This document shows, in pieces, positions 1 through 64,000 of a stretch of DNA of 64,000 bases; within the stretch, counting starts at the first letter, position 1; every line of letters begins with the position of its first letter. The DNA is from Sediminimonas sp. GTDB taxonomy: Bacteria > Pseudomonadota > Alphaproteobacteria > Rhodobacterales > Rhodobacteraceae. The position numbers and the translations under genes were made by a program. The stretch is from assembly GCF_024637375.1 (NCBI RefSeq), contig NZ_JAGXFK010000039.1, positions 17,924-81,923 of the forward strand, in the 5' to 3' direction. The notes below the pieces were generated by a model, which saw only the letters and a list, made by a program, of their open reading frames with translations, did not search any database and was not told the DNA's origin.

Positions 1-20
1 GTATCACGCCGCCTGCGCGT

Positions 21-95
21 TGGGGTGTAGCCAAGTGGTAAGGCAGCAGTTTTTGGTACTGTGTATCGTAGGTTCGAATCCTACCACCCCAGCCA
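21..95 (+). tRNA. tRNA-Gln (anticodon TTG), CCA encoded at 93-95
   Basis: Acceptor stem TGGGGTG/CACCCCA, T-arm GTAGG-TTCGAAT-CCTAC, anticodon arm CAGT-TTTTGGT-ACTG with loop anticodon TTG. Confidence 0.95.
76..95 (+). repeat. attL: left copy of 20-bp direct repeat GAATCCTACCACCCCAGCCA (3' end of tRNA-Gln)
   Basis: Identical 20-mer at 42577-42596; identity stops on both sides. Confidence 0.9.
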
Positions 96-2579
96 ATGAC
101 CTCCAAAAACCTCATATTTCCCAATGGGATAGCCGTTGATCAAGCGGCCAGCCTCCCGTCTCCACGTCGCGGTGGTTCACAAACTGGTTCACATCGTGCG
201 CGGTGTAGAACGCGGGAACCGTCGAGAAAATGGGGACTTCACCTCGTTCGCAGAAACGGGATCTTCTATTTCCGGCGGCGCTGGCCCGAAAATATCCGGC
301 GTCTCGGCGCACCTGCATTTCTGTCGGTTTCGCTTCGTACGCACGTTCTCGCCGAAGCGGTAAAGCGGTCGGCCGACCTGCTGTCCGCAGTCGAAGCAGG
401 AGAGAGAAACGTGCTCGAGGAACTTCAGGACAGTCCGGTCTGCGAGGCGCGGGTCCAATCGATGCTGCGAGAGATCGTGAGGCAGGCCATGGCCGGCATG
501 ATCGCTCGACAGGAGAGCGATGCTCCCGTCGATACTTCCGACGCGAGCCTCTGCCGGATCAATGCAGAGGCAAGCCTGATCCGGGACGCTCAGCAGGCCA
601 GGGACTGGTCGGTTGCCTCCGCGTTCGCTGGAGAAATCGCACGGCAGAATGGCCTCGATCCCGAAGCTGTCGAGGCGCCCGCGGTCGCCCGGCAAGTCCT
701 CTCCCTCATGCGCCGACTGAACGAATTGGGCGCGCGCGTCGAGAGAGAGTTCGATGATCACCTCAATGCCGGGCGGGATCTTCTCATCGACAATGGACTG
801 CCGCCGTCCCGGGACGCCATGAAGCCGCCGATGCGGTTGTCAGACGCAATCGAGAAAGCGTGCGAGGAGGCCCCTCAGGACGTGGAGAGCAAGATCCGCG
901 TTGTCGGCAAACTCGCCGTGGCGTTCTTCGAAGACGTTCCGGTGTCATCGATCGTGCTGGAGCAGTCTTTCGAGTTCCTCTTCACCGTCTGGATGCTGCC
1001 GAAGGGTTGGGGCAAGACCCACGGTCGGAATCGTCACGGCCAAGCCGGTCGGAAGCTTTGTCCTCTCGAAGAAATACGCGAAGCCGACGCGAAGGACGCT
1101 GAACTTGTCGAGGAGATCATGAGCCTCGACACGCTGTCGGTGCCGGATAAGCGTCGTCGGCTGGTGCAGGAACTGACCCCGCGGCTGACCGATGGATACC
1201 TGTTCGTCCAGCGCGACATGCTCAACCGCATTTTCCGCGCAGCACTCGGGAAAAAGCGCGTCGGCCGCGATGTCGATGACGAGGATCGCGTCGTTCCATC
1301 TCACTCCCAACTCAAGAACCGGCTGCGGGCCTGGCACAAATCCCAAAAGACCCCCTGCAAACTCCCCACCCGCGTCTCGCGGCCGAAGCGGCGCATGTCC
1401 TGGTCGCTCGAACACGTATCACGGCTCCTCCGTTCGCCGATTTATTTGGGCACCTCCTCGCCCAAGCAGCGCAGCCGCAAGGCGACAGTGCGAAAGAGAT
1501 ACATCATCAGGGATGCGATCTATTGGGTTCCGCTCATCATGATTACGATGGGCGTCCGCCCCGAGGAAATCCTCCAGGCTGCCGTGCAGGACGTCGTTCG
1601 CCGCGATGGCATTCTCTGCCTCTTGGTCGGAGACGAGGAGGACGCGGTGTTGAAGAACGAACAATCGCGGCGCGTCTTGCCCATCCCGCAGATCCTTCTT
1701 GATCTCGGTTTCCGGCAATGGATCGTCGCGAGAAGGAAGTCTGGCGAAACCTGGCTTTTCCCTGAAATCCAGCCTGACAAAAGCCACGGCCGGCGGTCAC
1801 AGATCTTCGGCGATCGCCTGCGGAATCTCCTCAAGACACTCGAGCTGCAAGACGCGCGCGAAGACATCTATGCCATGCGGCGCACGCTGTCCTCAAAGCT
1901 CATGGGCCTGGGCATCGACACCGGCACGCGCCAAAGGATCCTCGGCCACCTCGAGGGAACGACCATCGACCGGCACTATTCGGATCATGGTCTTCTGGAA
2001 CTGAAGGACCTGCTCGACGCCGTCGACTACGGGATCGAAGTCGGCAGCGACAGACGGTTTGGCTTCCCGATTATTGTCGGCAACCGCACCGCCCTGCAGG
2101 CGGTCCTCGATGTCGACGTGGCGTTGACCGATCGCCGGGAAGTCTCCGCCGTTCAACTCCGGGATGCAGAAACAGACGAGATCGTGTTCGAAGCCAGCAT
2201 CTCCGGCCGCAAGGCCCCATCGGGATATCCCTGGAATGGATGCCGTCAGCTCGAGGAAATGGACGTTGCCGCCCGGATCATCTCGCTCAGCCGGCAATAT
2301 TCTCTCACCATGCCGGCGAGCGAAGAGGCCATGGGCTTCGCCAGCGAGTATCTCGCCAGCCGCTTCTTCCTTGAGAAACACAAGGAAAGGTATGACGACC
2401 GCTGCTGGGTCTCCGAGAACAGGGGCCTTCTTGAGATCGACTGGGAGGGAGGCGACACCCTCGGCTATGATTTCCGCGTCCAGACTGCCGATGTCGAATG
2501 GCGCTACGAGGTAAAGTCTAACTTGGACTATGCATTCGAATTCGAGTTTTCGCAGAATGAGATGCGCGTGGCGGCCTGA
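96..2579 (+). CDS. Site-specific tyrosine recombinase/integrase with C-terminal DUF3883 (NO VEIN)-like domain, apparently truncated at its 3' end; true start may be downstream of 96
   Basis: N-terminal WGLHLVRRNGIFYFRRRWP typical of alphaproteobacterial integrases; catalytic region MGVRPEEI...YAMRRTLSSKL...LGH...DRHYSDHG; C-terminus GYDFRVQTADVEWRYEVKSNLDYAFEFEFSQNEMRVA resembles DUF3883. Confidence 0.85.
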   Translation: MTSKNLIFPNGIAVDQAASLPSPRRGGSQTGSHRARCRTREPSRKWGLHLVRRNGIFYFRRRWPENIRRLGAPAFLSVSLRTHVLAEAVKRSADLLSAVEAGERNVLEELQDSPVCEARVQSMLREIVRQAMAGMIARQESDAPVDTSDASLCRINAEASLIRDAQQARDWSVASAFAGEIARQNGLDPEAVEAPAVARQVLSLMRRLNELGARVEREFDDHLNAGRDLLIDNGLPPSRDAMKPPMRLSDAIEKACEEAPQDVESKIRVVGKLAVAFFEDVPVSSIVLEQSFEFLFTVWMLPKGWGKTHGRNRHGQAGRKLCPLEEIREADAKDAELVEEIMSLDTLSVPDKRRRLVQELTPRLTDGYLFVQRDMLNRIFRAALGKKRVGRDVDDEDRVVPSHSQLKNRLRAWHKSQKTPCKLPTRVSRPKRRMSWSLEHVSRLLRSPIYLGTSSPKQRSRKATVRKRYIIRDAIYWVPLIMITMGVRPEEILQAAVQDVVRRDGILCLLVGDEEDAVLKNEQSRRVLPIPQILLDLGFRQWIVARRKSGETWLFPEIQPDKSHGRRSQIFGDRLRNLLKTLELQDAREDIYAMRRTLSSKLMGLGIDTGTRQRILGHLEGTTIDRHYSDHGLLELKDLLDAVDYGIEVGSDRRFGFPIIVGNRTALQAVLDVDVALTDRREVSAVQLRDAETDEIVFEASISGRKAPSGYPWNGCRQLEEMDVAARIISLSRQYSLTMPASEEAMGFASEYLASRFFLEKHKERYDDRCWVSENRGLLEIDWEGGDTLGYDFRVQTADVEWRYEVKSNLDYAFEFEFSQNEMRVAA

Positions 2580-2584
2580 TCTCC

Positions 2585-2760
2585 TTGTTGACGCGCTCCA
2601 GTGGGTTGGCAACCGATATGCAGATCCCGGTGCCAATGTCCGGCCCCGATCCACGGATCAGGGTATATGGTGCGACCATCCGGGACAGAGGCTCGCCGAC
2701 CTCACGGCGGCAGGCTGCTCGGGAAACTCGACCAATGACTGACGTTGAACGTTCGCCCGA
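2585..2760 (-). pseudogene. IS256-family (mutator) transposase C-terminal remnant
   Basis: Minus-strand translation ...GTGICISVANPLERVNKEI matches the conserved IS256-family motif (S/A)NPLERLNxEIKRR; no intact ORF. Confidence 0.6.
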
Positions 2761-2981
2761 GATCCTCGCCGCAACCGAGCGCACGTCAGCTACCGAGAAG
2801 CGCCTTGAAGAAGACGTTGTGCGCATTTCCTGCTGGATCGACGCAAAACACCCGGGATGCCCAACGGCTCTTGAAATCCAGCGTCACTATTGCTGCAAGG
2901 GTGGCCGAGTTTTGCACCGCCGTTCTCAAGGTCGCTTGCGGGGTGGCTACTCGCTCCGGCGCGGCATGCGCGCGCCGGTCG

Positions 2982-3878
2982 TCAGTCTTGGAATGCCCCG
3001 AAGCGGTCCTGCAGCTTGCGCATTCGGTTTAACCGGCCCGCGACCGCATCGCCAAGGTGTGTGATAATATCGTCCAACAGGAGCTCTGTCAGGCATGAGA
3101 AGGGCGCCTGGCTGTCCCAGAACAACCCCGAATCCGTGCGCAGCGGCAGCACGATGTCGGTGTAATCGCGTGCCCAATAGCAGTGGGAATCGCAGATCAG
3201 CACGATCGACACCCCTTCCTCTACCGCCGCTGAGAGAAGCGCGTGGCTGAGCTGCGTGTAGCGGCGCATCTCGAACATCACGATGCAGCGGCGGTACTGG
3301 GTGCCGGCGAAGATCTCGGCAAAGGTGCCGTCGCGGCCGTCCTGTTGGTGCACCCCGTCGCGCAGGTAGGACAGGCGCCCGGCGAAGCTGGAAGCGATCC
3401 CGCTGATCGTCTGGAACCCCGCGACATGGACCTGGCTCGCGCCCGAAACCGTTTCGACAGCCGAGGTCCATGCGGGAGTGCCGCGCAACTCGTGGGCGCT
3501 TTGCAGGCCGTTGACCTCCAGCTCGAAATTGTCCCAGCGGCCCGCCTGTTCCTTGGCGTCCTTGATGCGCTCCAGCCGGTTGGACACCAGCACCGGTGCC
3601 GCCTCGATTTCGTTGCGCAGGTCGACCTTCAGTTCGTTGAAGCCCTGATATCCCATCGTCCGCAGGAATCGCCCCACGGTCATCTGGCTGACCCCCACAG
3701 TCTCGGCGATCGAGGCTGCGGTCTCGAAGGCCAGCCCATCGAAGTTAATCAGCATGTAGTTCGCGATTGCCTTCTCGGCCTTTGTGAAGCGCGGGAAGTT
3801 TCGCGTCAGCCGCTCGTGCAGGCCGGTGCCATTCTGCTGTCCGTTCAATTGCGCCTCCCTGCCAGGCGTTGGAACCAT
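2982..3878 (-). CDS. MurR/RpiR family transcriptional regulator (HTH_6 + SIS domain)
   Basis: N-terminal HTH LTRNFPRFTKAEKAIANYMLINFDGLAFETAASIAETVGVSQMTVGRFLR and SIS-like C-terminal region. Confidence 0.85.
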   Translation of the reverse strand: MVPTPGREAQLNGQQNGTGLHERLTRNFPRFTKAEKAIANYMLINFDGLAFETAASIAETVGVSQMTVGRFLRTMGYQGFNELKVDLRNEIEAAPVLVSNRLERIKDAKEQAGRWDNFELEVNGLQSAHELRGTPAWTSAVETVSGASQVHVAGFQTISGIASSFAGRLSYLRDGVHQQDGRDGTFAEIFAGTQYRRCIVMFEMRRYTQLSHALLSAAVEEGVSIVLICDSHCYWARDYTDIVLPLRTDSGLFWDSQAPFSCLTELLLDDIITHLGDAVAGRLNRMRKLQDRFGAFQD

Positions 3879-5275
3879 GGCTCCGTCTGCTCGATCTGTC
3901 CGGCCAGCCGGAACAAGATATCCTCGCGCCCGAAATCGGCCGAGGCCATTACGCCCACCGGCAGCCCTTCGTCGGTCCAGTGCAGTGGCAGAGACATGCT
4001 GGGCTGTCCGGTGACATTGAACATCTGCGTGAAAGGCGAGAAGGTCGCAAGAGCCTCGCGGTAGGTCGCCAGATCGTCGGTATCGGTTCGCTGCGTGCCC
4101 AGAAGCGGCGGCGGGTGGCCCAGCGTCGGGCTGAGCACCACGTCGTAGCGCTCATGGAACGCGGCCATGCGGCGGCCCTGCGCGTGAACCTCGGCCAGGG
4201 CGCGCGGGTAGTCCTCCACCCGCATGTGGCGGCTCGCCTCGACGGCGCTCCAACTGACGGCATCCACGTGGTCCGGTCCCAGCGTGCGACCCTGCGCCCG
4301 CCCGATCGCCGCGATGGTGCGGGAGACGTTACTGGCGACGAGAATCCAGACGGCCTCACCCAGTGGCTCCCAATCGCCGGGCAGCGTTGCCTCCTCGACT
4401 TCGTGCCCCAGGGCTTCAAGGAGCTTTGCGGCTTCCAGCGCCGCCTGCTGGCATGCTGGATCCACCAGCCGGCCCGATGGCGGTGTCATTTGCAAAGCAA
4501 CGCGCAAGCGGCCCGGATCGGTCGCCGCCTCCTCGACATAGGGACGCTCGCGCGGCGGCGCCCAGTAGGGATCGCCCGGCGCAGCGCCCTGTGTCGCGTC
4601 CAGCAACGCTGCACTGTCGCGCACCGAGCGTGTCAACACATGCGCCACGGCCAAGCTGCCCCAGCCTTCGCCCACGCTCGGCCCCGAAGGCGTGCGGGCG
4701 CGCGTAGGCTTCATCCCGAAAAGTCCGCAGCAGGAGGCAGGGATGCGGATGGAGCCGCCCCCGTCGCTGGCGTGAGCCGCCGGAACGATCCCCGCGGCCA
4801 CCGCCGCCGCGCTGCCGCCGGATGAGCCGCCCGCGATGCGCGTGGGATCCCAGGGGTTGCGGGTGACACCGGTCAGGCTGGTCTCGGTCGAGGCGGCGAG
4901 GGCGAACTCCGGCGTGGTGGTCTTGCCGAAGATGACGAGCCCCGCGGCCTTGTAGCGCTCTACCAGAGTCGAATCCGCGCCCGCGACCTGATCCGCCAGG
5001 ATACGTGCGCCCAGGGTCGTGGGGGTGCCCGCAAGATCGGCCGACGCATCCTTCAGCAGAAAGGGCACGCCCTTGAAGGGTCCGTCGGGAAGGCCGGCGG
5101 ACAGGGCGGTGCGACCGTGATCGTAGAGCTTTTGGGACAGCGCGTTGATGCCGGGATTCTCCTGCTCCGCCGCGGCGATGGCGGTTTCCAGAAGTTCCTC
5201 CGCCGGGACCTCGCCGTCGGCGACAAGCTGTGCCAGCGCCGTCGCATCGTGCTGTCTGTATGCGTCGAAATTCAT
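3845..5275 (-). CDS. Amidase (amidase signature family)
   Basis: [46 protein letters not shown] amidase signature with Ser-Ser-Lys arrangement. Confidence 0.93.
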
Positions 5276-5407
5276 CCCTCGCCTTTCTACCGTTATAGGA
5301 AATAACTTGTCTTGACTTCATGGGAGACAAATAACATCGTCGTCAACATGTTCCTTGTGAACGCATAAAAAGAACAAACCCGAACACCGACAGAGAGGAT
5401 TGAAACG

Positions 5408-6952
5408 ATGACATCCCGGAAACTTCTCGGCAGCGTTGCTGCCGCCGCACTCATGGGGCTTGCCGCGCTGCCCCTCCATGCACAAGAGGGCACGCTGACC
5501 TGGGGTAAACCGGCCGAGATCACCGGTTTCGACGTTCATGTGGCTGGCACCGTCGCCTCTTGGGAAATGTACCAGATGGTCTATGAAACCCTGCTGTCCG
5601 CCGACGACGAATTGGGCCTGCAGGCCGGGCTTGCCGAAAGCTGGGAACAAACCTCGGACACGACCTATACTCTGACCATCCGCGAGGGGGCTGCATTTTC
5701 CAACGGGCGCGCGGTGACGACCGATGACGTGATCGGCAGTTTCGAGCGGATCAAGAACCCCGAAACCGCCTCCTATTGGTCGCACCAGCTGGGCGATATC
5801 GCCAGCATCGAGGCGGTGGGCGACCGCACGGTGCAGGTGGAACTGGCCAAACCGCACGCGACTTTCCTGCCCGCGCTTGCCCACATAACCGCGGCGATCC
5901 TGCCGATGAAGGAACTGCGCGAGGGCAGCTTCGATCCGACGCAGGAGATGATGGGCTCCGGCCCCTTCATGGTGGAAAACCACAACCAGGACGAAAGCTG
6001 GACGCTAAAGGCCAACCCCCATTACTGGCGCGACGGTTATCCGCTGGCCGCGACGCTGGAGGTGCCGATCATCCCCGATGAATCCGCCCGCATTGCCGCG
6101 ATCCGCGACGGTCGGATCGACTTCACGACCTTCGAGAACCCCGACGTGCAGCGGATGCTGGGTACCAACGCACAGGTCGAGATCCAGCCGCAACAGACGA
6201 CCAACTACTATCGTCTGGACGTGAATGCTCTGAAAGAAGACTCGGCCTTTTTCGACAAGAGGGTGCGCCAGGCGATGAACCTCTCCCTGGACCGCGAGGC
6301 GATCAACAACTTTGTCTTCGACGGCTCCAGCGCCGTGGACTATCCGGTGCCCGCGGCCTTCGGCAAGGACGCTTGCCGTGACCTCGACACCTACGCGATG
6401 CCCCGCGACGAACGGCTTGAGAAAGCCCGCGGCCTTCTGGAAGAGGCCGGCAATACTTCGCCCGAGGTGGCGCTGACCATCAGCTCCGCGAACCCGGTTC
6501 TGGGCCGCATCGGTCAGGTCGTGCAGCAGAACCTTTCGGAGGCGGGCTTCGAGGTGGAGATCAACCAGGTGCCCACCGCGGAATACCTGCAGAAGGTCTT
6601 TACCGATGGCGACTTCGACTTCTCCGCCTCGTGGCTGGCCGGCTACACAGACCCGGGCATGGTCATCAAGTGGTGGGACCCGAACTTCGCCGTCTGGAAC
6701 CTGTCCTTCCAGCAGAACGTGCCGGAGCTGAGCGAGGCGCTGAAAGAGGTCTCCTCCATTGCCGACGAGGCGGTGCGCGACGAGAAGCTGGTCGAGATAT
6801 GCGAGATGATCGATGACGGCGCGAACCTGCTCGCACTGGTGGGCAAGTCGGATTACGTCGTCTATCGCAACGACCAGGTCGAGGTGGTGGTGGCCGATCG
6901 CTCCGGCTCTGCCAACACCTATCAGTACATCGCCGAGTTCGATCCCAAGTAA
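5408..6952 (+). CDS. ABC transporter substrate-binding protein, family 5 (peptide/nickel type)
   Basis: Signal peptide; SBP_bac_5 pattern (WEQTSDTTYTLTIREGAAFSNGRAVTTDDV). Confidence 0.93.
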   Translation: MTSRKLLGSVAAAALMGLAALPLHAQEGTLTWGKPAEITGFDVHVAGTVASWEMYQMVYETLLSADDELGLQAGLAESWEQTSDTTYTLTIREGAAFSNGRAVTTDDVIGSFERIKNPETASYWSHQLGDIASIEAVGDRTVQVELAKPHATFLPALAHITAAILPMKELREGSFDPTQEMMGSGPFMVENHNQDESWTLKANPHYWRDGYPLAATLEVPIIPDESARIAAIRDGRIDFTTFENPDVQRMLGTNAQVEIQPQQTTNYYRLDVNALKEDSAFFDKRVRQAMNLSLDREAINNFVFDGSSAVDYPVPAAFGKDACRDLDTYAMPRDERLEKARGLLEEAGNTSPEVALTISSANPVLGRIGQVVQQNLSEAGFEVEINQVPTAEYLQKVFTDGDFDFSASWLAGYTDPGMVIKWWDPNFAVWNLSFQQNVPELSEALKEVSSIADEAVRDEKLVEICEMIDDGANLLALVGKSDYVVYRNDQVEVVVADRSGSANTYQYIAEFDPK

Positions 6953-7015
6953 GAGCCTGCGCCGGCGGGGCGGGCCCGGTGCCTGCCTCGTCAATGCGCC
7001 GCTACAAGGTCAGAC

Positions 7016-7966
7016 ATGCGACTTCTTCTCTATCTTCTCCCACGGGTGGCGGCCGCGCTGATCACGCTTTTGGGCGTCTCGGTCCTGGTCTTCCTGGCGC
7101 TGCGGATGATTCCCGGCGGCTATGCCGATATCCTGCTGGGCCCCTTCGTCACCCCCGAAGCGCGCGAGGCGATCAGCCAGCGCTATGGGCTGGATCAGCC
7201 AATGATTGTCCAGTACTGGCGATGGCTGGTGTCGCTCCTGCAGGGGGATTTCGGCATCTCGATGGTGACGCAGAAACCGGTGATCCATGAATTCATCCGC
7301 CGTGCGCCGGTGACGCTGGAGTTGGCGTTCATCGCGCTCGGGCTCGCGCTTGCCGTGGGGCTGCCGCTCGGCGTCGCTTCGGGCATCCGCAGGGGCGGGC
7401 GCAAGGGACTCGATGCCGCGCGTGTGGTCGGTGCCATAGGGGCCAGCGTGCCGGATTTCGTCGTCGGCTCGGTCCTGATTTTCATCTTCTCGGTCTGGAG
7501 CTTGTGGTTTCGCGTCGGTGGCTACGTCCCGTTCACCGACGATCCCGTGGGTAACCTTCAGACGATGCTGTTGCCGGGGCTGACGCTGTCGCTCTTCGGC
7601 ATCGCGCTGGTGCTTCGAACCACCCGTGACGCCGTGCTGCGGGTGATGACCGAAGGCTACATCACCGCCGCCGTCGCCCGGGGCGAGACGCCGCGCGCCA
7701 TCATCCGGCTGCATATCCTGCGCAACGCCGCGATCCCGGTGGTGACGGTGGTGACGACATATTTCGGCTTCCTGCTCGGCGGCGCCGTGGTGGTCGAGGT
7801 TCTGTTCTCGATCCCCGGTTTTGGGCTGTTTACTTTCAACGGGCTGCTGAACCGCGATTATGCGATCGTACAGGCGGGGGTGCTGCTGGCCGCCGGGGTT
7901 TTCGTGGCCATCAACATGACGGCCGATTTTCTCTATGCGGTGATCGACCCGCGCGTGGGGAGTTGA
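7016..7966 (+). CDS. Oligopeptide-type ABC transporter permease (DppB-like)
   Basis: Six-TM permease, order in SBP-B-C-D-F operon. Confidence 0.92.
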   Translation: MRLLLYLLPRVAAALITLLGVSVLVFLALRMIPGGYADILLGPFVTPEAREAISQRYGLDQPMIVQYWRWLVSLLQGDFGISMVTQKPVIHEFIRRAPVTLELAFIALGLALAVGLPLGVASGIRRGGRKGLDAARVVGAIGASVPDFVVGSVLIFIFSVWSLWFRVGGYVPFTDDPVGNLQTMLLPGLTLSLFGIALVLRTTRDAVLRVMTEGYITAAVARGETPRAIIRLHILRNAAIPVVTVVTTYFGFLLGGAVVVEVLFSIPGFGLFTFNGLLNRDYAIVQAGVLLAAGVFVAINMTADFLYAVIDPRVGS

Positions 7967-7969
7967 ACG

Positions 7970-8821
7970 ATGCGCACCGCGATCTACTGGCTGTCCCGCA
8001 TCTGGCGCAGTGACGCGCTGTCGGCCTTCGGGTTGGCATCGCTCCTTCTGCTAATTTTCCTCGGCATCTTCGGGCCGTTGCTTCCGCTGGGCGATCCCAC
8101 GCAGATCGCCGCCGGTCCGCGCCTCGGGCCGCCGACGCCGCAGCATCCCTTCGGCACCGATGAGCTGGGGCGGTCCTTCCTGCCCCGCGTGGTGCAGGGG
8201 ATTCGGGCGACCTTCCTGCTTTCGGCGATCGCGGTGCTGATCTCGGCCATGATCGGGACATTCCTGGGCATGGCCGCGGGCTATTTCGGCCGCGCGGTGG
8301 ACATCATGGTGGCGCGTGGGGCCGACATCCTGTTTGCCTTCCCGGCGCTGCTGGTCGGGCTTCTGGTCGCGGCCGTCCTCGGGCCGGGCCAGGTTTCGGC
8401 CATCGCGGTGATCGCCATCGCCACGCTGCCGCTGCTGATCCGCGTCGTCCGCTCGGTCACTCTGAGCGTCGCCGGGCGCGGCTTCGTCACCGCGGCCGAG
8501 GTCGCCGGCGCCTCGGCCGGGCGCATCCTGCTGCTGCACATCCTGCCCAACGTCATGGGCGCGGTGATGGTGCAACTGACCTACGCCCTTTCCATCGGCA
8601 TGATCATCGAAAGCGCGCTCAGCTTCCTCGGCCTCGGGGTGCAGCCGCCGGATGCCTCGCTGGGCTCGCTCCTGCGTCAGGGCAGCGCCTATCTGACGAT
8701 CGCGCCGTGGATGGCGATGAGCTCGGGCGCGGTGCTGTCGCTGGCGATCATGTCGGTCAACCTCGTCGGTGACGCGGTGCGCGACGCGCTGGAACCGCTC
8801 AAGGGAAGGGATCTGACATGA
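7970..8821 (+). CDS. Oligopeptide-type ABC transporter permease (DppC-like)
   Basis: HPFGTDELGRSFLPRVVQGIRATF motif typical of DppC/OppC. Confidence 0.93.
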   Translation: MRTAIYWLSRIWRSDALSAFGLASLLLLIFLGIFGPLLPLGDPTQIAAGPRLGPPTPQHPFGTDELGRSFLPRVVQGIRATFLLSAIAVLISAMIGTFLGMAAGYFGRAVDIMVARGADILFAFPALLVGLLVAAVLGPGQVSAIAVIAIATLPLLIRVVRSVTLSVAGRGFVTAAEVAGASAGRILLLHILPNVMGAVMVQLTYALSIGMIIESALSFLGLGVQPPDASLGSLLRQGSAYLTIAPWMAMSSGAVLSLAIMSVNLVGDAVRDALEPLKGRDLT

Positions 8822-9795
8822 GCCCGCTGGCCGAAATCCGCGATCTGGTCATTTCCTACCGCACGGGCAGCGGTGGCCTGCGGGCGCTGGATGGCACCGA
8901 TCTGATCCTGACCCCGGGCGAGACGGTGGCCGTTGTCGGCGAAAGCGGCTCGGGCAAATCCACGCTTGGCATGGCCATCGGTCGACTGCTGCCGGGCGAG
9001 GCCCATTGCGAGGGCGGCACACTGAGCGTCGCCGGCACCGATGTGCTGAACGCCGATGCGGATACGTTGCGCGCCCTGCGCCGCGACAAGCTGGGCTTCG
9101 TCTTCCAGAACCCGATGTCAGCGCTCGACCCCACCATGCGCGTGGGCAAGCAGGTCGCGCGCGCCATGGGCGGCAAGCCCGGGCAGAAAGAAATCGAGGC
9201 GCTACTGACCCGGGCCGAACTGTCCGAACCCGGGCGGGTGCTGCGCGCCTTTCCGCACGAGCTGTCGGGCGGCATGGCACAGCGGGTGGTGATCGCCATG
9301 GCTATCGCCCGGCAGCCCGCGCTGCTGATCGCGGACGAACCGACGGCGTCGCTCGATGCCTCCATCCGCGAGAAGATCATGGCCACGCTCAACAGGCTGC
9401 GGGACGAGACCGGCGCCACGCTCGTGGTGCTCAGTCACGACCTGCGCCTGATCGCGCGACACTCGGACCGGGTGGCGGTGATGTATGGCGGTCGCGTGGT
9501 GGAGGACGGCGCGGTAGAGACGGTTCTGGACGCGCCCGCGCATCCCTACACCGCAGCGCTGCTCTCCGCCGCCGCGGGCAGCGAGAAACCGGGTGAGCGG
9601 CTGGACCCGATCCCCGGTATGCCGCCCAGCCTCTCGGGCCGCTGCGAGGCCTGCGCCTTCGCCCCGCGCTGCACGTTCGCGCGGGAGCAGTGCAGGACCG
9701 AGCGCCCGGAGCCGCGTGTGATCGCCAAGCGGCGCGTGATCTGCCACTTCGCCGAGGATGCGCTCGCCGCTCCCGGCGCGGAACGGAGGGCCTGA
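8818..9795 (+). CDS. Oligopeptide-type ABC transporter ATP-binding protein (DppD-like)
   Basis: Walker A GESGSGKST, signature LSGGMAQR, Walker B LLIADEPT; C-terminal Cys-rich oligo_HPY. Confidence 0.94.
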   Translation: MSPLAEIRDLVISYRTGSGGLRALDGTDLILTPGETVAVVGESGSGKSTLGMAIGRLLPGEAHCEGGTLSVAGTDVLNADADTLRALRRDKLGFVFQNPMSALDPTMRVGKQVARAMGGKPGQKEIEALLTRAELSEPGRVLRAFPHELSGGMAQRVVIAMAIARQPALLIADEPTASLDASIREKIMATLNRLRDETGATLVVLSHDLRLIARHSDRVAVMYGGRVVEDGAVETVLDAPAHPYTAALLSAAAGSEKPGERLDPIPGMPPSLSGRCEACAFAPRCTFAREQCRTERPEPRVIAKRRVICHFAEDALAAPGAERRA

Positions 9796-9796
9796 G

Positions 9797-10552
9797 ATGT
9801 CGACCATGCCGGTCATCAACCTCAAGGACATCAACGTCACCTTTCGCCGCCGGCTGATCGGCGGCGACGCGGTTCATGCCGTGCGTGGCGTATCGCTGTC
9901 CATCGGGCCCGGCGAGACCTTGGGGCTGGTGGGCGAAAGCGGATCGGGCAAGACCACGCTGGGGCGGGTCTGTCTTGGCCTGCTGCGGCCCACGAGCGGG
10001 ACGATGCGCTTCGACGGCCAGGATTTCGGCCGCCTGCGGCAACGGCGCGGGCAGTTGTCGGTGGTCCTGCAGCACCCGGAATGGGCGCTGAACCCGCGCC
10101 TGCGCTGCGGTGTCTCGGTGGCCGAGCCGCTGAAAATCCTCGGTGCGCCCGCAGCCGCGCGGCGCGAGGCCGTGGCCCGAATGCTGGACCAGGTGGGGCT
10201 GACCCCCGATTTCGCCGAGCGCTACCCCGGCCAGCTTTCCGGCGGACAGCGGCAACGGGTGGCGATCGCCCGCGCGCTGATCACCGAGCCGCGCTTCATC
10301 CTCTTCGACGAGGCGGTGAGCGCGCTCGATGTCTCGGTGCAGGCGCAGGTGCTGAATCTGATCGTCGATCTGCAGGAAAAGTTGGGCTTCGCGGCGCTCT
10401 TTATTTCACACGACATGGCCGCGACACGCTACGTCTGTCACCGCATCGCCGTGATGCTCAAGGGTGAGGTGGTCGAAAGTGCCCCGGCCGAGACCTTCTA
10501 CGGCACGCCGGAGCATCCCTACAGCCGTGCGTTGATGGAGGCCGTGGCGTGA
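9797..10552 (+). CDS. Oligopeptide-type ABC transporter ATP-binding protein (DppF-like)
   Basis: Walker [30 protein letters not shown]; start trimmed to ATG at 9797, just after the upstream stop. Confidence 0.92.
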
Positions 10553-11322
10553 TCCGCCTTCTCTTTCCACTGTTGTTGGCGATCGTCGCCGGGATGGCGA
10601 CCGCGGAAAGCGATCTTGAGCGGACGTGGCGGCATGCGCAGGTCTGGCTGCCCGGGACTGTCAGCGCCGTCACCCCCGCCGATATCCCGGCAACGACCGA
10701 GGCATCCGCGGTGATCCTTTATGCCCATGGCTGCGACGGACCCGGCCGGATCACCACCGCCTCCGCACGCTTCCTTGCCGGTGCCGGGTACCTCGTTGTC
10801 GCGCCGGACAGCTTCGCCCGCAGCGACAAGCCGCGTAGCTGCGACCCGGCGATTCCTCGCGGCGGGTTGCACCGCGCGGTGCTGGGCTGGCGGCAGGCAG
10901 AGATGCGCCACGCCATGACCCAACTGCGCGACATGCCCGCGACGCGGGTTCTGCCGGTTGCGCTGATGGGCCATTCCGAGGGCGCGATCACCGTGGCCAC
11001 GATGACGGCCCCTGACGCCGCCCTGCGCATCATCGAAGGTTGGACGTGCCACGCGGGCTGGCCCGCGTATCGCGGTCTCAATGCCCCCACAGACCAGCCC
11101 GTGCTGTCGCTCGTCGGGGCGCAGGATCCGTGGTTCCGGCTTCCGGTCCTGCACGGCGATTGCGGTGCCTTCATGACTGACGGGGGGCCGATGCGCTCGG
11201 TCGTCTACGATCCGCCGGGCTATCTTGCCGAAAGACACTGGCTCTCCGCCGACCAAAGGGTGCGGGCCACCATTCTCGAATTCCTGTCAGACAACCTTCC
11301 TGCCGAAGAGGACGCCAAATGA
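10549..11322 (+). CDS. Dienelactone hydrolase-like alpha/beta hydrolase, putative signal peptide
   Basis: GHSEGA nucleophile elbow, oxyanion region YAHGCDGPG, 4-bp overlap with upstream gene. Confidence 0.75.
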   Translation: MIRLLFPLLLAIVAGMATAESDLERTWRHAQVWLPGTVSAVTPADIPATTEASAVILYAHGCDGPGRITTASARFLAGAGYLVVAPDSFARSDKPRSCDPAIPRGGLHRAVLGWRQAEMRHAMTQLRDMPATRVLPVALMGHSEGAITVATMTAPDAALRIIEGWTCHAGWPAYRGLNAPTDQPVLSLVGAQDPWFRLPVLHGDCGAFMTDGGPMRSVVYDPPGYLAERHWLSADQRVRATILEFLSDNLPAEEDAK

Positions 11323-12605
11323 CCGATGACAAGACAAGAACCGCCCTGCTGGAAGCCGTCGATGCCGGGTTCGAGGCGCAGGTCGCGCTGACCGAGGAGC
11401 TGACACGCCTTCCCTCGCTGCGCGGGCAGGAGGCCCCGGCGCAGGATTTCATGGCCCGCCAGATGCAGGACCGCGGCCTGGACGTGGATCGTTTCCGCAT
11501 CGATCTCGACCGCATCCGCCACCTGCCGGGGTTCTCGCCGGTGCATGTGAACTACGACAACGCCTGGAACGTCGTCGGCACCCGCCGGGCGGAGGCGCCC
11601 ACCGGCAAATCGCTGATCCTCAACGGCCATATCGACGTGGTCCCCGAGGGACCGCTGGAGATGTGGACCAGCCCGCCCTTTGAACCCCGGCGCGAGGGCG
11701 ACTGGCTTTACGGGCGCGGCGCGGGCGACATGAAGGCCGGTCTGGTCGCCTGCCTTGCCGCGCTGGATGCCATCGACTGGGCCGGTTTCGAACCGGCGGC
11801 GGACATCTGCGTGCAGAGCGTGATAGAAGAGGAATGCACTGGCAACGGCGCGCTTTCCTGTCTCGAACGCGGCTATCGCGCGGACGCGGTGCTGATCCCC
11901 GAGCCGTTGCACGAATGCCTGATCCGGGCGCAGATCGGCGTGATCTGGTTCCGGGTCAGGGTGCAGGGCATCCCCGTTCACGTGGCCGATGCCGGCGAGG
12001 GCGCCAACGCGATCATGGCCGCCTACGAGATCACGAAGGCGCTGCAGGGGCTCGAGGCCGAGTGGAACGCCCGCAAGACCGACGATCCCGACTACCGGGA
12101 CGTGGACCACCCCATCAACCTGAACGTGGGCAAGATCGCGGGCGGGGACTGGGCGTCTTCGGTCCCGTCCTGGTGCGAATTCGACGTGCGGGTATCGATC
12201 TATCCGGGGCAGGAGATCGCCGCGGCCAAGGCCGAAATCGAAGAGACGATCACCCGCGCCGCCCGCGACATCCCCTTCCTGCGCAACAATCCACCCGAGG
12301 TCATCTACAACGGCTTCGAGGCGGAGGGATACCGGCTGGAGAACGCCGAGGCGCCAGTGGCGGCGCTTACGGGCGCGCATGAGGCAGTCTTTGGCGGCAA
12401 GCTGGACGAGGTCGCCTCCACCGCCACCACCGACGCGCGCTTCTTCGGCCTCTACGGCAAGATGCCGGCCCTTGTGTACGGACCGAAGGCCGACCGGATC
12501 CATGGCTTCGACGAACGTGTGGACCTCGTCTCCTTGCGCAAGGTGACCCAATCGATGGTGCTCTTCATCGCGGACTGGTGTGGACTGCGAGCCAAGAGCC
12601 CGTAG
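11319..12605 (+). CDS. M20 family metallopeptidase (ArgE/DapE-like deacylase)
   Basis: NGHIDVVP, GRGAGDMKAG, EEECTGNGA metal/catalytic motifs. Confidence 0.92.
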   Translation: MTDDKTRTALLEAVDAGFEAQVALTEELTRLPSLRGQEAPAQDFMARQMQDRGLDVDRFRIDLDRIRHLPGFSPVHVNYDNAWNVVGTRRAEAPTGKSLILNGHIDVVPEGPLEMWTSPPFEPRREGDWLYGRGAGDMKAGLVACLAALDAIDWAGFEPAADICVQSVIEEECTGNGALSCLERGYRADAVLIPEPLHECLIRAQIGVIWFRVRVQGIPVHVADAGEGANAIMAAYEITKALQGLEAEWNARKTDDPDYRDVDHPINLNVGKIAGGDWASSVPSWCEFDVRVSIYPGQEIAAAKAEIEETITRAARDIPFLRNNPPEVIYNGFEAEGYRLENAEAPVAALTGAHEAVFGGKLDEVASTATTDARFFGLYGKMPALVYGPKADRIHGFDERVDLVSLRKVTQSMVLFIADWCGLRAKSP

Positions 12606-12708
12606 CGCATGGGGGGCGATGACCTGGCTAAAAATTCTCCGACAGGCAGAGTCCAACGTCAGATCCTGTGGGACAGATTTGATGCTTTCGTAACGGAGTG
12701 TGTGCTGG

Positions 12709-12961
12709 CCACCCGCGAGATCAAGATCAGCATGGACGGAAAGGGCGCCTGGCGGGACAACGTCTCCTCGAGCGTCTGTGGCGGACCATCAAATACGAGG
12801 AAGTCTACCTGCGGGCCTATGCCAGCGTGTCCGAAGCCCGCGACGGGATCGGCCGCTATCTCGGCTTCTACAACAGCCGCCGGCCGCATTCATCGCTTGA
12901 CGGCCGGACGCCCGATCAGGCTTACTTCAACCAGCCGATGCCCGAAGCAGTGGCGGCGTAA
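12709..12961 (+). pseudogene. IS3-family transposase OrfB C-terminal fragment, frameshifted
   Basis: ATREIKISMDGKGAWRDNV then, in another frame, LERLWRTIKYEEVYLRAYASVSEARDGIGRYLGFYNSRRPHSSLDGRTPDQAYF. Confidence 0.85.
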
Positions 12962-12993
12962 CCGAGGCGGGAAGCCACTTAGAAAACGCACGG

Positions 12994-13704
12994 ATGGGCG
13001 CATTTCATCAGGCGAGCGGACCGCTCAGCCTGTCCGAAATCGCCACTCGGGCCGGCATCGACCGATCTGCGGCGCAGCGACTGATCCACACCCTGCTCAT
13101 GCTCGACTATATCCGCCGCAGCGCGGATGATCGCGGCTATCTGCCCGGTATCCGAATTCTGGATCACACATGGGATCTACTGCGTCTGGATCCGGTTGTG
13201 CAGAAGGCGACGCCGGTCCTGCTCGAACTGCGCAAGACTGTCCGCGAACGTGTTGATTTCAGTCTCTATGACGAGACGCGTATGATCTACGCACTCCGAA
13301 TGCAGAGCAAGCGCGAAACCTTTTATGCCAGCCTCGTTGGCCACAGTGTTCCGGCCTATTGTACAGCGGGGGGGCGCGCGGCTCTGTCAGCCCTGCCCGA
13401 AGCTGAAGCGCGGGACATTGTGACACGCACCGCGCTTCACAAATACACCGCAAAGACCGAAACGGACCCCGACACGATCATGACATTGGTCGGGAAGGCC
13501 CGTAGCGACGGCTATGCGGTTGTCGTCGACGAATTGGTGCAAGGCGAGGTTGCCATTGGTGTTGCGGTTTCCCGCGACGAAGGTATCCCGCTTGGGGCGA
13601 TCCATGTCGCGGGTTCATTGTCGGAATGGACGCCGGAGAGCTTTGTGCGTAAGGTATCTCCCCTCGTGACCGAGGCCGCAGGTGCCATCGTGGGAAGCCT
13701 TTGA
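12994..13704 (+). CDS. IclR family transcriptional regulator, slightly N-terminally truncated
   Basis: GPLSLSEIATRAGIDRSAAQRLIHTLLMLDYI HTH and IclR effector domain; begins right after the IS3 remnant. Confidence 0.85.
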   Translation: MGAFHQASGPLSLSEIATRAGIDRSAAQRLIHTLLMLDYIRRSADDRGYLPGIRILDHTWDLLRLDPVVQKATPVLLELRKTVRERVDFSLYDETRMIYALRMQSKRETFYASLVGHSVPAYCTAGGRAALSALPEAEARDIVTRTALHKYTAKTETDPDTIMTLVGKARSDGYAVVVDELVQGEVAIGVAVSRDEGIPLGAIHVAGSLSEWTPESFVRKVSPLVTEAAGAIVGSL

Positions 13705-14131
13705 TTCCGGATATCGTCACCTGCGTGCCAATGAGCGTTCAAACTCGAGGATGGTACAGAGATACAGCTAAAGGCCACTGACTCCTTGAGCTACGTGACT
13801 GGTGCGATGCAAGAGGATCCCGAGATTACCTTTGCCGTTACGTCCGAAGTTGCCGCCCAGGTTGGTTCGGGAATCGTCTTCGATACAGGCATCGAAAACA
13901 CCAACTTGGAAAACGCGATCACGGATACATTGTTCGAGCTTGGCGGATGGATTTCAGGGTGGCAGGTAACAGTCACAAAGGCATCTGCGCGCGCCGTCCG
14001 GGATATTTAGGAAATATTTCCCCCAAGCCGCCCCACTTGTGCCAGCCCGGAGGATTGATCAGGGTATGTGGGATAACCGAAATGACCGTATGGGCCGAGC
14101 GCACACTCCGGCCCGGATCAGGAAAGAGCCC

Positions 14132-14998
14132 ATGAGATACCACACACCCGACAACTTTGACGAGGCCTCCGCGCTGGCCGCGCAGGCCAGCGGCACGACG
14201 CGCTTTCTCGCTGGCGGCACCGACGTGCTCGTGCAGCTTCGCTCCGACATCGTGACCCCCGACGACCTCATCGACATCAAGCATATCCCCGGTGTGCGCG
14301 AGATCACGAACGAGGATCACGGTGGCTGGCGGATCGGCGTGGCAGTCTCCGGCGCGGAGATGACCGAACATCCCCGCCTCGAACTGGACTGGCCGGGCGT
14401 GGTCGAGGCCATGGATCTCATCGGCTCCACGCAGGTGCAGGGACGCGCCACGCTTGTCGGCAACCTCTGCAACGGCTCGCCCGCCGCCGACGCAGTGCCC
14501 GCGCTGGCCGCCGCCGGCGCGCATGTCACCGTCGTCGGCCCCAACGGCAGCCGCGAGATCGCGGTCGAGGATGTGCCCACCGGCCCCGGCAAGACCTGCC
14601 TGGAAAAGGGCGAAGTCATCAGCGCCCTGCACCTGCCCCGGCGCGGACATGCCGCCGGGGACGCCTACCTGCGCTTCATCCCCCGCACCGAAATGGACAT
14701 CGCTGTGGTCGGCGCGGCGATCAACCTGCGCCTCGACGGCGACACGATCACCGAGGCGCGCGTCGCCCTTGGCGCCGTTGCCCCGACAGTGCGCCTCGTG
14801 CCCAAGGCGGGCGCGGCGCTGATCGGCTCCACGCTGGATGAGGCGGCACTGGACAAACTCGCCCGGGCGGCCCGCGCCGCCTGCAACCCCATCGACGACA
14901 GGCGTGGTACCATCAAGTTCCGCACCAAGGTGGCCGGCGTGCTGGCCCAGCGCGCCGCCAAGATCGCCTATGCCCGCGCCAAGGGAGACCGGAAATGA
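14132..14998 (+). CDS. FAD-binding subunit, xanthine dehydrogenase family (CoxM-like)
   Basis: FLAGGTDVLVQLR, STQVQGRATLVGNLCNGSPAAD FAD motifs; start trimmed to ATG at 14132. Confidence 0.93.
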   Translation: MRYHTPDNFDEASALAAQASGTTRFLAGGTDVLVQLRSDIVTPDDLIDIKHIPGVREITNEDHGGWRIGVAVSGAEMTEHPRLELDWPGVVEAMDLIGSTQVQGRATLVGNLCNGSPAADAVPALAAAGAHVTVVGPNGSREIAVEDVPTGPGKTCLEKGEVISALHLPRRGHAAGDAYLRFIPRTEMDIAVVGAAINLRLDGDTITEARVALGAVAPTVRLVPKAGAALIGSTLDEAALDKLARAARAACNPIDDRRGTIKFRTKVAGVLAQRAAKIAYARAKGDRK

Positions 14999-15474
14999 GC
15001 ATGATCCACGTCAACACCAAAGTGAACGGCGACGAGGCCGAATTCCTCTGCGACCCGCGCGAGACGCTTCTCGATGTGCTGCGCGACCAACTCAACCTCA
15101 CCGGCTCCAAGGAAGGCTGCGGAACAGGCGACTGCGGCGCCTGTTCAGTCACGCTCGACGGGCGGCTCGTCTGCTCCTGCCTCGTGCTCGCCGTAGAGGC
15201 CGAGGGCCATGAGATCGGCACCGTCGAGGGCATCGCCGAAGGCGAAACCCTGCATCCGCTGCAACAGAAATTCATCGAATACGCCGCGCTGCAATGCGGG
15301 ATCTGCACGCCGGGCATCCTCGTCGCGGCCAAATCCCTGCTGGAGAAAAATCCCGACCCCACCGAATCCGAGGTGCGCTACTGGCTGGCGGGTAATCTCT
15401 GCCGCTGCACGGGATACGACAAGATCATTCGCGCCGTGATGGACACGGCCAAAGACATGCGGGAGGCGTCATAA
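14995..15474 (+). CDS. (2Fe-2S)-binding subunit, xanthine dehydrogenase family (CoxS-like)
   Basis: GCGTGDCGACSVTLDG and CGICTPG...NLCRCTGY cysteine motifs. Confidence 0.96.
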   Translation: MSMIHVNTKVNGDEAEFLCDPRETLLDVLRDQLNLTGSKEGCGTGDCGACSVTLDGRLVCSCLVLAVEAEGHEIGTVEGIAEGETLHPLQQKFIEYAALQCGICTPGILVAAKSLLEKNPDPTESEVRYWLAGNLCRCTGYDKIIRAVMDTAKDMREAS

Positions 15475-17741
15475 TGGCACTGGACGATCAAAAAGGCGGC
15501 TTCAAGTTTATCGGCACCCGCCCCAATCGGCCCGACGGCCTGGACAAGGTGACTGGACGCGCGCGGTTTGGCGCGGACGCGCATGCCTCGGGCATGCTGC
15601 ATGCTGCAATCCTGCGCAGCCCGCACGCCCATGCCCGCATCAAGAAGATAGATACATCGAGGGCAGAGGCGGCAAAGGGCGTGAAGGCCATCGTAACCCG
15701 CGCCGACTTCACGCAATCGCTACAGCCCGCCCCCGGCATGAAGGGCGAGAATTGGAACATCCTCGAGAATGTCATGGCCGGCGACACCGCCCTCTATGAC
15801 GGGCACGCCGTCGCTGCGGTCGCCGCCACATCCGCGCTGGCAGCAAAGGACGCACTCAAGCTTATCGAGGTGGAGTATGAGCCCCTCCCCCATGTGACGG
15901 ACGTTGACAAGGCCATGCAAGCGGATGCCCCGGTCATCCGCGAAGGCGTCGCCGCCGGAACCGTGCCCAAGGGACTTCATCCTAACGTGGCGGGCTATCA
16001 CGAAAGTGGCCACGGCGACGTGGAGGCCGGCTTTGCCGAGGCCGATCTGGTGGTCGAGGATCATTTCGTCACCGAGGCGACCCATCAGGGTTATATCGAA
16101 CCCCATGCCTGCCTTGCCCAACTCGGCGCAGACGGCAAAGGAGAGCTGTGGTGCTGCACGCAGGGCCATTGGAACGTGCAGAAGGTTTGTGCCGCCTTGC
16201 TTGATCTGGAAACCAGCCAGCTTCGCGTCACCGCCTCCGAGATCGGCGGCGGCTTTGGCGGCAAGACGGCAGTTTTCATCGAACCCGTCGCCCTCGCCCT
16301 GTCGCGCAAGGCCAACCGCCCGGTGAAATTGGTGATGAGCCGCGCAGAGGTGTTTCGCGCCACCGGCCCGACCTCTTCGACCTCGATGGACGTGAAGATC
16401 GGGATGAAGAAGGACGGCACCATCACTGCTGCGCAGGGCGTGTTCCGCCTTCAGGGCGGCGCCTTTCCCGGCGCGCCCGCCGACATGACCGCCATGTGCG
16501 CCTTTGCGCCCTATGCGCTCAAGAACGTGCATCAGATCGGCTATGATGTGATGACCAACCGGCCCAAGCAGGCCGCCTATCGCGCGCCCGGCTCTCCGAT
16601 GGCGGCCTTCGGGGTGGAATCGGTGATCGACGAGCTGTGCAACCAGCTTGGCCTCGATCCCCTCGACACGCGGCTCAAGAATGCCTCGCACGAAGGCACG
16701 AAGGCCAGCTACGGCCCGAAATTCCAGCGCATCGGCCTTGTCGAAACGCTGGAGGCCGCAAAGGCCCATCCACATTACACCGCCCCCCTGAAACCGGGGC
16801 AGGGCCGCGGCATCTCCTGCGGCTTCTGGTTCAACCACGGCGGCGAAACCGCCGTCTCGCTGGCTCTATCAGAGGATGGTACCGTGCAGCTTGCCGTGGG
16901 CACCCCCGACATCGGCGGTTCGCGCGCCTCGATGGCGCTCATGGCGGCCGAGGTGCTGGGCGTGCCCTACGACAATATCCGGGTGATCATCGCCGACACC
17001 GCCTCGCTGGGCTATAACGAGATCTCGCACGGCAGCCGCGTGACCTATGCCTCGGGGCTGGCGACGATCAAGGCCGCCGAGGACGCGGTGAAAAAGCTCT
17101 GCGCACGCGCGGCGGCCAAATGGGGCATCCCTGAGGACGCGGTGAAATGGGAAGACGGCTGCGCCGTGCCGTCGGGGCCCAACGCTGGCGAATTCCCCCC
17201 CATGCCGATTGCCGAGATCACGCGCAAGATGGGCGCCACCGGCGGGCCGATTTGCGGCCACTTCGAGGCCACCCCCGAAGGCGCGGGCGTCAGCTTCGCC
17301 ACCCATATCGTCGATTCCGAGGTGGACCCCGAGACTGGCAAGACCTCCGTGGTGCGCTATACCGTGGTGCAGGACGCCGGCAAGGCGATCCACCCCACCT
17401 ATGTGGAGGGGCAGTTTCAGGGCGGCGCGGCACAGGGCATCGGCTGGGCCCTGAATGAGGAATACATCTACGGAGAGGACGGGCGCCTTCAGAATCCGCT
17501 CTTTCTCGATTACCGCATTCCCGTGGCGTCCGACCTGCCGATGATCGACACCGTGATCGTAGAAGTTCCCAACCCTGGCCACCCCTACGGCGTCCGCGGC
17601 GTTGGGGAGACCTCGATCTGCCCGCCGCTGGCGGCCATCGCCAACGCGGTCTCGGCGGCGGCGGGCGTGCGCATGCGGCAACTGCCCATGTCGCCCCCGC
17701 GAATCCTCGAGGCGCTGGAAAAGCAGGCGGGCGATGGTTGA
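15474..17741 (+). CDS. Molybdopterin-binding subunit, xanthine dehydrogenase family
   Basis: AAYRAPGSPMAAFGVES and GVRGVGETSICPP active-site region; 755 aa; YRAPG rather than the CODH AYxCSFR loop. Confidence 0.95.
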   Translation: MALDDQKGGFKFIGTRPNRPDGLDKVTGRARFGADAHASGMLHAAILRSPHAHARIKKIDTSRAEAAKGVKAIVTRADFTQSLQPAPGMKGENWNILENVMAGDTALYDGHAVAAVAATSALAAKDALKLIEVEYEPLPHVTDVDKAMQADAPVIREGVAAGTVPKGLHPNVAGYHESGHGDVEAGFAEADLVVEDHFVTEATHQGYIEPHACLAQLGADGKGELWCCTQGHWNVQKVCAALLDLETSQLRVTASEIGGGFGGKTAVFIEPVALALSRKANRPVKLVMSRAEVFRATGPTSSTSMDVKIGMKKDGTITAAQGVFRLQGGAFPGAPADMTAMCAFAPYALKNVHQIGYDVMTNRPKQAAYRAPGSPMAAFGVESVIDELCNQLGLDPLDTRLKNASHEGTKASYGPKFQRIGLVETLEAAKAHPHYTAPLKPGQGRGISCGFWFNHGGETAVSLALSEDGTVQLAVGTPDIGGSRASMALMAAEVLGVPYDNIRVIIADTASLGYNEISHGSRVTYASGLATIKAAEDAVKKLCARAAAKWGIPEDAVKWEDGCAVPSGPNAGEFPPMPIAEITRKMGATGGPICGHFEATPEGAGVSFATHIVDSEVDPETGKTSVVRYTVVQDAGKAIHPTYVEGQFQGGAAQGIGWALNEEYIYGEDGRLQNPLFLDYRIPVASDLPMIDTVIVEVPNPGHPYGVRGVGETSICPPLAAIANAVSAAAGVRMRQLPMSPPRILEALEKQAGDG

Positions 17742-17979
17742 GGTCAACCTCTGGTCCGGGCTTCGCCCTCTGGCGAATGGCGAGGAGATGGTAGAGGTGG
17801 AGGCAGACACCGTCGGCGGCCTCCTCGACGCGCTGGTAGAGCAGCACCCCGGCCTGCAAGAGGCGATCGACGCGGGCGTGTCGGTCGCCGTCGATGGCCG
17901 CATCATCGCCAGCGCCCTCGATGAGCCGATCAGGCCCGACAGCGAGGTGTTCCTGATGCAACGCCTCAAGGGCGGCTGA
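17734..17979 (+). CDS. MoaD/ThiS-like small sulfur-carrier protein
   Basis: About 81 aa ending in Gly-Gly (LMQRLKGG); overlaps the 3' end of the Mo-binding subunit. Confidence 0.7.
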   Translation: MVEVNLWSGLRPLANGEEMVEVEADTVGGLLDALVEQHPGLQEAIDAGVSVAVDGRIIASALDEPIRPDSEVFLMQRLKGG

Positions 17980-18082
17980 GGCGGCACGGGGCGGCCGTCC
18001 GCCGCGCTCTGCACGACTGTCCGAGACGCCGGACGGAGCATGGGTAATCGGGCGGCCCTGCACAGAAGGTCAAGCTCAGCAC

Positions 18083-18580
18083 ATGACGATGTTGGTGGTA
18101 ACCCACGAAATCCAGTTCGCGCGTGAAGTGGCGAGCAACGTCTTCTTTCTCGACAACGGACTCATCGCCGAACAGGGCACGGCCGAGGAGGTGCTGACAA
18201 GGCCGCAGAACGCGCGAACCAAGGACTTTGTTCGTCGCGTCACCGACGGCCAGAAGGTCTTGCTATCCATACGAAACATGGGCGGTGAGAGCACGGCCGC
18301 GTGGTCCAGCTTTCTCGGCGATCTCAATGCCCGCGGTCTGGGCCGCCCCGAGTTCGTGATCGTGGACGGGGCCCCCGGGCTTGAGGCGGCCCTTGCCCAG
18401 CTCTGGGGCGAGGACCTGCCGATCCAGCGTTGCACGGTTCATAAGCATCGCAACCTGCTGGCGCACGCCCCGAAGCATCTTCACGAGGAGATCGGCGCCG
18501 ACTATCGCGACATGATCTACGCCGAGACGGCACGGGAGGTGATGAAGCGGCGCCAAGGCCCCACGGTTCACCTGCAACGT
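18083..18580 (+). pseudogene. In-frame chimera: GlnQ-like amino-acid ABC ATPase C-terminal fragment fused to IS256-family transposase fragment
   Basis: MTMLVVTHEIQFAREVASNVFFLDNGLIAEQGTAEEVLTRPQNARTKDFVRRV then DGQKVLLSIRNMGGESTAAWSSFLGDLNARGLGRPEFVIVDGAPGLEAAL...IQRCTVHKHRNLLAHAP. Confidence 0.85.
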
Positions 18581-18770
18581 GGCGCGGGCGGCATCCAGTT
18601 CCGGGCGTCGCGCCAGGTGATCCTGCTTGTGCAGTGCTCGTGCCGCGTCATAAGCGGGGCACCACCATCCAGAATGCGGGCGCTGTGCAGATCACGACAG
18701 AAATGGGCGGCGCCCGCCACTTGAAGATACAGTTGCTAGGCAGGAGGGGGCAACCAGCGCGCGGTGGGAA

Positions 18771-21700
18771 TCAGCGCCGCAGGCGCGCGGTGGCGCGGCG
18801 TTCCATCCCGCCTGTCGGGATGGCAATACAATCGCCGTCCAGCGGTTGACCATCCACCACAAGCTCAACGCGGCCGGAGCCGATCCGGTCGGGGTCTTCG
18901 ATGGTAATGATCAATATCCCGTCCGGGCCCTTTACCCTGACCTCTGCACCGCCCCAGTTCCTGGGGAGCCGCGGGGCGATCCTGACAGCACCGCGCTGAA
19001 GGCTGAGGCCGACAATGCCCTCGACGGCGAGTTGCCACGCCCACCCCGCGGCTCCCGTGTACCACGTCCAGCCGGCCTGACCACACCCGGGCTCGGCGCC
19101 GCGCACGTCGGCCGGCACAACATAGGGTTCCCCCCGGTAGAGTTCGGCCTTGATGGGGTCGTCGGTGCGGCGGATGGGGTTGATGAAATCGAAAATGCGA
19201 TGGGCCTCATCGCCATTGGCCAGCCGCGAATGGGCCAGACCCAGCCAGGCCGCCGCATGCGTATACTGGCCGCCATTTTCCCGCACTCCCGGCGGATAGG
19301 CGCGGATGTAACCCGGATCGCGCGGTGTCCGGTCGAAGGGCGGCGTCAACAGACGCACCAGCCGCGCATCATCATCGACGAGGCGCCCGGTCGCGGCAGC
19401 GACGGCCATGGCGGTTCGATCCGAAGAGGGGCCGCCGGCGAGTGCTGCCCAGGACTGGGATATGCTGTCGATCTGGCATTCGTCGGACGTCTTCGAGCCC
19501 CATGGCAGGCCGTCATCGGCAAACGCCCGGGCGTACCATTCGCCATCCCAACCCGCTGCGTCGGCAGTCCGGCGCAGATCATCGGCGCGTGCCTTCCAGA
19601 TGTCATGGAGGTCGTTGCGTCCGGTTTCCGAGGCAAGGCCAGCGAAGGTGTCGGCGCAGACAGCCGCGAACCATCCGAGCCACACGCTTTCGCCACGCCC
19701 TTCGCTGCCTACCCTGTCCATGCCATCGTTCCAGTCCCCGGTGCCGATCAGTGGCAGTCCATGAGCGCCCTTCGTGACGCCACGATCCATTGCCCGCCGG
19801 CAATGCTCGAAGAGCGAGGCGCGCTCCGCACCCACCTCGAACAGGGCGTAGCGGTCTTCCTCGTCAATCCCCAGCGGCGGGGCGGACAGAAACGGGATTT
19901 CTGCGGCGAGGATGGAGGTGTCCCCGGTGGCCGTCACATATCGGCCGGTTGCATAGACCAGCCACAGCAGATCGTCCGAGCAGTGCGTTCGCACACCTCG
20001 GCCCAGAGGGGGATGCCACCAATGCAGCACATCGCCCTCCTCGAACTGCCGCGATGCACAATCCAGAATATGCGCCCGCACGCGTTGCGGCTCGGAAAAC
20101 AGCAGCGCCATCATGTCCTGAAGTTGGTCACGGAAACCGAAGGCGCCCCCGGCCTGCTGGAACCCGGCGCGCGCGAAGATGCGCGATGCAAAGGTCTGGT
20201 TGAGGAGCCAGCGATTGACCATGAGGTCGAAAGCCGGGTCGGGGGTGGTAACCCTGACGGCGCCGAGCCGGCGCTGCCAGGCGGCATCGTTTTCGACAAG
20301 TGCCTGTTTGGCCGTCTCGACGTCATTCCAATGCACCGCGAGGCGCGCCGCTTCGGCGGGATCGCTTCCGTCTCCAAGCACGAAGACGACCTCCTCTGTC
20401 GCACCGGCGGCCAGGTCGATATGGACTTGGAATGCTGCGCAGGGGTCGGCGACATCGCTGAGCGCTCCGTCGAGTCCCCAGGCCGTGAGGCCGGTCGGTC
20501 GGGCTGGATCACCCTGCCGACCGAGGAACGCCCCGCGGTCACAGGTCAGGCTGTGCGGTGGCCGGCTGGCGGCAAGAAACGCCGTGCGGTCGCCGAACTC
20601 GGGATTCCAGCCATTGCGTGCGATCAGCGCCCGACTTTCGAAATCGAAACCGCAAACCACATGTGGCCGCGCGGTACTGGGCATCGACCCAAGCATCCAT
20701 TCGGCATAGTAGGTGACCGTGAACCGGCGGCCGCGATTGTCGGGATTGGTTAGGGTCAGCAGCGCCAGCTTCACAGGAGCATCGGGCGGGACGAAGACAG
20801 TGAGGCGCTGTTCGAGACCTTCGTCGTGGCACTGCCAGGTCGTCGCGCCCGCGCGGTGGCGGACCTGGCAGGTCGCAGCGCCGCCGGCAGGCAGCGGGGT
20901 CGGTGTCCAGATATGCGCTGTTTCCTCATCGCGCAGATAGAGCGCCTCGGACTGCGGTTCGACAACCGGGTCGTTCGACCATGGTGTAAGGCGATGCTCG
21001 CCGCTGTTGATGGACCAGCTAAAGCCCAGTCCCGCTTCCGAGACGATGGTGCCGAAGCTCTCATTGCCCAGCACGTTGCACCACGGCGCTGGCGTCACCT
21101 GCCCACCCTCCAGGTGGATTGCATAGTCGCCCTCTGTCGGGGTGAACCCACCGAGAGAATTGTCGAAGGCGAGGTTTTCGGGGCGCATGAGGGGCGGCGC
21201 AGGTACAGGATCAGACGGTGGCGGGCCGACCGGCTGGAAACGTGGCGGCGCGGTGCGTCCCGATCGCGGCTGTGTCACCGCCTGGGTCAGTGATATGGCC
21301 GCTCCGTCGAGAGATACCCGGGCCGTGGCCTCGAGCGTCCGGCGCTCGGCTGCACCGAACCGGTCCGCCGGCAGAAGATGTATGCCCCCCGGCCCGCCCA
21401 GACCCTCGGGGACGTTCGCGTCGCGAAGAGCGGCAAACAGCCGGTCGCGGATTGGGTCCTGATAGCCTGAAGCGCCTTCGCAAAGGATCACCAGATCCGC
21501 ACGAAGGCCATGCCTCAGCCACCACTGATGCGCCCGGATGATGATCGGCAGCAGCTGCGCATGCGCGTCGTCGACAACCCGCACAAGGATGATTGGCAGA
21601 TCGCCGGACAGCCCCATGCTCCAGAGCAGCGGCTGGGCCGGAAGATCAGTCTCCGACGCCGCCGCCAATGCGAGCGGGGGCGGTCGTGGGAAGACGAGAT

Positions 21701-24700
21701 CGTGGCACAGGGCCTGTGCCTCGGCCAGCGCGGGGGGATCGAGCCCGAGGCGTCGCGCTTCGAGCGCGGCAGATCGCAGCGCGTCTTCCATGACCCAGTC
21801 GAGTGCCGGCGGGGATGCGTAGCGTTCGGCGATCTCGAGCGCCGTCTCGCGTGAGCCGGCCGCAATCGTCACGAAATCAACCCGCGCGCGTGCCCCGGGC
21901 GCCAGGACAACGCGCGCCCGCAGGGCCATGACCGGATCGAGTGTCCATCCGGCGGCGCCATCCAGCGGGTCGATCGCGCCCGGTGGCCGTTCGGGGTCGC
22001 CGTGCCTGGCGAGAAACCTTCTGCGGTCTGTCTCGAAACCTGCTGGTGTCACCGCGGAATCGCTCGGCAGAAGGCTATGAATGAGGACCGGCGGCTGATC
22101 GGTGGGTCGTCTTGGGCGTCGCTTGAATATCAGCGAGTTCTGGCCATGGAGGCGCTCGCTGTGGACGAAGAGCTTGCTGAAGGCAGGGTGCCGCTCATGG
22201 GCGTGCGCAGGCGCAAGCACGACCTCCGCATAGCTCGTCACATCGATCTCGCGTGTCCTGTCGCTTTCGTTGGAGAGCGTAACGCGACGGATTTCCACGT
22301 CATCGCCCGGCGCAATCGCGATCTCGAGGTTCGTCGACAAACCTTCTGCGTGCTCGTGGAACTCAATCTTATGGGCATGGAACGTCGTCTCCGACGTCCC
22401 GCCCGCTCCGCGACCGCCGAGCGAGCGGACCGTCCCTCTGTCGCGCTCGCTGACATAGATGCGCGAGTCTCCGCCACGGCTGACATCGTCGCCCGTCCAT
22501 CGTGTGAGCGATTGGCCGTGCCACCAGAGCGCTCCGCCTCCGGCATCGGTCATCCAGGATGCGAGGCTTCCGTTGCCGATGGCATGGAGCTGAGGGCCCG
22601 CCTGGTTGCGTGCCGTCCAACCATGCAGCGCCGGTGTCGGCGTGCGGGCGAGGTCGGGGGCGGTCGTTTCGGCTTCGGTCGCCTGCTCGGGCGTAAACTC
22701 CCACGGAACACGCTCCTGCAGCAGCAGCTCGGTGGTGCGCATGCGCGGCTCGCGGCCGAAACGCCTGATCAGTATGTTATCGTTCAGTGCGTTGCCAATG
22801 GCAGCGGAAATCATACCTTGGTGGTGGGCAAAATAGGCGCGGACAGGCATGAAACCGCCTTTCTTTGGCCGCCGGTCCGGTGTGAAATCGGCAGCCTCAA
22901 AGAATCCGTATCGGTCACGCAGGCCGAGCTTGTCCAGCCGACGAAGGTTGGACGTGGCAAGCCTCGGCGCGACGGCCAGCGCCAGCGCGCTCGCATAGGG
23001 CGCAACCACATAGTCCTCTGCCAGTCCGCGCTTGAGACCAAGGCCCGGCACCCCGAATGCCCGATACTGGTAGCGATGCGAGGCATCACGGGCAGCATAG
23101 CCGGATTCCGAGACACCCCAAGGCAGGCCGAGCTTGTCGCCATAGCGCTGTTGCGCGGCAACAGCGGCACGTTCGCTCTGACCCAGAAGCCGCCCCTCGT
23201 CGCTTGGCAACAGCAGGGTTGGCATGAGATACTCGAACATCGACCCATTCCACGACAGCGTCAACAATGCGCCGGCCGCCCTGGTGATCGGGCGGCCCAG
23301 ATGATACCAGTGTTCCACGGGCACGTCGCGCTTGGCGATCGCGAAATAGCTGGCCAGCCGGGCTTCACTTGCCAACAGGTCGTAGTGATGCTGCTCCAGC
23401 CGGTTGGAGTCGAGATTGTAGCCGATGAAGAAGTTTTTTGTTTCCGCGTCATAGAGCGGCCGGAAATCCATGCCGAAGGCACGAGCCTCCGCGCGGGCCG
23501 CGCATTGCTGGAGGCTGTCGGAGAGATCGCGGCAAGCGGCATTTCCCCGGTCGAGTGCCGCAATCACCTCCGCAACCCAGCGTCGGCTCTCGGGATCGGT
23601 TGGTGCAAGCTCGGAAAACGCGTCGCGCGCCCGGCCGATCCTGTCGGTCATTTGGTCAATCGGAGTATCTGGTGGCGGCAGCGCCTTCAGCAGCTCCGCC
23701 AGCCCGTCAAGCCCGGCCGGCGGCGTATCGGTCAGCGCCCTCCATGGTTCCAGTGCGTCGAGATCCCGCCGCATGCTCAGCAGGTGGTGATCGGAGCGTT
23801 CCAGCCACAGATGAATCTCATGTTGATCGGCTTTGACGTTCGACTCCAGGGCCTTGGCGACGAGCTCCTGAATCTGTGGCCAGTCTTCCGAGCCGATCTC
23901 ATCCAGCGCTGACCGCCAATTGCTCGGCATGCTTCGGATTGCCGGAAGCTTGCCGACAATGCTGTCGAGCCAACTGCAGATCGCCCGTCGATCGGCCTCG
24001 GGCAGTGCGGACAGAGCCTCACGCAGCAGGTGAAGTGCATCGTCAAATCCGTCCCAAAGCGTCGGCGACAGCATCGGACTCTTTGCGGCCTCCCTGCAGC
24101 CTTCGCGCAGCGTCAGCAGGCTGACTGCCAGATTGCCGCTGTCCACCGTCGAGACATAACGCGGCATAAGCGACTTGAGTGTCTTCGTGTCGAACCAGTT
24201 GAGTGTGTGGCCGGCATGGCTCTCCAGCCGATCGAGTGTGCCCAAGGCGGCGGTCATCCGCGCGGCAAGATCACGAAGACCTATGTGACCCAGATCCCAC
24301 GCCGTCAGCGCCGACAGGAAGAGCATCCCGACATCGGTCGGGGAGGAGCGGTGTGCGATCTCCTCGTGTGGGTCCGCCTGATAGTTGTCGGGCGGTAGCC
24401 AGTTGTCGTCTGGACCGCTAAACGTCTCGAAGTAGAGCCAGGTGCGGCGCGCGATCAGGCGCAGGTAGAGCCGGTCATCGGAGCTCAGGTTCTCCGGCAC
24501 CCTGTGCCGCTTCCTGCTGATAAGCCGCGCGATCTCGGGCGAGGCGAACCACAGCAGGAGCAGCGGCGCAGCACCGGGCAGGGCGGCGAGATTGAGTTCG
24601 GCAAGCAGGAGGGCGATCGTGGTCGCGATCAGAGGGGCTGCGGCCATCTCTCGCCAGATCCCGAGCCGGGTTTGCGAAACCTCCGCCGCGGAATGGGCGG

Positions 24701-27197
24701 CTGACGTCCACTCCAGCAGCCGGCGTCGCGAGACGTAGACGCGTTGGAGCGTTCGCGCGATCGCCTCAATCGCCGTCGCAGCCTCATAGGCCAGGAAGAC
24801 GATCAGCAGCAGCCAGCGTCCGGCGTGATCCGCCAACTGGCGCAGAGTGCTTTGCGTGGCGCCCCGCCTGCGCCCGCGCGCCAGGTTGGTACTGAGGTCG
24901 GTGAAGAGGTGTGCGCCCGGCGCGGCAACCGTCAGCACCGTCCAGATCAGGGCCTGTCCCGGCAGCGCCAGCCATCCCGCAACCGCGAAGGCGACAAGTG
25001 CCGGGGGGATGAGACTGCGGCGCAGATTGTCGAATATCTTCCAGCGGTCGAGCGCCGAAAGCCGGTTGGGCACCTGCGTGCCGCCGCGGCCTGGTGCGGT
25101 TCTGCCCAGCCAGGGAGTCAGTTGCCAGTCACCCCGGATCCAGCGAAAGGCGCGGCGGCTATAGGCGAGATAGTTGGCGGGGAAGTCCTCGTAGAAGACG
25201 ATGTCGCTGGCAAGTGCGGCACGGCCGTGAAGCCCCTCGAACAGATCGTGGCTGACGATCGCGTTCTCCGGTACGCAGCCATGCAGGCATCTGTGGAACG
25301 CGGCGACGTCGAAGACGCCCTTGCCGGTGAATATCCCCTCACCGAACAGGTCCTGATAGACGTCCGAAACCGCCCGGCTGTAGATGTCGATCGCGGTATC
25401 GCCGGTATAGAGGCGGGTGAACAGCGACCGGTTGCCGGCATCGGGAGAAATCTCGACCCGGGGCTGGATGAAGGTGTAGCCGCGGCGCGGTCTTCCTGTC
25501 GCCGGGTCGAACTCTACGCGGTTCAGCGGATGGGCCAGCGCACCCAGGAGCCGGTTGATGCCGTCCGGCGGCGCCTTGGTGTCGGCGTCGAGGGTAACGA
25601 CGAAACGCGCCCGGCGCAGCGTGTCGACATCGCCTTCACGCAAGACAAAGGCATCAGGCAGGTGGCCCAGAATGAGGCCGGTAAGTTCCTCGAGCTTGCC
25701 GCGCTTGCGTTCCCAGCCCATCCAGCAGCCTTCGGCGGCATTCCAGCGGCGCCCCCGGTGCAGAAGCACGAACGGCGCATGGTCGGCATAACGTGCGTTG
25801 AGGCGACGCACGCCAGCGACCAGAGCCGCCTCGATCACCGCATCTTCCGGCATATGCTCCGCATCGGCGTCCGCGAGGTCGCTCAATAGCGCCACGCGGA
25901 TCAGCGGATCGGGATTCGACAGCCAATGTGTTTCTAGCCGTTCGATGAGCGGGGCGACTTCGGCCTCTTTGCGCAGGATCACCGGCATCGCCAGCGCCGC
26001 GTCGCAGCCGGCACCCAGGCCGCGCTCAACGTCGAGCTTCGGCAGCACCCGGGGCGGGACGAACCGGGTGACGATCCAGTGCGTGAAAGTAGTGCTGATG
26101 ATCATGGCGGGCGTGAGAGACAGCACAAGCCCGATTACCCACGCCACCGCACCGGCGTCGAACATGGCGAGCAGAAGTGCAGGCACGACCATCGCCGCAA
26201 TGGCGAAGCCTGCCAGAACTCCGGCATAGCTCCTGCCGGGATGAGCCATGATCCAGCGGCGCAGTGTGGTCCCCCATTTGGCGCGAAAGCCGACCTTCCG
26301 CTCAAGTTCCGGTCGGCCCTCCGCGACCAGCCAGCATCCGACATGCCCGAGGCGAGGCGCGCCGGCATGGGCGCGCGTCAGCGTCAGCACGGCCTCTGCG
26401 ACGTCCCACTCGGACACCTGTGCGCCGTCCGCGATCTCCTCGACGGCCTTGCGGTATCGGTCCCGCGTGTCGAAATCCATGGTCGAATAGACGCCGGCAG
26501 GATCATCCCGCAGGATCGCTTCGATATGGCTGACCTGATCGAAGAACGACTTCCAGGAGGTGTTCGACACCGCCACGAGGGCCGAAATCGCGCGCGAGAC
26601 GCCTTCAGTCGGGTCGAGCGCCTCGCGACGCGTCATTCGCGGCGTCGGTTCGAATGGTGGGGCAAGTTCCGGCAAAAGCTCGGAAAACGAATGAACGAGC
26701 GTCTCCAGGCAGGCGAGGCGCAGCATCGTCGGAAACGCCCAGAGCTCGGCGGTCGTTAGCGGCCCGTCCTGCTGATAGGCCCTGACGAACTCCACCGTGC
26801 CCGCAAGGCTGACCTGCATATGCGCGACATCGAGCATGCCTTGCGCCAGCCCCATGATGCGCGGAATTCCGTGATACTCGGGCGCGGCAAGCCGGGGCAA
26901 CCGGCGGTAGAAGCCGGGCGGGAGATCCTCGCGAACCTGCCGAATGGCGCGCCGCACCTGAAACTCGTTGTCGAGCAGCCACTCCGAGGCCTTGGTGGCA
27001 TGCGGCGAGGCCTCGAGGCAATGGCGGCGCGCGCGATCCAGCCAGGGAAGGATGACAGAGAGTTTCTGCCAGACCAGAGTCGGCTCGGGCCGGCCCCTCT
27101 CGATATCATGCCGCGCTCGGATCGCTACGGCGGCAAGCCCAAAATCGCTGTCCGACGCGACGCGGCGTTTTTCCAGGGGCGCCGCCGCCGGTGTCAC
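18771..27197 (-). CDS. ndvB: Cyclic beta-1,2-glucan synthase (NdvB/Cgs-type: GT84 + GH94 domains), 2808 aa
   Basis: LDADTKAP, VSHDLFEG, RRAFRWIRGDW glycosyltransferase motifs plus GTGDWNDGMDRVG GH94 phosphorylase-type motif; size typical of Cgs. Confidence 0.93.
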   Translation of the reverse strand: MTPAAAPLEKRRVASDSDFGLAAVAIRARHDIERGRPEPTLVWQKLSVILPWLDRARRHCLEASPHATKASEWLLDNEFQVRRAIRQVREDLPPGFYRRLPRLAAPEYHGIPRIMGLAQGMLDVAHMQVSLAGTVEFVRAYQQDGPLTTAELWAFPTMLRLACLETLVHSFSELLPELAPPFEPTPRMTRREALDPTEGVSRAISALVAVSNTSWKSFFDQVSHIEAILRDDPAGVYSTMDFDTRDRYRKAVEEIADGAQVSEWDVAEAVLTLTRAHAGAPRLGHVGCWLVAEGRPELERKVGFRAKWGTTLRRWIMAHPGRSYAGVLAGFAIAAMVVPALLLAMFDAGAVAWVIGLVLSLTPAMIISTTFTHWIVTRFVPPRVLPKLDVERGLGAGCDAALAMPVILRKEAEVAPLIERLETHWLSNPDPLIRVALLSDLADADAEHMPEDAVIEAALVAGVRRLNARYADHAPFVLLHRGRRWNAAEGCWMGWERKRGKLEELTGLILGHLPDAFVLREGDVDTLRRARFVVTLDADTKAPPDGINRLLGALAHPLNRVEFDPATGRPRRGYTFIQPRVEISPDAGNRSLFTRLYTGDTAIDIYSRAVSDVYQDLFGEGIFTGKGVFDVAAFHRCLHGCVPENAIVSHDLFEGLHGRAALASDIVFYEDFPANYLAYSRRAFRWIRGDWQLTPWLGRTAPGRGGTQVPNRLSALDRWKIFDNLRRSLIPPALVAFAVAGWLALPGQALIWTVLTVAAPGAHLFTDLSTNLARGRRRGATQSTLRQLADHAGRWLLLIVFLAYEAATAIEAIARTLQRVYVSRRRLLEWTSAAHSAAEVSQTRLGIWREMAAAPLIATTIALLLAELNLAALPGAAPLLLLWFASPEIARLISRKRHRVPENLSSDDRLYLRLIARRTWLYFETFSGPDDNWLPPDNYQADPHEEIAHRSSPTDVGMLFLSALTAWDLGHIGLRDLAARMTAALGTLDRLESHAGHTLNWFDTKTLKSLMPRYVSTVDSGNLAVSLLTLREGCREAAKSPMLSPTLWDGFDDALHLLREALSALPEADRRAICSWLDSIVGKLPAIRSMPSNWRSALDEIGSEDWPQIQELVAKALESNVKADQHEIHLWLERSDHHLLSMRRDLDALEPWRALTDTPPAGLDGLAELLKALPPPDTPIDQMTDRIGRARDAFSELAPTDPESRRWVAEVIAALDRGNAACRDLSDSLQQCAARAEARAFGMDFRPLYDAETKNFFIGYNLDSNRLEQHHYDLLASEARLASYFAIAKRDVPVEHWYHLGRPITRAAGALLTLSWNGSMFEYLMPTLLLPSDEGRLLGQSERAAVAAQQRYGDKLGLPWGVSESGYAARDASHRYQYRAFGVPGLGLKRGLAEDYVVAPYASALALAVAPRLATSNLRRLDKLGLRDRYGFFEAADFTPDRRPKKGGFMPVRAYFAHHQGMISAAIGNALNDNILIRRFGREPRMRTTELLLQERVPWEFTPEQATEAETTAPDLARTPTPALHGWTARNQAGPQLHAIGNGSLASWMTDAGGGALWWHGQSLTRWTGDDVSRGGDSRIYVSERDRGTVRSLGGRGAGGTSETTFHAHKIEFHEHAEGLSTNLEIAIAPGDDVEIRRVTLSNESDRTREIDVTSYAEVVLAPAHAHERHPAFSKLFVHSERLHGQNSLIFKRRPRRPTDQPPVLIHSLLPSDSAVTPAGFETDRRRFLARHGDPERPPGAIDPLDGAAGWTLDPVMALRARVVLAPGARARVDFVTIAAGSRETALEIAERYASPPALDWVMEDALRSAALEARRLGLDPPALAEAQALCHDLVFPRPPPLALAAASETDLPAQPLLWSMGLSGDLPIILVRVVDDAHAQLLPIIIRAHQWWLRHGLRADLVILCEGASGYQDPIRDRLFAALRDANVPEGLGGPGGIHLLPADRFGAAERRTLEATARVSLDGAAISLTQAVTQPRSGRTAPPRFQPVGPPPSDPVPAPPLMRPENLAFDNSLGGFTPTEGDYAIHLEGGQVTPAPWCNVLGNESFGTIVSEAGLGFSWSINSGEHRLTPWSNDPVVEPQSEALYLRDEETAHIWTPTPLPAGGAATCQVRHRAGATTWQCHDEGLEQRLTVFVPPDAPVKLALLTLTNPDNRGRRFTVTYYAEWMLGSMPSTARPHVVCGFDFESRALIARNGWNPEFGDRTAFLAASRPPHSLTCDRGAFLGRQGDPARPTGLTAWGLDGALSDVADPCAAFQVHIDLAAGATEEVVFVLGDGSDPAEAARLAVHWNDVETAKQALVENDAAWQRRLGAVRVTTPDPAFDLMVNRWLLNQTFASRIFARAGFQQAGGAFGFRDQLQDMMALLFSEPQRVRAHILDCASRQFEEGDVLHWWHPPLGRGVRTHCSDDLLWLVYATGRYVTATGDTSILAAEIPFLSAPPLGIDEEDRYALFEVGAERASLFEHCRRAMDRGVTKGAHGLPLIGTGDWNDGMDRVGSEGRGESVWLGWFAAVCADTFAGLASETGRNDLHDIWKARADDLRRTADAAGWDGEWYARAFADDGLPWGSKTSDECQIDSISQSWAALAGGPSSDRTAMAVAAATGRLVDDDARLVRLLTPPFDRTPRDPGYIRAYPPGVRENGGQYTHAAAWLGLAHSRLANGDEAHRIFDFINPIRRTDDPIKAELYRGEPYVVPADVRGAEPGCGQAGWTWYTGAAGWAWQLAVEGIVGLSLQRGAVRIAPRLPRNWGGAEVRVKGPDGILIITIEDPDRIGSGRVELVVDGQPLDGDCIAIPTGGMERRATARLRR

Positions 27198-28189
27198 AAC
27201 AGCGCCCGACTCGGCAGCCTTGCGGTCATGGCCTCGCCTGATTTCCCGTAAACCGCTGTCGGGCTTCCCTCGGGTCTCCGGACGAGCAGGATCGGGATGT
27301 TTATGTGGTTGATCAGATAATCGGCGACGCTGCCCACCGACATGTCCGGATGTCCACTCTGGCCGGTGCAGGAAAGCACCATGAGATCGGCATCCTCTTC
27401 TACCACCGCGCGCGCGAGCGCATGGCGGGGATCGCCGCTTGGCAATACCCGTGTTCTCGTCGCTGGGACTGCGGGCAACCAGAATCGGACTCGTTTCAAA
27501 TAGTGCTCACCGGTACGCTCGTTGTGGCGGCGCAGCCGGTCGCGCAAAGTGATGGTCTCCGCTTCAGGCGGGCCCGCCTCGGTGAGATCGACACCCGGGG
27601 CCGCATGGATGAGCACGATCTCGGCGTCGTGGGCGGCCGCGATCCGCAAGCCAAGCGGCAAGGCCGATTCCGATCGCGACGAGCCGTCGAGCGGTATTAG
27701 CACCCTGCGATACCGTATCGGCGCGTCAGCGACCTGCGACGGCGGGACGATCAGCACCGAACCGTTGACGACCTCGGCTACCCGACGCACGGTGCCGCCC
27801 AACCCGGCGAAGGATCCGTTGTTTTCGCCACTCCGACCCAGCACGGTCAGTTCTACCGCATTGTCACGCGCCCAGGCGCAGATGCGCTCGGCGGCCGGTC
27901 CGTCTACGACCACCGTATCGGTTTGCAGGTGACCAAAGTGCGACGCGCGCTCGCGCAAGTCAGCCTCCACATCGCGGTGGCGCATTGTCCACTCCACCGG
28001 ATCCATCGGCCACTGTTCCGCCGACGCCTCGAAAACGCGCAGGACGGTCATTCGTGACTTGACCGCCACGGCCACCGCAGCGGCGTGCGCCAACACAGCA
28101 TTCGCAAAGGATGACGCATCGACACAGGCCAGGACATGGCGAAGAGCCTGATGATCGGCATGCGGGCAAAGTGGCAGAGCCCCCGTCAT
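27194..28189 (-). CDS. Universal stress protein with two UspA domains
   Basis: Two Usp repeats (HVLACVDASSFANAVLAHA; RVLIPLDGSSRSESALPLGLRIA) ending LMVLSCTGQSGHPDMSVGSVADYLINHINIPILLVR; ATGA overlap with ndvB. Confidence 0.88.
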   Translation of the reverse strand: MTGALPLCPHADHQALRHVLACVDASSFANAVLAHAAAVAVAVKSRMTVLRVFEASAEQWPMDPVEWTMRHRDVEADLRERASHFGHLQTDTVVVDGPAAERICAWARDNAVELTVLGRSGENNGSFAGLGGTVRRVAEVVNGSVLIVPPSQVADAPIRYRRVLIPLDGSSRSESALPLGLRIAAAHDAEIVLIHAAPGVDLTEAGPPEAETITLRDRLRRHNERTGEHYLKRVRFWLPAVPATRTRVLPSGDPRHALARAVVEEDADLMVLSCTGQSGHPDMSVGSVADYLINHINIPILLVRRPEGSPTAVYGKSGEAMTARLPSRALL

Positions 28190-28329
28190 GTTATGCTCCA
28201 GGGTTTCACGCTCAGTTATGGTGCCCTCCTGCCAAAATAATGCAGCAATCCAAATGATGCCGCAACCCACGATCGAGTGAATGCCTCGACCTCACCCTCC
28301 GCATGCATTGCTCGGAGGCCGATTGTGTT

Positions 28330-28353
28330 GCGCCGCTCAGTAAAGAGCGGCGC
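28330..28353. terminator. Hairpin GCGCCGCTC-AGTAAA-GAGCGGCGC (9-bp stem), no T-tract; possible terminator
   Basis: Perfect inverted repeat read in the sequence. Confidence 0.4.
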
Positions 28354-28426
28354 TGCCTAGGTGTCACATCCCGGCAGGTAGCAAGGCCTTTTCTTGAACA
28401 ACTCCGAGTTGAGTTTATGCTAGGTC

Positions 28427-29221
28427 ATGAATGTCAGCCCGCGTGGATTGCGGGCTTTCCGCAGCCGCCCGGCTAGTCGGAGGCAGCGCATGGACATGGT
28501 TGTTCTGGCGCATATCAAAGAACAGTCGCGCCTGAGCCTGGGCAGTTATGGTCGTCCACGAATGACCGAAGAACTGAAGGAAGCCGGCATCGATGTTGGC
28601 CATCGCCGGGTTGGGCGACTGATGCGCGAAAACGGGATCACCGTTGAAAGAACACGCAAGTTCAAGGCAACCACTGACAGCGACCACACGTTCAACATTG
28701 CGCCGAACCTGCTGGACCGCGACTTTACGGCGGATCGGCCCAATCAGAAATGGGCTGGCGACATCAGCTACATCTGGACCAGAGAGGGCTGGTTATATCT
28801 GGCGGTCATCCTCGACCTGCATTCGCGGCGCGTCATCGGCTGGGCCGTCAGCAACCGGATGAAGCGCGATCTGGCGATCCGGGCACTGAAAATGGCCATC
28901 GCCTTCCGGGCGCCACCCAAAGGCTGCATCCATCACACCGACAGGGGTAGCCAATATTGTTCGCACGACTATCAGAAGATCCTGCGCGAACACGATTTCC
29001 AGGTCTTGATGAGCGGAAAAGGCAACTGCTACGACAACGCTGCGGTCGAGACGTTCTTCAAGACCATCAAGACCGAGCTGATCTGGCGAGGGTCTTGGGC
29101 AACCCGGCGGCAAGCTGAGATGGCAATCTTCGAATACATCAACGGCTTCTACAATCCACGCCGCCGACACTCAGCACTGGGCTGGAAAAGCCCTGTCGCT
29201 TTCGAACGGAAGGTGGTTTAA
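28427..29221 (+). mobile_element. IS3-family transposase OrfB, 5'-truncated element (no OrfA)
   Basis: DDE residues in GDISYIWT, HHTDRGSQY, AAVETFFKTIK; terminus-like CGGGACAGGTCCA downstream at ~29248-29260; no OrfA upstream. Confidence 0.88.
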
Positions 29222-29374
29222 ACGAGCGCTCGGGGCCGCACAAATACGGGACAGGTCCACTTCTACAACGCAGAACTCACGGCTAAGATCGCCGCTGAGT
29301 GACAAACTCCAACCTCTCCGGTAAATTCGGTCTGGTTCATACAGTATCATTATTTTTTTGCAGGAGTTGGTGGA

Positions 29375-30814
29375 GTGACAAGTAAATTCATGGCCCATAC
29401 GCGCATTCTTGCCGGTGCGCTGATCGTGATCCTGGCCACAGGGGCAGTGGCGCCGGCACGGGCCCTCGATCAGGATGCGCTGAAATCGGCTGCCGCGGCA
29501 GGAGACACCGCAGCCCAGCGCGAGCTGGGGGAAGCGTTGGTCTTCGGCAGCGAAGGTGTGGCGCAGGACGTCGCGCAGGGCCTGAAGCTTCTGGGCGAGG
29601 CCGCCGCGGCGGGGGATGTGCAGGCCGGGGCCAGCCTCGGGAAAATCCTGATCGACGGTTATTACACCGAAGCCGAGCCGGAGCGCGCGCAGCGACTTCT
29701 GGAGCAGGCGGCGAATGCCGGAAACCGGTTGGCGCAGATGACCCTTGGCGAGGCGTTGCTGTGGGGACAGAACCTGACGCCTGATCCGCTGCGCGCCAAG
29801 ACCCTGCTGCAGGCCGCAGCCGAGGCCGGTGATCCCGAGGCCCGGCGGATTCTGGGCGAACAGTTGGTGGGCGGCTGGATTCTGGAACCCGACGTCGAGG
29901 CGGGCCTCGCGCTGCTTGAACAGGCGGTCGCTGCGGGGGACGACAAGGCGATGGTCTCGCTTGGCGGGTTATTGTTGAACGGCACGGGCGTGAAGCCGGA
30001 CGTGTCGCGGGCGCAGGCGCTGTTCGAGGAGGCCGCGAAGGCTGGAAATGGCGAGGGGCTCGAGCGCTACGGCACCCATCTGTTGTGGAGCAACCGCAGC
30101 CCGGCGCAGGCCGAAGACTATCTTCGCCGTGCCGGCGAATTGGGGCGTGGTTCCGCCTGGAGCACTCTGGCCGAGGGAGCGATGTACGGCTATCTCGGCG
30201 GCGGCTCCCGGTCCAAGTTCGACGGCTATGCCGAGAAAGCGCGCGCCGCCGGCGAGGAAGTGGTCGCGGTTTTGGAGGCCGAGCGGCTGATGTGGGGCAT
30301 CAGCATGCGCGCCAGCGGGCCCGAGGCCATCGCGGTGTTGGAAAAGGCGGCAGACGACGGCAACGCGACGGCGGCCAGCCATCTGATCGCGCTGGTGCGC
30401 GACGGCAACGACTACAATGTACGCAAGCAGCCAGAGCAGGCCCGAGCCTATCTCGAGCGCTACGCGCCGCTGCTGGGCCCCGACAGGAGCGCTCAGTTCG
30501 CCTATACGATTGATGCGGCCAGCACGCGGCAGTTCGCGGATTTTCCAGAGTTGAAGGCGGTCTACGACAGCCATCCGGAATGGCGCTCGCTCTGGTTCGG
30601 CAAACAGATCTACGCCGCCAACGCGAACCTCGCGATCTATATCGTGCAATTGCAGATGAAAGACGATGGGCTCTACACCGGCACGGTCAACGCCTTCGCC
30701 ACCGAGACGACGCTGCTTGCGATGTGGCACGCCTGCCACCGCTTGCCCGATGCCACGCGCTGCGACGACAGCGTGATGCATCCGGACGTCGTCGGAGCGT
30801 TGCTGGCCCGTTAG
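29375..30814 (+). CDS. Secreted Sel1-like (tetratricopeptide-type) repeat protein
   Basis: Signal peptide and repeats such as AAAAGDTAAQRELGEALVFGSEGVAQDVAQGLKLLGEAAAAGD. Confidence 0.85.
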   Translation: MTSKFMAHTRILAGALIVILATGAVAPARALDQDALKSAAAAGDTAAQRELGEALVFGSEGVAQDVAQGLKLLGEAAAAGDVQAGASLGKILIDGYYTEAEPERAQRLLEQAANAGNRLAQMTLGEALLWGQNLTPDPLRAKTLLQAAAEAGDPEARRILGEQLVGGWILEPDVEAGLALLEQAVAAGDDKAMVSLGGLLLNGTGVKPDVSRAQALFEEAAKAGNGEGLERYGTHLLWSNRSPAQAEDYLRRAGELGRGSAWSTLAEGAMYGYLGGGSRSKFDGYAEKARAAGEEVVAVLEAERLMWGISMRASGPEAIAVLEKAADDGNATAASHLIALVRDGNDYNVRKQPEQARAYLERYAPLLGPDRSAQFAYTIDAASTRQFADFPELKAVYDSHPEWRSLWFGKQIYAANANLAIYIVQLQMKDDGLYTGTVNAFATETTLLAMWHACHRLPDATRCDDSVMHPDVVGALLAR

Positions 30815-30914
30815 GCAAGGCATTGAACTGCAGGCAGTGAGCGATGCGATGTGGCCCCAGGAGCGCCCGCCCTCGTCATGCCCTGCTCGAAGAGCGCGTT
30901 TTGCCGACTCGCGG

Positions 30915-32141
30915 TCATGTTGGCGGTTGCGATGAGCCTGAAATCCTCCCCCGGGAAATCACGCTGATCTGTTTCTCTGGCGCTGACGGGTTACCGGACA
31001 TGGCCTCCATTCTTGCCTCGTCGTCGGCGGCAAAGGCATGGAGAGCCGCCTTGCAGACCAGGGCATGGAGGTCGTCCGCGCTGAGATTGCTGATCGGCGC
31101 GACGGTGGGAAGCTGGGTCAATGTAGGTGTCGCCTCGGGCGGCGGCAGGTCCGACAGCTCGATCGACAACAAGACCTGCTGGACAATCCGGGATTGCCCG
31201 GATGCCCATCCCTCACGGATCATGTCGATGCGTTCGAAGCGGCTCTCATCAAGGGCGCGGTAGATTGCCTTGGCGATAGCCTCAGCCATCTTGGGAATGC
31301 CGGGTGTGTGCGAGGGCAGCTGTGCAATCGCCCCAAGCGCCTTGACCGCGGCCTGACGGGCGTTCGAGGCCGCAAGCAGGCCATCATGGGTGCCGCAATC
31401 GTAGCGGCTGCCCGAAAACCGAAACGCCGTCAGGGCCACGGACCGGGCTGCAATGGCAATCGCATCAGTCAACTGAAACTCGCCCCCGGCGCCTTTCGGC
31501 GTCCGGTCCAGAATGTCGAAGATCTCCGGCTCCAGAATATAGCGCCCGACCGCGGCGATGGACGAAGGCGCCTGGCCAATCGGCGGCTTCTCCACCATGC
31601 CTGTCACGGGAATGCAGTTGCCCGTCATGGAGCCGTGCAACTTGAATATCCCATAGTGGCAAGCATTCTGCTCCGACACTTTCATCGCGGCGATCATTTG
31701 CCCCCCTTGATAGTGATCGATCATTTCGGAAATACAGTTGCGCCCCATGATGACGTCGTCCGGCAGTATGATGCCGAACGGTCCTGGCAAGGTCAGTCCC
31801 TTGCAACACAGGACCGCATGGCCAAGACCCAGCGGTTGGTACTGGCTCACATAGAGGATCTCAGGGGACCTTTGGGCAGTGCCCGTGCCGGCCAGCCCTG
31901 CGGTGGACGCCACAGCGGCTTGACCAAGATATTCGCGGATCGCCGGTTTTTCGGGACTGACAACCACGATAATCCGGTCAGCACCAGCTTCGATCGCCTC
32001 GTCGATAGCAAACTGGATGACCGGTCGGTCATAGACTGGCAGAAGCTCTTTTGCGGTTACCCGGGTTGCTGGCAGCATCCGCGTGCCCATGCCCGCCGCG
32101 GGAATGATAATCGTCTTGAGTTCACTGGTTGGATGGGCCAT
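30915..32141 (-). CDS. galU: UTP-glucose-1-phosphate uridylyltransferase with extended C-terminal tail
   Basis: IIPAAGMGTRMLPATRVTAKELLPVYDRPVIQFAIDEAIEAGAD; start trimmed to ATG at 32141. Confidence 0.9.
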   Translation of the reverse strand: MAHPTSELKTIIIPAAGMGTRMLPATRVTAKELLPVYDRPVIQFAIDEAIEAGADRIIVVVSPEKPAIREYLGQAAVASTAGLAGTGTAQRSPEILYVSQYQPLGLGHAVLCCKGLTLPGPFGIILPDDVIMGRNCISEMIDHYQGGQMIAAMKVSEQNACHYGIFKLHGSMTGNCIPVTGMVEKPPIGQAPSSIAAVGRYILEPEIFDILDRTPKGAGGEFQLTDAIAIAARSVALTAFRFSGSRYDCGTHDGLLAASNARQAAVKALGAIAQLPSHTPGIPKMAEAIAKAIYRALDESRFERIDMIREGWASGQSRIVQQVLLSIELSDLPPPEATPTLTQLPTVAPISNLSADDLHALVCKAALHAFAADDEARMEAMSGNPSAPEKQISVISRGRISGSSQPPT

Positions 32142-32274
32142 GGGTGGCCCCCTTGGGCGTCTATGGTTTCGAATAGGAAACGTGGCTCCGTCGGATGTGG
32201 TTCCGGGAGCGGCGCTCGGAATGCACAGGGGGAAAATTAAAATATATAGCAAACAAAGACTTATTCTTCGCTTC

Positions 32275-32311
32275 AGTGTGTCCGTTAGTGTGTCCGTTTA
32301 GTGTGTCCGTT
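32275..32311 (+). repeat. Three tandem copies of AGTGTGTCCGTT
   Basis: Copies at 32275-32286, 32287-32298 and 32300-32311, next to an A+T-rich tract (32232-32270). Confidence 0.85.
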
Positions 32312-32639
32312 GAGCGGATCATTGGCCCGCGATGGCGGCCCTTCGCCGTCCCCCTCGCGACGCTGCGACCAACGTGATCCCCCGACAGTGTGGCATTGCT
32401 GCAGGAGCACCGGGGCGGTCCGGAGCGTACGCGAGATATAACACCTATCGCGCAGCGAAGATAGTCACCAGAAACCCTGGGAGCCCAGGACGACGAGTGT
32501 TCCTCACCTGACACGGAATTCCCTTCCCCGGATCAGGTGTCTCCTTGTCGGGACATGAGACGCGATGACATTTGCCTTTACGTGAACCCCGACGACCGTG
32601 CGTAGCTTCAAGCTCGTGTGTCCGAATTTCCGAGACCAC

Positions 32640-32835
32640 TTCATTCTGCGCTCCGGCGCGCATCGCCTGATCGAGCAGGCGGTGGAAGCCGAGCGGTCAG
32701 TTCTGCTTGCCGCCCATGCCGATGACAAGACCGAAGATGGCCGATCGCGGGTTGTGCGCCATGGCTATCTGCCGGGGCGCGAGGTCATGACCGGGATCGG
32801 CCCGGTGCCGGTGAAGGAGCCCAGGGGATTTCCTT
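32640..32835 (+). pseudogene. IS256-family transposase N-terminal fragment
   Basis: ILRSGAHRLIEQAVEAERSVLLAAHADDKTEDGRSRVVRHGYLPGREVMTGIGPVPVKEPR. Confidence 0.85.
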
Positions 32836-33018
32836 CAAGGACGGGATCAAGCAACTTCAAACCGCCGCCTGATCACGCCATCACCAACTTTCGGGCATAG
32901 CTCGCCGCAAGCTGATTTAGATCAGCCTGCCGCTGATGGATCTGCGGCAGTATGAAGAGAGTTGCGGTTGCGCGCTGCGAAGTCACATGCGGTCACCGCA
33001 ATCGGGTAGGAGAGTCGA

Positions 33019-34380
33019 ATGAAGATTGCCATGATCGGGACCGGATATGTCGGCTTGGTATCGGGCGCCGGCTTTGCGGAATCGGGCCACTACGTGGTAT
33101 GTGTCGACAAGAACGCGAACAAGGTTGCGTTGCTGGCCGATGGTATCATGCCGATTTATGAACTGGGCTTGGACGCACTCGTCGCGCGCAACGTCCAGGC
33201 GGGACGGCTCTCTTTCACGACAGATCTGAGCGCGGCGGTTCGGGATGCCGATGCCGTATTCATCGCGGTCGGGACACCGAGCCACGGCAACGATGGCCAC
33301 GCCGATCTTTCCGACGTTTTCGATACCGCAGCAGAGATCGCCCATGCGCTGACGGGGTATGCGGTCATCGTAACCAAATCGACAGTTCCCGTGGGCACAA
33401 GCCGCAAGATCGAGGAGATCATACGGTCCACCCTGCCTGACGGAGAATTCGACGTCGCGTCCAATCCCGAGTTCCTGCGCGAAGGTACTGCCATTGTGGA
33501 TTTTCGTCACCCCGACCGGGTTGTGGTGGGTTGCGATACCGAGCGGGCGCGTAAAGTGCTGCTCGAAATATATCAACCACACCACCACGCGCGCGAAACG
33601 CCGATGATCTTTACTACACGAGAGACGTCAGAACTGATCAAGTACGCGGCCAACGCTTTTCTTGCGACCAAGATCACCTTCATCAACGAGATGGCGGACA
33701 TCTGTGAGAAAGTTGGTGGCGATGTGAAGGAGGTCGCGCGAGGCATGGGCCTTGATCGTCGCATTGGGCGAGCGTTCTTGAATGCGGGACCCGGGTTCGG
33801 AGGGTCGTGCTTTCCGAAGGACACGCTGGCGCTGCTCAAGACATCTCAGGACGTAGGCGCGCCGACGCACATCGTCGAAACCGTCGTGAACGTTAATGCG
33901 GCCCGCAAGCATGCAATGGCAAAACGGATCGAAGCGGCGTTCGGCGGCGTGAAAGACAAGACCGTCGCCGTGCTCGGCCTGACCTTCAAACCCGACACCG
34001 ACGACATGCGCGACGCACCGAGTCTCGTGATCATTCCGTATCTCCAATCCTGCGGCGCGCGAATTCAGGCCTATGATCCGCAAGGCGGCAAGGAAGCGCG
34101 CTCGCGCCTCGATCTGGACATCTGCAAGACCGCAGACGACGCCCTCAGCGGCGCTGATGGCGTGGTGATCCTAACAGAATGGAAGGAGTTTCAAGCGATT
34201 GACCTGGCGAATATGAAGACGCTGCTGAAGCGTGCGTTGATGGTGGATCTGCGAAACATCTACCCCCCCGAGAAGATGGCGGCCGCCGGGTTTACCTACT
34301 GGAGCATCGGGCGGCCCTCTATTTCAAACACCCCGGATCTGGCGTCTCAATCTGGCACAAACGGAAAGCAAGGTAGTTGA
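33019..34380 (+). CDS. ugd: UDP-glucose 6-dehydrogenase
   Basis: [37 protein letters not shown] catalytic Cys motif. Confidence 0.95.
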
Positions 34381-35360
34381 AAAAGGAAAGAGCTCGGCGC
34401 GGCACATCCAAGCGCAGAATCCTGATTACTGGCGGAGCCGGGTTCATCGGCTCGCATCTTTGCGATCGCATGGTGCGCGAAGGCCATGACGTGATCTGTG
34501 TCGACAACTACTTCACCGGCGCAAAAAGCAATGTCGCCCATCTTCTGGGCTTTCCCAATTTCGAAATCCTACGTTTCGATGTGCGTGATCCTCTCCGGCT
34601 GGAAGTCGACGAGATTTACAATCTCGCCTGCCCGGCTTCGCCTCAGCACTATCAGCTGCAACCCGTTCGTACGATCGAGACAAGCGTGATGGGCACCGTC
34701 AATCTCCTGCGCCTCGCGCGAGAGACCGGGGCCACCTTTCTGCAGGCCTCGACCAGTGAAATCTATGGAGACGCGCAGGTTCAGCCACAAAGCGAAACCT
34801 ACTACGGTCACGTCAATCCGATTGGACCGCGCTCCTGTTATGACGAAGGCAAGCGCTGCGCTGAAACCATCTGCTTCGACTATCATCGGCAGTATGGCGT
34901 CCGCGTAAAGGTCGTCAGAATTTTCAATACCTATGGCCCGCGACTGTCGCCCGCCGACGGACGGGTTGCCTCGAATTTCATCCTGGAGGCGTTGCGCGAT
35001 AAGCCCATCACAATCTACGGCGATGGCTTACAGACGCGCTCGCTTTGCTACGTGGACGATATGGTCGGCGGCCTCGCCGCGATGATGGATTCGAACGACG
35101 ATGTGACCGGCCCCATCAATCTCGGCAACCCTGACGAGCACACGATCCGCGAGATTGCGGATCTGATCATGTCGATCACCGAGTCCAAATCAAAGATCAC
35201 ATTCGGCCCCGTGCCGGAGGATGATCCTCAAAAACGACGGCCCGACATTTCGCTTGCGATCGAGAAGCTGAACTGGCGCCCCACTGTTGAACTCGAGACC
35301 GGACTGGCGCGCACGATCGGCTATTTCCGGCGCCAGTTCTCAATGGACATGCCTGGCTGA
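34377..35360 (+). CDS. UDP-glucuronate decarboxylase (UDP-xylose synthase) family NAD-dependent epimerase
   Basis: [69 protein letters not shown] start overlapping the ugd stop. Confidence 0.9.
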
Positions 35361-35609
35361 AGGAGCAAATACATGAATGCGCGTTGTCGGAACAAACCGG
35401 CATGTGGTGGGCAGGGGCCCTCGCCGCGTTTGGCATGACCGGACCCGGCCCATTCGGGCACTTCAGGACGCGCCCCGAGATCACCCATGCGGGCGAATTG
35501 CCGGGCTGGCAGCCCAGGGTGCGCTCGGCGAGGGGCCGGACCGGACGATCGCCTGTTTCCGCAACGAAATCAGCACGGCTACCGGGATGATGTCCGAGTT
35601 GGATACCTG

Positions 35610-36611
35610 ATGCTTGAAGGTCTGCCCGTTTTGGTTACTGGCGGCGCAGGGTACATCGGGTCGCATGCCTGCAAGGCGCTGGCAGCGGCGGGCGCCCGGC
35701 CGGTGGTGTTCGACGACCTCTCGACCGGGCATCGCGATGCGGTGCGCTGGGGGGCTCTCGTCCGCGGCGACGTGCGCGACCGGGGCGCGGTGGCTGAGGC
35801 GCTGATGCGCCACGAAATTTCCCATGTTCTGCATTTCGCCGGCAAGGCCTATGTCGGCGAGTCGATGCAGGATCCGGGCAAGTATTACGACAACAATGTC
35901 GGCGGCATGATCGGCCTTCTTGCCGGCTGCACCGAGGCGGGGGTGGGGCGCGTCGTGTTTTCGTCGAGCTGCGCCACCTACGGTCTGCCCGACCGTCTGC
36001 CGATCACCGAGGACACGCCCCAGCGCCCGATCAACCCATATGGCCGCACCAAGCTGATCTGCGAGCAAATGCTGCGCGACCACGGCAGCGCCCATGGGCT
36101 GCACCATGTCAGCCTGCGCTATTTCAACGCCGCCGGCGCCGACCCGGATGGCGAGATCGGCGAGCGGCATGACCCCGAAACCCACTTGATCCCGTTGGCG
36201 CTGATGGCCGCCTCGGAGCAGGGGCCGGCGCTGAAGGTCTTCGGTACCGACTATCCCACGCCCGACGGCACCTGCGTGCGCGACTATATCCATGTTGCCG
36301 ATCTTGCCCGCGCCCATGTGCGCGCGGTCGAACACCTGATGGCGGGGGGCGAGAGCCTGGCGCTGAATCTCGGCTCGGGGCGCGGGTTTTCGGTCCGCGA
36401 GATCACTGCCGCGATCGAAGCGGCGACCGGCCGTGCAGTCCCGGTCGAGGATGCGCCGCGTCGGCCGGGAGACCCGCCGGAACTGACGGCCGATGCCGGC
36501 CTGGCGGCGCGGCTGTGGGGCTTTCGCGCCGAGCGGTCTGACATCGCCGATATCGTGCGCGATGCGGCCCCCTGGTTCGGGTTGGGAGGCGGCGATGGGG
36601 ACAAGGTCTGA
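35610..36611 (+). CDS. galE: UDP-glucose 4-epimerase
   Basis: VLVTGGAGYIGSHACKAL, FSSSCATYG, NPYGRTKLICEQML; start trimmed to ATG at 35610. Confidence 0.9.
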   Translation: MLEGLPVLVTGGAGYIGSHACKALAAAGARPVVFDDLSTGHRDAVRWGALVRGDVRDRGAVAEALMRHEISHVLHFAGKAYVGESMQDPGKYYDNNVGGMIGLLAGCTEAGVGRVVFSSSCATYGLPDRLPITEDTPQRPINPYGRTKLICEQMLRDHGSAHGLHHVSLRYFNAAGADPDGEIGERHDPETHLIPLALMAASEQGPALKVFGTDYPTPDGTCVRDYIHVADLARAHVRAVEHLMAGGESLALNLGSGRGFSVREITAAIEAATGRAVPVEDAPRRPGDPPELTADAGLAARLWGFRAERSDIADIVRDAAPWFGLGGGDGDKV

Positions 36612-38391
36612 CCGCCCCGGCCAGCGTCTTCTGAAACCGCTTCTGAGCCGGCGGCAAAAGTGGATCTACCGCGGCTATACCCTTGCCTGGGTGCTGGCCG
36701 CGCTCTTCTTCTGGGGATGGTGGCTGCAGCCCGATCATATCCTCGATCCGTGGCTTTACGGCATGGCGACCGGGCCGCTGATCTGGATCTACGGGCTGCA
36801 GGTCTATTTTCTCTGGGTGGTGCACAAGGCGAGCGTCAGTTCCGCGCCCGATCCCTTGCCCGGAGAATACCGGGTCGCGATGATCACGACAAGGACCCCG
36901 GCCGAGCCCTTCGCCGTGGTGCGCCCGACGCTCGAGGCGATGCTGGCGCAGGACTATCCGCACGACACCTGGCTGGCCGACGAGGATCCGACGCCCGAGG
37001 TCCTGGAATGGTGTGCCGAACACGGTGTTCGCGTCTCGACCCGCAAGGGCCGGGACGACTACCACCGCGCGGAATGGCCTCGGCGCACCCGTTGCAAGGA
37101 GGGTAATCTCGCCTTCTTCTACGACCACTGGGGCTATGACGACTACGACCTCGTCTCGCAGCTCGATGCCGATCATGTGCCGCGGCCCGGTTACCTGCGC
37201 GAGATGATCCGTCCCTTCGCCGATCCCGCCGTCGGCTATGTCAGCGCCCCCAGCATCTGCTCGGCGAACGCCAAGGAAAGCTGGGCCGCCCGGACCCGCC
37301 TCTATGCCGAGGCAGGTTTCCACGGCATCCTGCAAACCGGCTACACCGGAGCGCTCGCGCCGATGTGCATCGGTTCGCATTACGCGGTGCGGACGTCGGC
37401 ACTGAAAGAGGTCGGCGGCCTCGGCCCCGAACTGGCCGAGGACCATTCGACGACGATGCTGATGAACGCCGGCGGCTGGCGCGGCGTCCATGCCATCGAC
37501 GCGATCGCCGTCGGTGACGGTCCGGCCAGCATCACCGATCTCGCTACCCAGGAATTTCAGTGGTCGCGCAGCCTGCTCAGCCTGCTCCTGTACCATACGC
37601 CGCGCTATCTCGGCCGCCTCACGCCGCGGCTCAGGGCGCTCTTCGTCTTCTGCCAGGTCTGGTATCCGCTGTTCGCGCTGACCTTCGCGGGGATGTATTT
37701 GCTGCCGATCGTTGCGCTCGTGCTCGACCGGCGCTTTGCCGAGGTGACCTATCCGGCCTTCCTGGGCCACAGCCTGCCCACCGTCGTGGCGATGACACTC
37801 TTTGCCTTTCGCCTGCGCCGCGATGGGTTCCTGCGGCCGCAGTATTCCCCGGTCATTTCCTGGGAAAAGGGGCTTTTCGTACTGGCGCAATGGCCCTGGG
37901 TGGTCTGGGGCGTGGTGATGGCGCTGGCGGACCGTCTCAGCGGCCGCTTCGTCGACTTCCGGGTCACGCCGAAGGGTGGCGCGCAAAACCCGCCGCTGCC
38001 GGGACGCGTGCTGGCGGTCTATGCCATTCTTGCGCTCGGCTGCGTCGTGCCGGTTCTCGCGGTGTCGGACATCACGCAGGCGCGCGGCTTCTACCTGCTG
38101 GCGGTGTTCAATGCGTTAGCCTATTCGGCCCTGTTGGCGGTGATCGTCGTGCACCATTGGCGCGAAACCGGCTGGCCCGGGCCATTGGGCGCCGCATTGC
38201 AAATCGGGGCAACCGCCGGGGTTTTCGCCGCAGTCGGTTTCGCTCTCTTCCTGCGGGGCGCCGAAAGCCTCTATGCCCTCGAGGCGGGGCTCGGACCTAT
38301 CCACCTGACCCGTGTCGAATATCGCGCATCCGGTGCAGAAAGTAATGAGCGCGGTACCGTCGTCTACCGCATTGATCCGGGATGGAACTAA
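36595..38391 (+). CDS. BcsA-like membrane glycosyltransferase family 2 (processive polysaccharide synthase)
   Basis: QLDADHVPRPGY (DxD), GPELAEDHST (TED-equivalent), QEFQWSR (QxxRW-equivalent), gating-loop-like FRVTPKGG, many TM segments. Confidence 0.88.
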   Translation: MGTRSDRPGQRLLKPLLSRRQKWIYRGYTLAWVLAALFFWGWWLQPDHILDPWLYGMATGPLIWIYGLQVYFLWVVHKASVSSAPDPLPGEYRVAMITTRTPAEPFAVVRPTLEAMLAQDYPHDTWLADEDPTPEVLEWCAEHGVRVSTRKGRDDYHRAEWPRRTRCKEGNLAFFYDHWGYDDYDLVSQLDADHVPRPGYLREMIRPFADPAVGYVSAPSICSANAKESWAARTRLYAEAGFHGILQTGYTGALAPMCIGSHYAVRTSALKEVGGLGPELAEDHSTTMLMNAGGWRGVHAIDAIAVGDGPASITDLATQEFQWSRSLLSLLLYHTPRYLGRLTPRLRALFVFCQVWYPLFALTFAGMYLLPIVALVLDRRFAEVTYPAFLGHSLPTVVAMTLFAFRLRRDGFLRPQYSPVISWEKGLFVLAQWPWVVWGVVMALADRLSGRFVDFRVTPKGGAQNPPLPGRVLAVYAILALGCVVPVLAVSDITQARGFYLLAVFNALAYSALLAVIVVHHWRETGWPGPLGAALQIGATAGVFAAVGFALFLRGAESLYALEAGLGPIHLTRVEYRASGAESNERGTVVYRIDPGWN

Positions 38392-38425
38392 CCTGGCGAC
38401 ATTAAACTAGTATGGAGATAAAATA

Positions 38426-39340
38426 ATGACTTGTGTAAAATATGAGCTCGACTGCGTTTGCCGGAATTTCCGAGCCCTCTTGATCGCGCTGCTTTTCGGG
38501 GCCGCTGGGTCGGTGCCGGTTCTGGCCGCGCCGCCGGGCGATCTGCCTTTCGGGGTCTACGATCCCGGCGGAGATTTCGAAAATGACACGAACGTGCAGA
38601 TAGAGCATCTCTTCTTGCCCTGGGAAGACCTCTATCTGCGATCTCTGTACGAGGCCGATACCTATGCACTCGAGCGCAAGCGCGCCCTTCTGGTGACGAT
38701 CGAGCCCTGGACCTGGTCGCGGTCCGAACGGAACACGCCCCAGCACCTGCGCCAGGGGATCTTCGACGGCAGCTACGACGAGAACATGCGCACGATCTGC
38801 GAGGTTCTGAACACGCTGCAAAGCCCGGTGACGGTGCGTTGGGGGCATGAGATGGACGATAACAACGGCCAGTTCATCTGGGCCGGCTGGGACCCGAAAA
38901 CCTATATTGCCGCCTATCACCGGATGATCGACGTCTGTCGCGAGGTGGCGCCGCAGGCGCGCTACATGTGGTCGCCGACCGGGTTGGAAGGGATGGAGGA
39001 CTACTATCCGGGCGACGACTACGCCGATGTCGTCGGCATCTCTGTCTTCGGCTACCAGCCCTGGGACCAGGATCATTACGACCGTGACCGCACCTTCGAG
39101 GATATCATGGCCCCGCGGTACGAACGCGCCGCCATCTTCGGAAAGCCGGTCGTGGTGGGCGAGCTCGGCTACTCGGGAAAACAGGCCTATGTCGACATGT
39201 GGGAAAACGCGGTTCGCAATGTTGGCGACCGATATCCCCAACTCGTCGGGGTGGTCTATTTCAACTTTCCCGAGGTCTATAACTGGCCCGAAGGGTACGG
39301 TCGTCCGGACTGGCGGGTGAATCGCCGCGTCCTCGAGTAA
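38426..39340 (+). CDS. Secreted GH26-like glycoside hydrolase
   Basis: Signal peptide; VRWGHEMDDNNGQFIWAG (acid/base Glu) and KPVVVGELGYSG (nucleophile Glu). Confidence 0.75.
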   Translation: MTCVKYELDCVCRNFRALLIALLFGAAGSVPVLAAPPGDLPFGVYDPGGDFENDTNVQIEHLFLPWEDLYLRSLYEADTYALERKRALLVTIEPWTWSRSERNTPQHLRQGIFDGSYDENMRTICEVLNTLQSPVTVRWGHEMDDNNGQFIWAGWDPKTYIAAYHRMIDVCREVAPQARYMWSPTGLEGMEDYYPGDDYADVVGISVFGYQPWDQDHYDRDRTFEDIMAPRYERAAIFGKPVVVGELGYSGKQAYVDMWENAVRNVGDRYPQLVGVVYFNFPEVYNWPEGYGRPDWRVNRRVLE

Positions 39341-39368
39341 CCGGTCCGACCGGCGGAATTCGGCAATA

Positions 39369-39395
39369 AACGGCGCCCTGTAAAGGGGCGCCGTT
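39369..39395 (+). terminator. Strong hairpin AACGGCGCCC-TGTAAAG-GGGCGCCGTT downstream of the exopolysaccharide operon
   Basis: Perfect 10-bp inverted repeat 29 bp after the GH26-like stop codon; not followed by a clear T-run. Confidence 0.6.
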
Positions 39396-39581
39396 GTCCT
39401 ACCATGATACAGCCAATACCATGACACATTCATGTGATCAGTTCTGATCACAGGAAGTGGTCTTCATTCCGCTCGAACCGGGCCTTGCCCCGGAGGAGGG
39501 GGGGAGGCAGGCCGAATTTTGTTGGACCGGGCGCGCCTTGGAAGGCCGCAGCAGGCAAGAACACAAGACGAGGGACACATC

Positions 39582-39866
39582 ATGAGCAAAATAGCCAGGA
39601 TTTTCGGGGGCGCCGTCGCGGTGGCCGTTTTGGTATCGGCGCAGGTCGGTCCGGTGCTGGCGCACGACGAGACAGCACAGGCCCAGGTCGTACGGGTGAA
39701 GGCGACGCAGGGCTTTAGCTGGTTCAGCAACGGCCGGACCGCCGCCGAAGCGGAACGGGCCCGGAGCAACCTGACCCTTGTCCAGTACGGTCGCACGCTC
39801 GGTCACGGCAGCTGGATCTGCTCGCCGGCCGGTTTTGGAAAGAAATCGAGATGTTTCGCGCGTTGA
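39582..39866 (+). CDS. Small secreted hypothetical protein (~94 aa)
   Basis: MSKIARIFGGAVAVAVLVSAQVGPVLAHD signal peptide, two-Cys tail SWICSPAGFGKKSRCFAR. Confidence 0.6.
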   Translation: MSKIARIFGGAVAVAVLVSAQVGPVLAHDETAQAQVVRVKATQGFSWFSNGRTAAEAERARSNLTLVQYGRTLGHGSWICSPAGFGKKSRCFAR

Positions 39867-40084
39867 TTGTCGGCTTCGGCTCTGTCTGATGACTTCCGGC
39901 TGAGGCGGGCGGCGGCGAGCCTCGCGGAATGACCCGGCGCTCCCCGTTCCGGCGCTTCAAGACAAGCTGAAGTGGGCCCGATAATTCGGACCGCGAGCCA
40001 AGGCGTATCCCGGACCTTTTGAAAGGGTCCGAGATGGCGAAACCTGTTTGGATAACTCCCCCGCGAAACCGGATACCCGGTTTC

Positions 40085-40190
40085 GCCCGATCCGCTGACG
40101 GGCGTCCTGCGATACGGCGCGCGCAAGCTGCTCGAGCAGGCGGTCGCGGCGGAGCTGACGGCCCGCCGCTTCGGAAAAACTCAACAAGAC
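40085..40190 (+). pseudogene. IS256-family transposase N-terminal fragment
   Basis: Plus-strand reading DPLTGVLRYGARKLLEQAVAAELTARRFGK resembles the IS256-family N-terminus. Confidence 0.65.
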
Positions 40191-40445
40191 CATCCATCTG
40201 GCGCCTCCCTCGCGGAGCCTGAATTACCTGCCCAATCTGAAATCAATGGCTCCTGAGGCCAGAGTGTGTTATGGTTTCCTCGTTATGGATTGGCTTCGGC
40301 ACGTACGAGCCAGGATGACGGTGCGGGGATTGTTCATACCGAAACCGTCCAGATTGCCTGCGGGCTTCGCAGGTTCAAACCGCAGGGTGATACATCCGAG
40401 CTGGGCCGGGGCGCTTTTGACCGCCGGCAGAAGGAGAGACTCGCC

Positions 40446-42254
40446 ATGAGCGGCTCTGGCGCAGGCAAGCGCTTGACCGACGGCCGGAGCATTTCTGAGT
40501 CCTTTCAGCCGATGCCGCAGGGCGGGGTCGTGGTGACCTTCGAGGACATCACCGCGCGGAAGCAGGCGGAACAGGCTCTTGCCGACTCCGAGGCGAAACT
40601 TCAGACCGCACTGACGAACATGTCGCAGGGCCTCTTGATGCAAGATGCAGAGGGGGGGATCATATTGTTCAATCGGCGCTTCGCCGAGATTTTCCAGTTG
40701 CCGCAAGACCAGATACGGCCGGGCATGACCGTGCCGGAGCTTATGAAGCTCGCGGCTTCAACTTCCGGTCTCCGGGATCTGGAGCCCGAGGCCACGCTCG
40801 CTCAGCTGGTGAAAGTCCTCCACGACCCTGCGGGTGGAACATATGTCCAGCGCTTGAACGACGGCCGGAGCATTTCTGAGTCCTTTCAGCCGATGCCGCA
40901 GGGCGGGGTCGTGGTGACGTTCGACGACATCACTCAGCGGCTTGCCGATCAGGCGGAGATCCGGCACATGGCGCATTTCGATGCGCTGACCGAACTGCCG
41001 AACCGGGTGAGCTTCTACGATCAGCTGGACACCCTGATGAAGCATCAGAGGCCGGGCGAATTCGTCGGGGTTCTGAGCCTCGACCTCGACCACTTTAAGG
41101 CCGTTAATGATACGCTCGGGCACCCCACAGGCGACCTGTTGCTGCAGGCGGCCACCCGGCGCATGCAAAGTTGCCTGCGTGGCGAAGACATCCCGGCACG
41201 GCTGGGCGGAGACGAGTTCGCCATTATCCAGACTCCGGTCAAGGACCCCTCAGACATCACCGCACTTGCAAGCCGCCTTATCGAGGTTGTCTCGGCTCCT
41301 TACGAAATCGACGGCCGTCAGGTGATCGTGGGGGTCAGTATCGGTGTCGCCGTCGCGCCCAGCGACGGCACAGATCCCGATGTCCTTATGAAGAACGCCG
41401 ATCTGGCGCTCTATCGCGCCAAGGCCGACGGGGGCGGCGTCTACCGCTTCTTCGAGCCCGAAATGGATGCGCGTATGCAGGCGCGCCGCCTCATCGAGCT
41501 CGATCTGCGCAAAGCGATCCATAATGGAGGCGAATTCGAGCTGCTCTACCAGCCCATGATCGACGTCAAGACCGGAAAGGTCACCAGTTGCGAGGCGCTG
41601 CTGCGCTGGTCCAGCCCCGAACGCGGCCTGGTGATGCCGGCCGAGTTCATTCCGGTGGCGGAGGCGACAGGGCTGATCGTGCCGCTGGGCGAATGGGTGT
41701 TGTATCACGCCTGCGTCGAAGCCGCGCTGTGGCCGGAGGAAATATCGGTTTCGGTCAATCTCTCGCCGGCTCAATTCAAGAGCAAGAAACTCGTCCAGTC
41801 CATCAAGAATGCGCTTGCCGAGTCGGGACTACCTGCCAGCCGGCTCGAGCTCGAGATCACCGAACAGGTCCTGATGAACGAAAGCGAGGGCGCCTTTTCC
41901 ATTCTGCATCAGATCCGCGATCTCGGGATCAGGGTCGCGATGGACGATTTCGGCACCGGCTATTCCTCGATTGGTTATTTGCGCGCCTTCCCGTTCAGCA
42001 AGATCAAGATCGATCAATCCTTCGTTCGTGACCTGCCCGGCAAGAAAGACAGCATCGCGATCGTGCGTGCGGTTGTCGCGCTGAGCAGCAGCCTGGGCAT
42101 CGTGACCACTGCCGAGGGTGTGGAGACCGAAGAGCAATACGCCAGCGTCACCACCGAAGGCTGCAACCTGGTCCAGGGAAACTTCTTCAGCGAGCCCCGC
42201 CCGAGCACCGAGGTCGTACAGTTCTTCAAGAAGCGTTTTCACGAAGACACGTGA
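40446..42254 (+). CDS. PAS-GGDEF-EAL protein (c-di-GMP turnover), probably 5'-truncated
   Basis: PAS region EAKLQTALTNMSQGLLMQDAEGGIILFNRRFAEIF; GGDEF LARLGGDEFAII; EAL-type region CEALLRWSSPERGLVMPAEFIPVAEATG...MDDFGTGYSSIGYLRAFPFSKIKIDQSFV. Confidence 0.9.
   Translation: MSGSGAGKRLTDGRSISESFQPMPQGGVVVTFEDITARKQAEQALADSEAKLQTALTNMSQGLLMQDAEGGIILFNRRFAEIFQLPQDQIRPGMTVPELMKLAASTSGLRDLEPEATLAQLVKVLHDPAGGTYVQRLNDGRSISESFQPMPQGGVVVTFDDITQRLADQAEIRHMAHFDALTELPNRVSFYDQLDTLMKHQRPGEFVGVLSLDLDHFKAVNDTLGHPTGDLLLQAATRRMQSCLRGEDIPARLGGDEFAIIQTPVKDPSDITALASRLIEVVSAPYEIDGRQVIVGVSIGVAVAPSDGTDPDVLMKNADLALYRAKADGGGVYRFFEPEMDARMQARRLIELDLRKAIHNGGEFELLYQPMIDVKTGKVTSCEALLRWSSPERGLVMPAEFIPVAEATGLIVPLGEWVLYHACVEAALWPEEISVSVNLSPAQFKSKKLVQSIKNALAESGLPASRLELEITEQVLMNESEGAFSILHQIRDLGIRVAMDDFGTGYSSIGYLRAFPFSKIKIDQSFVRDLPGKKDSIAIVRAVVALSSSLGIVTTAEGVETEEQYASVTTEGCNLVQGNFFSEPRPSTEVVQFFKKRFHEDT
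40470..40552 (+). repeat. 83-bp repeat, copy 1 (copy 2 at 40851-40933)
   Basis: 3 mismatches in 83 nt; offset 381 bp (127 codons). Confidence 0.9.
40851..40933 (+). repeat. 83-bp repeat, copy 2
   Basis: See copy 1 at 40470-40552. Confidence 0.9.
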
Positions 42255-42365
42255 CAAGAAAACGCCGCTGAAATTCTTGAGAAAAGCAATGCGCGAGTAC
42301 GGCCGGCCCGAAGTGGTCGTGACCGACAAACTCCGATCTTGCGGTGCTGCACTGCGCGAAATCGG
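42250..42365 (+). pseudogene. IS6-family transposase fragment
   Basis: Plus-strand reading RDKKTPLKFLRKAMREYGRPEVVVTDKLRSCGAALREIG. Confidence 0.8.
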
Positions 42366-42519
42366 GATAGTGTCCCACGGCGTGGTGATGGCGTGGATGC
42401 CCCCTCCCGACGGCATCGCAATGTGCCAAGGTGATGTTTCTCGGAACGTCACAGAAAAAGGAGAGAGCATCCATGAGAGGCACTGGCTGGTGCACTTATA
42501 GATTTTTTCGCTCCCGGAA

Positions 42520-42549
42520 TTGACACCATATACTCTGATTGTGTATATT
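42520..42549 (+). promoter_or_regulatory. Near-consensus sigma70-type promoter TTGACA-N18-TATATT at the right island end, reading toward attR
   Basis: Perfect -35 hexamer and 5/6 -10 hexamer in an A+T-rich stretch. Confidence 0.65.
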
Positions 42550-42576
42550 TTTATTGTATGTCAATTAGTTAGATAA

Positions 42577-42596
42577 GAATCCTACCACCCCAGCCA
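42577..42596 (+). repeat. attR: right copy of 20-bp direct repeat GAATCCTACCACCCCAGCCA
   Basis: Identical to the tRNA-Gln 3' end at 76-95. Confidence 0.9.
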
Positions 42597-42807
42597 GCAT
42601 TTCCCGCAACCCGGACCGATCAAGGCGCACCGCGTGGCGTGGCGTCAAAGGCCTCCCCGGGGTCGGCATTCGCGCGGGCGGAACCCGGGCACCCGTAGGG
42701 CCGCTCAATCCGCCGCCAGCGCGCCGCCGTGGAAGGCCCTCTCGTCGATGGCCGGCTCGAACCGTTCCTCCATTGGCTGGACCATGCGCAGGTCAAGCCC
42801 TTTGCTC

Positions 42808-43725
42808 TCATGGCCGGACGATCCGGTTGGCCAGTACGCCGATCTTCTCGATCTCGAGTTCGAACCGATCGCCCGGCGCCAGCCGCTTGCCCGTTTCCAG
42901 CCCGCATCCGGTGCCCACCGTGCCCGAGCCGATCACCTCGCCCGGATAGAGCGTTTCCGAGGCCGAGACATGTTCCAGGATGCGGCCGAAATCGTGCTGC
43001 ATCTGGCGCGAGTTGCCGCCGCCCCAGCGTTCGCCGTTGACGCGCGCCTCCATGTCCAGCGCGACCGGGTGCGCCACCTCGTCGGCGGTCAGGATGAAGG
43101 GGCCAAGGATGTTGCCGGTGTCGAAATCCTTGCCCTTGGCCGGCCCCAGTTGCCCCGGCATCTCCTTCATTTGGGCGTCGCGGGCCGAGACATCGTTCAG
43201 GATGGTATAGCCGAAGATGTAATCCTCGGCCTCGGCGCGCTTGATGTCCTTGCCCTTCTTGCCCACGACGATGGCCATCTCCAGCTCGATATCCAGGTGC
43301 TCGGCATAGGCGGGCCAGATCACGTCTTGCCCGTGCCCGATGAAGGAAAGCCGGTTGCCCTTGTAGTAGATCGGCTGATCGTACCAGACCGGCGGCAGTT
43401 GCGGGTTATCCTGGCCGAAGGCGCGCAGGCAGTTGAACAGATGCTCTTCGAAGACCAGGCAATCGCGGTACTGCACCGGCAGTACCGGCGGCAGGAAGGC
43501 GACCTCGTCGGGCAGGATGACCTCGCGGTCAGAGGCGTTGTCGATCAGCACGCGGGCCAGCGCCAGGGCCTCCTCGCCGCCGTAGATCACCGCTGTCATG
43601 TCGACGAAATGCGCCGCGTTCTCGCCGGCCAGTTCCGCGGCCAGGTGCAGGTCGAGCAGCCCGCCGTCGGGCAGCGCGGCGACCACGCGTTCGCGCGTTT
43701 CGTAAAGAACCGTTGCCAGTCTCAT
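42808..43725 (-). CDS. Fumarylacetoacetate hydrolase family protein
   Basis: EDYIFGYTILNDVSARDAQ; HLDIELEMAIVVGKKG; GEVIGSGTVGTGCG. Confidence 0.9.
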   Translation of the reverse strand: MRLATVLYETRERVVAALPDGGLLDLHLAAELAGENAAHFVDMTAVIYGGEEALALARVLIDNASDREVILPDEVAFLPPVLPVQYRDCLVFEEHLFNCLRAFGQDNPQLPPVWYDQPIYYKGNRLSFIGHGQDVIWPAYAEHLDIELEMAIVVGKKGKDIKRAEAEDYIFGYTILNDVSARDAQMKEMPGQLGPAKGKDFDTGNILGPFILTADEVAHPVALDMEARVNGERWGGGNSRQMQHDFGRILEHVSASETLYPGEVIGSGTVGTGCGLETGKRLAPGDRFELEIEKIGVLANRIVRP

Positions 43726-43726
43726 C

Positions 43727-44506
43727 TCATCCCTCCTCGAAAATTGCCACGGCGCGGGTGAACCCCGCGCTGGCGCCCTTGATCTTGTAGGGGAAGCAGG
43801 AAATCTCGAACCCGTCAGCGGGCAGTTGGTCGAGGTTGGTCAGCTTCTCCATGTGGCAATAGCCGATATCCATGCTGGCGCGGTGGCCTTCCCAGATGAT
43901 CGACGGGTCATGCGTCCTGGCATATTCCTGCGCGGTCAGCGCAAAGGGGGCGTCCCAGGACCAGGCATCGGTGCCGGTGACCCGCACGCCACGTTCCAAC
44001 AGGTAGAGCGTGGCCTCGCGCCCCATGCCGCAGCCCTTCATCAGGTAGTCGTCGTGGCCGTAGCGGTCGCCGGCCGAGGTGTTGACCACGACGATATCGA
44101 GCGGCTTCAGATCGTGCCCGATGCGCCTGAGTTCGGCCACCACATCGTCGGCGGTGACGACATGGCCATCCTCGAAATGGCGGAAATCCAGCTTGACGCC
44201 CGGATTGAAGCACCATTCCAGCGGCACCTCGTCAATGGTGATCGCGCGCTCGCCGCCCGACATGGTCGAATGGTGGTGGTAGGGCGCGTCCAGGTGGGTG
44301 CCGTTATGGGTGGCGATGCGAAGACGCTCCACCGCCCAGCCCTCGCCGCCGGGCAGATCCTCCTTTTGCAACCCCGGGAAAAAGGCCATCACCTGCTCGG
44401 CGGTCTGGTCGTGGGTCATGTATTCGATTTCCGGCAGCATTATCGGCGGATCGGACACGATGCCGGTTTCCAGCGGAACCGAGAGATCGACGTAGCGGCG
44501 CGGCAT
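43727..44506 (-). CDS. Cyclase family protein (kynurenine formamidase-like)
   Basis: THNGTHLDAPYHHH metal-binding motif. Confidence 0.9.
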   Translation of the reverse strand: MPRRYVDLSVPLETGIVSDPPIMLPEIEYMTHDQTAEQVMAFFPGLQKEDLPGGEGWAVERLRIATHNGTHLDAPYHHHSTMSGGERAITIDEVPLEWCFNPGVKLDFRHFEDGHVVTADDVVAELRRIGHDLKPLDIVVVNTSAGDRYGHDDYLMKGCGMGREATLYLLERGVRVTGTDAWSWDAPFALTAQEYARTHDPSIIWEGHRASMDIGYCHMEKLTNLDQLPADGFEISCFPYKIKGASAGFTRAVAIFEEG

Positions 44507-44520
44507 GGCGAGCCTCCTTT

Positions 44521-45831
44521 TCAGTGGACGAGAATGGTTGCAAGGCTCGGGAAGATCATCACCAGCGCCAGAAGCACCAGCATCATCAGCGCGAACGGCG
44601 CGGCGCCGCGAAAGATCTCGCCCAGCGGGATGTCGGGGTCGTCAAGGGCCGACTTTATGACAAAGACCGAGATGCCGAAGGGCGGTGTCAGCAGCCCGAT
44701 CTCGACCGCGACGATGGTGACGATGCCGAACCAGATCAGGTCAACCTGGAACTGGGCCAGCACCGGCAGCATCAGCGGCACCAGGATCAGCATGATCGAG
44801 GAGCTGTCCAGAACCGTGCCCATCACGATCACCAGGATCACATAGGACAGGATCATCCCCCAGTAGCCGATTTCCGCCTGCGCCACGAATTCGCCAAATC
44901 CGACCGGTACACCCGAAAGCGCCAGCATGCGCGAATACATTTGCGCGGCGATGATCAGGAACGAGATCGCTGCGGTTACCAGCCCGGTATCGGTGAGCAC
45001 CTGCCAGAAATCGCCCCATGTCAGGCTGCGGCGTGCCAGCCCGATGACAATCGCACCGAGGCACCCCACCGCGCCCGCCTCGATGGGGGTGAAGAAGCCG
45101 CCATAGATGCCGCCCAGCACCAGACCGATCAGCGCGGCGATGGGCAACCCCTTGGCGGCGAGCTGGCGGCGCGTGAGGGCGGCCACGCCTTCGGCGCCAT
45201 GCGCCGCGCCCAGCGCCTGCGGACGGAACCGCGCCGTGAGCCAGATGCTGCCGCCGAACAGGAGCGCCAGCAGCAGGCCGGGGATGATGCCGGCGATGAA
45301 CAGGTCGCCCACCGACTGCTCGGTCAGCAGACCGTACAGGATCAGCAGCAGACTGGGCGGAATGAGCATCCCCAGAACCGAACTGCCCGCCACCACGCCC
45401 ACCGAGAAGCGCGGCGAATAGCCGTGGCGGATCATCTCGGGCACCGCGATGCGCGTGAAAACGGCAGCCGAAGCAATGGAAATACCGGTGATCGCGGCGA
45501 ATATCGCATTGGCGCCCACCGTGCCGATCCCCAGCCCGCCGGCGAACCGCCGGAACAGGTGGTTGGCCACGTCGAAGGCATCGCGCCCCATGCCCGTGAC
45601 CGAGACCAGATAGCCCATCAGCACGAAGAGCGGCACGACGCCGAAGAAATAGCTGGATATGGTTTCCGAGGCCGCCAGCGCCAGCAGCTTGCCGGCCAGC
45701 ACGGGCGAGCCCTTGATCAGCCACACCCCCACATAGGAGGACAGCATCAGCGCGAACGGCACCCAGAAGCCCAGATAGACCATCGCCACCATCGCGCCGA
45801 AGGACGTGAGCCCGATCTCGAACGGGGTCAT
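44521..45831 (-). CDS. TRAP transporter large permease (DctM-like)
   Basis: Multi-TM; GSSVLGMLIPPSLLLILYGLLTEQSVGDLFIAGIIPGLLLAL. Confidence 0.93.
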   Translation of the reverse strand: MTPFEIGLTSFGAMVAMVYLGFWVPFALMLSSYVGVWLIKGSPVLAGKLLALAASETISSYFFGVVPLFVLMGYLVSVTGMGRDAFDVANHLFRRFAGGLGIGTVGANAIFAAITGISIASAAVFTRIAVPEMIRHGYSPRFSVGVVAGSSVLGMLIPPSLLLILYGLLTEQSVGDLFIAGIIPGLLLALLFGGSIWLTARFRPQALGAAHGAEGVAALTRRQLAAKGLPIAALIGLVLGGIYGGFFTPIEAGAVGCLGAIVIGLARRSLTWGDFWQVLTDTGLVTAAISFLIIAAQMYSRMLALSGVPVGFGEFVAQAEIGYWGMILSYVILVIVMGTVLDSSSIMLILVPLMLPVLAQFQVDLIWFGIVTIVAVEIGLLTPPFGISVFVIKSALDDPDIPLGEIFRGAAPFALMMLVLLALVMIFPSLATILVH

Positions 45832-46391
45832 GGTCGCACCTCCCGGCCCATGAGGCGCAGCAGCGATTCCAGCGCCGAAAGTGCAAGCTGCACCCAGAGC
45901 GCGGCGCAGCCTACCAGGATGATCAGCTTGACCGGCCAGATCGGTGCGGTGAAATCGCCCACCGTTCCCTCATAGGTGCCCCGCTCCCACGCCTTTTCGA
46001 AAAGCGGCAGCGAGGCCGCGAAAAGCTGCCAGATGAGCACGGCGGCAGCCACGGCAAAGACCAGTTCCAGCGCCACGCGCAGCCGCGGCGCGCGCCGCTC
46101 CAGCGCCCCCAACAGCGCCTCGGCCCGCGTCAGCCGCCCCTTGCGGAAGGTCTGGGCGATCTGCAGGAAGACGATGGCGACGATCGACATCGACACGATC
46201 TCGGGCACGCCCGAGATCGGCGCATCGAACGCCCCGCGCCCGATCACGTCGGCATTGACCAGCAGCATCAGCATCAGGATCAGCAGCGTGCCGGCCACGT
46301 TCAGCGCACCGGTCACCGAATCGACGGCGCGGCGCAGTGCGCGAAACCAGCCGGGCAACTGTTGCGAAGCCTCAATCATGGACGCCCCCAC
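45828..46391 (-). CDS. TRAP transporter small permease (DctQ-like)
   Basis: Four-TM protein between SBP and DctM; overlaps the DctM start. Confidence 0.88.
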   Translation of the reverse strand: MGASMIEASQQLPGWFRALRRAVDSVTGALNVAGTLLILMLMLLVNADVIGRGAFDAPISGVPEIVSMSIVAIVFLQIAQTFRKGRLTRAEALLGALERRAPRLRVALELVFAVAAAVLIWQLFAASLPLFEKAWERGTYEGTVGDFTAPIWPVKLIILVGCAALWVQLALSALESLLRLMGREVRP

Positions 46392-46537
46392 GCCGCCCGG
46401 GCGCCGAAATCCTGCGTGGATTTCGGGCCGTTGTCGACGCCGGGAAACGGCGCGCGCGCGAACAAGGCAGAACTTGGCTCGATCATTTCAGACCCCCGCG
46501 ATGGCCCGCCCCGGCCGGCACCGGGGCGGGCGGTCGA

Positions 46538-47611
46538 TCACTCCTGGTCCCAGTTGCGCACCGGGGTGGCGCCGGCCGCGCGCATGGTGTCCATGTAGGC
46601 CTTGAGCACCGCGGTTCCGGCCTTGCCCTCGGCATCCAGACGCTCGGCCCAGAGCCGGGCCACGTTGTCCATGCCGTTGGCCCATTTCTCGCGGAAGGCC
46701 TCGTCCACCTCGGTCACCGTCGCGCCTTGCTTCTGCATCAGGCCCAGGAACTTGGTGACCGAGGCGTCAAGATCCTTCTGATAGGCTTCGGCATCGGCCT
46801 CGGCCGCGTCCTTGAGCGCCTTCTGCACCACCGGGTCGAGGCTGTCGTACCAATCCTTGTTGGCGGCCAGCCCGCCGGCATATTGGGCGCCGAATCCCAC
46901 CTTGGTGATATAGGGGGCCACCTCGTGCAGCTTGCCCGGCAGCGCGGCGCTGGCGAACACGATCGCCCCGTCATAAACGCCGGTCTTGATCTCGTTGTAA
47001 TAGGTGGTCAGGTTGCCCGACACACCCACCGCGCCGGTGCCCCCCAGCCAGTTGACCGCCGGGCCGGGCGCGGCGATCTTGTGCCCCTCCAGGTCAGCGA
47101 TCTCGTTCACCGGAAAGGTGGTCATCAGCAGGTAGTCGTCGATGCCGATGCCGCCGCCCAGATATTCCAGCCCGTTCTCGTGCCAGGCCGCCTTCATGTC
47201 GTCATTGGTTTCCTGAAGCTTGTCCATCCACGACGAGACGGCGGTGGAATCGCTCGACACGAAAGGCGTGAAGTAGGTCACGTTCTGCACCGCCAGCTTG
47301 GACGGATCGAACAGGCTCGAAACCAGGCCGATCTCGGCCAGCCCCGCCTCGACCGCCTCCAGTTCGTCGCCCACCTTGGCCAGCGACCCGCCGTATTGCT
47401 CCGACCAGTTGATGGAGTACTCCGTTCCCTCCAGCGCGGTGTTGACCGCCGGGATGAAGGTCTGGCTGGCATGCTTGACCCAGCGGAACACCGACGGATG
47501 CCCGGCCACGATGGTCACGTTCAGGGTTTCGGCCTGCGCCACCGGCGCCGCCGACCATCCGCTCACCGCCACCGCGGCGGCGAACATCCCGGTTCTGATA
47601 AGATTGGTCAT
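46538..47611 (-). CDS. TRAP transporter substrate-binding protein (DctP-like)
   Basis: Signal peptide MTNLIRTGMFAAAVAVSGWSAAPVAQAE; C4-dicarboxylate-type SBP; start trimmed to 47611. Confidence 0.9.
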   Translation of the reverse strand: MTNLIRTGMFAAAVAVSGWSAAPVAQAETLNVTIVAGHPSVFRWVKHASQTFIPAVNTALEGTEYSINWSEQYGGSLAKVGDELEAVEAGLAEIGLVSSLFDPSKLAVQNVTYFTPFVSSDSTAVSSWMDKLQETNDDMKAAWHENGLEYLGGGIGIDDYLLMTTFPVNEIADLEGHKIAAPGPAVNWLGGTGAVGVSGNLTTYYNEIKTGVYDGAIVFASAALPGKLHEVAPYITKVGFGAQYAGGLAANKDWYDSLDPVVQKALKDAAEADAEAYQKDLDASVTKFLGLMQKQGATVTEVDEAFREKWANGMDNVARLWAERLDAEGKAGTAVLKAYMDTMRAAGATPVRNWDQE

Positions 47612-47658
47612 CTTCTCCTCCCATTTGTTGGATGAATTGTCCGTTTGTTGTTCTTCGT

Positions 47659-48312
47659 TCAGCCCTCGACCAGCGCCCGCACCCCGCCGCAGATGAAAGG
47701 CACGATGCGGTCCAGCATGGCCTCGACATCGCCGTCGTCGCAAACCCCGCCCGAAAGCCGTTTCGGCCGCCCCGTCTTGGCCATCATCGTCATCCCCACG
47801 CCGATGGCGAACATGTAGGCCCAGACGGCATCCGAGCGGCTCAGCCCCGGCTCGACCCGCATCAGCGCGGCGATGAAGGTCTGCGCGATGGGGTCGTAAT
47901 GGGTCTCGATCAGCTTCTGGTCGCGCGGATCGGCCGAGTTGGCGAAGGCGACCAGGATGCGGGCAAAGGCGCCGCCATCCCGCGCCAGGTCGAGCCCGGT
48001 TTCGATTGTGGGGCGAAAGAGCGCTTCGACGATCGCCTCCAGGCGCGGCGTACCGTGCTCGAAAAGCCCGGCCACCAGCGCCGCGCGGCGCGCGTTGATC
48101 TGGTTCGAGCGGCGCGCGACCATGGCCTCGAACAGCTTTTCCTTGGTCTTGAAGTGGTAATGGATCAGCCCCTGCGCGACGCCCGCTTCCCCGGCGATGG
48201 CGCGCATCGCCGCCCCTTGGTACCCCGAGGCGGCAAAGACCCGCTCGGCGGCGTCCAGGATGGCATCCTGACGGCTTTCGCCCGGCGTGGCGCGGGTGGC
48301 TTGCAGTGGCAT
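47659..48312 (-). CDS. TetR/AcrR family transcriptional regulator
   Basis: QDAILDAAERVFAASGYQGAAMRAIAGEAGVAQGLIHYHFKTKEKLFEAM. Confidence 0.93.
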   Translation of the reverse strand: MPLQATRATPGESRQDAILDAAERVFAASGYQGAAMRAIAGEAGVAQGLIHYHFKTKEKLFEAMVARRSNQINARRAALVAGLFEHGTPRLEAIVEALFRPTIETGLDLARDGGAFARILVAFANSADPRDQKLIETHYDPIAQTFIAALMRVEPGLSRSDAVWAYMFAIGVGMTMMAKTGRPKRLSGGVCDDGDVEAMLDRIVPFICGGVRALVEG

Positions 48313-48331
48313 CAGACCTTCTTCCCCGGAT

Positions 48332-48353
48332 CCTGACTGATCGCCCAGTCAGG
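48332..48353. promoter_or_regulatory. Candidate TetR operator CCTGACTG-ATCGCC-CAGTCAGG
   Basis: Perfect 8-bp inverted repeat with 6-nt spacer, 20 bp upstream of the TetR start codon. Confidence 0.6.
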
Positions 48354-48648
48354 ATTGTTCGCTGTGGCACCCGCTGTCAAGCTTGCCGTGCGCCGCCGCC
48401 GCGCACACCACGCACGGAAAGGCGTGCCGGACTCGTGCGCGCCGGTCGCAGGCCGTCTGACAATTCCCGCAATCGCTCACGTCTTCCCCCCCCCTGTCGG
48501 GAACCATCACGGTAAGCCTCGGCCTTTTATCGGTTTCATGGCACGAATTGGCGTCGCCATCACGGAGCGCCCCTTGATGCCGGTAAAGGCGGGGCACTGG
48601 CCGCTGCGATAAGCTGGAGGGAGAGAGCAAATTGAACGCGGAGGCGTC

Positions 48649-50637
48649 ATGACCGATTTTTCCGAACAGCGCGCGCAGATGGTGCGCCGTCAGATCCGGG
48701 CGCGCGGCGTGCGCGACGAACGGCTGCTGAATGCCATGGGCATGATCCCGCGGGAGCGGTTTCTGCCCGCCCGATGGCAGCACCTTGCCTACCAGGACCG
48801 GCCGATCCTGATCGCCGGGGGGCAGGTGGCGCTTCAGCCGCATGTCGTGGCCTACATGATCGAGGCGCTGGTGCTCGCGCCGGGCGCGCGGGTTCTGGAG
48901 CTTGGCACCGGCACCGGGTATGCCGCCGCGATACTGGCCGAGATGGGCGCGCAGGTCTACGCGATCGAGGCGAGCGGCCAGTTCGCCGAACGGGCAGCGA
49001 GCACGCTTGTCGATCTGGGCTACGGGTCGGTCCATGTGCAGCACGCATCCGATCTGCGCGCCTGGCAGGAGGAGGGGCCATTCGACGCGATCCTCGTTTC
49101 AGAGGCGGTGGCGGCGGTGCCCGAGGCGCTGAAGAGCCAGCTCAAGACCGGCGGTCGGCTGGTCGCCGCGGTTGGCACCAGCATGGTCGCCGAGGAGTTG
49201 GTGCGCGTGACCCGTCTTGAGAAAGGGCAGTTCGACCGCGAGGACCTGGCCGACATCCGCTTCGTGCCCCTACTCACGGACGAGGGGGAACCGAGCGGCC
49301 CGCCGACCGCGCGCCTCGTCGAGACGCGACCGCGCGGGCGCCAGACGTTGCCGGGCCTGATTCTCAACCATGCCGAGGTTTTCGACACCGTCGAGGAAGC
49401 CGACCTTTCACCGATGATGGCGCGGATCGGGGACAAGCGCGTGGTGCTGATCGGCGAGGCGAGCCATGGCACATCGGAATTCTACCGGATGCGCGCCCGG
49501 ATCACCCAGCGGTTGATCGAGGAAAAGGGGTTTACCATCGTCGCGGCCGAGGCGGACTGGCCAGACGCCGCGCATATCGACACCTATGTCCGCCACCGCG
49601 CGGCGCCGTCCGCCGGGTGGGAGGCTTTCGCGCGCTTCCCGGAATGGATGTGGCGCAACGAGGAAACCAAAGAATTCGCCGACTGGCTCTACCGCCACAA
49701 CGCGGATCGCACGGCGCCGGAGATGGCGGGGTTTTACGGGCTCGACCTTTACAGCCTCTTCGCATCCACCCGCGCGATCGTGGACTACCTCGAGGACGTG
49801 GATGCCGGCCTCGCCGCTCTGGCGCGCAGGCGTTACGCCTGCCTGTCGCCGTGGGAGGCGGACCCCGCCGCCTACGGCCACGCCGCGCTGACCGGACGAT
49901 ACCGCGACTGCGAAAGGGAGGTGACGCAGATGCTTGCCGACCTCCTGAAAAAGCGAAAGGACTACACCGCCCATGACGGCCACCGTTTTCTGGACGCCGC
50001 GCAGAACGCGCAACTCGTCGCCGACGCCGAGCGCTACTACCGCGTGATGTATTACGGCTCGCGAATGTCGTGGAACTTGCGCGACGGGCACATGTTCGAC
50101 ACGCTGATGAACGTGATGGACTTTCACGGCCCGCAGGCGAAGGCCGTGGTTTGGGCGCACAATTCGCATATCGGCGATGCACGGGCGACGGAAATGTCCC
50201 GGCGCGGCGAGAAGAACCTGGGCGAGATGTGCGCGCGCGGCTTTGGCAGCGACAGCTATCGCATCGGCTTCGGTACCGATCATGGCGAGGTCGCGGCGGC
50301 GTCCGACTGGGGCGGGCCGATGGAAATCAAGCAGGTGCAGCCAGCGCACCGGCAGAGCTACGAGCGGCAGTTTCACCTGACGGGCGCGCCGGGGCTGATC
50401 CTGCCGATGCGGGCGGGACAGGAGTTCGACCTCGTCACCGAGCTGGCCGACCAGCGGCTGGAGCGGGCGATCGGCGTGATCTACCGCCCCGAGACCGAGC
50501 TTGCCTCGCACTATTTCGAGGCCGAGTTGCCCGCGCAGTTCGACGAGTACGTCTGGATCGACAGGACGACGGCCGTCTCTGCGCTGCCGGTGCACCGGAC
50601 CGCGGCGCTGCCCGATACCTATCCCTTCGGTGTCTGA
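48649..50637 (+). CDS. Fusion of protein-L-isoaspartate O-methyltransferase and erythromycin-esterase-family domain
   Basis: PCMT half RARGVRDERLLNAMGMIPRERFLP...VLELGTGTGYAAAILAEMG; second half VVLIGEASHGTSEFYRMRARITQRLIEEKGFTIVAAEADWPDA. Confidence 0.92.
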   Translation: MTDFSEQRAQMVRRQIRARGVRDERLLNAMGMIPRERFLPARWQHLAYQDRPILIAGGQVALQPHVVAYMIEALVLAPGARVLELGTGTGYAAAILAEMGAQVYAIEASGQFAERAASTLVDLGYGSVHVQHASDLRAWQEEGPFDAILVSEAVAAVPEALKSQLKTGGRLVAAVGTSMVAEELVRVTRLEKGQFDREDLADIRFVPLLTDEGEPSGPPTARLVETRPRGRQTLPGLILNHAEVFDTVEEADLSPMMARIGDKRVVLIGEASHGTSEFYRMRARITQRLIEEKGFTIVAAEADWPDAAHIDTYVRHRAAPSAGWEAFARFPEWMWRNEETKEFADWLYRHNADRTAPEMAGFYGLDLYSLFASTRAIVDYLEDVDAGLAALARRRYACLSPWEADPAAYGHAALTGRYRDCEREVTQMLADLLKKRKDYTAHDGHRFLDAAQNAQLVADAERYYRVMYYGSRMSWNLRDGHMFDTLMNVMDFHGPQAKAVVWAHNSHIGDARATEMSRRGEKNLGEMCARGFGSDSYRIGFGTDHGEVAAASDWGGPMEIKQVQPAHRQSYERQFHLTGAPGLILPMRAGQEFDLVTELADQRLERAIGVIYRPETELASHYFEAELPAQFDEYVWIDRTTAVSALPVHRTAALPDTYPFGV

Positions 50638-50801
50638 CGAGGCAGCACGCACCACCCGAGGCATGTACGGCCTGGCGGTGGCGCATGTATCCCTTGTCGT
50701 TCGCTCGCCAAGTCCGGTTGCTGCCGGGAACTGTGCCCGGCGGCCCGGCGGTATGGGTTTGTCATCCAATCGCCCTTACGGGGCGCGCCAATGACGGCTC
50801 C

Positions 50802-51158
50802 TCAGCCCCCGTCGGTGCCCGTCGCACTGCTGTCGCGCAATGCATGGAAGGTCGCGATAACCTCTTGGCGCACGTCCTCCGGCTGCCCTTCCACCGCGTT
50901 GGCGAGGCACTTCAGTTCGCGCCGGGTTCGGTGCAGGTTGTCGATCAGCGACAGCACGACCGGGATCGTGTCCGTCGGGACCGACATTTCCTTCCTCAGG
51001 TCGCATAGCAGCCGGATCCGGGCAATATCGAGGTCGTCGAAAACCGGCCCCTTGTCGCCACGCGCCGGACGCACCCAGCCCTCGTCCACCCACAACCGCA
51101 GATCCCGCATGGTCACCCGCCGGACGCAGGCGACGACGGTGCGTTCATCATAGCTCAT
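50802..51158 (-). CDS. cbpM: CbpM-like chaperone modulator (MerR-type)
   Basis: MRDLRLWVDEGWVRP...FDDLDIARIRLLCDLRKEMSVPTDTIPVVLSLIDNL; 4-bp overlap with cbpA. Confidence 0.8.
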   Translation of the reverse strand: MSYDERTVVACVRRVTMRDLRLWVDEGWVRPARGDKGPVFDDLDIARIRLLCDLRKEMSVPTDTIPVVLSLIDNLHRTRRELKCLANAVEGQPEDVRQEVIATFHALRDSSATGTDGG

Positions 51159-52090
51159 GTCTTCCTCCGCAGTTCCTTGCGCGGATCGAAATGCGCGTGC
51201 TCGCGCCAGCGTTTCGCCAGCGTCTCCATCTCGTCGTCGATCCGGTCGGGCAGCACGATCTTCAGACGCACGACCTGGTCCCCGTCCTTGCCCTTGGCCG
51301 CGGCGATTCCCTTTCCCTTCAGCCGCAACCGATGTCCCGAGGACGCACCTTTCGGGATGGTCATCGACACCGTACCCGCGATCGTCGGAACCTCCACCTT
51401 CGCACCCAGCACCGCCTCGTCAAAAGTCACCGGCAGCTCTATCTCGATGTCGTCGCCATCGCGGTGGAAGACCGGATGCGGCCGCACCGCGACCGTCACC
51501 AGCGCGTCGCCGGCCGGCCCCGTCCCGTAGCCCTGCCCGCCCTTGCCGCGCAGTCGCAGTGTCTGGCCGTCGCGCAGCCCGGCCGGGATCGAAATCTCGA
51601 GCCCCTTGCCATCGGGCATGGTGACGCTGCGCTTGCCGCCTCGCGCCGCGTCCATGAAATCGACCTCGAGGTGATAGCGCATGTCGGGACCGCGCGCGTG
51701 GACTTCCTGACGGAAGCCGCCGCCGCCGGCGGCCTGGCGCCGCGCGAAGAGATCGGAAAAGATGTCCGACATGTCCTCGAATCCCTCCGGCCCCGCGCCC
51801 GGCTCATAGCGCCGCCCCTCGTCGCGGCCGGCATACTGGTGGTAATAGTGCCGTTCGGGGCGCTCCTGCCCCGAGGCGTCTATCTCGCCCGCGTCAAACT
51901 GGCGGCGCTTCTCGGCATCGCCCAGCAGGTCGTAGGCCGAGGACACGTCCTGAAACTCGGCCTTCTTGGCGGGATCGTCGGGATGCAGGTCGGGATGCAG
52001 GCGCTTGGCCAGCTTGCGGTAGGCTTTCTTGATCTCATCCTGCGTCGCGGTTTTGGAGACGCCCAGAACCTTGTAGGGATCATCGCTCAT
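51155..52090 (-). CDS. cbpA: Curved DNA-binding protein-type DnaJ co-chaperone
   Basis: J domain KVLGVSKTATQDEIKKAYRKLAKRLHPDLHPDD with HPD; DnaJ C-terminal domain. Confidence 0.9.
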   Translation of the reverse strand: MSDDPYKVLGVSKTATQDEIKKAYRKLAKRLHPDLHPDDPAKKAEFQDVSSAYDLLGDAEKRRQFDAGEIDASGQERPERHYYHQYAGRDEGRRYEPGAGPEGFEDMSDIFSDLFARRQAAGGGGFRQEVHARGPDMRYHLEVDFMDAARGGKRSVTMPDGKGLEISIPAGLRDGQTLRLRGKGGQGYGTGPAGDALVTVAVRPHPVFHRDGDDIEIELPVTFDEAVLGAKVEVPTIAGTVSMTIPKGASSGHRLRLKGKGIAAAKGKDGDQVVRLKIVLPDRIDDEMETLAKRWREHAHFDPRKELRRKT

Positions 52091-52525
52091 TTGTCAGTTT
52101 TCCGTCCACATTTGCAGCCATGTTCTTTCGAATTCCCTGCCCTGGCAAGTCGCCCGGGAAGCCGCGCCGATGGCCGGTTGGCGCCCGCCGTCCTTGTCCA
52201 TGGTCGCCTCCATAACGTCTGCTCCGCCACCGCCGCAGCGGTGCATACGCGACCGGACTCGCGTGTGCGTGGTTCGGCTTCACGATCCAGACAACGGTGG
52301 CGGGGCGCAATGATCCATGTCAAGGCTCGGTCGTTCACCCTGATCGACGCTGTGCAGCCCGCCGCCCCTCGCAGAAAGCACACCGCACGCGTTGATTGAC
52401 GTCAAGGCATGCGGTTGCATTGGGCATATGCTGGGCAACAAGCCGGTGCGTGAGGAAAGAGTGCAGCGATGCCCCTGCCACTTGCCGACGCTTGCATGCC
52501 GCCAGCCCAAGGAGGAGAACGAGCG

Positions 52526-54046
52526 ATGGCCGACGAGCAGGACAAGGTGATCCGCTTCCTGGCGGATCCGGCGACCCATGGCGGCGCCGAGGTGAACCAC
52601 CTGGAAACCCACGGCGCGCATGTCTTTCTCGCCGGGAACGAGGCGTTCAAGATCAAGCGCGCGGTGCGCTACGACTACATGGATTTCTCGACGCTAGAGG
52701 CGCGGGAGCGGATGCTCAAGCGCGAGCTTGATCTGAACCGGCCCGCCGCGCCGCAAATCTACCGCGACGTGGTGCCGGTGACGCGCGAGGGCGGCAGGCT
52801 GACGCTGGGCGGGGATGGCCCGCCGGTGGAATGGGTGTTGCGAATGTGGCGTTTCCCGGACGGCGCCGAACTGTCGGCGGTGGCCGCGCGCGGCGAGCTC
52901 ACGGACAAGCTGGCGGAGGAACTGGGCCGCGTCGTGGCGGACTATCACGCGCGGGCGCCGCGGCGCGAGGGCGACGGGGCAGACCGGATCGATGCGGTCG
53001 TGTCCGAACTGGAGGGCACCTTCGCGGGGATGCGCGATGCGCTCGGTGCAAGGCGGGTATCGGCCTTTTCCGAGGGCGCCCGCGCGGCACTGGACAGGGC
53101 CGCGTCGCTGCTTTCCCGGCGCGGCCGCAATGGGCGGGTTCGGCGCTGCCACGGCGACCTGCACCTTCGCAACCTGGTGCTGATCGAGGGCCAGCCGGTG
53201 CCTTTTGACGCCCTGGAATTCGACGAGAGGCTCGCGACATGCGACATCCTTTACGATCTCGCCTTCCTGGTGATGGACCTGCAACACCATGGGCTCGACC
53301 GGGCCGCGAACATCGTCTTGAACGCCTGGCTGTTCGCCCAGGAAGGCGCCGAGGATGACGGGCTAGCGGCGTTGCCGCTGTTTCTTGCGGTGCGGGCGGG
53401 GATTCGGGCGATGGTGGAGGTGCAGACCGCTTCGGTGGCGCATCACGCGACCGCCTCCGATACGGATGCCCGGGACTACCTGGACTATGCGCTGAAGGCG
53501 CTGGAAGGCACGCCGCCGCGACTGGTGGCCGTGGGCGGGCTGTCGGGGACCGGCAAGTCGACGCTGGCCCGGCATCTGGCCCCCGGGGTCGGCCGTGTGC
53601 CGGGGGCGGTGCATCTGCGCAGCGATCTGGAGCGCAAGGCGCTGTTCAGCGCCGGCCCGCTGGAGCACCTGCCCGACGACGCCTATACCGACGCCGCCGG
53701 GCGCGCCGTCTATGACCGTCTGCTGGAGCGGGCGGAGACGATCCTGGGGACCGGCCAGTCGGTTCTGCTCGACGCCACGTTCCTCTCGCCACAGGAGCGG
53801 GACGGGGCGGCGACGCTGGCGCGACGGGCCGGTGTGCCTTTCTTCGGGCTCTGGCTGGAGGCGCCGCAGCCGACGCTGACACGCCGTGTGACCGCGCGCC
53901 GCGATGATGCGTCGGACGCCGATGCGGCTGTAGTGGCCAAGCAGGCGGATCGGGACATCGGGCAGGTTGACTGGGCGCGGCTCGACGCATCCGGCCCGCT
54001 GGACGATACTGTCGCGCGAGCCCGCGCGCGACTTTCCGGGCGGTGA
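52526..54046 (+). CDS. Bifunctional aminoglycoside phosphotransferase-like/ATP-binding (AAA kinase) protein
   Basis: RRCHGDLHLRNLVLIEGQPVPFDALEFDERLATCDILYDLAFLVMDL and GLSGTGKSTLARHLAP. Confidence 0.88.
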   Translation: MADEQDKVIRFLADPATHGGAEVNHLETHGAHVFLAGNEAFKIKRAVRYDYMDFSTLEARERMLKRELDLNRPAAPQIYRDVVPVTREGGRLTLGGDGPPVEWVLRMWRFPDGAELSAVAARGELTDKLAEELGRVVADYHARAPRREGDGADRIDAVVSELEGTFAGMRDALGARRVSAFSEGARAALDRAASLLSRRGRNGRVRRCHGDLHLRNLVLIEGQPVPFDALEFDERLATCDILYDLAFLVMDLQHHGLDRAANIVLNAWLFAQEGAEDDGLAALPLFLAVRAGIRAMVEVQTASVAHHATASDTDARDYLDYALKALEGTPPRLVAVGGLSGTGKSTLARHLAPGVGRVPGAVHLRSDLERKALFSAGPLEHLPDDAYTDAAGRAVYDRLLERAETILGTGQSVLLDATFLSPQERDGAATLARRAGVPFFGLWLEAPQPTLTRRVTARRDDASDADAAVVAKQADRDIGQVDWARLDASGPLDDTVARARARLSGR

Positions 54047-54052
54047 TGCACC

Positions 54053-54217
54053 ATGGCAGGCCAAAACGACGCGAAGGAACGGGTCGAGAAACTGCGCGAA
54101 GAGATCGCCCGGCATGACCGGCCTTGCTATATCGGCAACGCGCCCGAAATACCGGACGCATCTGGCCACGGTGTCGCGGCGATCAACGAAGCCGCGTTGC
54201 GCAAGATGCTGGGTTGA
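54053..54217 (+). CDS. 54-aa ORF resembling the N-terminal (Ia) segment of NAD-dependent DNA ligase
   Basis: MAGQNDAKERVEKLREEIARHDRPCYIGNAPEIPDASG...; not in the supplied ORF track (short). Confidence 0.5.
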   Translation: MAGQNDAKERVEKLREEIARHDRPCYIGNAPEIPDASGHGVAAINEAALRKMLG

Positions 54218-54230
54218 GGAGGACCACGCC

Positions 54231-55952
54231 ATGCCCGTCCACAACACCGAGATCGCCACGATCTTCGACCATGTCGCCGACCTGCTAGAAATCCGCGAGG
54301 CGAACCGCTTTCGCGTGCGCGCCTACAGAAACGCGGCGCGCACGGTCCGCGACCAGAGCCGGTCGGTGGCCGACATGCTGGAAGACGGCGAAGATCTTTC
54401 CGAGCTGCCGGATATCGGCGAGGATCTCGCGGCAAAGATCGCGGAGATCGTGAGGACCGGCAGCTTGCCGTTTCTCGACGAAATCTCCGGGGAGGTGCCC
54501 GAAGCCATCGTCGCCGCCACGCGGATTCCGGGCATCGGCCCGAAACGGGCGCGCGCGCTATTCGATGCGCTCGGTCTCGGCTCGATCGACGACCTTCGCA
54601 AGGCCGCCGACGAGGGCAGGATCGTCGAGGTCGAGGGATTCGGGCCCAAGACCCAGGCGAAGATCCGCGACGAACTCGCCCGCGGCGACTTTGCCGAACA
54701 CCGCATCCGGCTTGATATCGCCGAGGATTTCGCCGAGCCGCTCGTGGAATGGATTCGACAGATAGACGGGGTGAAAAAGGCGATGATCGCCGGCAGCTAC
54801 CGCCGCCGAAAGGAGACGGTGGGCGATCTCGACATTCTCGTGGCGGGAGAGGACGGCGCCGCCATCATCGACCGCTTCACACGGTATGACGAGGTCGCGG
54901 ACATCGCCTCGAAGGGCAAGACACGGTCGACCGTCACGCTGCGCGCGGGCCTTCAGGTGGACCTTCGGGTGGTACCGGAGGCGAGCTGGGGCGCGGCACT
55001 GCACTACTTCACCGGCTCCAAGGCGCACAACATCGCCGGCCGCAGGCGGGCACAGGACCGCGACCTGAAGCTCAACGAATACGGAGTTTTCGACGGAGAG
55101 AAGCGAATTGCCGGTGCCACCGAGGAAGAAGTCTACGACAAAATCGGCCTGCCCTGGATCGCCCCGGCCCTGCGCGAAAACCGCGGCGAGATCGAGGCCG
55201 CCGAGGAGGGCGCGTTACCCAGGCTCGTGGCGCTGGACGACATCAAGGGCGATTTGCATGCGCACACCACCGCGTCAGACGGAAAGAACACGCTGCGCGA
55301 AATGGCACAGGCGGCGCAGGAGCGGGGCTACGAATATCTCGCGATCAGCGACCATTCAAAAAGCCAACGGGTGGCGGGTGGCCTTTCCGAGGACGAGATC
55401 GAGGCGCAAATCGACGAGATCGACCGGCTCAACGAGGCGTTTGACGGCTTTCGCCTGCTGAAATCCTGCGAGGTCGATATCCTTGAGGACGGGGCGCTGG
55501 ACTTCTCCGACGCGCTTTTGGGAAAGCTCGACCTCGTCGTCGCCTCGGTGCATTCGAAGTTCGACCTCGCCGAAGACGCCCAGACCGACCGCATCGTGCG
55601 CGCCATGGACAACCCGCGCGTCAGCATCATCGGCCACCCGACGGGGCGGCTTGTCGGCGAACGGCGCCCATATGCGGTCGATGTCGAACGGCTTGTGGTG
55701 GCGGCGCGCCAGCGGGGCTGCTGGCTTGAACTCAACGCCGATCCGCACCGGCTGGACCTCAACGACGTAAACTGTCGCATGGCCAAGGAGCACGAGGTCA
55801 AGATCGCGATCTCGACCGACGCGCATTCGACGGGCGGGCTTGGCAACATGCGCCACGGCATCGACCAGGGCCGGCGCGGCTGGCTTTGCGCGGCCGATGT
55901 GCTGAACACGCGAAGCTGGAACGCCGTCTCGCGCCTGCTGCGGCGCGGCTGA
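54231..55952 (+). CDS. polX: DNA polymerase X family protein with PHP domain
   Basis: HhH/NTase region GSYRRRKETVGDLDILV; PHP KGDLHAHTTASDGKNTLREMAQAAQERGYEYLAISDHS. Confidence 0.94.
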   Translation: MPVHNTEIATIFDHVADLLEIREANRFRVRAYRNAARTVRDQSRSVADMLEDGEDLSELPDIGEDLAAKIAEIVRTGSLPFLDEISGEVPEAIVAATRIPGIGPKRARALFDALGLGSIDDLRKAADEGRIVEVEGFGPKTQAKIRDELARGDFAEHRIRLDIAEDFAEPLVEWIRQIDGVKKAMIAGSYRRRKETVGDLDILVAGEDGAAIIDRFTRYDEVADIASKGKTRSTVTLRAGLQVDLRVVPEASWGAALHYFTGSKAHNIAGRRRAQDRDLKLNEYGVFDGEKRIAGATEEEVYDKIGLPWIAPALRENRGEIEAAEEGALPRLVALDDIKGDLHAHTTASDGKNTLREMAQAAQERGYEYLAISDHSKSQRVAGGLSEDEIEAQIDEIDRLNEAFDGFRLLKSCEVDILEDGALDFSDALLGKLDLVVASVHSKFDLAEDAQTDRIVRAMDNPRVSIIGHPTGRLVGERRPYAVDVERLVVAARQRGCWLELNADPHRLDLNDVNCRMAKEHEVKIAISTDAHSTGGLGNMRHGIDQGRRGWLCAADVLNTRSWNAVSRLLRRG

Positions 55953-56038
55953 GGGGGATACCGGCGATGCCCCCGGCCGCGCGCACGGGTCTTGCCGGGG
56001 CGGTCGCGCCGGCGTATTTCGCTGGGTTGCGTGAATAG

Positions 56039-56683
56039 CTACGCCCCACCGCCCGCCTGCATCAACCGGCGCGGGCGCAGCATGTCACCGTATGAGCGGT
56101 TGGGCAGGCCGCCAAGGCCGAGGGAGTCGACGGCGCAGAGCGCCGAGGCCGGATCGGGGTCATCGAGCGCGAGCGTAAGCCTGCTGCGACCACGGACAGT
56201 CGCGCGGCAAAGTTCGGCCCGGCAACTGCCGCTGCGGAAAACCAGCCGCGCCTTTCGCACCGTTGCCGGCATGACCTGCGGCGCGCTTGCGGCAAGATCG
56301 ACCAGAAGATGCGCCGGCGAGAGGCCCGCTTCGGGCTGCAATCCTCCGGCCAGACCCAGCGCCCTGGCAACGACCGCCAGCGTGCGCCGCGAGAGCGGAA
56401 ACGGTGTGGATACCGGGCATGTCCAGAATTGCAAAACGCCCAAATCCGGGCCACGGCGCTTGACTTCAAGCCGCGCGCCATCCCTCAGCTTGACGAGCGT
56501 CTCGGGGCTGAACGGGGTTGCGAGATAGATGTCGGCGCGGCTTTCGCCGCTTTCAAGCGCCCACTGGCCTTGCAGCCGCGTGGCGGCCCGGGACTGCCGG
56601 CGTGGCCATGCGCGAAACTCGAAGCGCCCCTCCCCGGCCTCGGAATCCCGGGGCTCGATTCGAACGAAAACGCCCCCGGTCAC
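56039..56683 (-). CDS. Hypothetical protein, translationally coupled to the HhH glycosylase
   Basis: ORF of 214 aa; 4-bp overlap with upstream gene; no family recognised. Confidence 0.5.
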   Translation of the reverse strand: MTGGVFVRIEPRDSEAGEGRFEFRAWPRRQSRAATRLQGQWALESGESRADIYLATPFSPETLVKLRDGARLEVKRRGPDLGVLQFWTCPVSTPFPLSRRTLAVVARALGLAGGLQPEAGLSPAHLLVDLAASAPQVMPATVRKARLVFRSGSCRAELCRATVRGRSRLTLALDDPDPASALCAVDSLGLGGLPNRSYGDMLRPRRLMQAGGGA

Positions 56684-57345
56684 GGCCGCGCCTCCCGGGC
56701 GGGGGCGAGCAGATCGTCAACGCCAAGACCGTCGAGGTCCGCCCGAACCAGCGCCGCGATCAGGCAGGGAAAGCGGTCGCGCCCGACCATATCGACAAGC
56801 GCCTCCGGCGTATCCGGCAGACCAAGCCGCCGGGCGGCCTTGCGGGCCTTGCGGTCGAAAAACGGGAAGTGTTCGGGCCAGACGGCTTGCACCTCGCGCA
56901 AGAAAATGTCGGCGCCAACGCCGCCGATGCCCTTGAACGCCTTAAGCCGGGCGCGCGCGGCATCGGGGTTCTCGCCAGCCTTTGCGCGCAGCTTGCGCAG
57001 ATCGCCGCCGTAATCGGCGAAAACCCGGTTGGCGGTATCGCCAAGCATCGTTGCGGTGCGCTCATCGAAGCGCGCGTATCCGGCGCGGTTGAGCACGCGA
57101 ACCCGGTCCTCCCACGCGCTTTCAGCCATGTGATCGGCGGTTGTCCATCCCGCATCGCTGAGCGCGCGCGCGGCGTCGAGCGCGGTGCGATACGAGATCC
57201 GCGCGCTCATCAAGAGCGCCGCGCAAAGCCAACGGAAAAGCGGCGCAGGGGTGTTCCTCGCAAGATCAATGCCCAACTCGGCGGAGAACAGCGTTCCTCT
57301 CCGGTCGAGAAGGCATTGAACAAGGTCTTCCGTCTCTGACGGCAT
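56680..57345 (-). CDS. HhH-GPD (endonuclease III-like) DNA glycosylase family protein
   Basis: LKAFKGIGGVGADIFLREVQAVWP helix-hairpin-helix; start trimmed to 57345. Confidence 0.7.
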   Translation of the reverse strand: MPSETEDLVQCLLDRRGTLFSAELGIDLARNTPAPLFRWLCAALLMSARISYRTALDAARALSDAGWTTADHMAESAWEDRVRVLNRAGYARFDERTATMLGDTANRVFADYGGDLRKLRAKAGENPDAARARLKAFKGIGGVGADIFLREVQAVWPEHFPFFDRKARKAARRLGLPDTPEALVDMVGRDRFPCLIAALVRADLDGLGVDDLLAPAREARP

Positions 57346-57579
57346 GATGAATCCTTCGCCGCGTTTACCGGTACTGCTGCGATTTGGCCGCCCCGGCGGC
57401 AAAAGGTCATTAACGCGGGTTAATGTCGCCCCCGTGCGCCTTCCACATGCGGCGGTTCTGAACCAAAGCCCCCCCGCCGGCCGAAAGATGCACCGCGGCC
57501 GCATCCGTCGCAACTGCAGCCGCGTGGCAGGGCGCCACCGGCTTCGGCGCGATCACTTGCCGGCATTCCGGTGGCGCCC

Positions 57580-58476
57580 CTACTCGGCGTCACTACCCCG
57601 GTCCGACGTGCTGACAGCTTCGAAACCTGCGACGACGTCCAGCAGTTCGCGGGTGATCGATTCCTGCCGCTTGCGGCGGTAGGCTGCGGTCAGGTCGTCC
57701 TGGCGCTCCTCGATGTTGCGCTCGGCGCTTTGCATCGCGGCAAGGCGGGTGGCATGTTCGCTGGCCAGTGCCTCGGCCAGCGCGCGATAGAGGATCACGA
57801 AAAGACGCTGCCGCACCAGCCACGACATCAGCCGCTCGGGCGGCATCCGGAAGAAGGGAAGGCTGGGCCCGGGCCAATCGGCACTGGCGAGCCCGGCCAG
57901 CGTGCGCTCGGGGATGGGCAGCAGGCGGCGTTCGTTCGGCTCGGCGGTGACGCGACCCCGGCGGCGATTGTGGACGAGGCGAACGCGGGCGATTCCACGC
58001 TCGCGAATCCAGCGGTCGATCTCGATGATCACCGTCTGAACCGTGGTGGTAAGCCCACCCACCGACCCCGGAAGCGCGAGGCGCCAGTCGGCCGGGTGGC
58101 CCTTGGCCTCAAGCCGGGCTGCGGCACGGGCGCCGATGACGGCGAGAAGCACGGTGTCGCCGCCGAGATGTTCGGCGCCGAAGCGGGCGATGGTTTCGTT
58201 GTAGCGCCCGCACAGGCCGCGATCCGAGCCGATCACGATCAATGCCTCGCCCCCCTTGCCGGGCGCGGTTTCGGGCAGCGGTAGGCCACGCGCGCGGCGA
58301 TCGTGCAGCAGCGCGACAAGGCCGAGTTCGGCGGTGCGCTCGTAATCGGCAAGTGCCGCCTCGGCCTGCTCGTACTGGCGGATGGAGACCGCCGAGAGGG
58401 CTTTCATCGTGCGCACGATCGAACGGATCTCGCCAGTCGTGGCAAGCGCCCCCGAGAGCCCCTCAAGCGTTTCCAT
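57580..58476 (-). CDS. atpG: N-type ATP synthase gamma subunit
   Basis: [38 protein letters not shown]. Confidence 0.9.
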
Positions 58477-59998
58477 CGCTGCCCTCCCCACCCTGCCCGA
58501 GCGCCACGCGAATCCGGCGAAGAAGCGTTTCGCGGTCCTCGTCGGTCAGCCGTTCGCCGCCGGTGATGCGCTCGGCAAGATCGGGCAGGTCGTTGCGGAC
58601 GGCCTGGCGCACCTTTTCCTCGGACGCGGCCACGTCGTCGGGATCGACCCCGTCGAACAGCCCCTCGGTGGCTGCCAGCAGCGCAGCGATCTGTTCGGGC
58701 GCGCCAAGGTGGTCATGCTCGCGTTGCTTGAGCACCTCGCGCACGCGCACGCCGCGGGCCAGCTTGGCGCGGGTCTCGTCGTCGAGCTGGGTGCCGAAGC
58801 GGGCGAAGCTCTCAAGTTCCTCGAACTGGGAATACATCAGCCGCAGGTTACCGGCGACGGCGCGAAAGGCGGGCAACTGCGCCTTGCCGCCCACCCGGCT
58901 GACCGAGATGCCGATGTCGATGGCGGGCAGGTGACCCTTCTCGAAAAGATCGGGCGAAAGGTAGATCTGCCCGTCGGTGATCGAGATGAGGTTGGTCGGG
59001 ATATAGGCCGAGATATTCTGCGCCTGGGTCTCGACCACCGGCAGCGCGGTCAGCGAGCCGCCGCCGTGACCGTCGCGCAGGTGCGTCGCCCGTTCCAGAA
59101 GGCGCGAATGGATGTAGAAGATATCGCCCGGGTAGGCCTCGCGCCCCGGCGGGCGGCGCAGCAGCAGGGAAAGCTCGCGGTAGGCGCGCGCATGGCGCGT
59201 CAGGTCGTCGTAGACGATCAGCGCGTCGCGGCCCTGCTGCATGAAATGCTCGGCAATGGCGGTGGCGGCGTAGGGGGCGACAAACTGTAGTCCCGGCGCG
59301 TCGTTGCCGCCCGCGACGACGACGACGGTTCGCTCCATCGCGCCGCCCTCGCGCAGGCTCTGCACCACGCGCGCCACCGCCGAGGCGCGCTGACCGATGG
59401 CGCAGTAGATCGAGACGACGCCGCTGTCGCGCTGGTTCAGGATCGCATCGACGGCGATGGCGGTCTTGCCGGTCTGGCGGTCGCCGAGGATCAACTCGCG
59501 CTGGCCACGACCCACCGGAATCGCGGCATCCACCGCCTTGATGCCGGTCTGAAGCGGCACGTTGACCGGTGCGCGGTGCATGATCGGCGGCGCCGGGCGT
59601 TCGACGGGGCGGCGTGCCTCGGCCTCGATCGGCCCGCCATCGTCGAGCGGACGGCCGAGCGCATCGACGACTCGGCCGAGCATCGCCTCGCCCACCGGCA
59701 CATCCACGACCCGGCCCGTGCGGCGCAGCCGGTCGCCGGGCCTGAGGCGCGCGGTGTCGCCAAGGACGATCACGCCGATCCGCCCTTCGCGCAGGTTCGA
59801 AGCGATGCCCATCACGCCATGCGGAAAGCGCACCAGTTCGTCGGCGTGCAGATCGGTGAACCCGGCAACCTGGGCCACGCCGCTGCCCACCGAAAGGACG
59901 CGCGCTATCTCCGCCAGGTCCAGTGCCGGTTCGACTTGCGCGAGCGCCCGGCCGAGCGGGGCGAAGAAATCCTCCTCGGGTTCGAAAAGCGATTTCAT
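58463..59998 (-). CDS. atpA: N-type ATP synthase alpha subunit
   Basis: [18 protein letters not shown] Walker [23 protein letters not shown]. Confidence 0.94.
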
Positions 59999-60831
59999 GT
60001 GGCAGACCGCTCCGGCCGGGGGGGTCGAGCGGTGGCGGCGCTGTTCTGCGCTGTCCCGGCGGCACGGGGACCGCGCCCTTCGCTGTCCAGGATTTCGTCG
60101 AGAGCTGTCTCAAGGCGCCTGAGGTGCCGCGCGGCCGACCATTCCACGGTCTGATCGCCGATGGTCAACCGCACCCCCAGAAGCACATCCTCGTCCTCCC
60201 GGTAGGCGACGGGAATGTCGCTCGCGAGTGCCTCGTGCAGCGCCCGGGTGATCTTGCCGCGGGTGGTCGGGTCGAGCGGGCGACCGGTCGCGATGACCGC
60301 GCTGTCGGCTTGCCGGGTGGCCTCGACAAGCCTCGCGCGCGCATCCTCGTCGAGCGATTCAAGGCGCGAGACGAAGGTCGTGGCGATGCGCTCGGATAGG
60401 TCGGTGCCGGCGAAATCGGCAAGCACACGTTCGGCGATGTCGATAAGTCGCTGCCCGGCATGGCGCTGGAGCCTGCGGGTGAATTCGTCGCGTTCCTCCT
60501 CCAGATGGCGCTGCCAGGTCTTGCGCTTGTCTTCCATCTCGGCGCGGAGTTCTGCTTCCAGCTCTTGATGCAGTTCGGCCGCGTCGGCGCGCGCCTTATC
60601 GAGGATGCCAGCCTTTTCTTCGGCGAGCGCGGCTCGCTCCTTGCCGAGTCGTTCGGCCTCCTCCGCGGCCTCCTGGCGGGTGGTTCTGGCCTGTGCCAGG
60701 CGGTCCTCGATGCGCGCCTCGCGGCGACGCATGGCCGCGCTTATCGGTCGATAGAGGAAGCGTTGCAGCAGCCAGACCAGAACAAGGAAGTTGACGATCT
60801 GCGCCGCAACCGTGAGCCAGTCGATTTGCAC
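59995..60831 (-). CDS. atpF: N-type ATP synthase b subunit (long form)
   Basis: N-terminal [30 protein letters not shown] and charged coiled coil, 278 aa. Confidence 0.9.
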
Positions 60832-60835
60832 GGCT

Positions 60836-61114
60836 TCAGCCCCCGGCCGCTTGCGTGGCGAGGTCGATGAAAGGATTGGCGAAGATCAGGATCATCGAGA
60901 CCACGAAACAGTAGATCGCGGTGGATTCGATCATCGCCAGGCTGACGAAAAGCGTCCGCGTGATCGTGGCCGATGCGTCGGGTTGCTGTGCGATCGCCTG
61001 CAACGCCTGCGCGGCGGCCCGGCCTTCGGCAAGTGCCGGCCCGATCGAGCCGATGGCGATGGTAAGGCCCGCCGTTGCGATAGAGATCGCGGCGATCCAG
61101 AGGCTTGGATCCAT
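60836..61114 (-). CDS. atpE: N-type ATP synthase c subunit
   Basis: SIGPALAEGRAAAQALQAIAQQPDA...AMIESTAIYCFVVSMILIFANPF. Confidence 0.95.
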   Translation of the reverse strand: MDPSLWIAAISIATAGLTIAIGSIGPALAEGRAAAQALQAIAQQPDASATITRTLFVSLAMIESTAIYCFVVSMILIFANPFIDLATQAAGG

Positions 61115-61117
61115 GGG

Positions 61118-61834
61118 TCAGTCTCCTGCAGTGTTGGGATTGTCGGTGTCGGGTTGATTGTCGGGCTTGGGGCGCGACCGGCTTGCCGAGGCAATGTAGA
61201 CCATCGCGAGGATCGCGAAGATATAGGCCTGTATCAGCCCGGTCAGCAGGCCGAGAAGCTGCATCAGGATGGGGAAGAAGAACGGCGCGACGCTGATCAG
61301 GATGCCGACGATGACGGTTCCGCTCATCACGTTACCGTAGAGCCGGACAGCCAGTGCCAGGGTGCGCGAAAGCTCGCCGATCAGGTTGAACGGCAGCATC
61401 AGCGGCGTCGGGTGAATATAGGTCTTCAGGTAGCCACCGAGCCCGCGCCGGGTGATCGAAAAGATCGGCACCGCGATCAGCACGCAGATGGCCAGCGCCG
61501 CGGTGGTCGAGAGCGAGCCGGTCGGCGGCTCGTAGCCCGGCACCACCGCCAGCAGGTTGGCCGTTGCGATAAACAGGAACAACGTGCCGATGAACGGCAG
61601 GTAGCGGTCGGGGTCGTCAGCGCCCACCTCGTCGATCTGGTCGCGGATCGCGGTGACGATCACCTCGAGCATCACCTGCCAGCGCGAGACCGTCTCGCCT
61701 TCGCTCAGCCGTGCGGTGATAGCCCGCGACACGATGACGAGGAACGCCATCACCAGCCAGGTGAAACCCACGGTCGCGGTGAGGCGCCAGCCCTGCCATT
61801 CCGCAAGCACCCAGGCATCGGGACTTATTTCCAT
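61118..61834 (-). CDS. atpB: N-type ATP synthase a subunit
   Basis: LIGELSRTLALAVRLYGNVMSG essential Arg region. Confidence 0.93.
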   Translation of the reverse strand: MEISPDAWVLAEWQGWRLTATVGFTWLVMAFLVIVSRAITARLSEGETVSRWQVMLEVIVTAIRDQIDEVGADDPDRYLPFIGTLFLFIATANLLAVVPGYEPPTGSLSTTAALAICVLIAVPIFSITRRGLGGYLKTYIHPTPLMLPFNLIGELSRTLALAVRLYGNVMSGTVIVGILISVAPFFFPILMQLLGLLTGLIQAYIFAILAMVYIASASRSRPKPDNQPDTDNPNTAGD

Positions 61835-62121
61835 GTCGCCCTCCCTTCGGCTGCGCGGGCGCGCCGGGTGGCGGCCACGCGAACGGCGACGAACCCCGCG
61901 AGCGCGGCGACAAGTTCGCCCGCCCCGGCGCCGAGCGCGATCGCGGCGCCCAGCGCGCCGAGGACGAGCACCGCCCGTGCGAGCGCCAGCGCGGCGAAGG
62001 TGGCGGCGGGGCGCGACCCCGACAGCGCCCGCACCGACGCCCAGAGCAATCCGAGATAGAGCGCGCCCAGGACGGCCCCCGCCGCGAAGGACGCGGCCAG
62101 TGTTGCCGGGTCTCCGGTCAT
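61825..62121 (-). CDS. atpR: N-ATPase-specific AtpR-like protein
   Basis: 98-aa hydrophobic protein at the AtpR position. Confidence 0.75.
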   Translation of the reverse strand: MTGDPATLAASFAAGAVLGALYLGLLWASVRALSGSRPAATFAALALARAVLVLGALGAAIALGAGAGELVAALAGFVAVRVAATRRARAAEGRATWK

Positions 62122-62133
62122 CTTCGCCCCCGC

Positions 62134-62411
62134 TCAGTCATCGCGCCCCTCTCTTTGCACCCAGTACCAGGCATTGAAACTGCCAAGCGCCGCACCGGCG
62201 AGAAGCAGGACGAGCGTCCACGAGGTCTCCCCCGGCCAGCGCCGGTCGATCCAAAGCCCCAGCGCGATGCCGGCGATCACCGGCACGGCGACGGCCCAGC
62301 CGACCATACCGAACATTGCCAGCCCGTACCAAACGCTCTTGCGCCGGCGCTTGCGGGCCTCTTCCATCGACCTTGCCTTGCGGGCGATGGTGTCGGTTTC
62401 GTCCTCGTCGC

Positions 62412-62415
<4 letters not shown>
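62134..62415 (-). CDS. atpQ: AtpQ-like (AtpZ/AtpI family) protein
   Basis: Two-TM protein MFGMVGWAVAVPVIAGIALGLWIDRRWPGETSWTLVLLLAGAALGSFNAWYW. Confidence 0.8.

Positions 62416-64000
<1,585 letters not shown>

Follow-up and report, generated by a model that had tools for sequence, protein, structure and literature searches.

A likely circular-form integrase promoter at the right end of a tRNA-Gln genomic island family in Rhodobacteraceae

Why should a genomic island carry, beyond its last gene, a promoter-like sequence that points out of the element? The question is raised by TTGACA-N18-TATATT at positions 42520-42549 of the window (the whole 64-kb stretch of DNA analysed, from the marine-type bacterium Sediminimonas sp.), which lies between the last gene of an island and its right attachment site, attR, ends 27 bp before attR and points outward. 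The original prediction had described the site in these terms, with all distances correct, and had proposed that it drives the integrase only after circularisation. With a score of 11/12 it is the sole promoter-like match within 42000-43200 (0.3 expected), and TTGACA-N15-19-TATAWT occurs a single time across the window, where shuffles give an expectation of 0.01. The att repeat GAATCCTACCACCCCAGCCA is identical at 76-95, the 3' end of tRNA-Gln(TTG), and at 42577-42596; joining attL to attR leaves 47 nt between the -10 element and the integrase ATG at 96, with the promoter upstream and co-directional, so that the exact 20-bp repeats and the orientation both agree with the arrangement predicted for the circle. 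We consider it likely, from the comparisons given below, that this site is the circular-form integrase promoter (of the Pcirc or P3'end type) of a family of tRNA-Gln genomic islands. The features concerned, in window coordinates, are:

21-95, + strand: tRNA-Gln(TTG), found with ARAGORN; its promoter presumably serves the integrase while the island is integrated
76-95, + strand: attL core, 20 bp, exact repeat of 42577-42596 (0 expected)
96-2579, + strand: integrase ORF (DUF6538 and Phage_integrase, Pfam), its ATG abutting the tRNA CCA
173-193, + strand: left arm-type direct repeat TGGTTCACAaacTGGTTCACA, within the 5' part of the integrase ORF
42476-42498, + strand: right arm-type direct repeat AGAGGCACTGGCTGGTGCACTTA, CAC-N9-CAC
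42520-42525, + strand: putative -35 element TTGACA, the first six bases of the conserved box
42520-42534, + strand: conserved box TTGACACCATATACT
42544-42549, + strand: putative -10 element TATATT, best mean TATAAT match at N18 among 28 offsets (p=0.003 in 12 non-redundant relatives)
42556-42596, + strand: predicted transcription start, placed from the -10 element, and 41-nt circle leader ending at the integrase ATG (leader of 40-43 nt in 11 elements)
42559-42576, + strand: core-proximal flank (T)TCAATnnCTTAGCnnA, from column conservation; the motif also served as selection pattern
42577-42596, + strand: attR core, 20 bp, exact repeat of 76-95

Related right ends were collected with a core-flank pattern that is blind to the promoter, which avoids any promoter-based choice. 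The searches covered genome contigs with the core-proximal flank and the tRNA end, and the order's genomes with the same flank (at most 3 mismatches); together with the copies already found they gave 22 right ends of Rhodobacteraceae islands, 21 of them distinct. The box TTGACACCATAT[AC]CT matches at least 14 of 15 positions in 20 of the 21, which rules out a chance origin, and its distance to the core is 57 bp in 15 of them and 54-59 bp overall. The only poor box belongs to L136 (the LNNU 3342 island), where the integrase start is broken too. Among 397 genomes of the family the exact 15-mer has ten matches, eight of which lie at such right ends, and an island of another kind, inserted at the same tRNA-Gln in Maritimibacter REDSEA (L129), has a right end without the box; the box is therefore specific to these islands. 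Because the 15-mer hardly occurs outside these right ends, a site for a general host regulator was rejected. A scan of viral contigs for the right-end motif returned no match. Identical box and spacing were also seen at position 1501 of L053 (genome G197) next to another core (GTTTCGCACCACCCCAACCA), which may mark a different target or a copy in decay.

The -10 element is looser than the box and is weak or unrecognisable in L065, L067, L136 and L139. At N18, the spacing of the window itself, the mean match to TATAAT is the best over 28 spacings (3.67), with at least 4 of 6 positions matched in 12 of 21 right ends, and the maximum observed over N16-19 was reached by none of 5000 within-row shuffles. 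N18 was again best (p=0.003) in 12 rows that are at most 60% identical and exclude the window's sequence and its near relatives; this is the safer figure, because shuffle tests only partly remove shared ancestry. The right-end promoter pattern is thus conserved among related elements, the box strongly and the -10 less so: the pattern of a -35 and a moderate -10 is genuine, and promoter activity itself is predicted from it. An 8-bp inverted repeat, AATTGACA...TGTCAATT at 42518-42566, spans the promoter (TTGACA/TGTCAA); in most relatives it is reduced to TTGA...TCAA, and we therefore do not regard it as a hairpin or operator. At 42270-42360, in the stretch that separates the last cargo gene from the right end, the sequence looks by eye like what remains of an IS6-type transposase (YGRPEVVVTDKLRS...).

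The integrase gene at the other end has a conserved start. An integrase homologue is present in all 17 genomes with right ends and adjoins the tRNA-Gln core wherever it was followed up. Every homologue with an open start, down to about 33% identity, has an in-frame ATG at -1, 0 or +1 of the tRNA end, and the reading frame follows the shift of the ATG relative to the core end; the homologues without an ATG at this place (G073, L042, L063) are decayed. With its ATG within one base of the tRNA CCA the integrase has neither a leader nor a promoter of its own, and promoter and leader must therefore come from tRNA-Gln in the integrated state or from the right end in the circle. A promoter-like CTTGAT-N17-TATCAC was read by eye upstream of tRNA-Gln, in a flank that lies mostly outside the window. 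ATG 96 is not preceded by a Shine-Dalgarno sequence, and we infer translation from it; an internal start at ATG 230 was rejected, being out of frame in the window's own sequence and in that of relatives. In 11 of 11 elements, folding predicts a more open start region for the circle than for the integrated form, where the folded tRNA precedes it. In codons 2-48, dS is lower and dN/dS higher than in the remainder of the integrase, probably owing to the overlap of these codons with a conserved DNA site.

The original prediction is thereby supported in its main point, an integrase promoter that depends on excision: the near-fixed distance between box and core and the ATG conserved across the core speak for it. 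The effect foreseen was a boost of integrase expression in the excised form. As the integrase lacks a 5' region of its own, the switch is better described as a swap, in which the tRNA-Gln promoter gives way to the right-end promoter. In the window's island and in some twenty related ones, the act of excision probably hands the integrase over to a new promoter.

The strongest alternative concerns the box. Its conservation extends past the -35 element over about 15 bp, beyond what RNA polymerase needs, so that something else probably reads it as well. It is conceivable, if rather improbable, that the TTGACACCATATnCT box is an accessory or recombinase-binding site of attP, for the integrase, a directionality factor or a host bending protein, that its resemblance to -35 and -10 elements arises incidentally from an AT-rich attP arm, and that the integrase is transcribed from tRNA-Gln only. 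The degenerate -10 would fit this explanation, as would the near confinement of the exact 15-mer to right ends (8 of 10 matches in 397 genomes), which leaves no room for a host regulon site. So would the fact that the integrase is the only gene common to all seven islands compared, among which ORFs of at least 80 aa yielded no second common gene as a shared regulator. However, the candidate arm sites of the integrase carry a different motif and lie elsewhere at both ends: 15 of 21 right ends carry a CAC-N9-CAC repeat at about -97 (shuffle mean 0.42) and 15 of 17 left ends carry one at about +82 (shuffle mean 0.65), and these repeats look like integrase arm sites. The core-proximal flank at 42559-42576 is probably a core-type recombinase site, and the promoter is positioned between the right arm repeat and the core. 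As both arms are marked by this period-12 CAC repeat, we do not favour the extended box as an ordinary arm-type site. Moreover, the best -10 match falls at a legal spacing and exceeds composition-matched shuffles, and the box alone leaves the fusion of the integrase start to the tRNA end unexplained. We hold to a circular-form promoter whose box probably also binds an element-specific protein, and the integrase, as the sole gene shared by the seven islands, is the simplest candidate.

Alternatively, the promoter could act in the integrated state on the DNA past attR, either on a further island that follows in tandem or in antisense orientation to a gene of the chromosome. In 6 of the 22 right ends (L063, L069, L070, L072, L073 and L134) a second related left end follows directly, and attP-like junctions thus exist naturally as tandem arrays. 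In the window the outward promoter faces, as had been predicted, a gene on the opposite strand (42808-43725, - strand, FAA hydrolase, PF01557), and its transcription in the integrated state would be antisense to that gene. Yet most right ends are followed by unrelated DNA: the window's flank beyond attR is absent from congeners, the flanks of other islands differ from it and are not shared, and the downstream integrases that were read in tandem arrays (L063 and L073) are decayed. With unrelated flanks and decayed downstream integrases there is no common integrated-state target, which makes this explanation very improbable; both the unrelated flanks and the tandem junctions also fit a promoter that works in the circle. 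Least probable of all, and barely credible, is a vestigial promoter, functionless in the present genome owing to an altered integrase: the window's integrase does depart from its 947-aa relatives after about residue 750 to continue in a DUF3883-like tail, but its catalytic region matches the relatives, box, core, ATG and both arm repeats are intact, and chance is excluded for the family as a whole.

The altered C-terminus, encoded at 2340-2579, is a 91% match to the end of a NOV_C/DUF3883-like protein of about 1780 aa, as if a deletion had fused two genes; an intact integrase of 947 aa is present, for example, in Sediminimonas qiaohouensis. With the C-terminus replaced, the window's own integrase copy may be inactive, although the ends of the island are intact. 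A plasmid search yielded no integrase covering most of the query, and a literature search found nothing on DUF6538. The cargo at 2982-42254 includes a peptide/nickel-type ABC importer, an amidase, a molybdopterin dehydrogenase and a giant GH94 protein, polysaccharide genes, an rve transposase and a PAS-GGDEF-EAL protein.

A switch of the integrase promoter on joining of the ends has been demonstrated experimentally for ICEKp1, ICEclc and ICEEc1 (PMC13023037), and Pcirc of ICEclc has been mapped (PMC2892462, PMC9286271). The likeness to Pcirc-intB13 of ICEclc that had been pointed out for the window is apt: there, too, an outward, constitutive right-end promoter is set before the integrase by circularisation (PMC2892462, PMC9286271). 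It is a likeness of arrangement, since ICEclc targets a tRNA-Gly and its integrase has its own regulated Pint and a longer 5' region. The closer experimental precedent is ICEKp1 (PMC13023037) with its P3'end/tRNA-Asn switch, found also in ICEEc1, which shares the site at the tRNA 3' end, an integrase beside and co-directional with the tRNA, the tRNA promoter in the integrated state, and a sigma70-type far-end promoter that drives the integrase only after joining. In ICEKp1, however, a distance of 161 bp (typically about 200 bp) with attenuating stem-loops separates the integrase from the tRNA (PMC13023037), whereas the islands considered here lack a leader, the ATG adjoining or overlapping the CCA of the tRNA; their target is tRNA-Gln, their hosts belong to the Rhodobacteraceae and their integrase is of DUF6538 type. 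No relaxase, type IV secretion or other conjugation genes were identified among the 15 ORFs scanned in the window's island, which are part of all its ORFs. The gap between tRNA and integrase is about 160-200 bp, with stem-loops, in the cited ICEs (PMC13023037), and intergenic regions average about 158-228 bp in tRNA-linked integrases in general (PMC2951348). The integrase 5' UTR of about 160 bp with its attenuating stem-loops has no counterpart here, where the ATG at -1, 0 or +1 leaves no 5' UTR, and the zero-length integrase leader is what sets these islands apart from the cited ICEs. A third parallel is intS of KplE1 (PMC2951348), an autoregulated, tRNA-associated promoter within the recombination site, by analogy with which integrase binding could repress the right-end promoter. 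The KplE1 promoter overlaps attL, in contrast to the window's island, where the promoter lies on the side of attR and no gap is left between tRNA and integrase.

From these comparisons we infer transcription, start site, tRNA read-through and feedback in the island switch as follows. In the integrated state, the right-end promoter would fire out of the island, through attR and into unrelated DNA of the chromosome, and the integrase would be transcribed solely by read-through from tRNA-Gln. When the integrase joins attL and attR, the right end would be placed next to the integrase gene, and transcription in the circle would run from about 41 nt upstream through a short leader without a complete tRNA. 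The integrase would then be made from the element's own promoter, favouring (re)integration, and its binding to the box could feed back on this promoter.

A more elaborate version of this switch is a speculative extension that we would not rate highly. Maturation of the tRNA and translation of the integrase may compete for one and the same transcript, since 3' processing would cut at the AUG or beside it; this would keep integrase low in the integrated state, and an uncleaved, translatable leader would come only from the circle, where the integrase would repress its promoter through the box while building the attP complex. In elements of the -1 class, CCA and ATG have their A in common, so that tRNA 3' processing would sever the start codon from its leader. 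If this were true, the switch would be transcriptional, exerted also by RNA processing, and self-limiting.

For the Rhodobacteraceae, a circular-form promoter at these right ends would extend to their islands the excision-dependent promoter swapping that has been shown in gammaproteobacterial ICEs. As the integrase alone is shared among the genes compared, all of the control logic may reside in the island's two ends together with the tRNA of the host. A leader of zero length would make this two-state logic unusually clean, and it raises the question of whether the integrase is silenced by tRNA processing.
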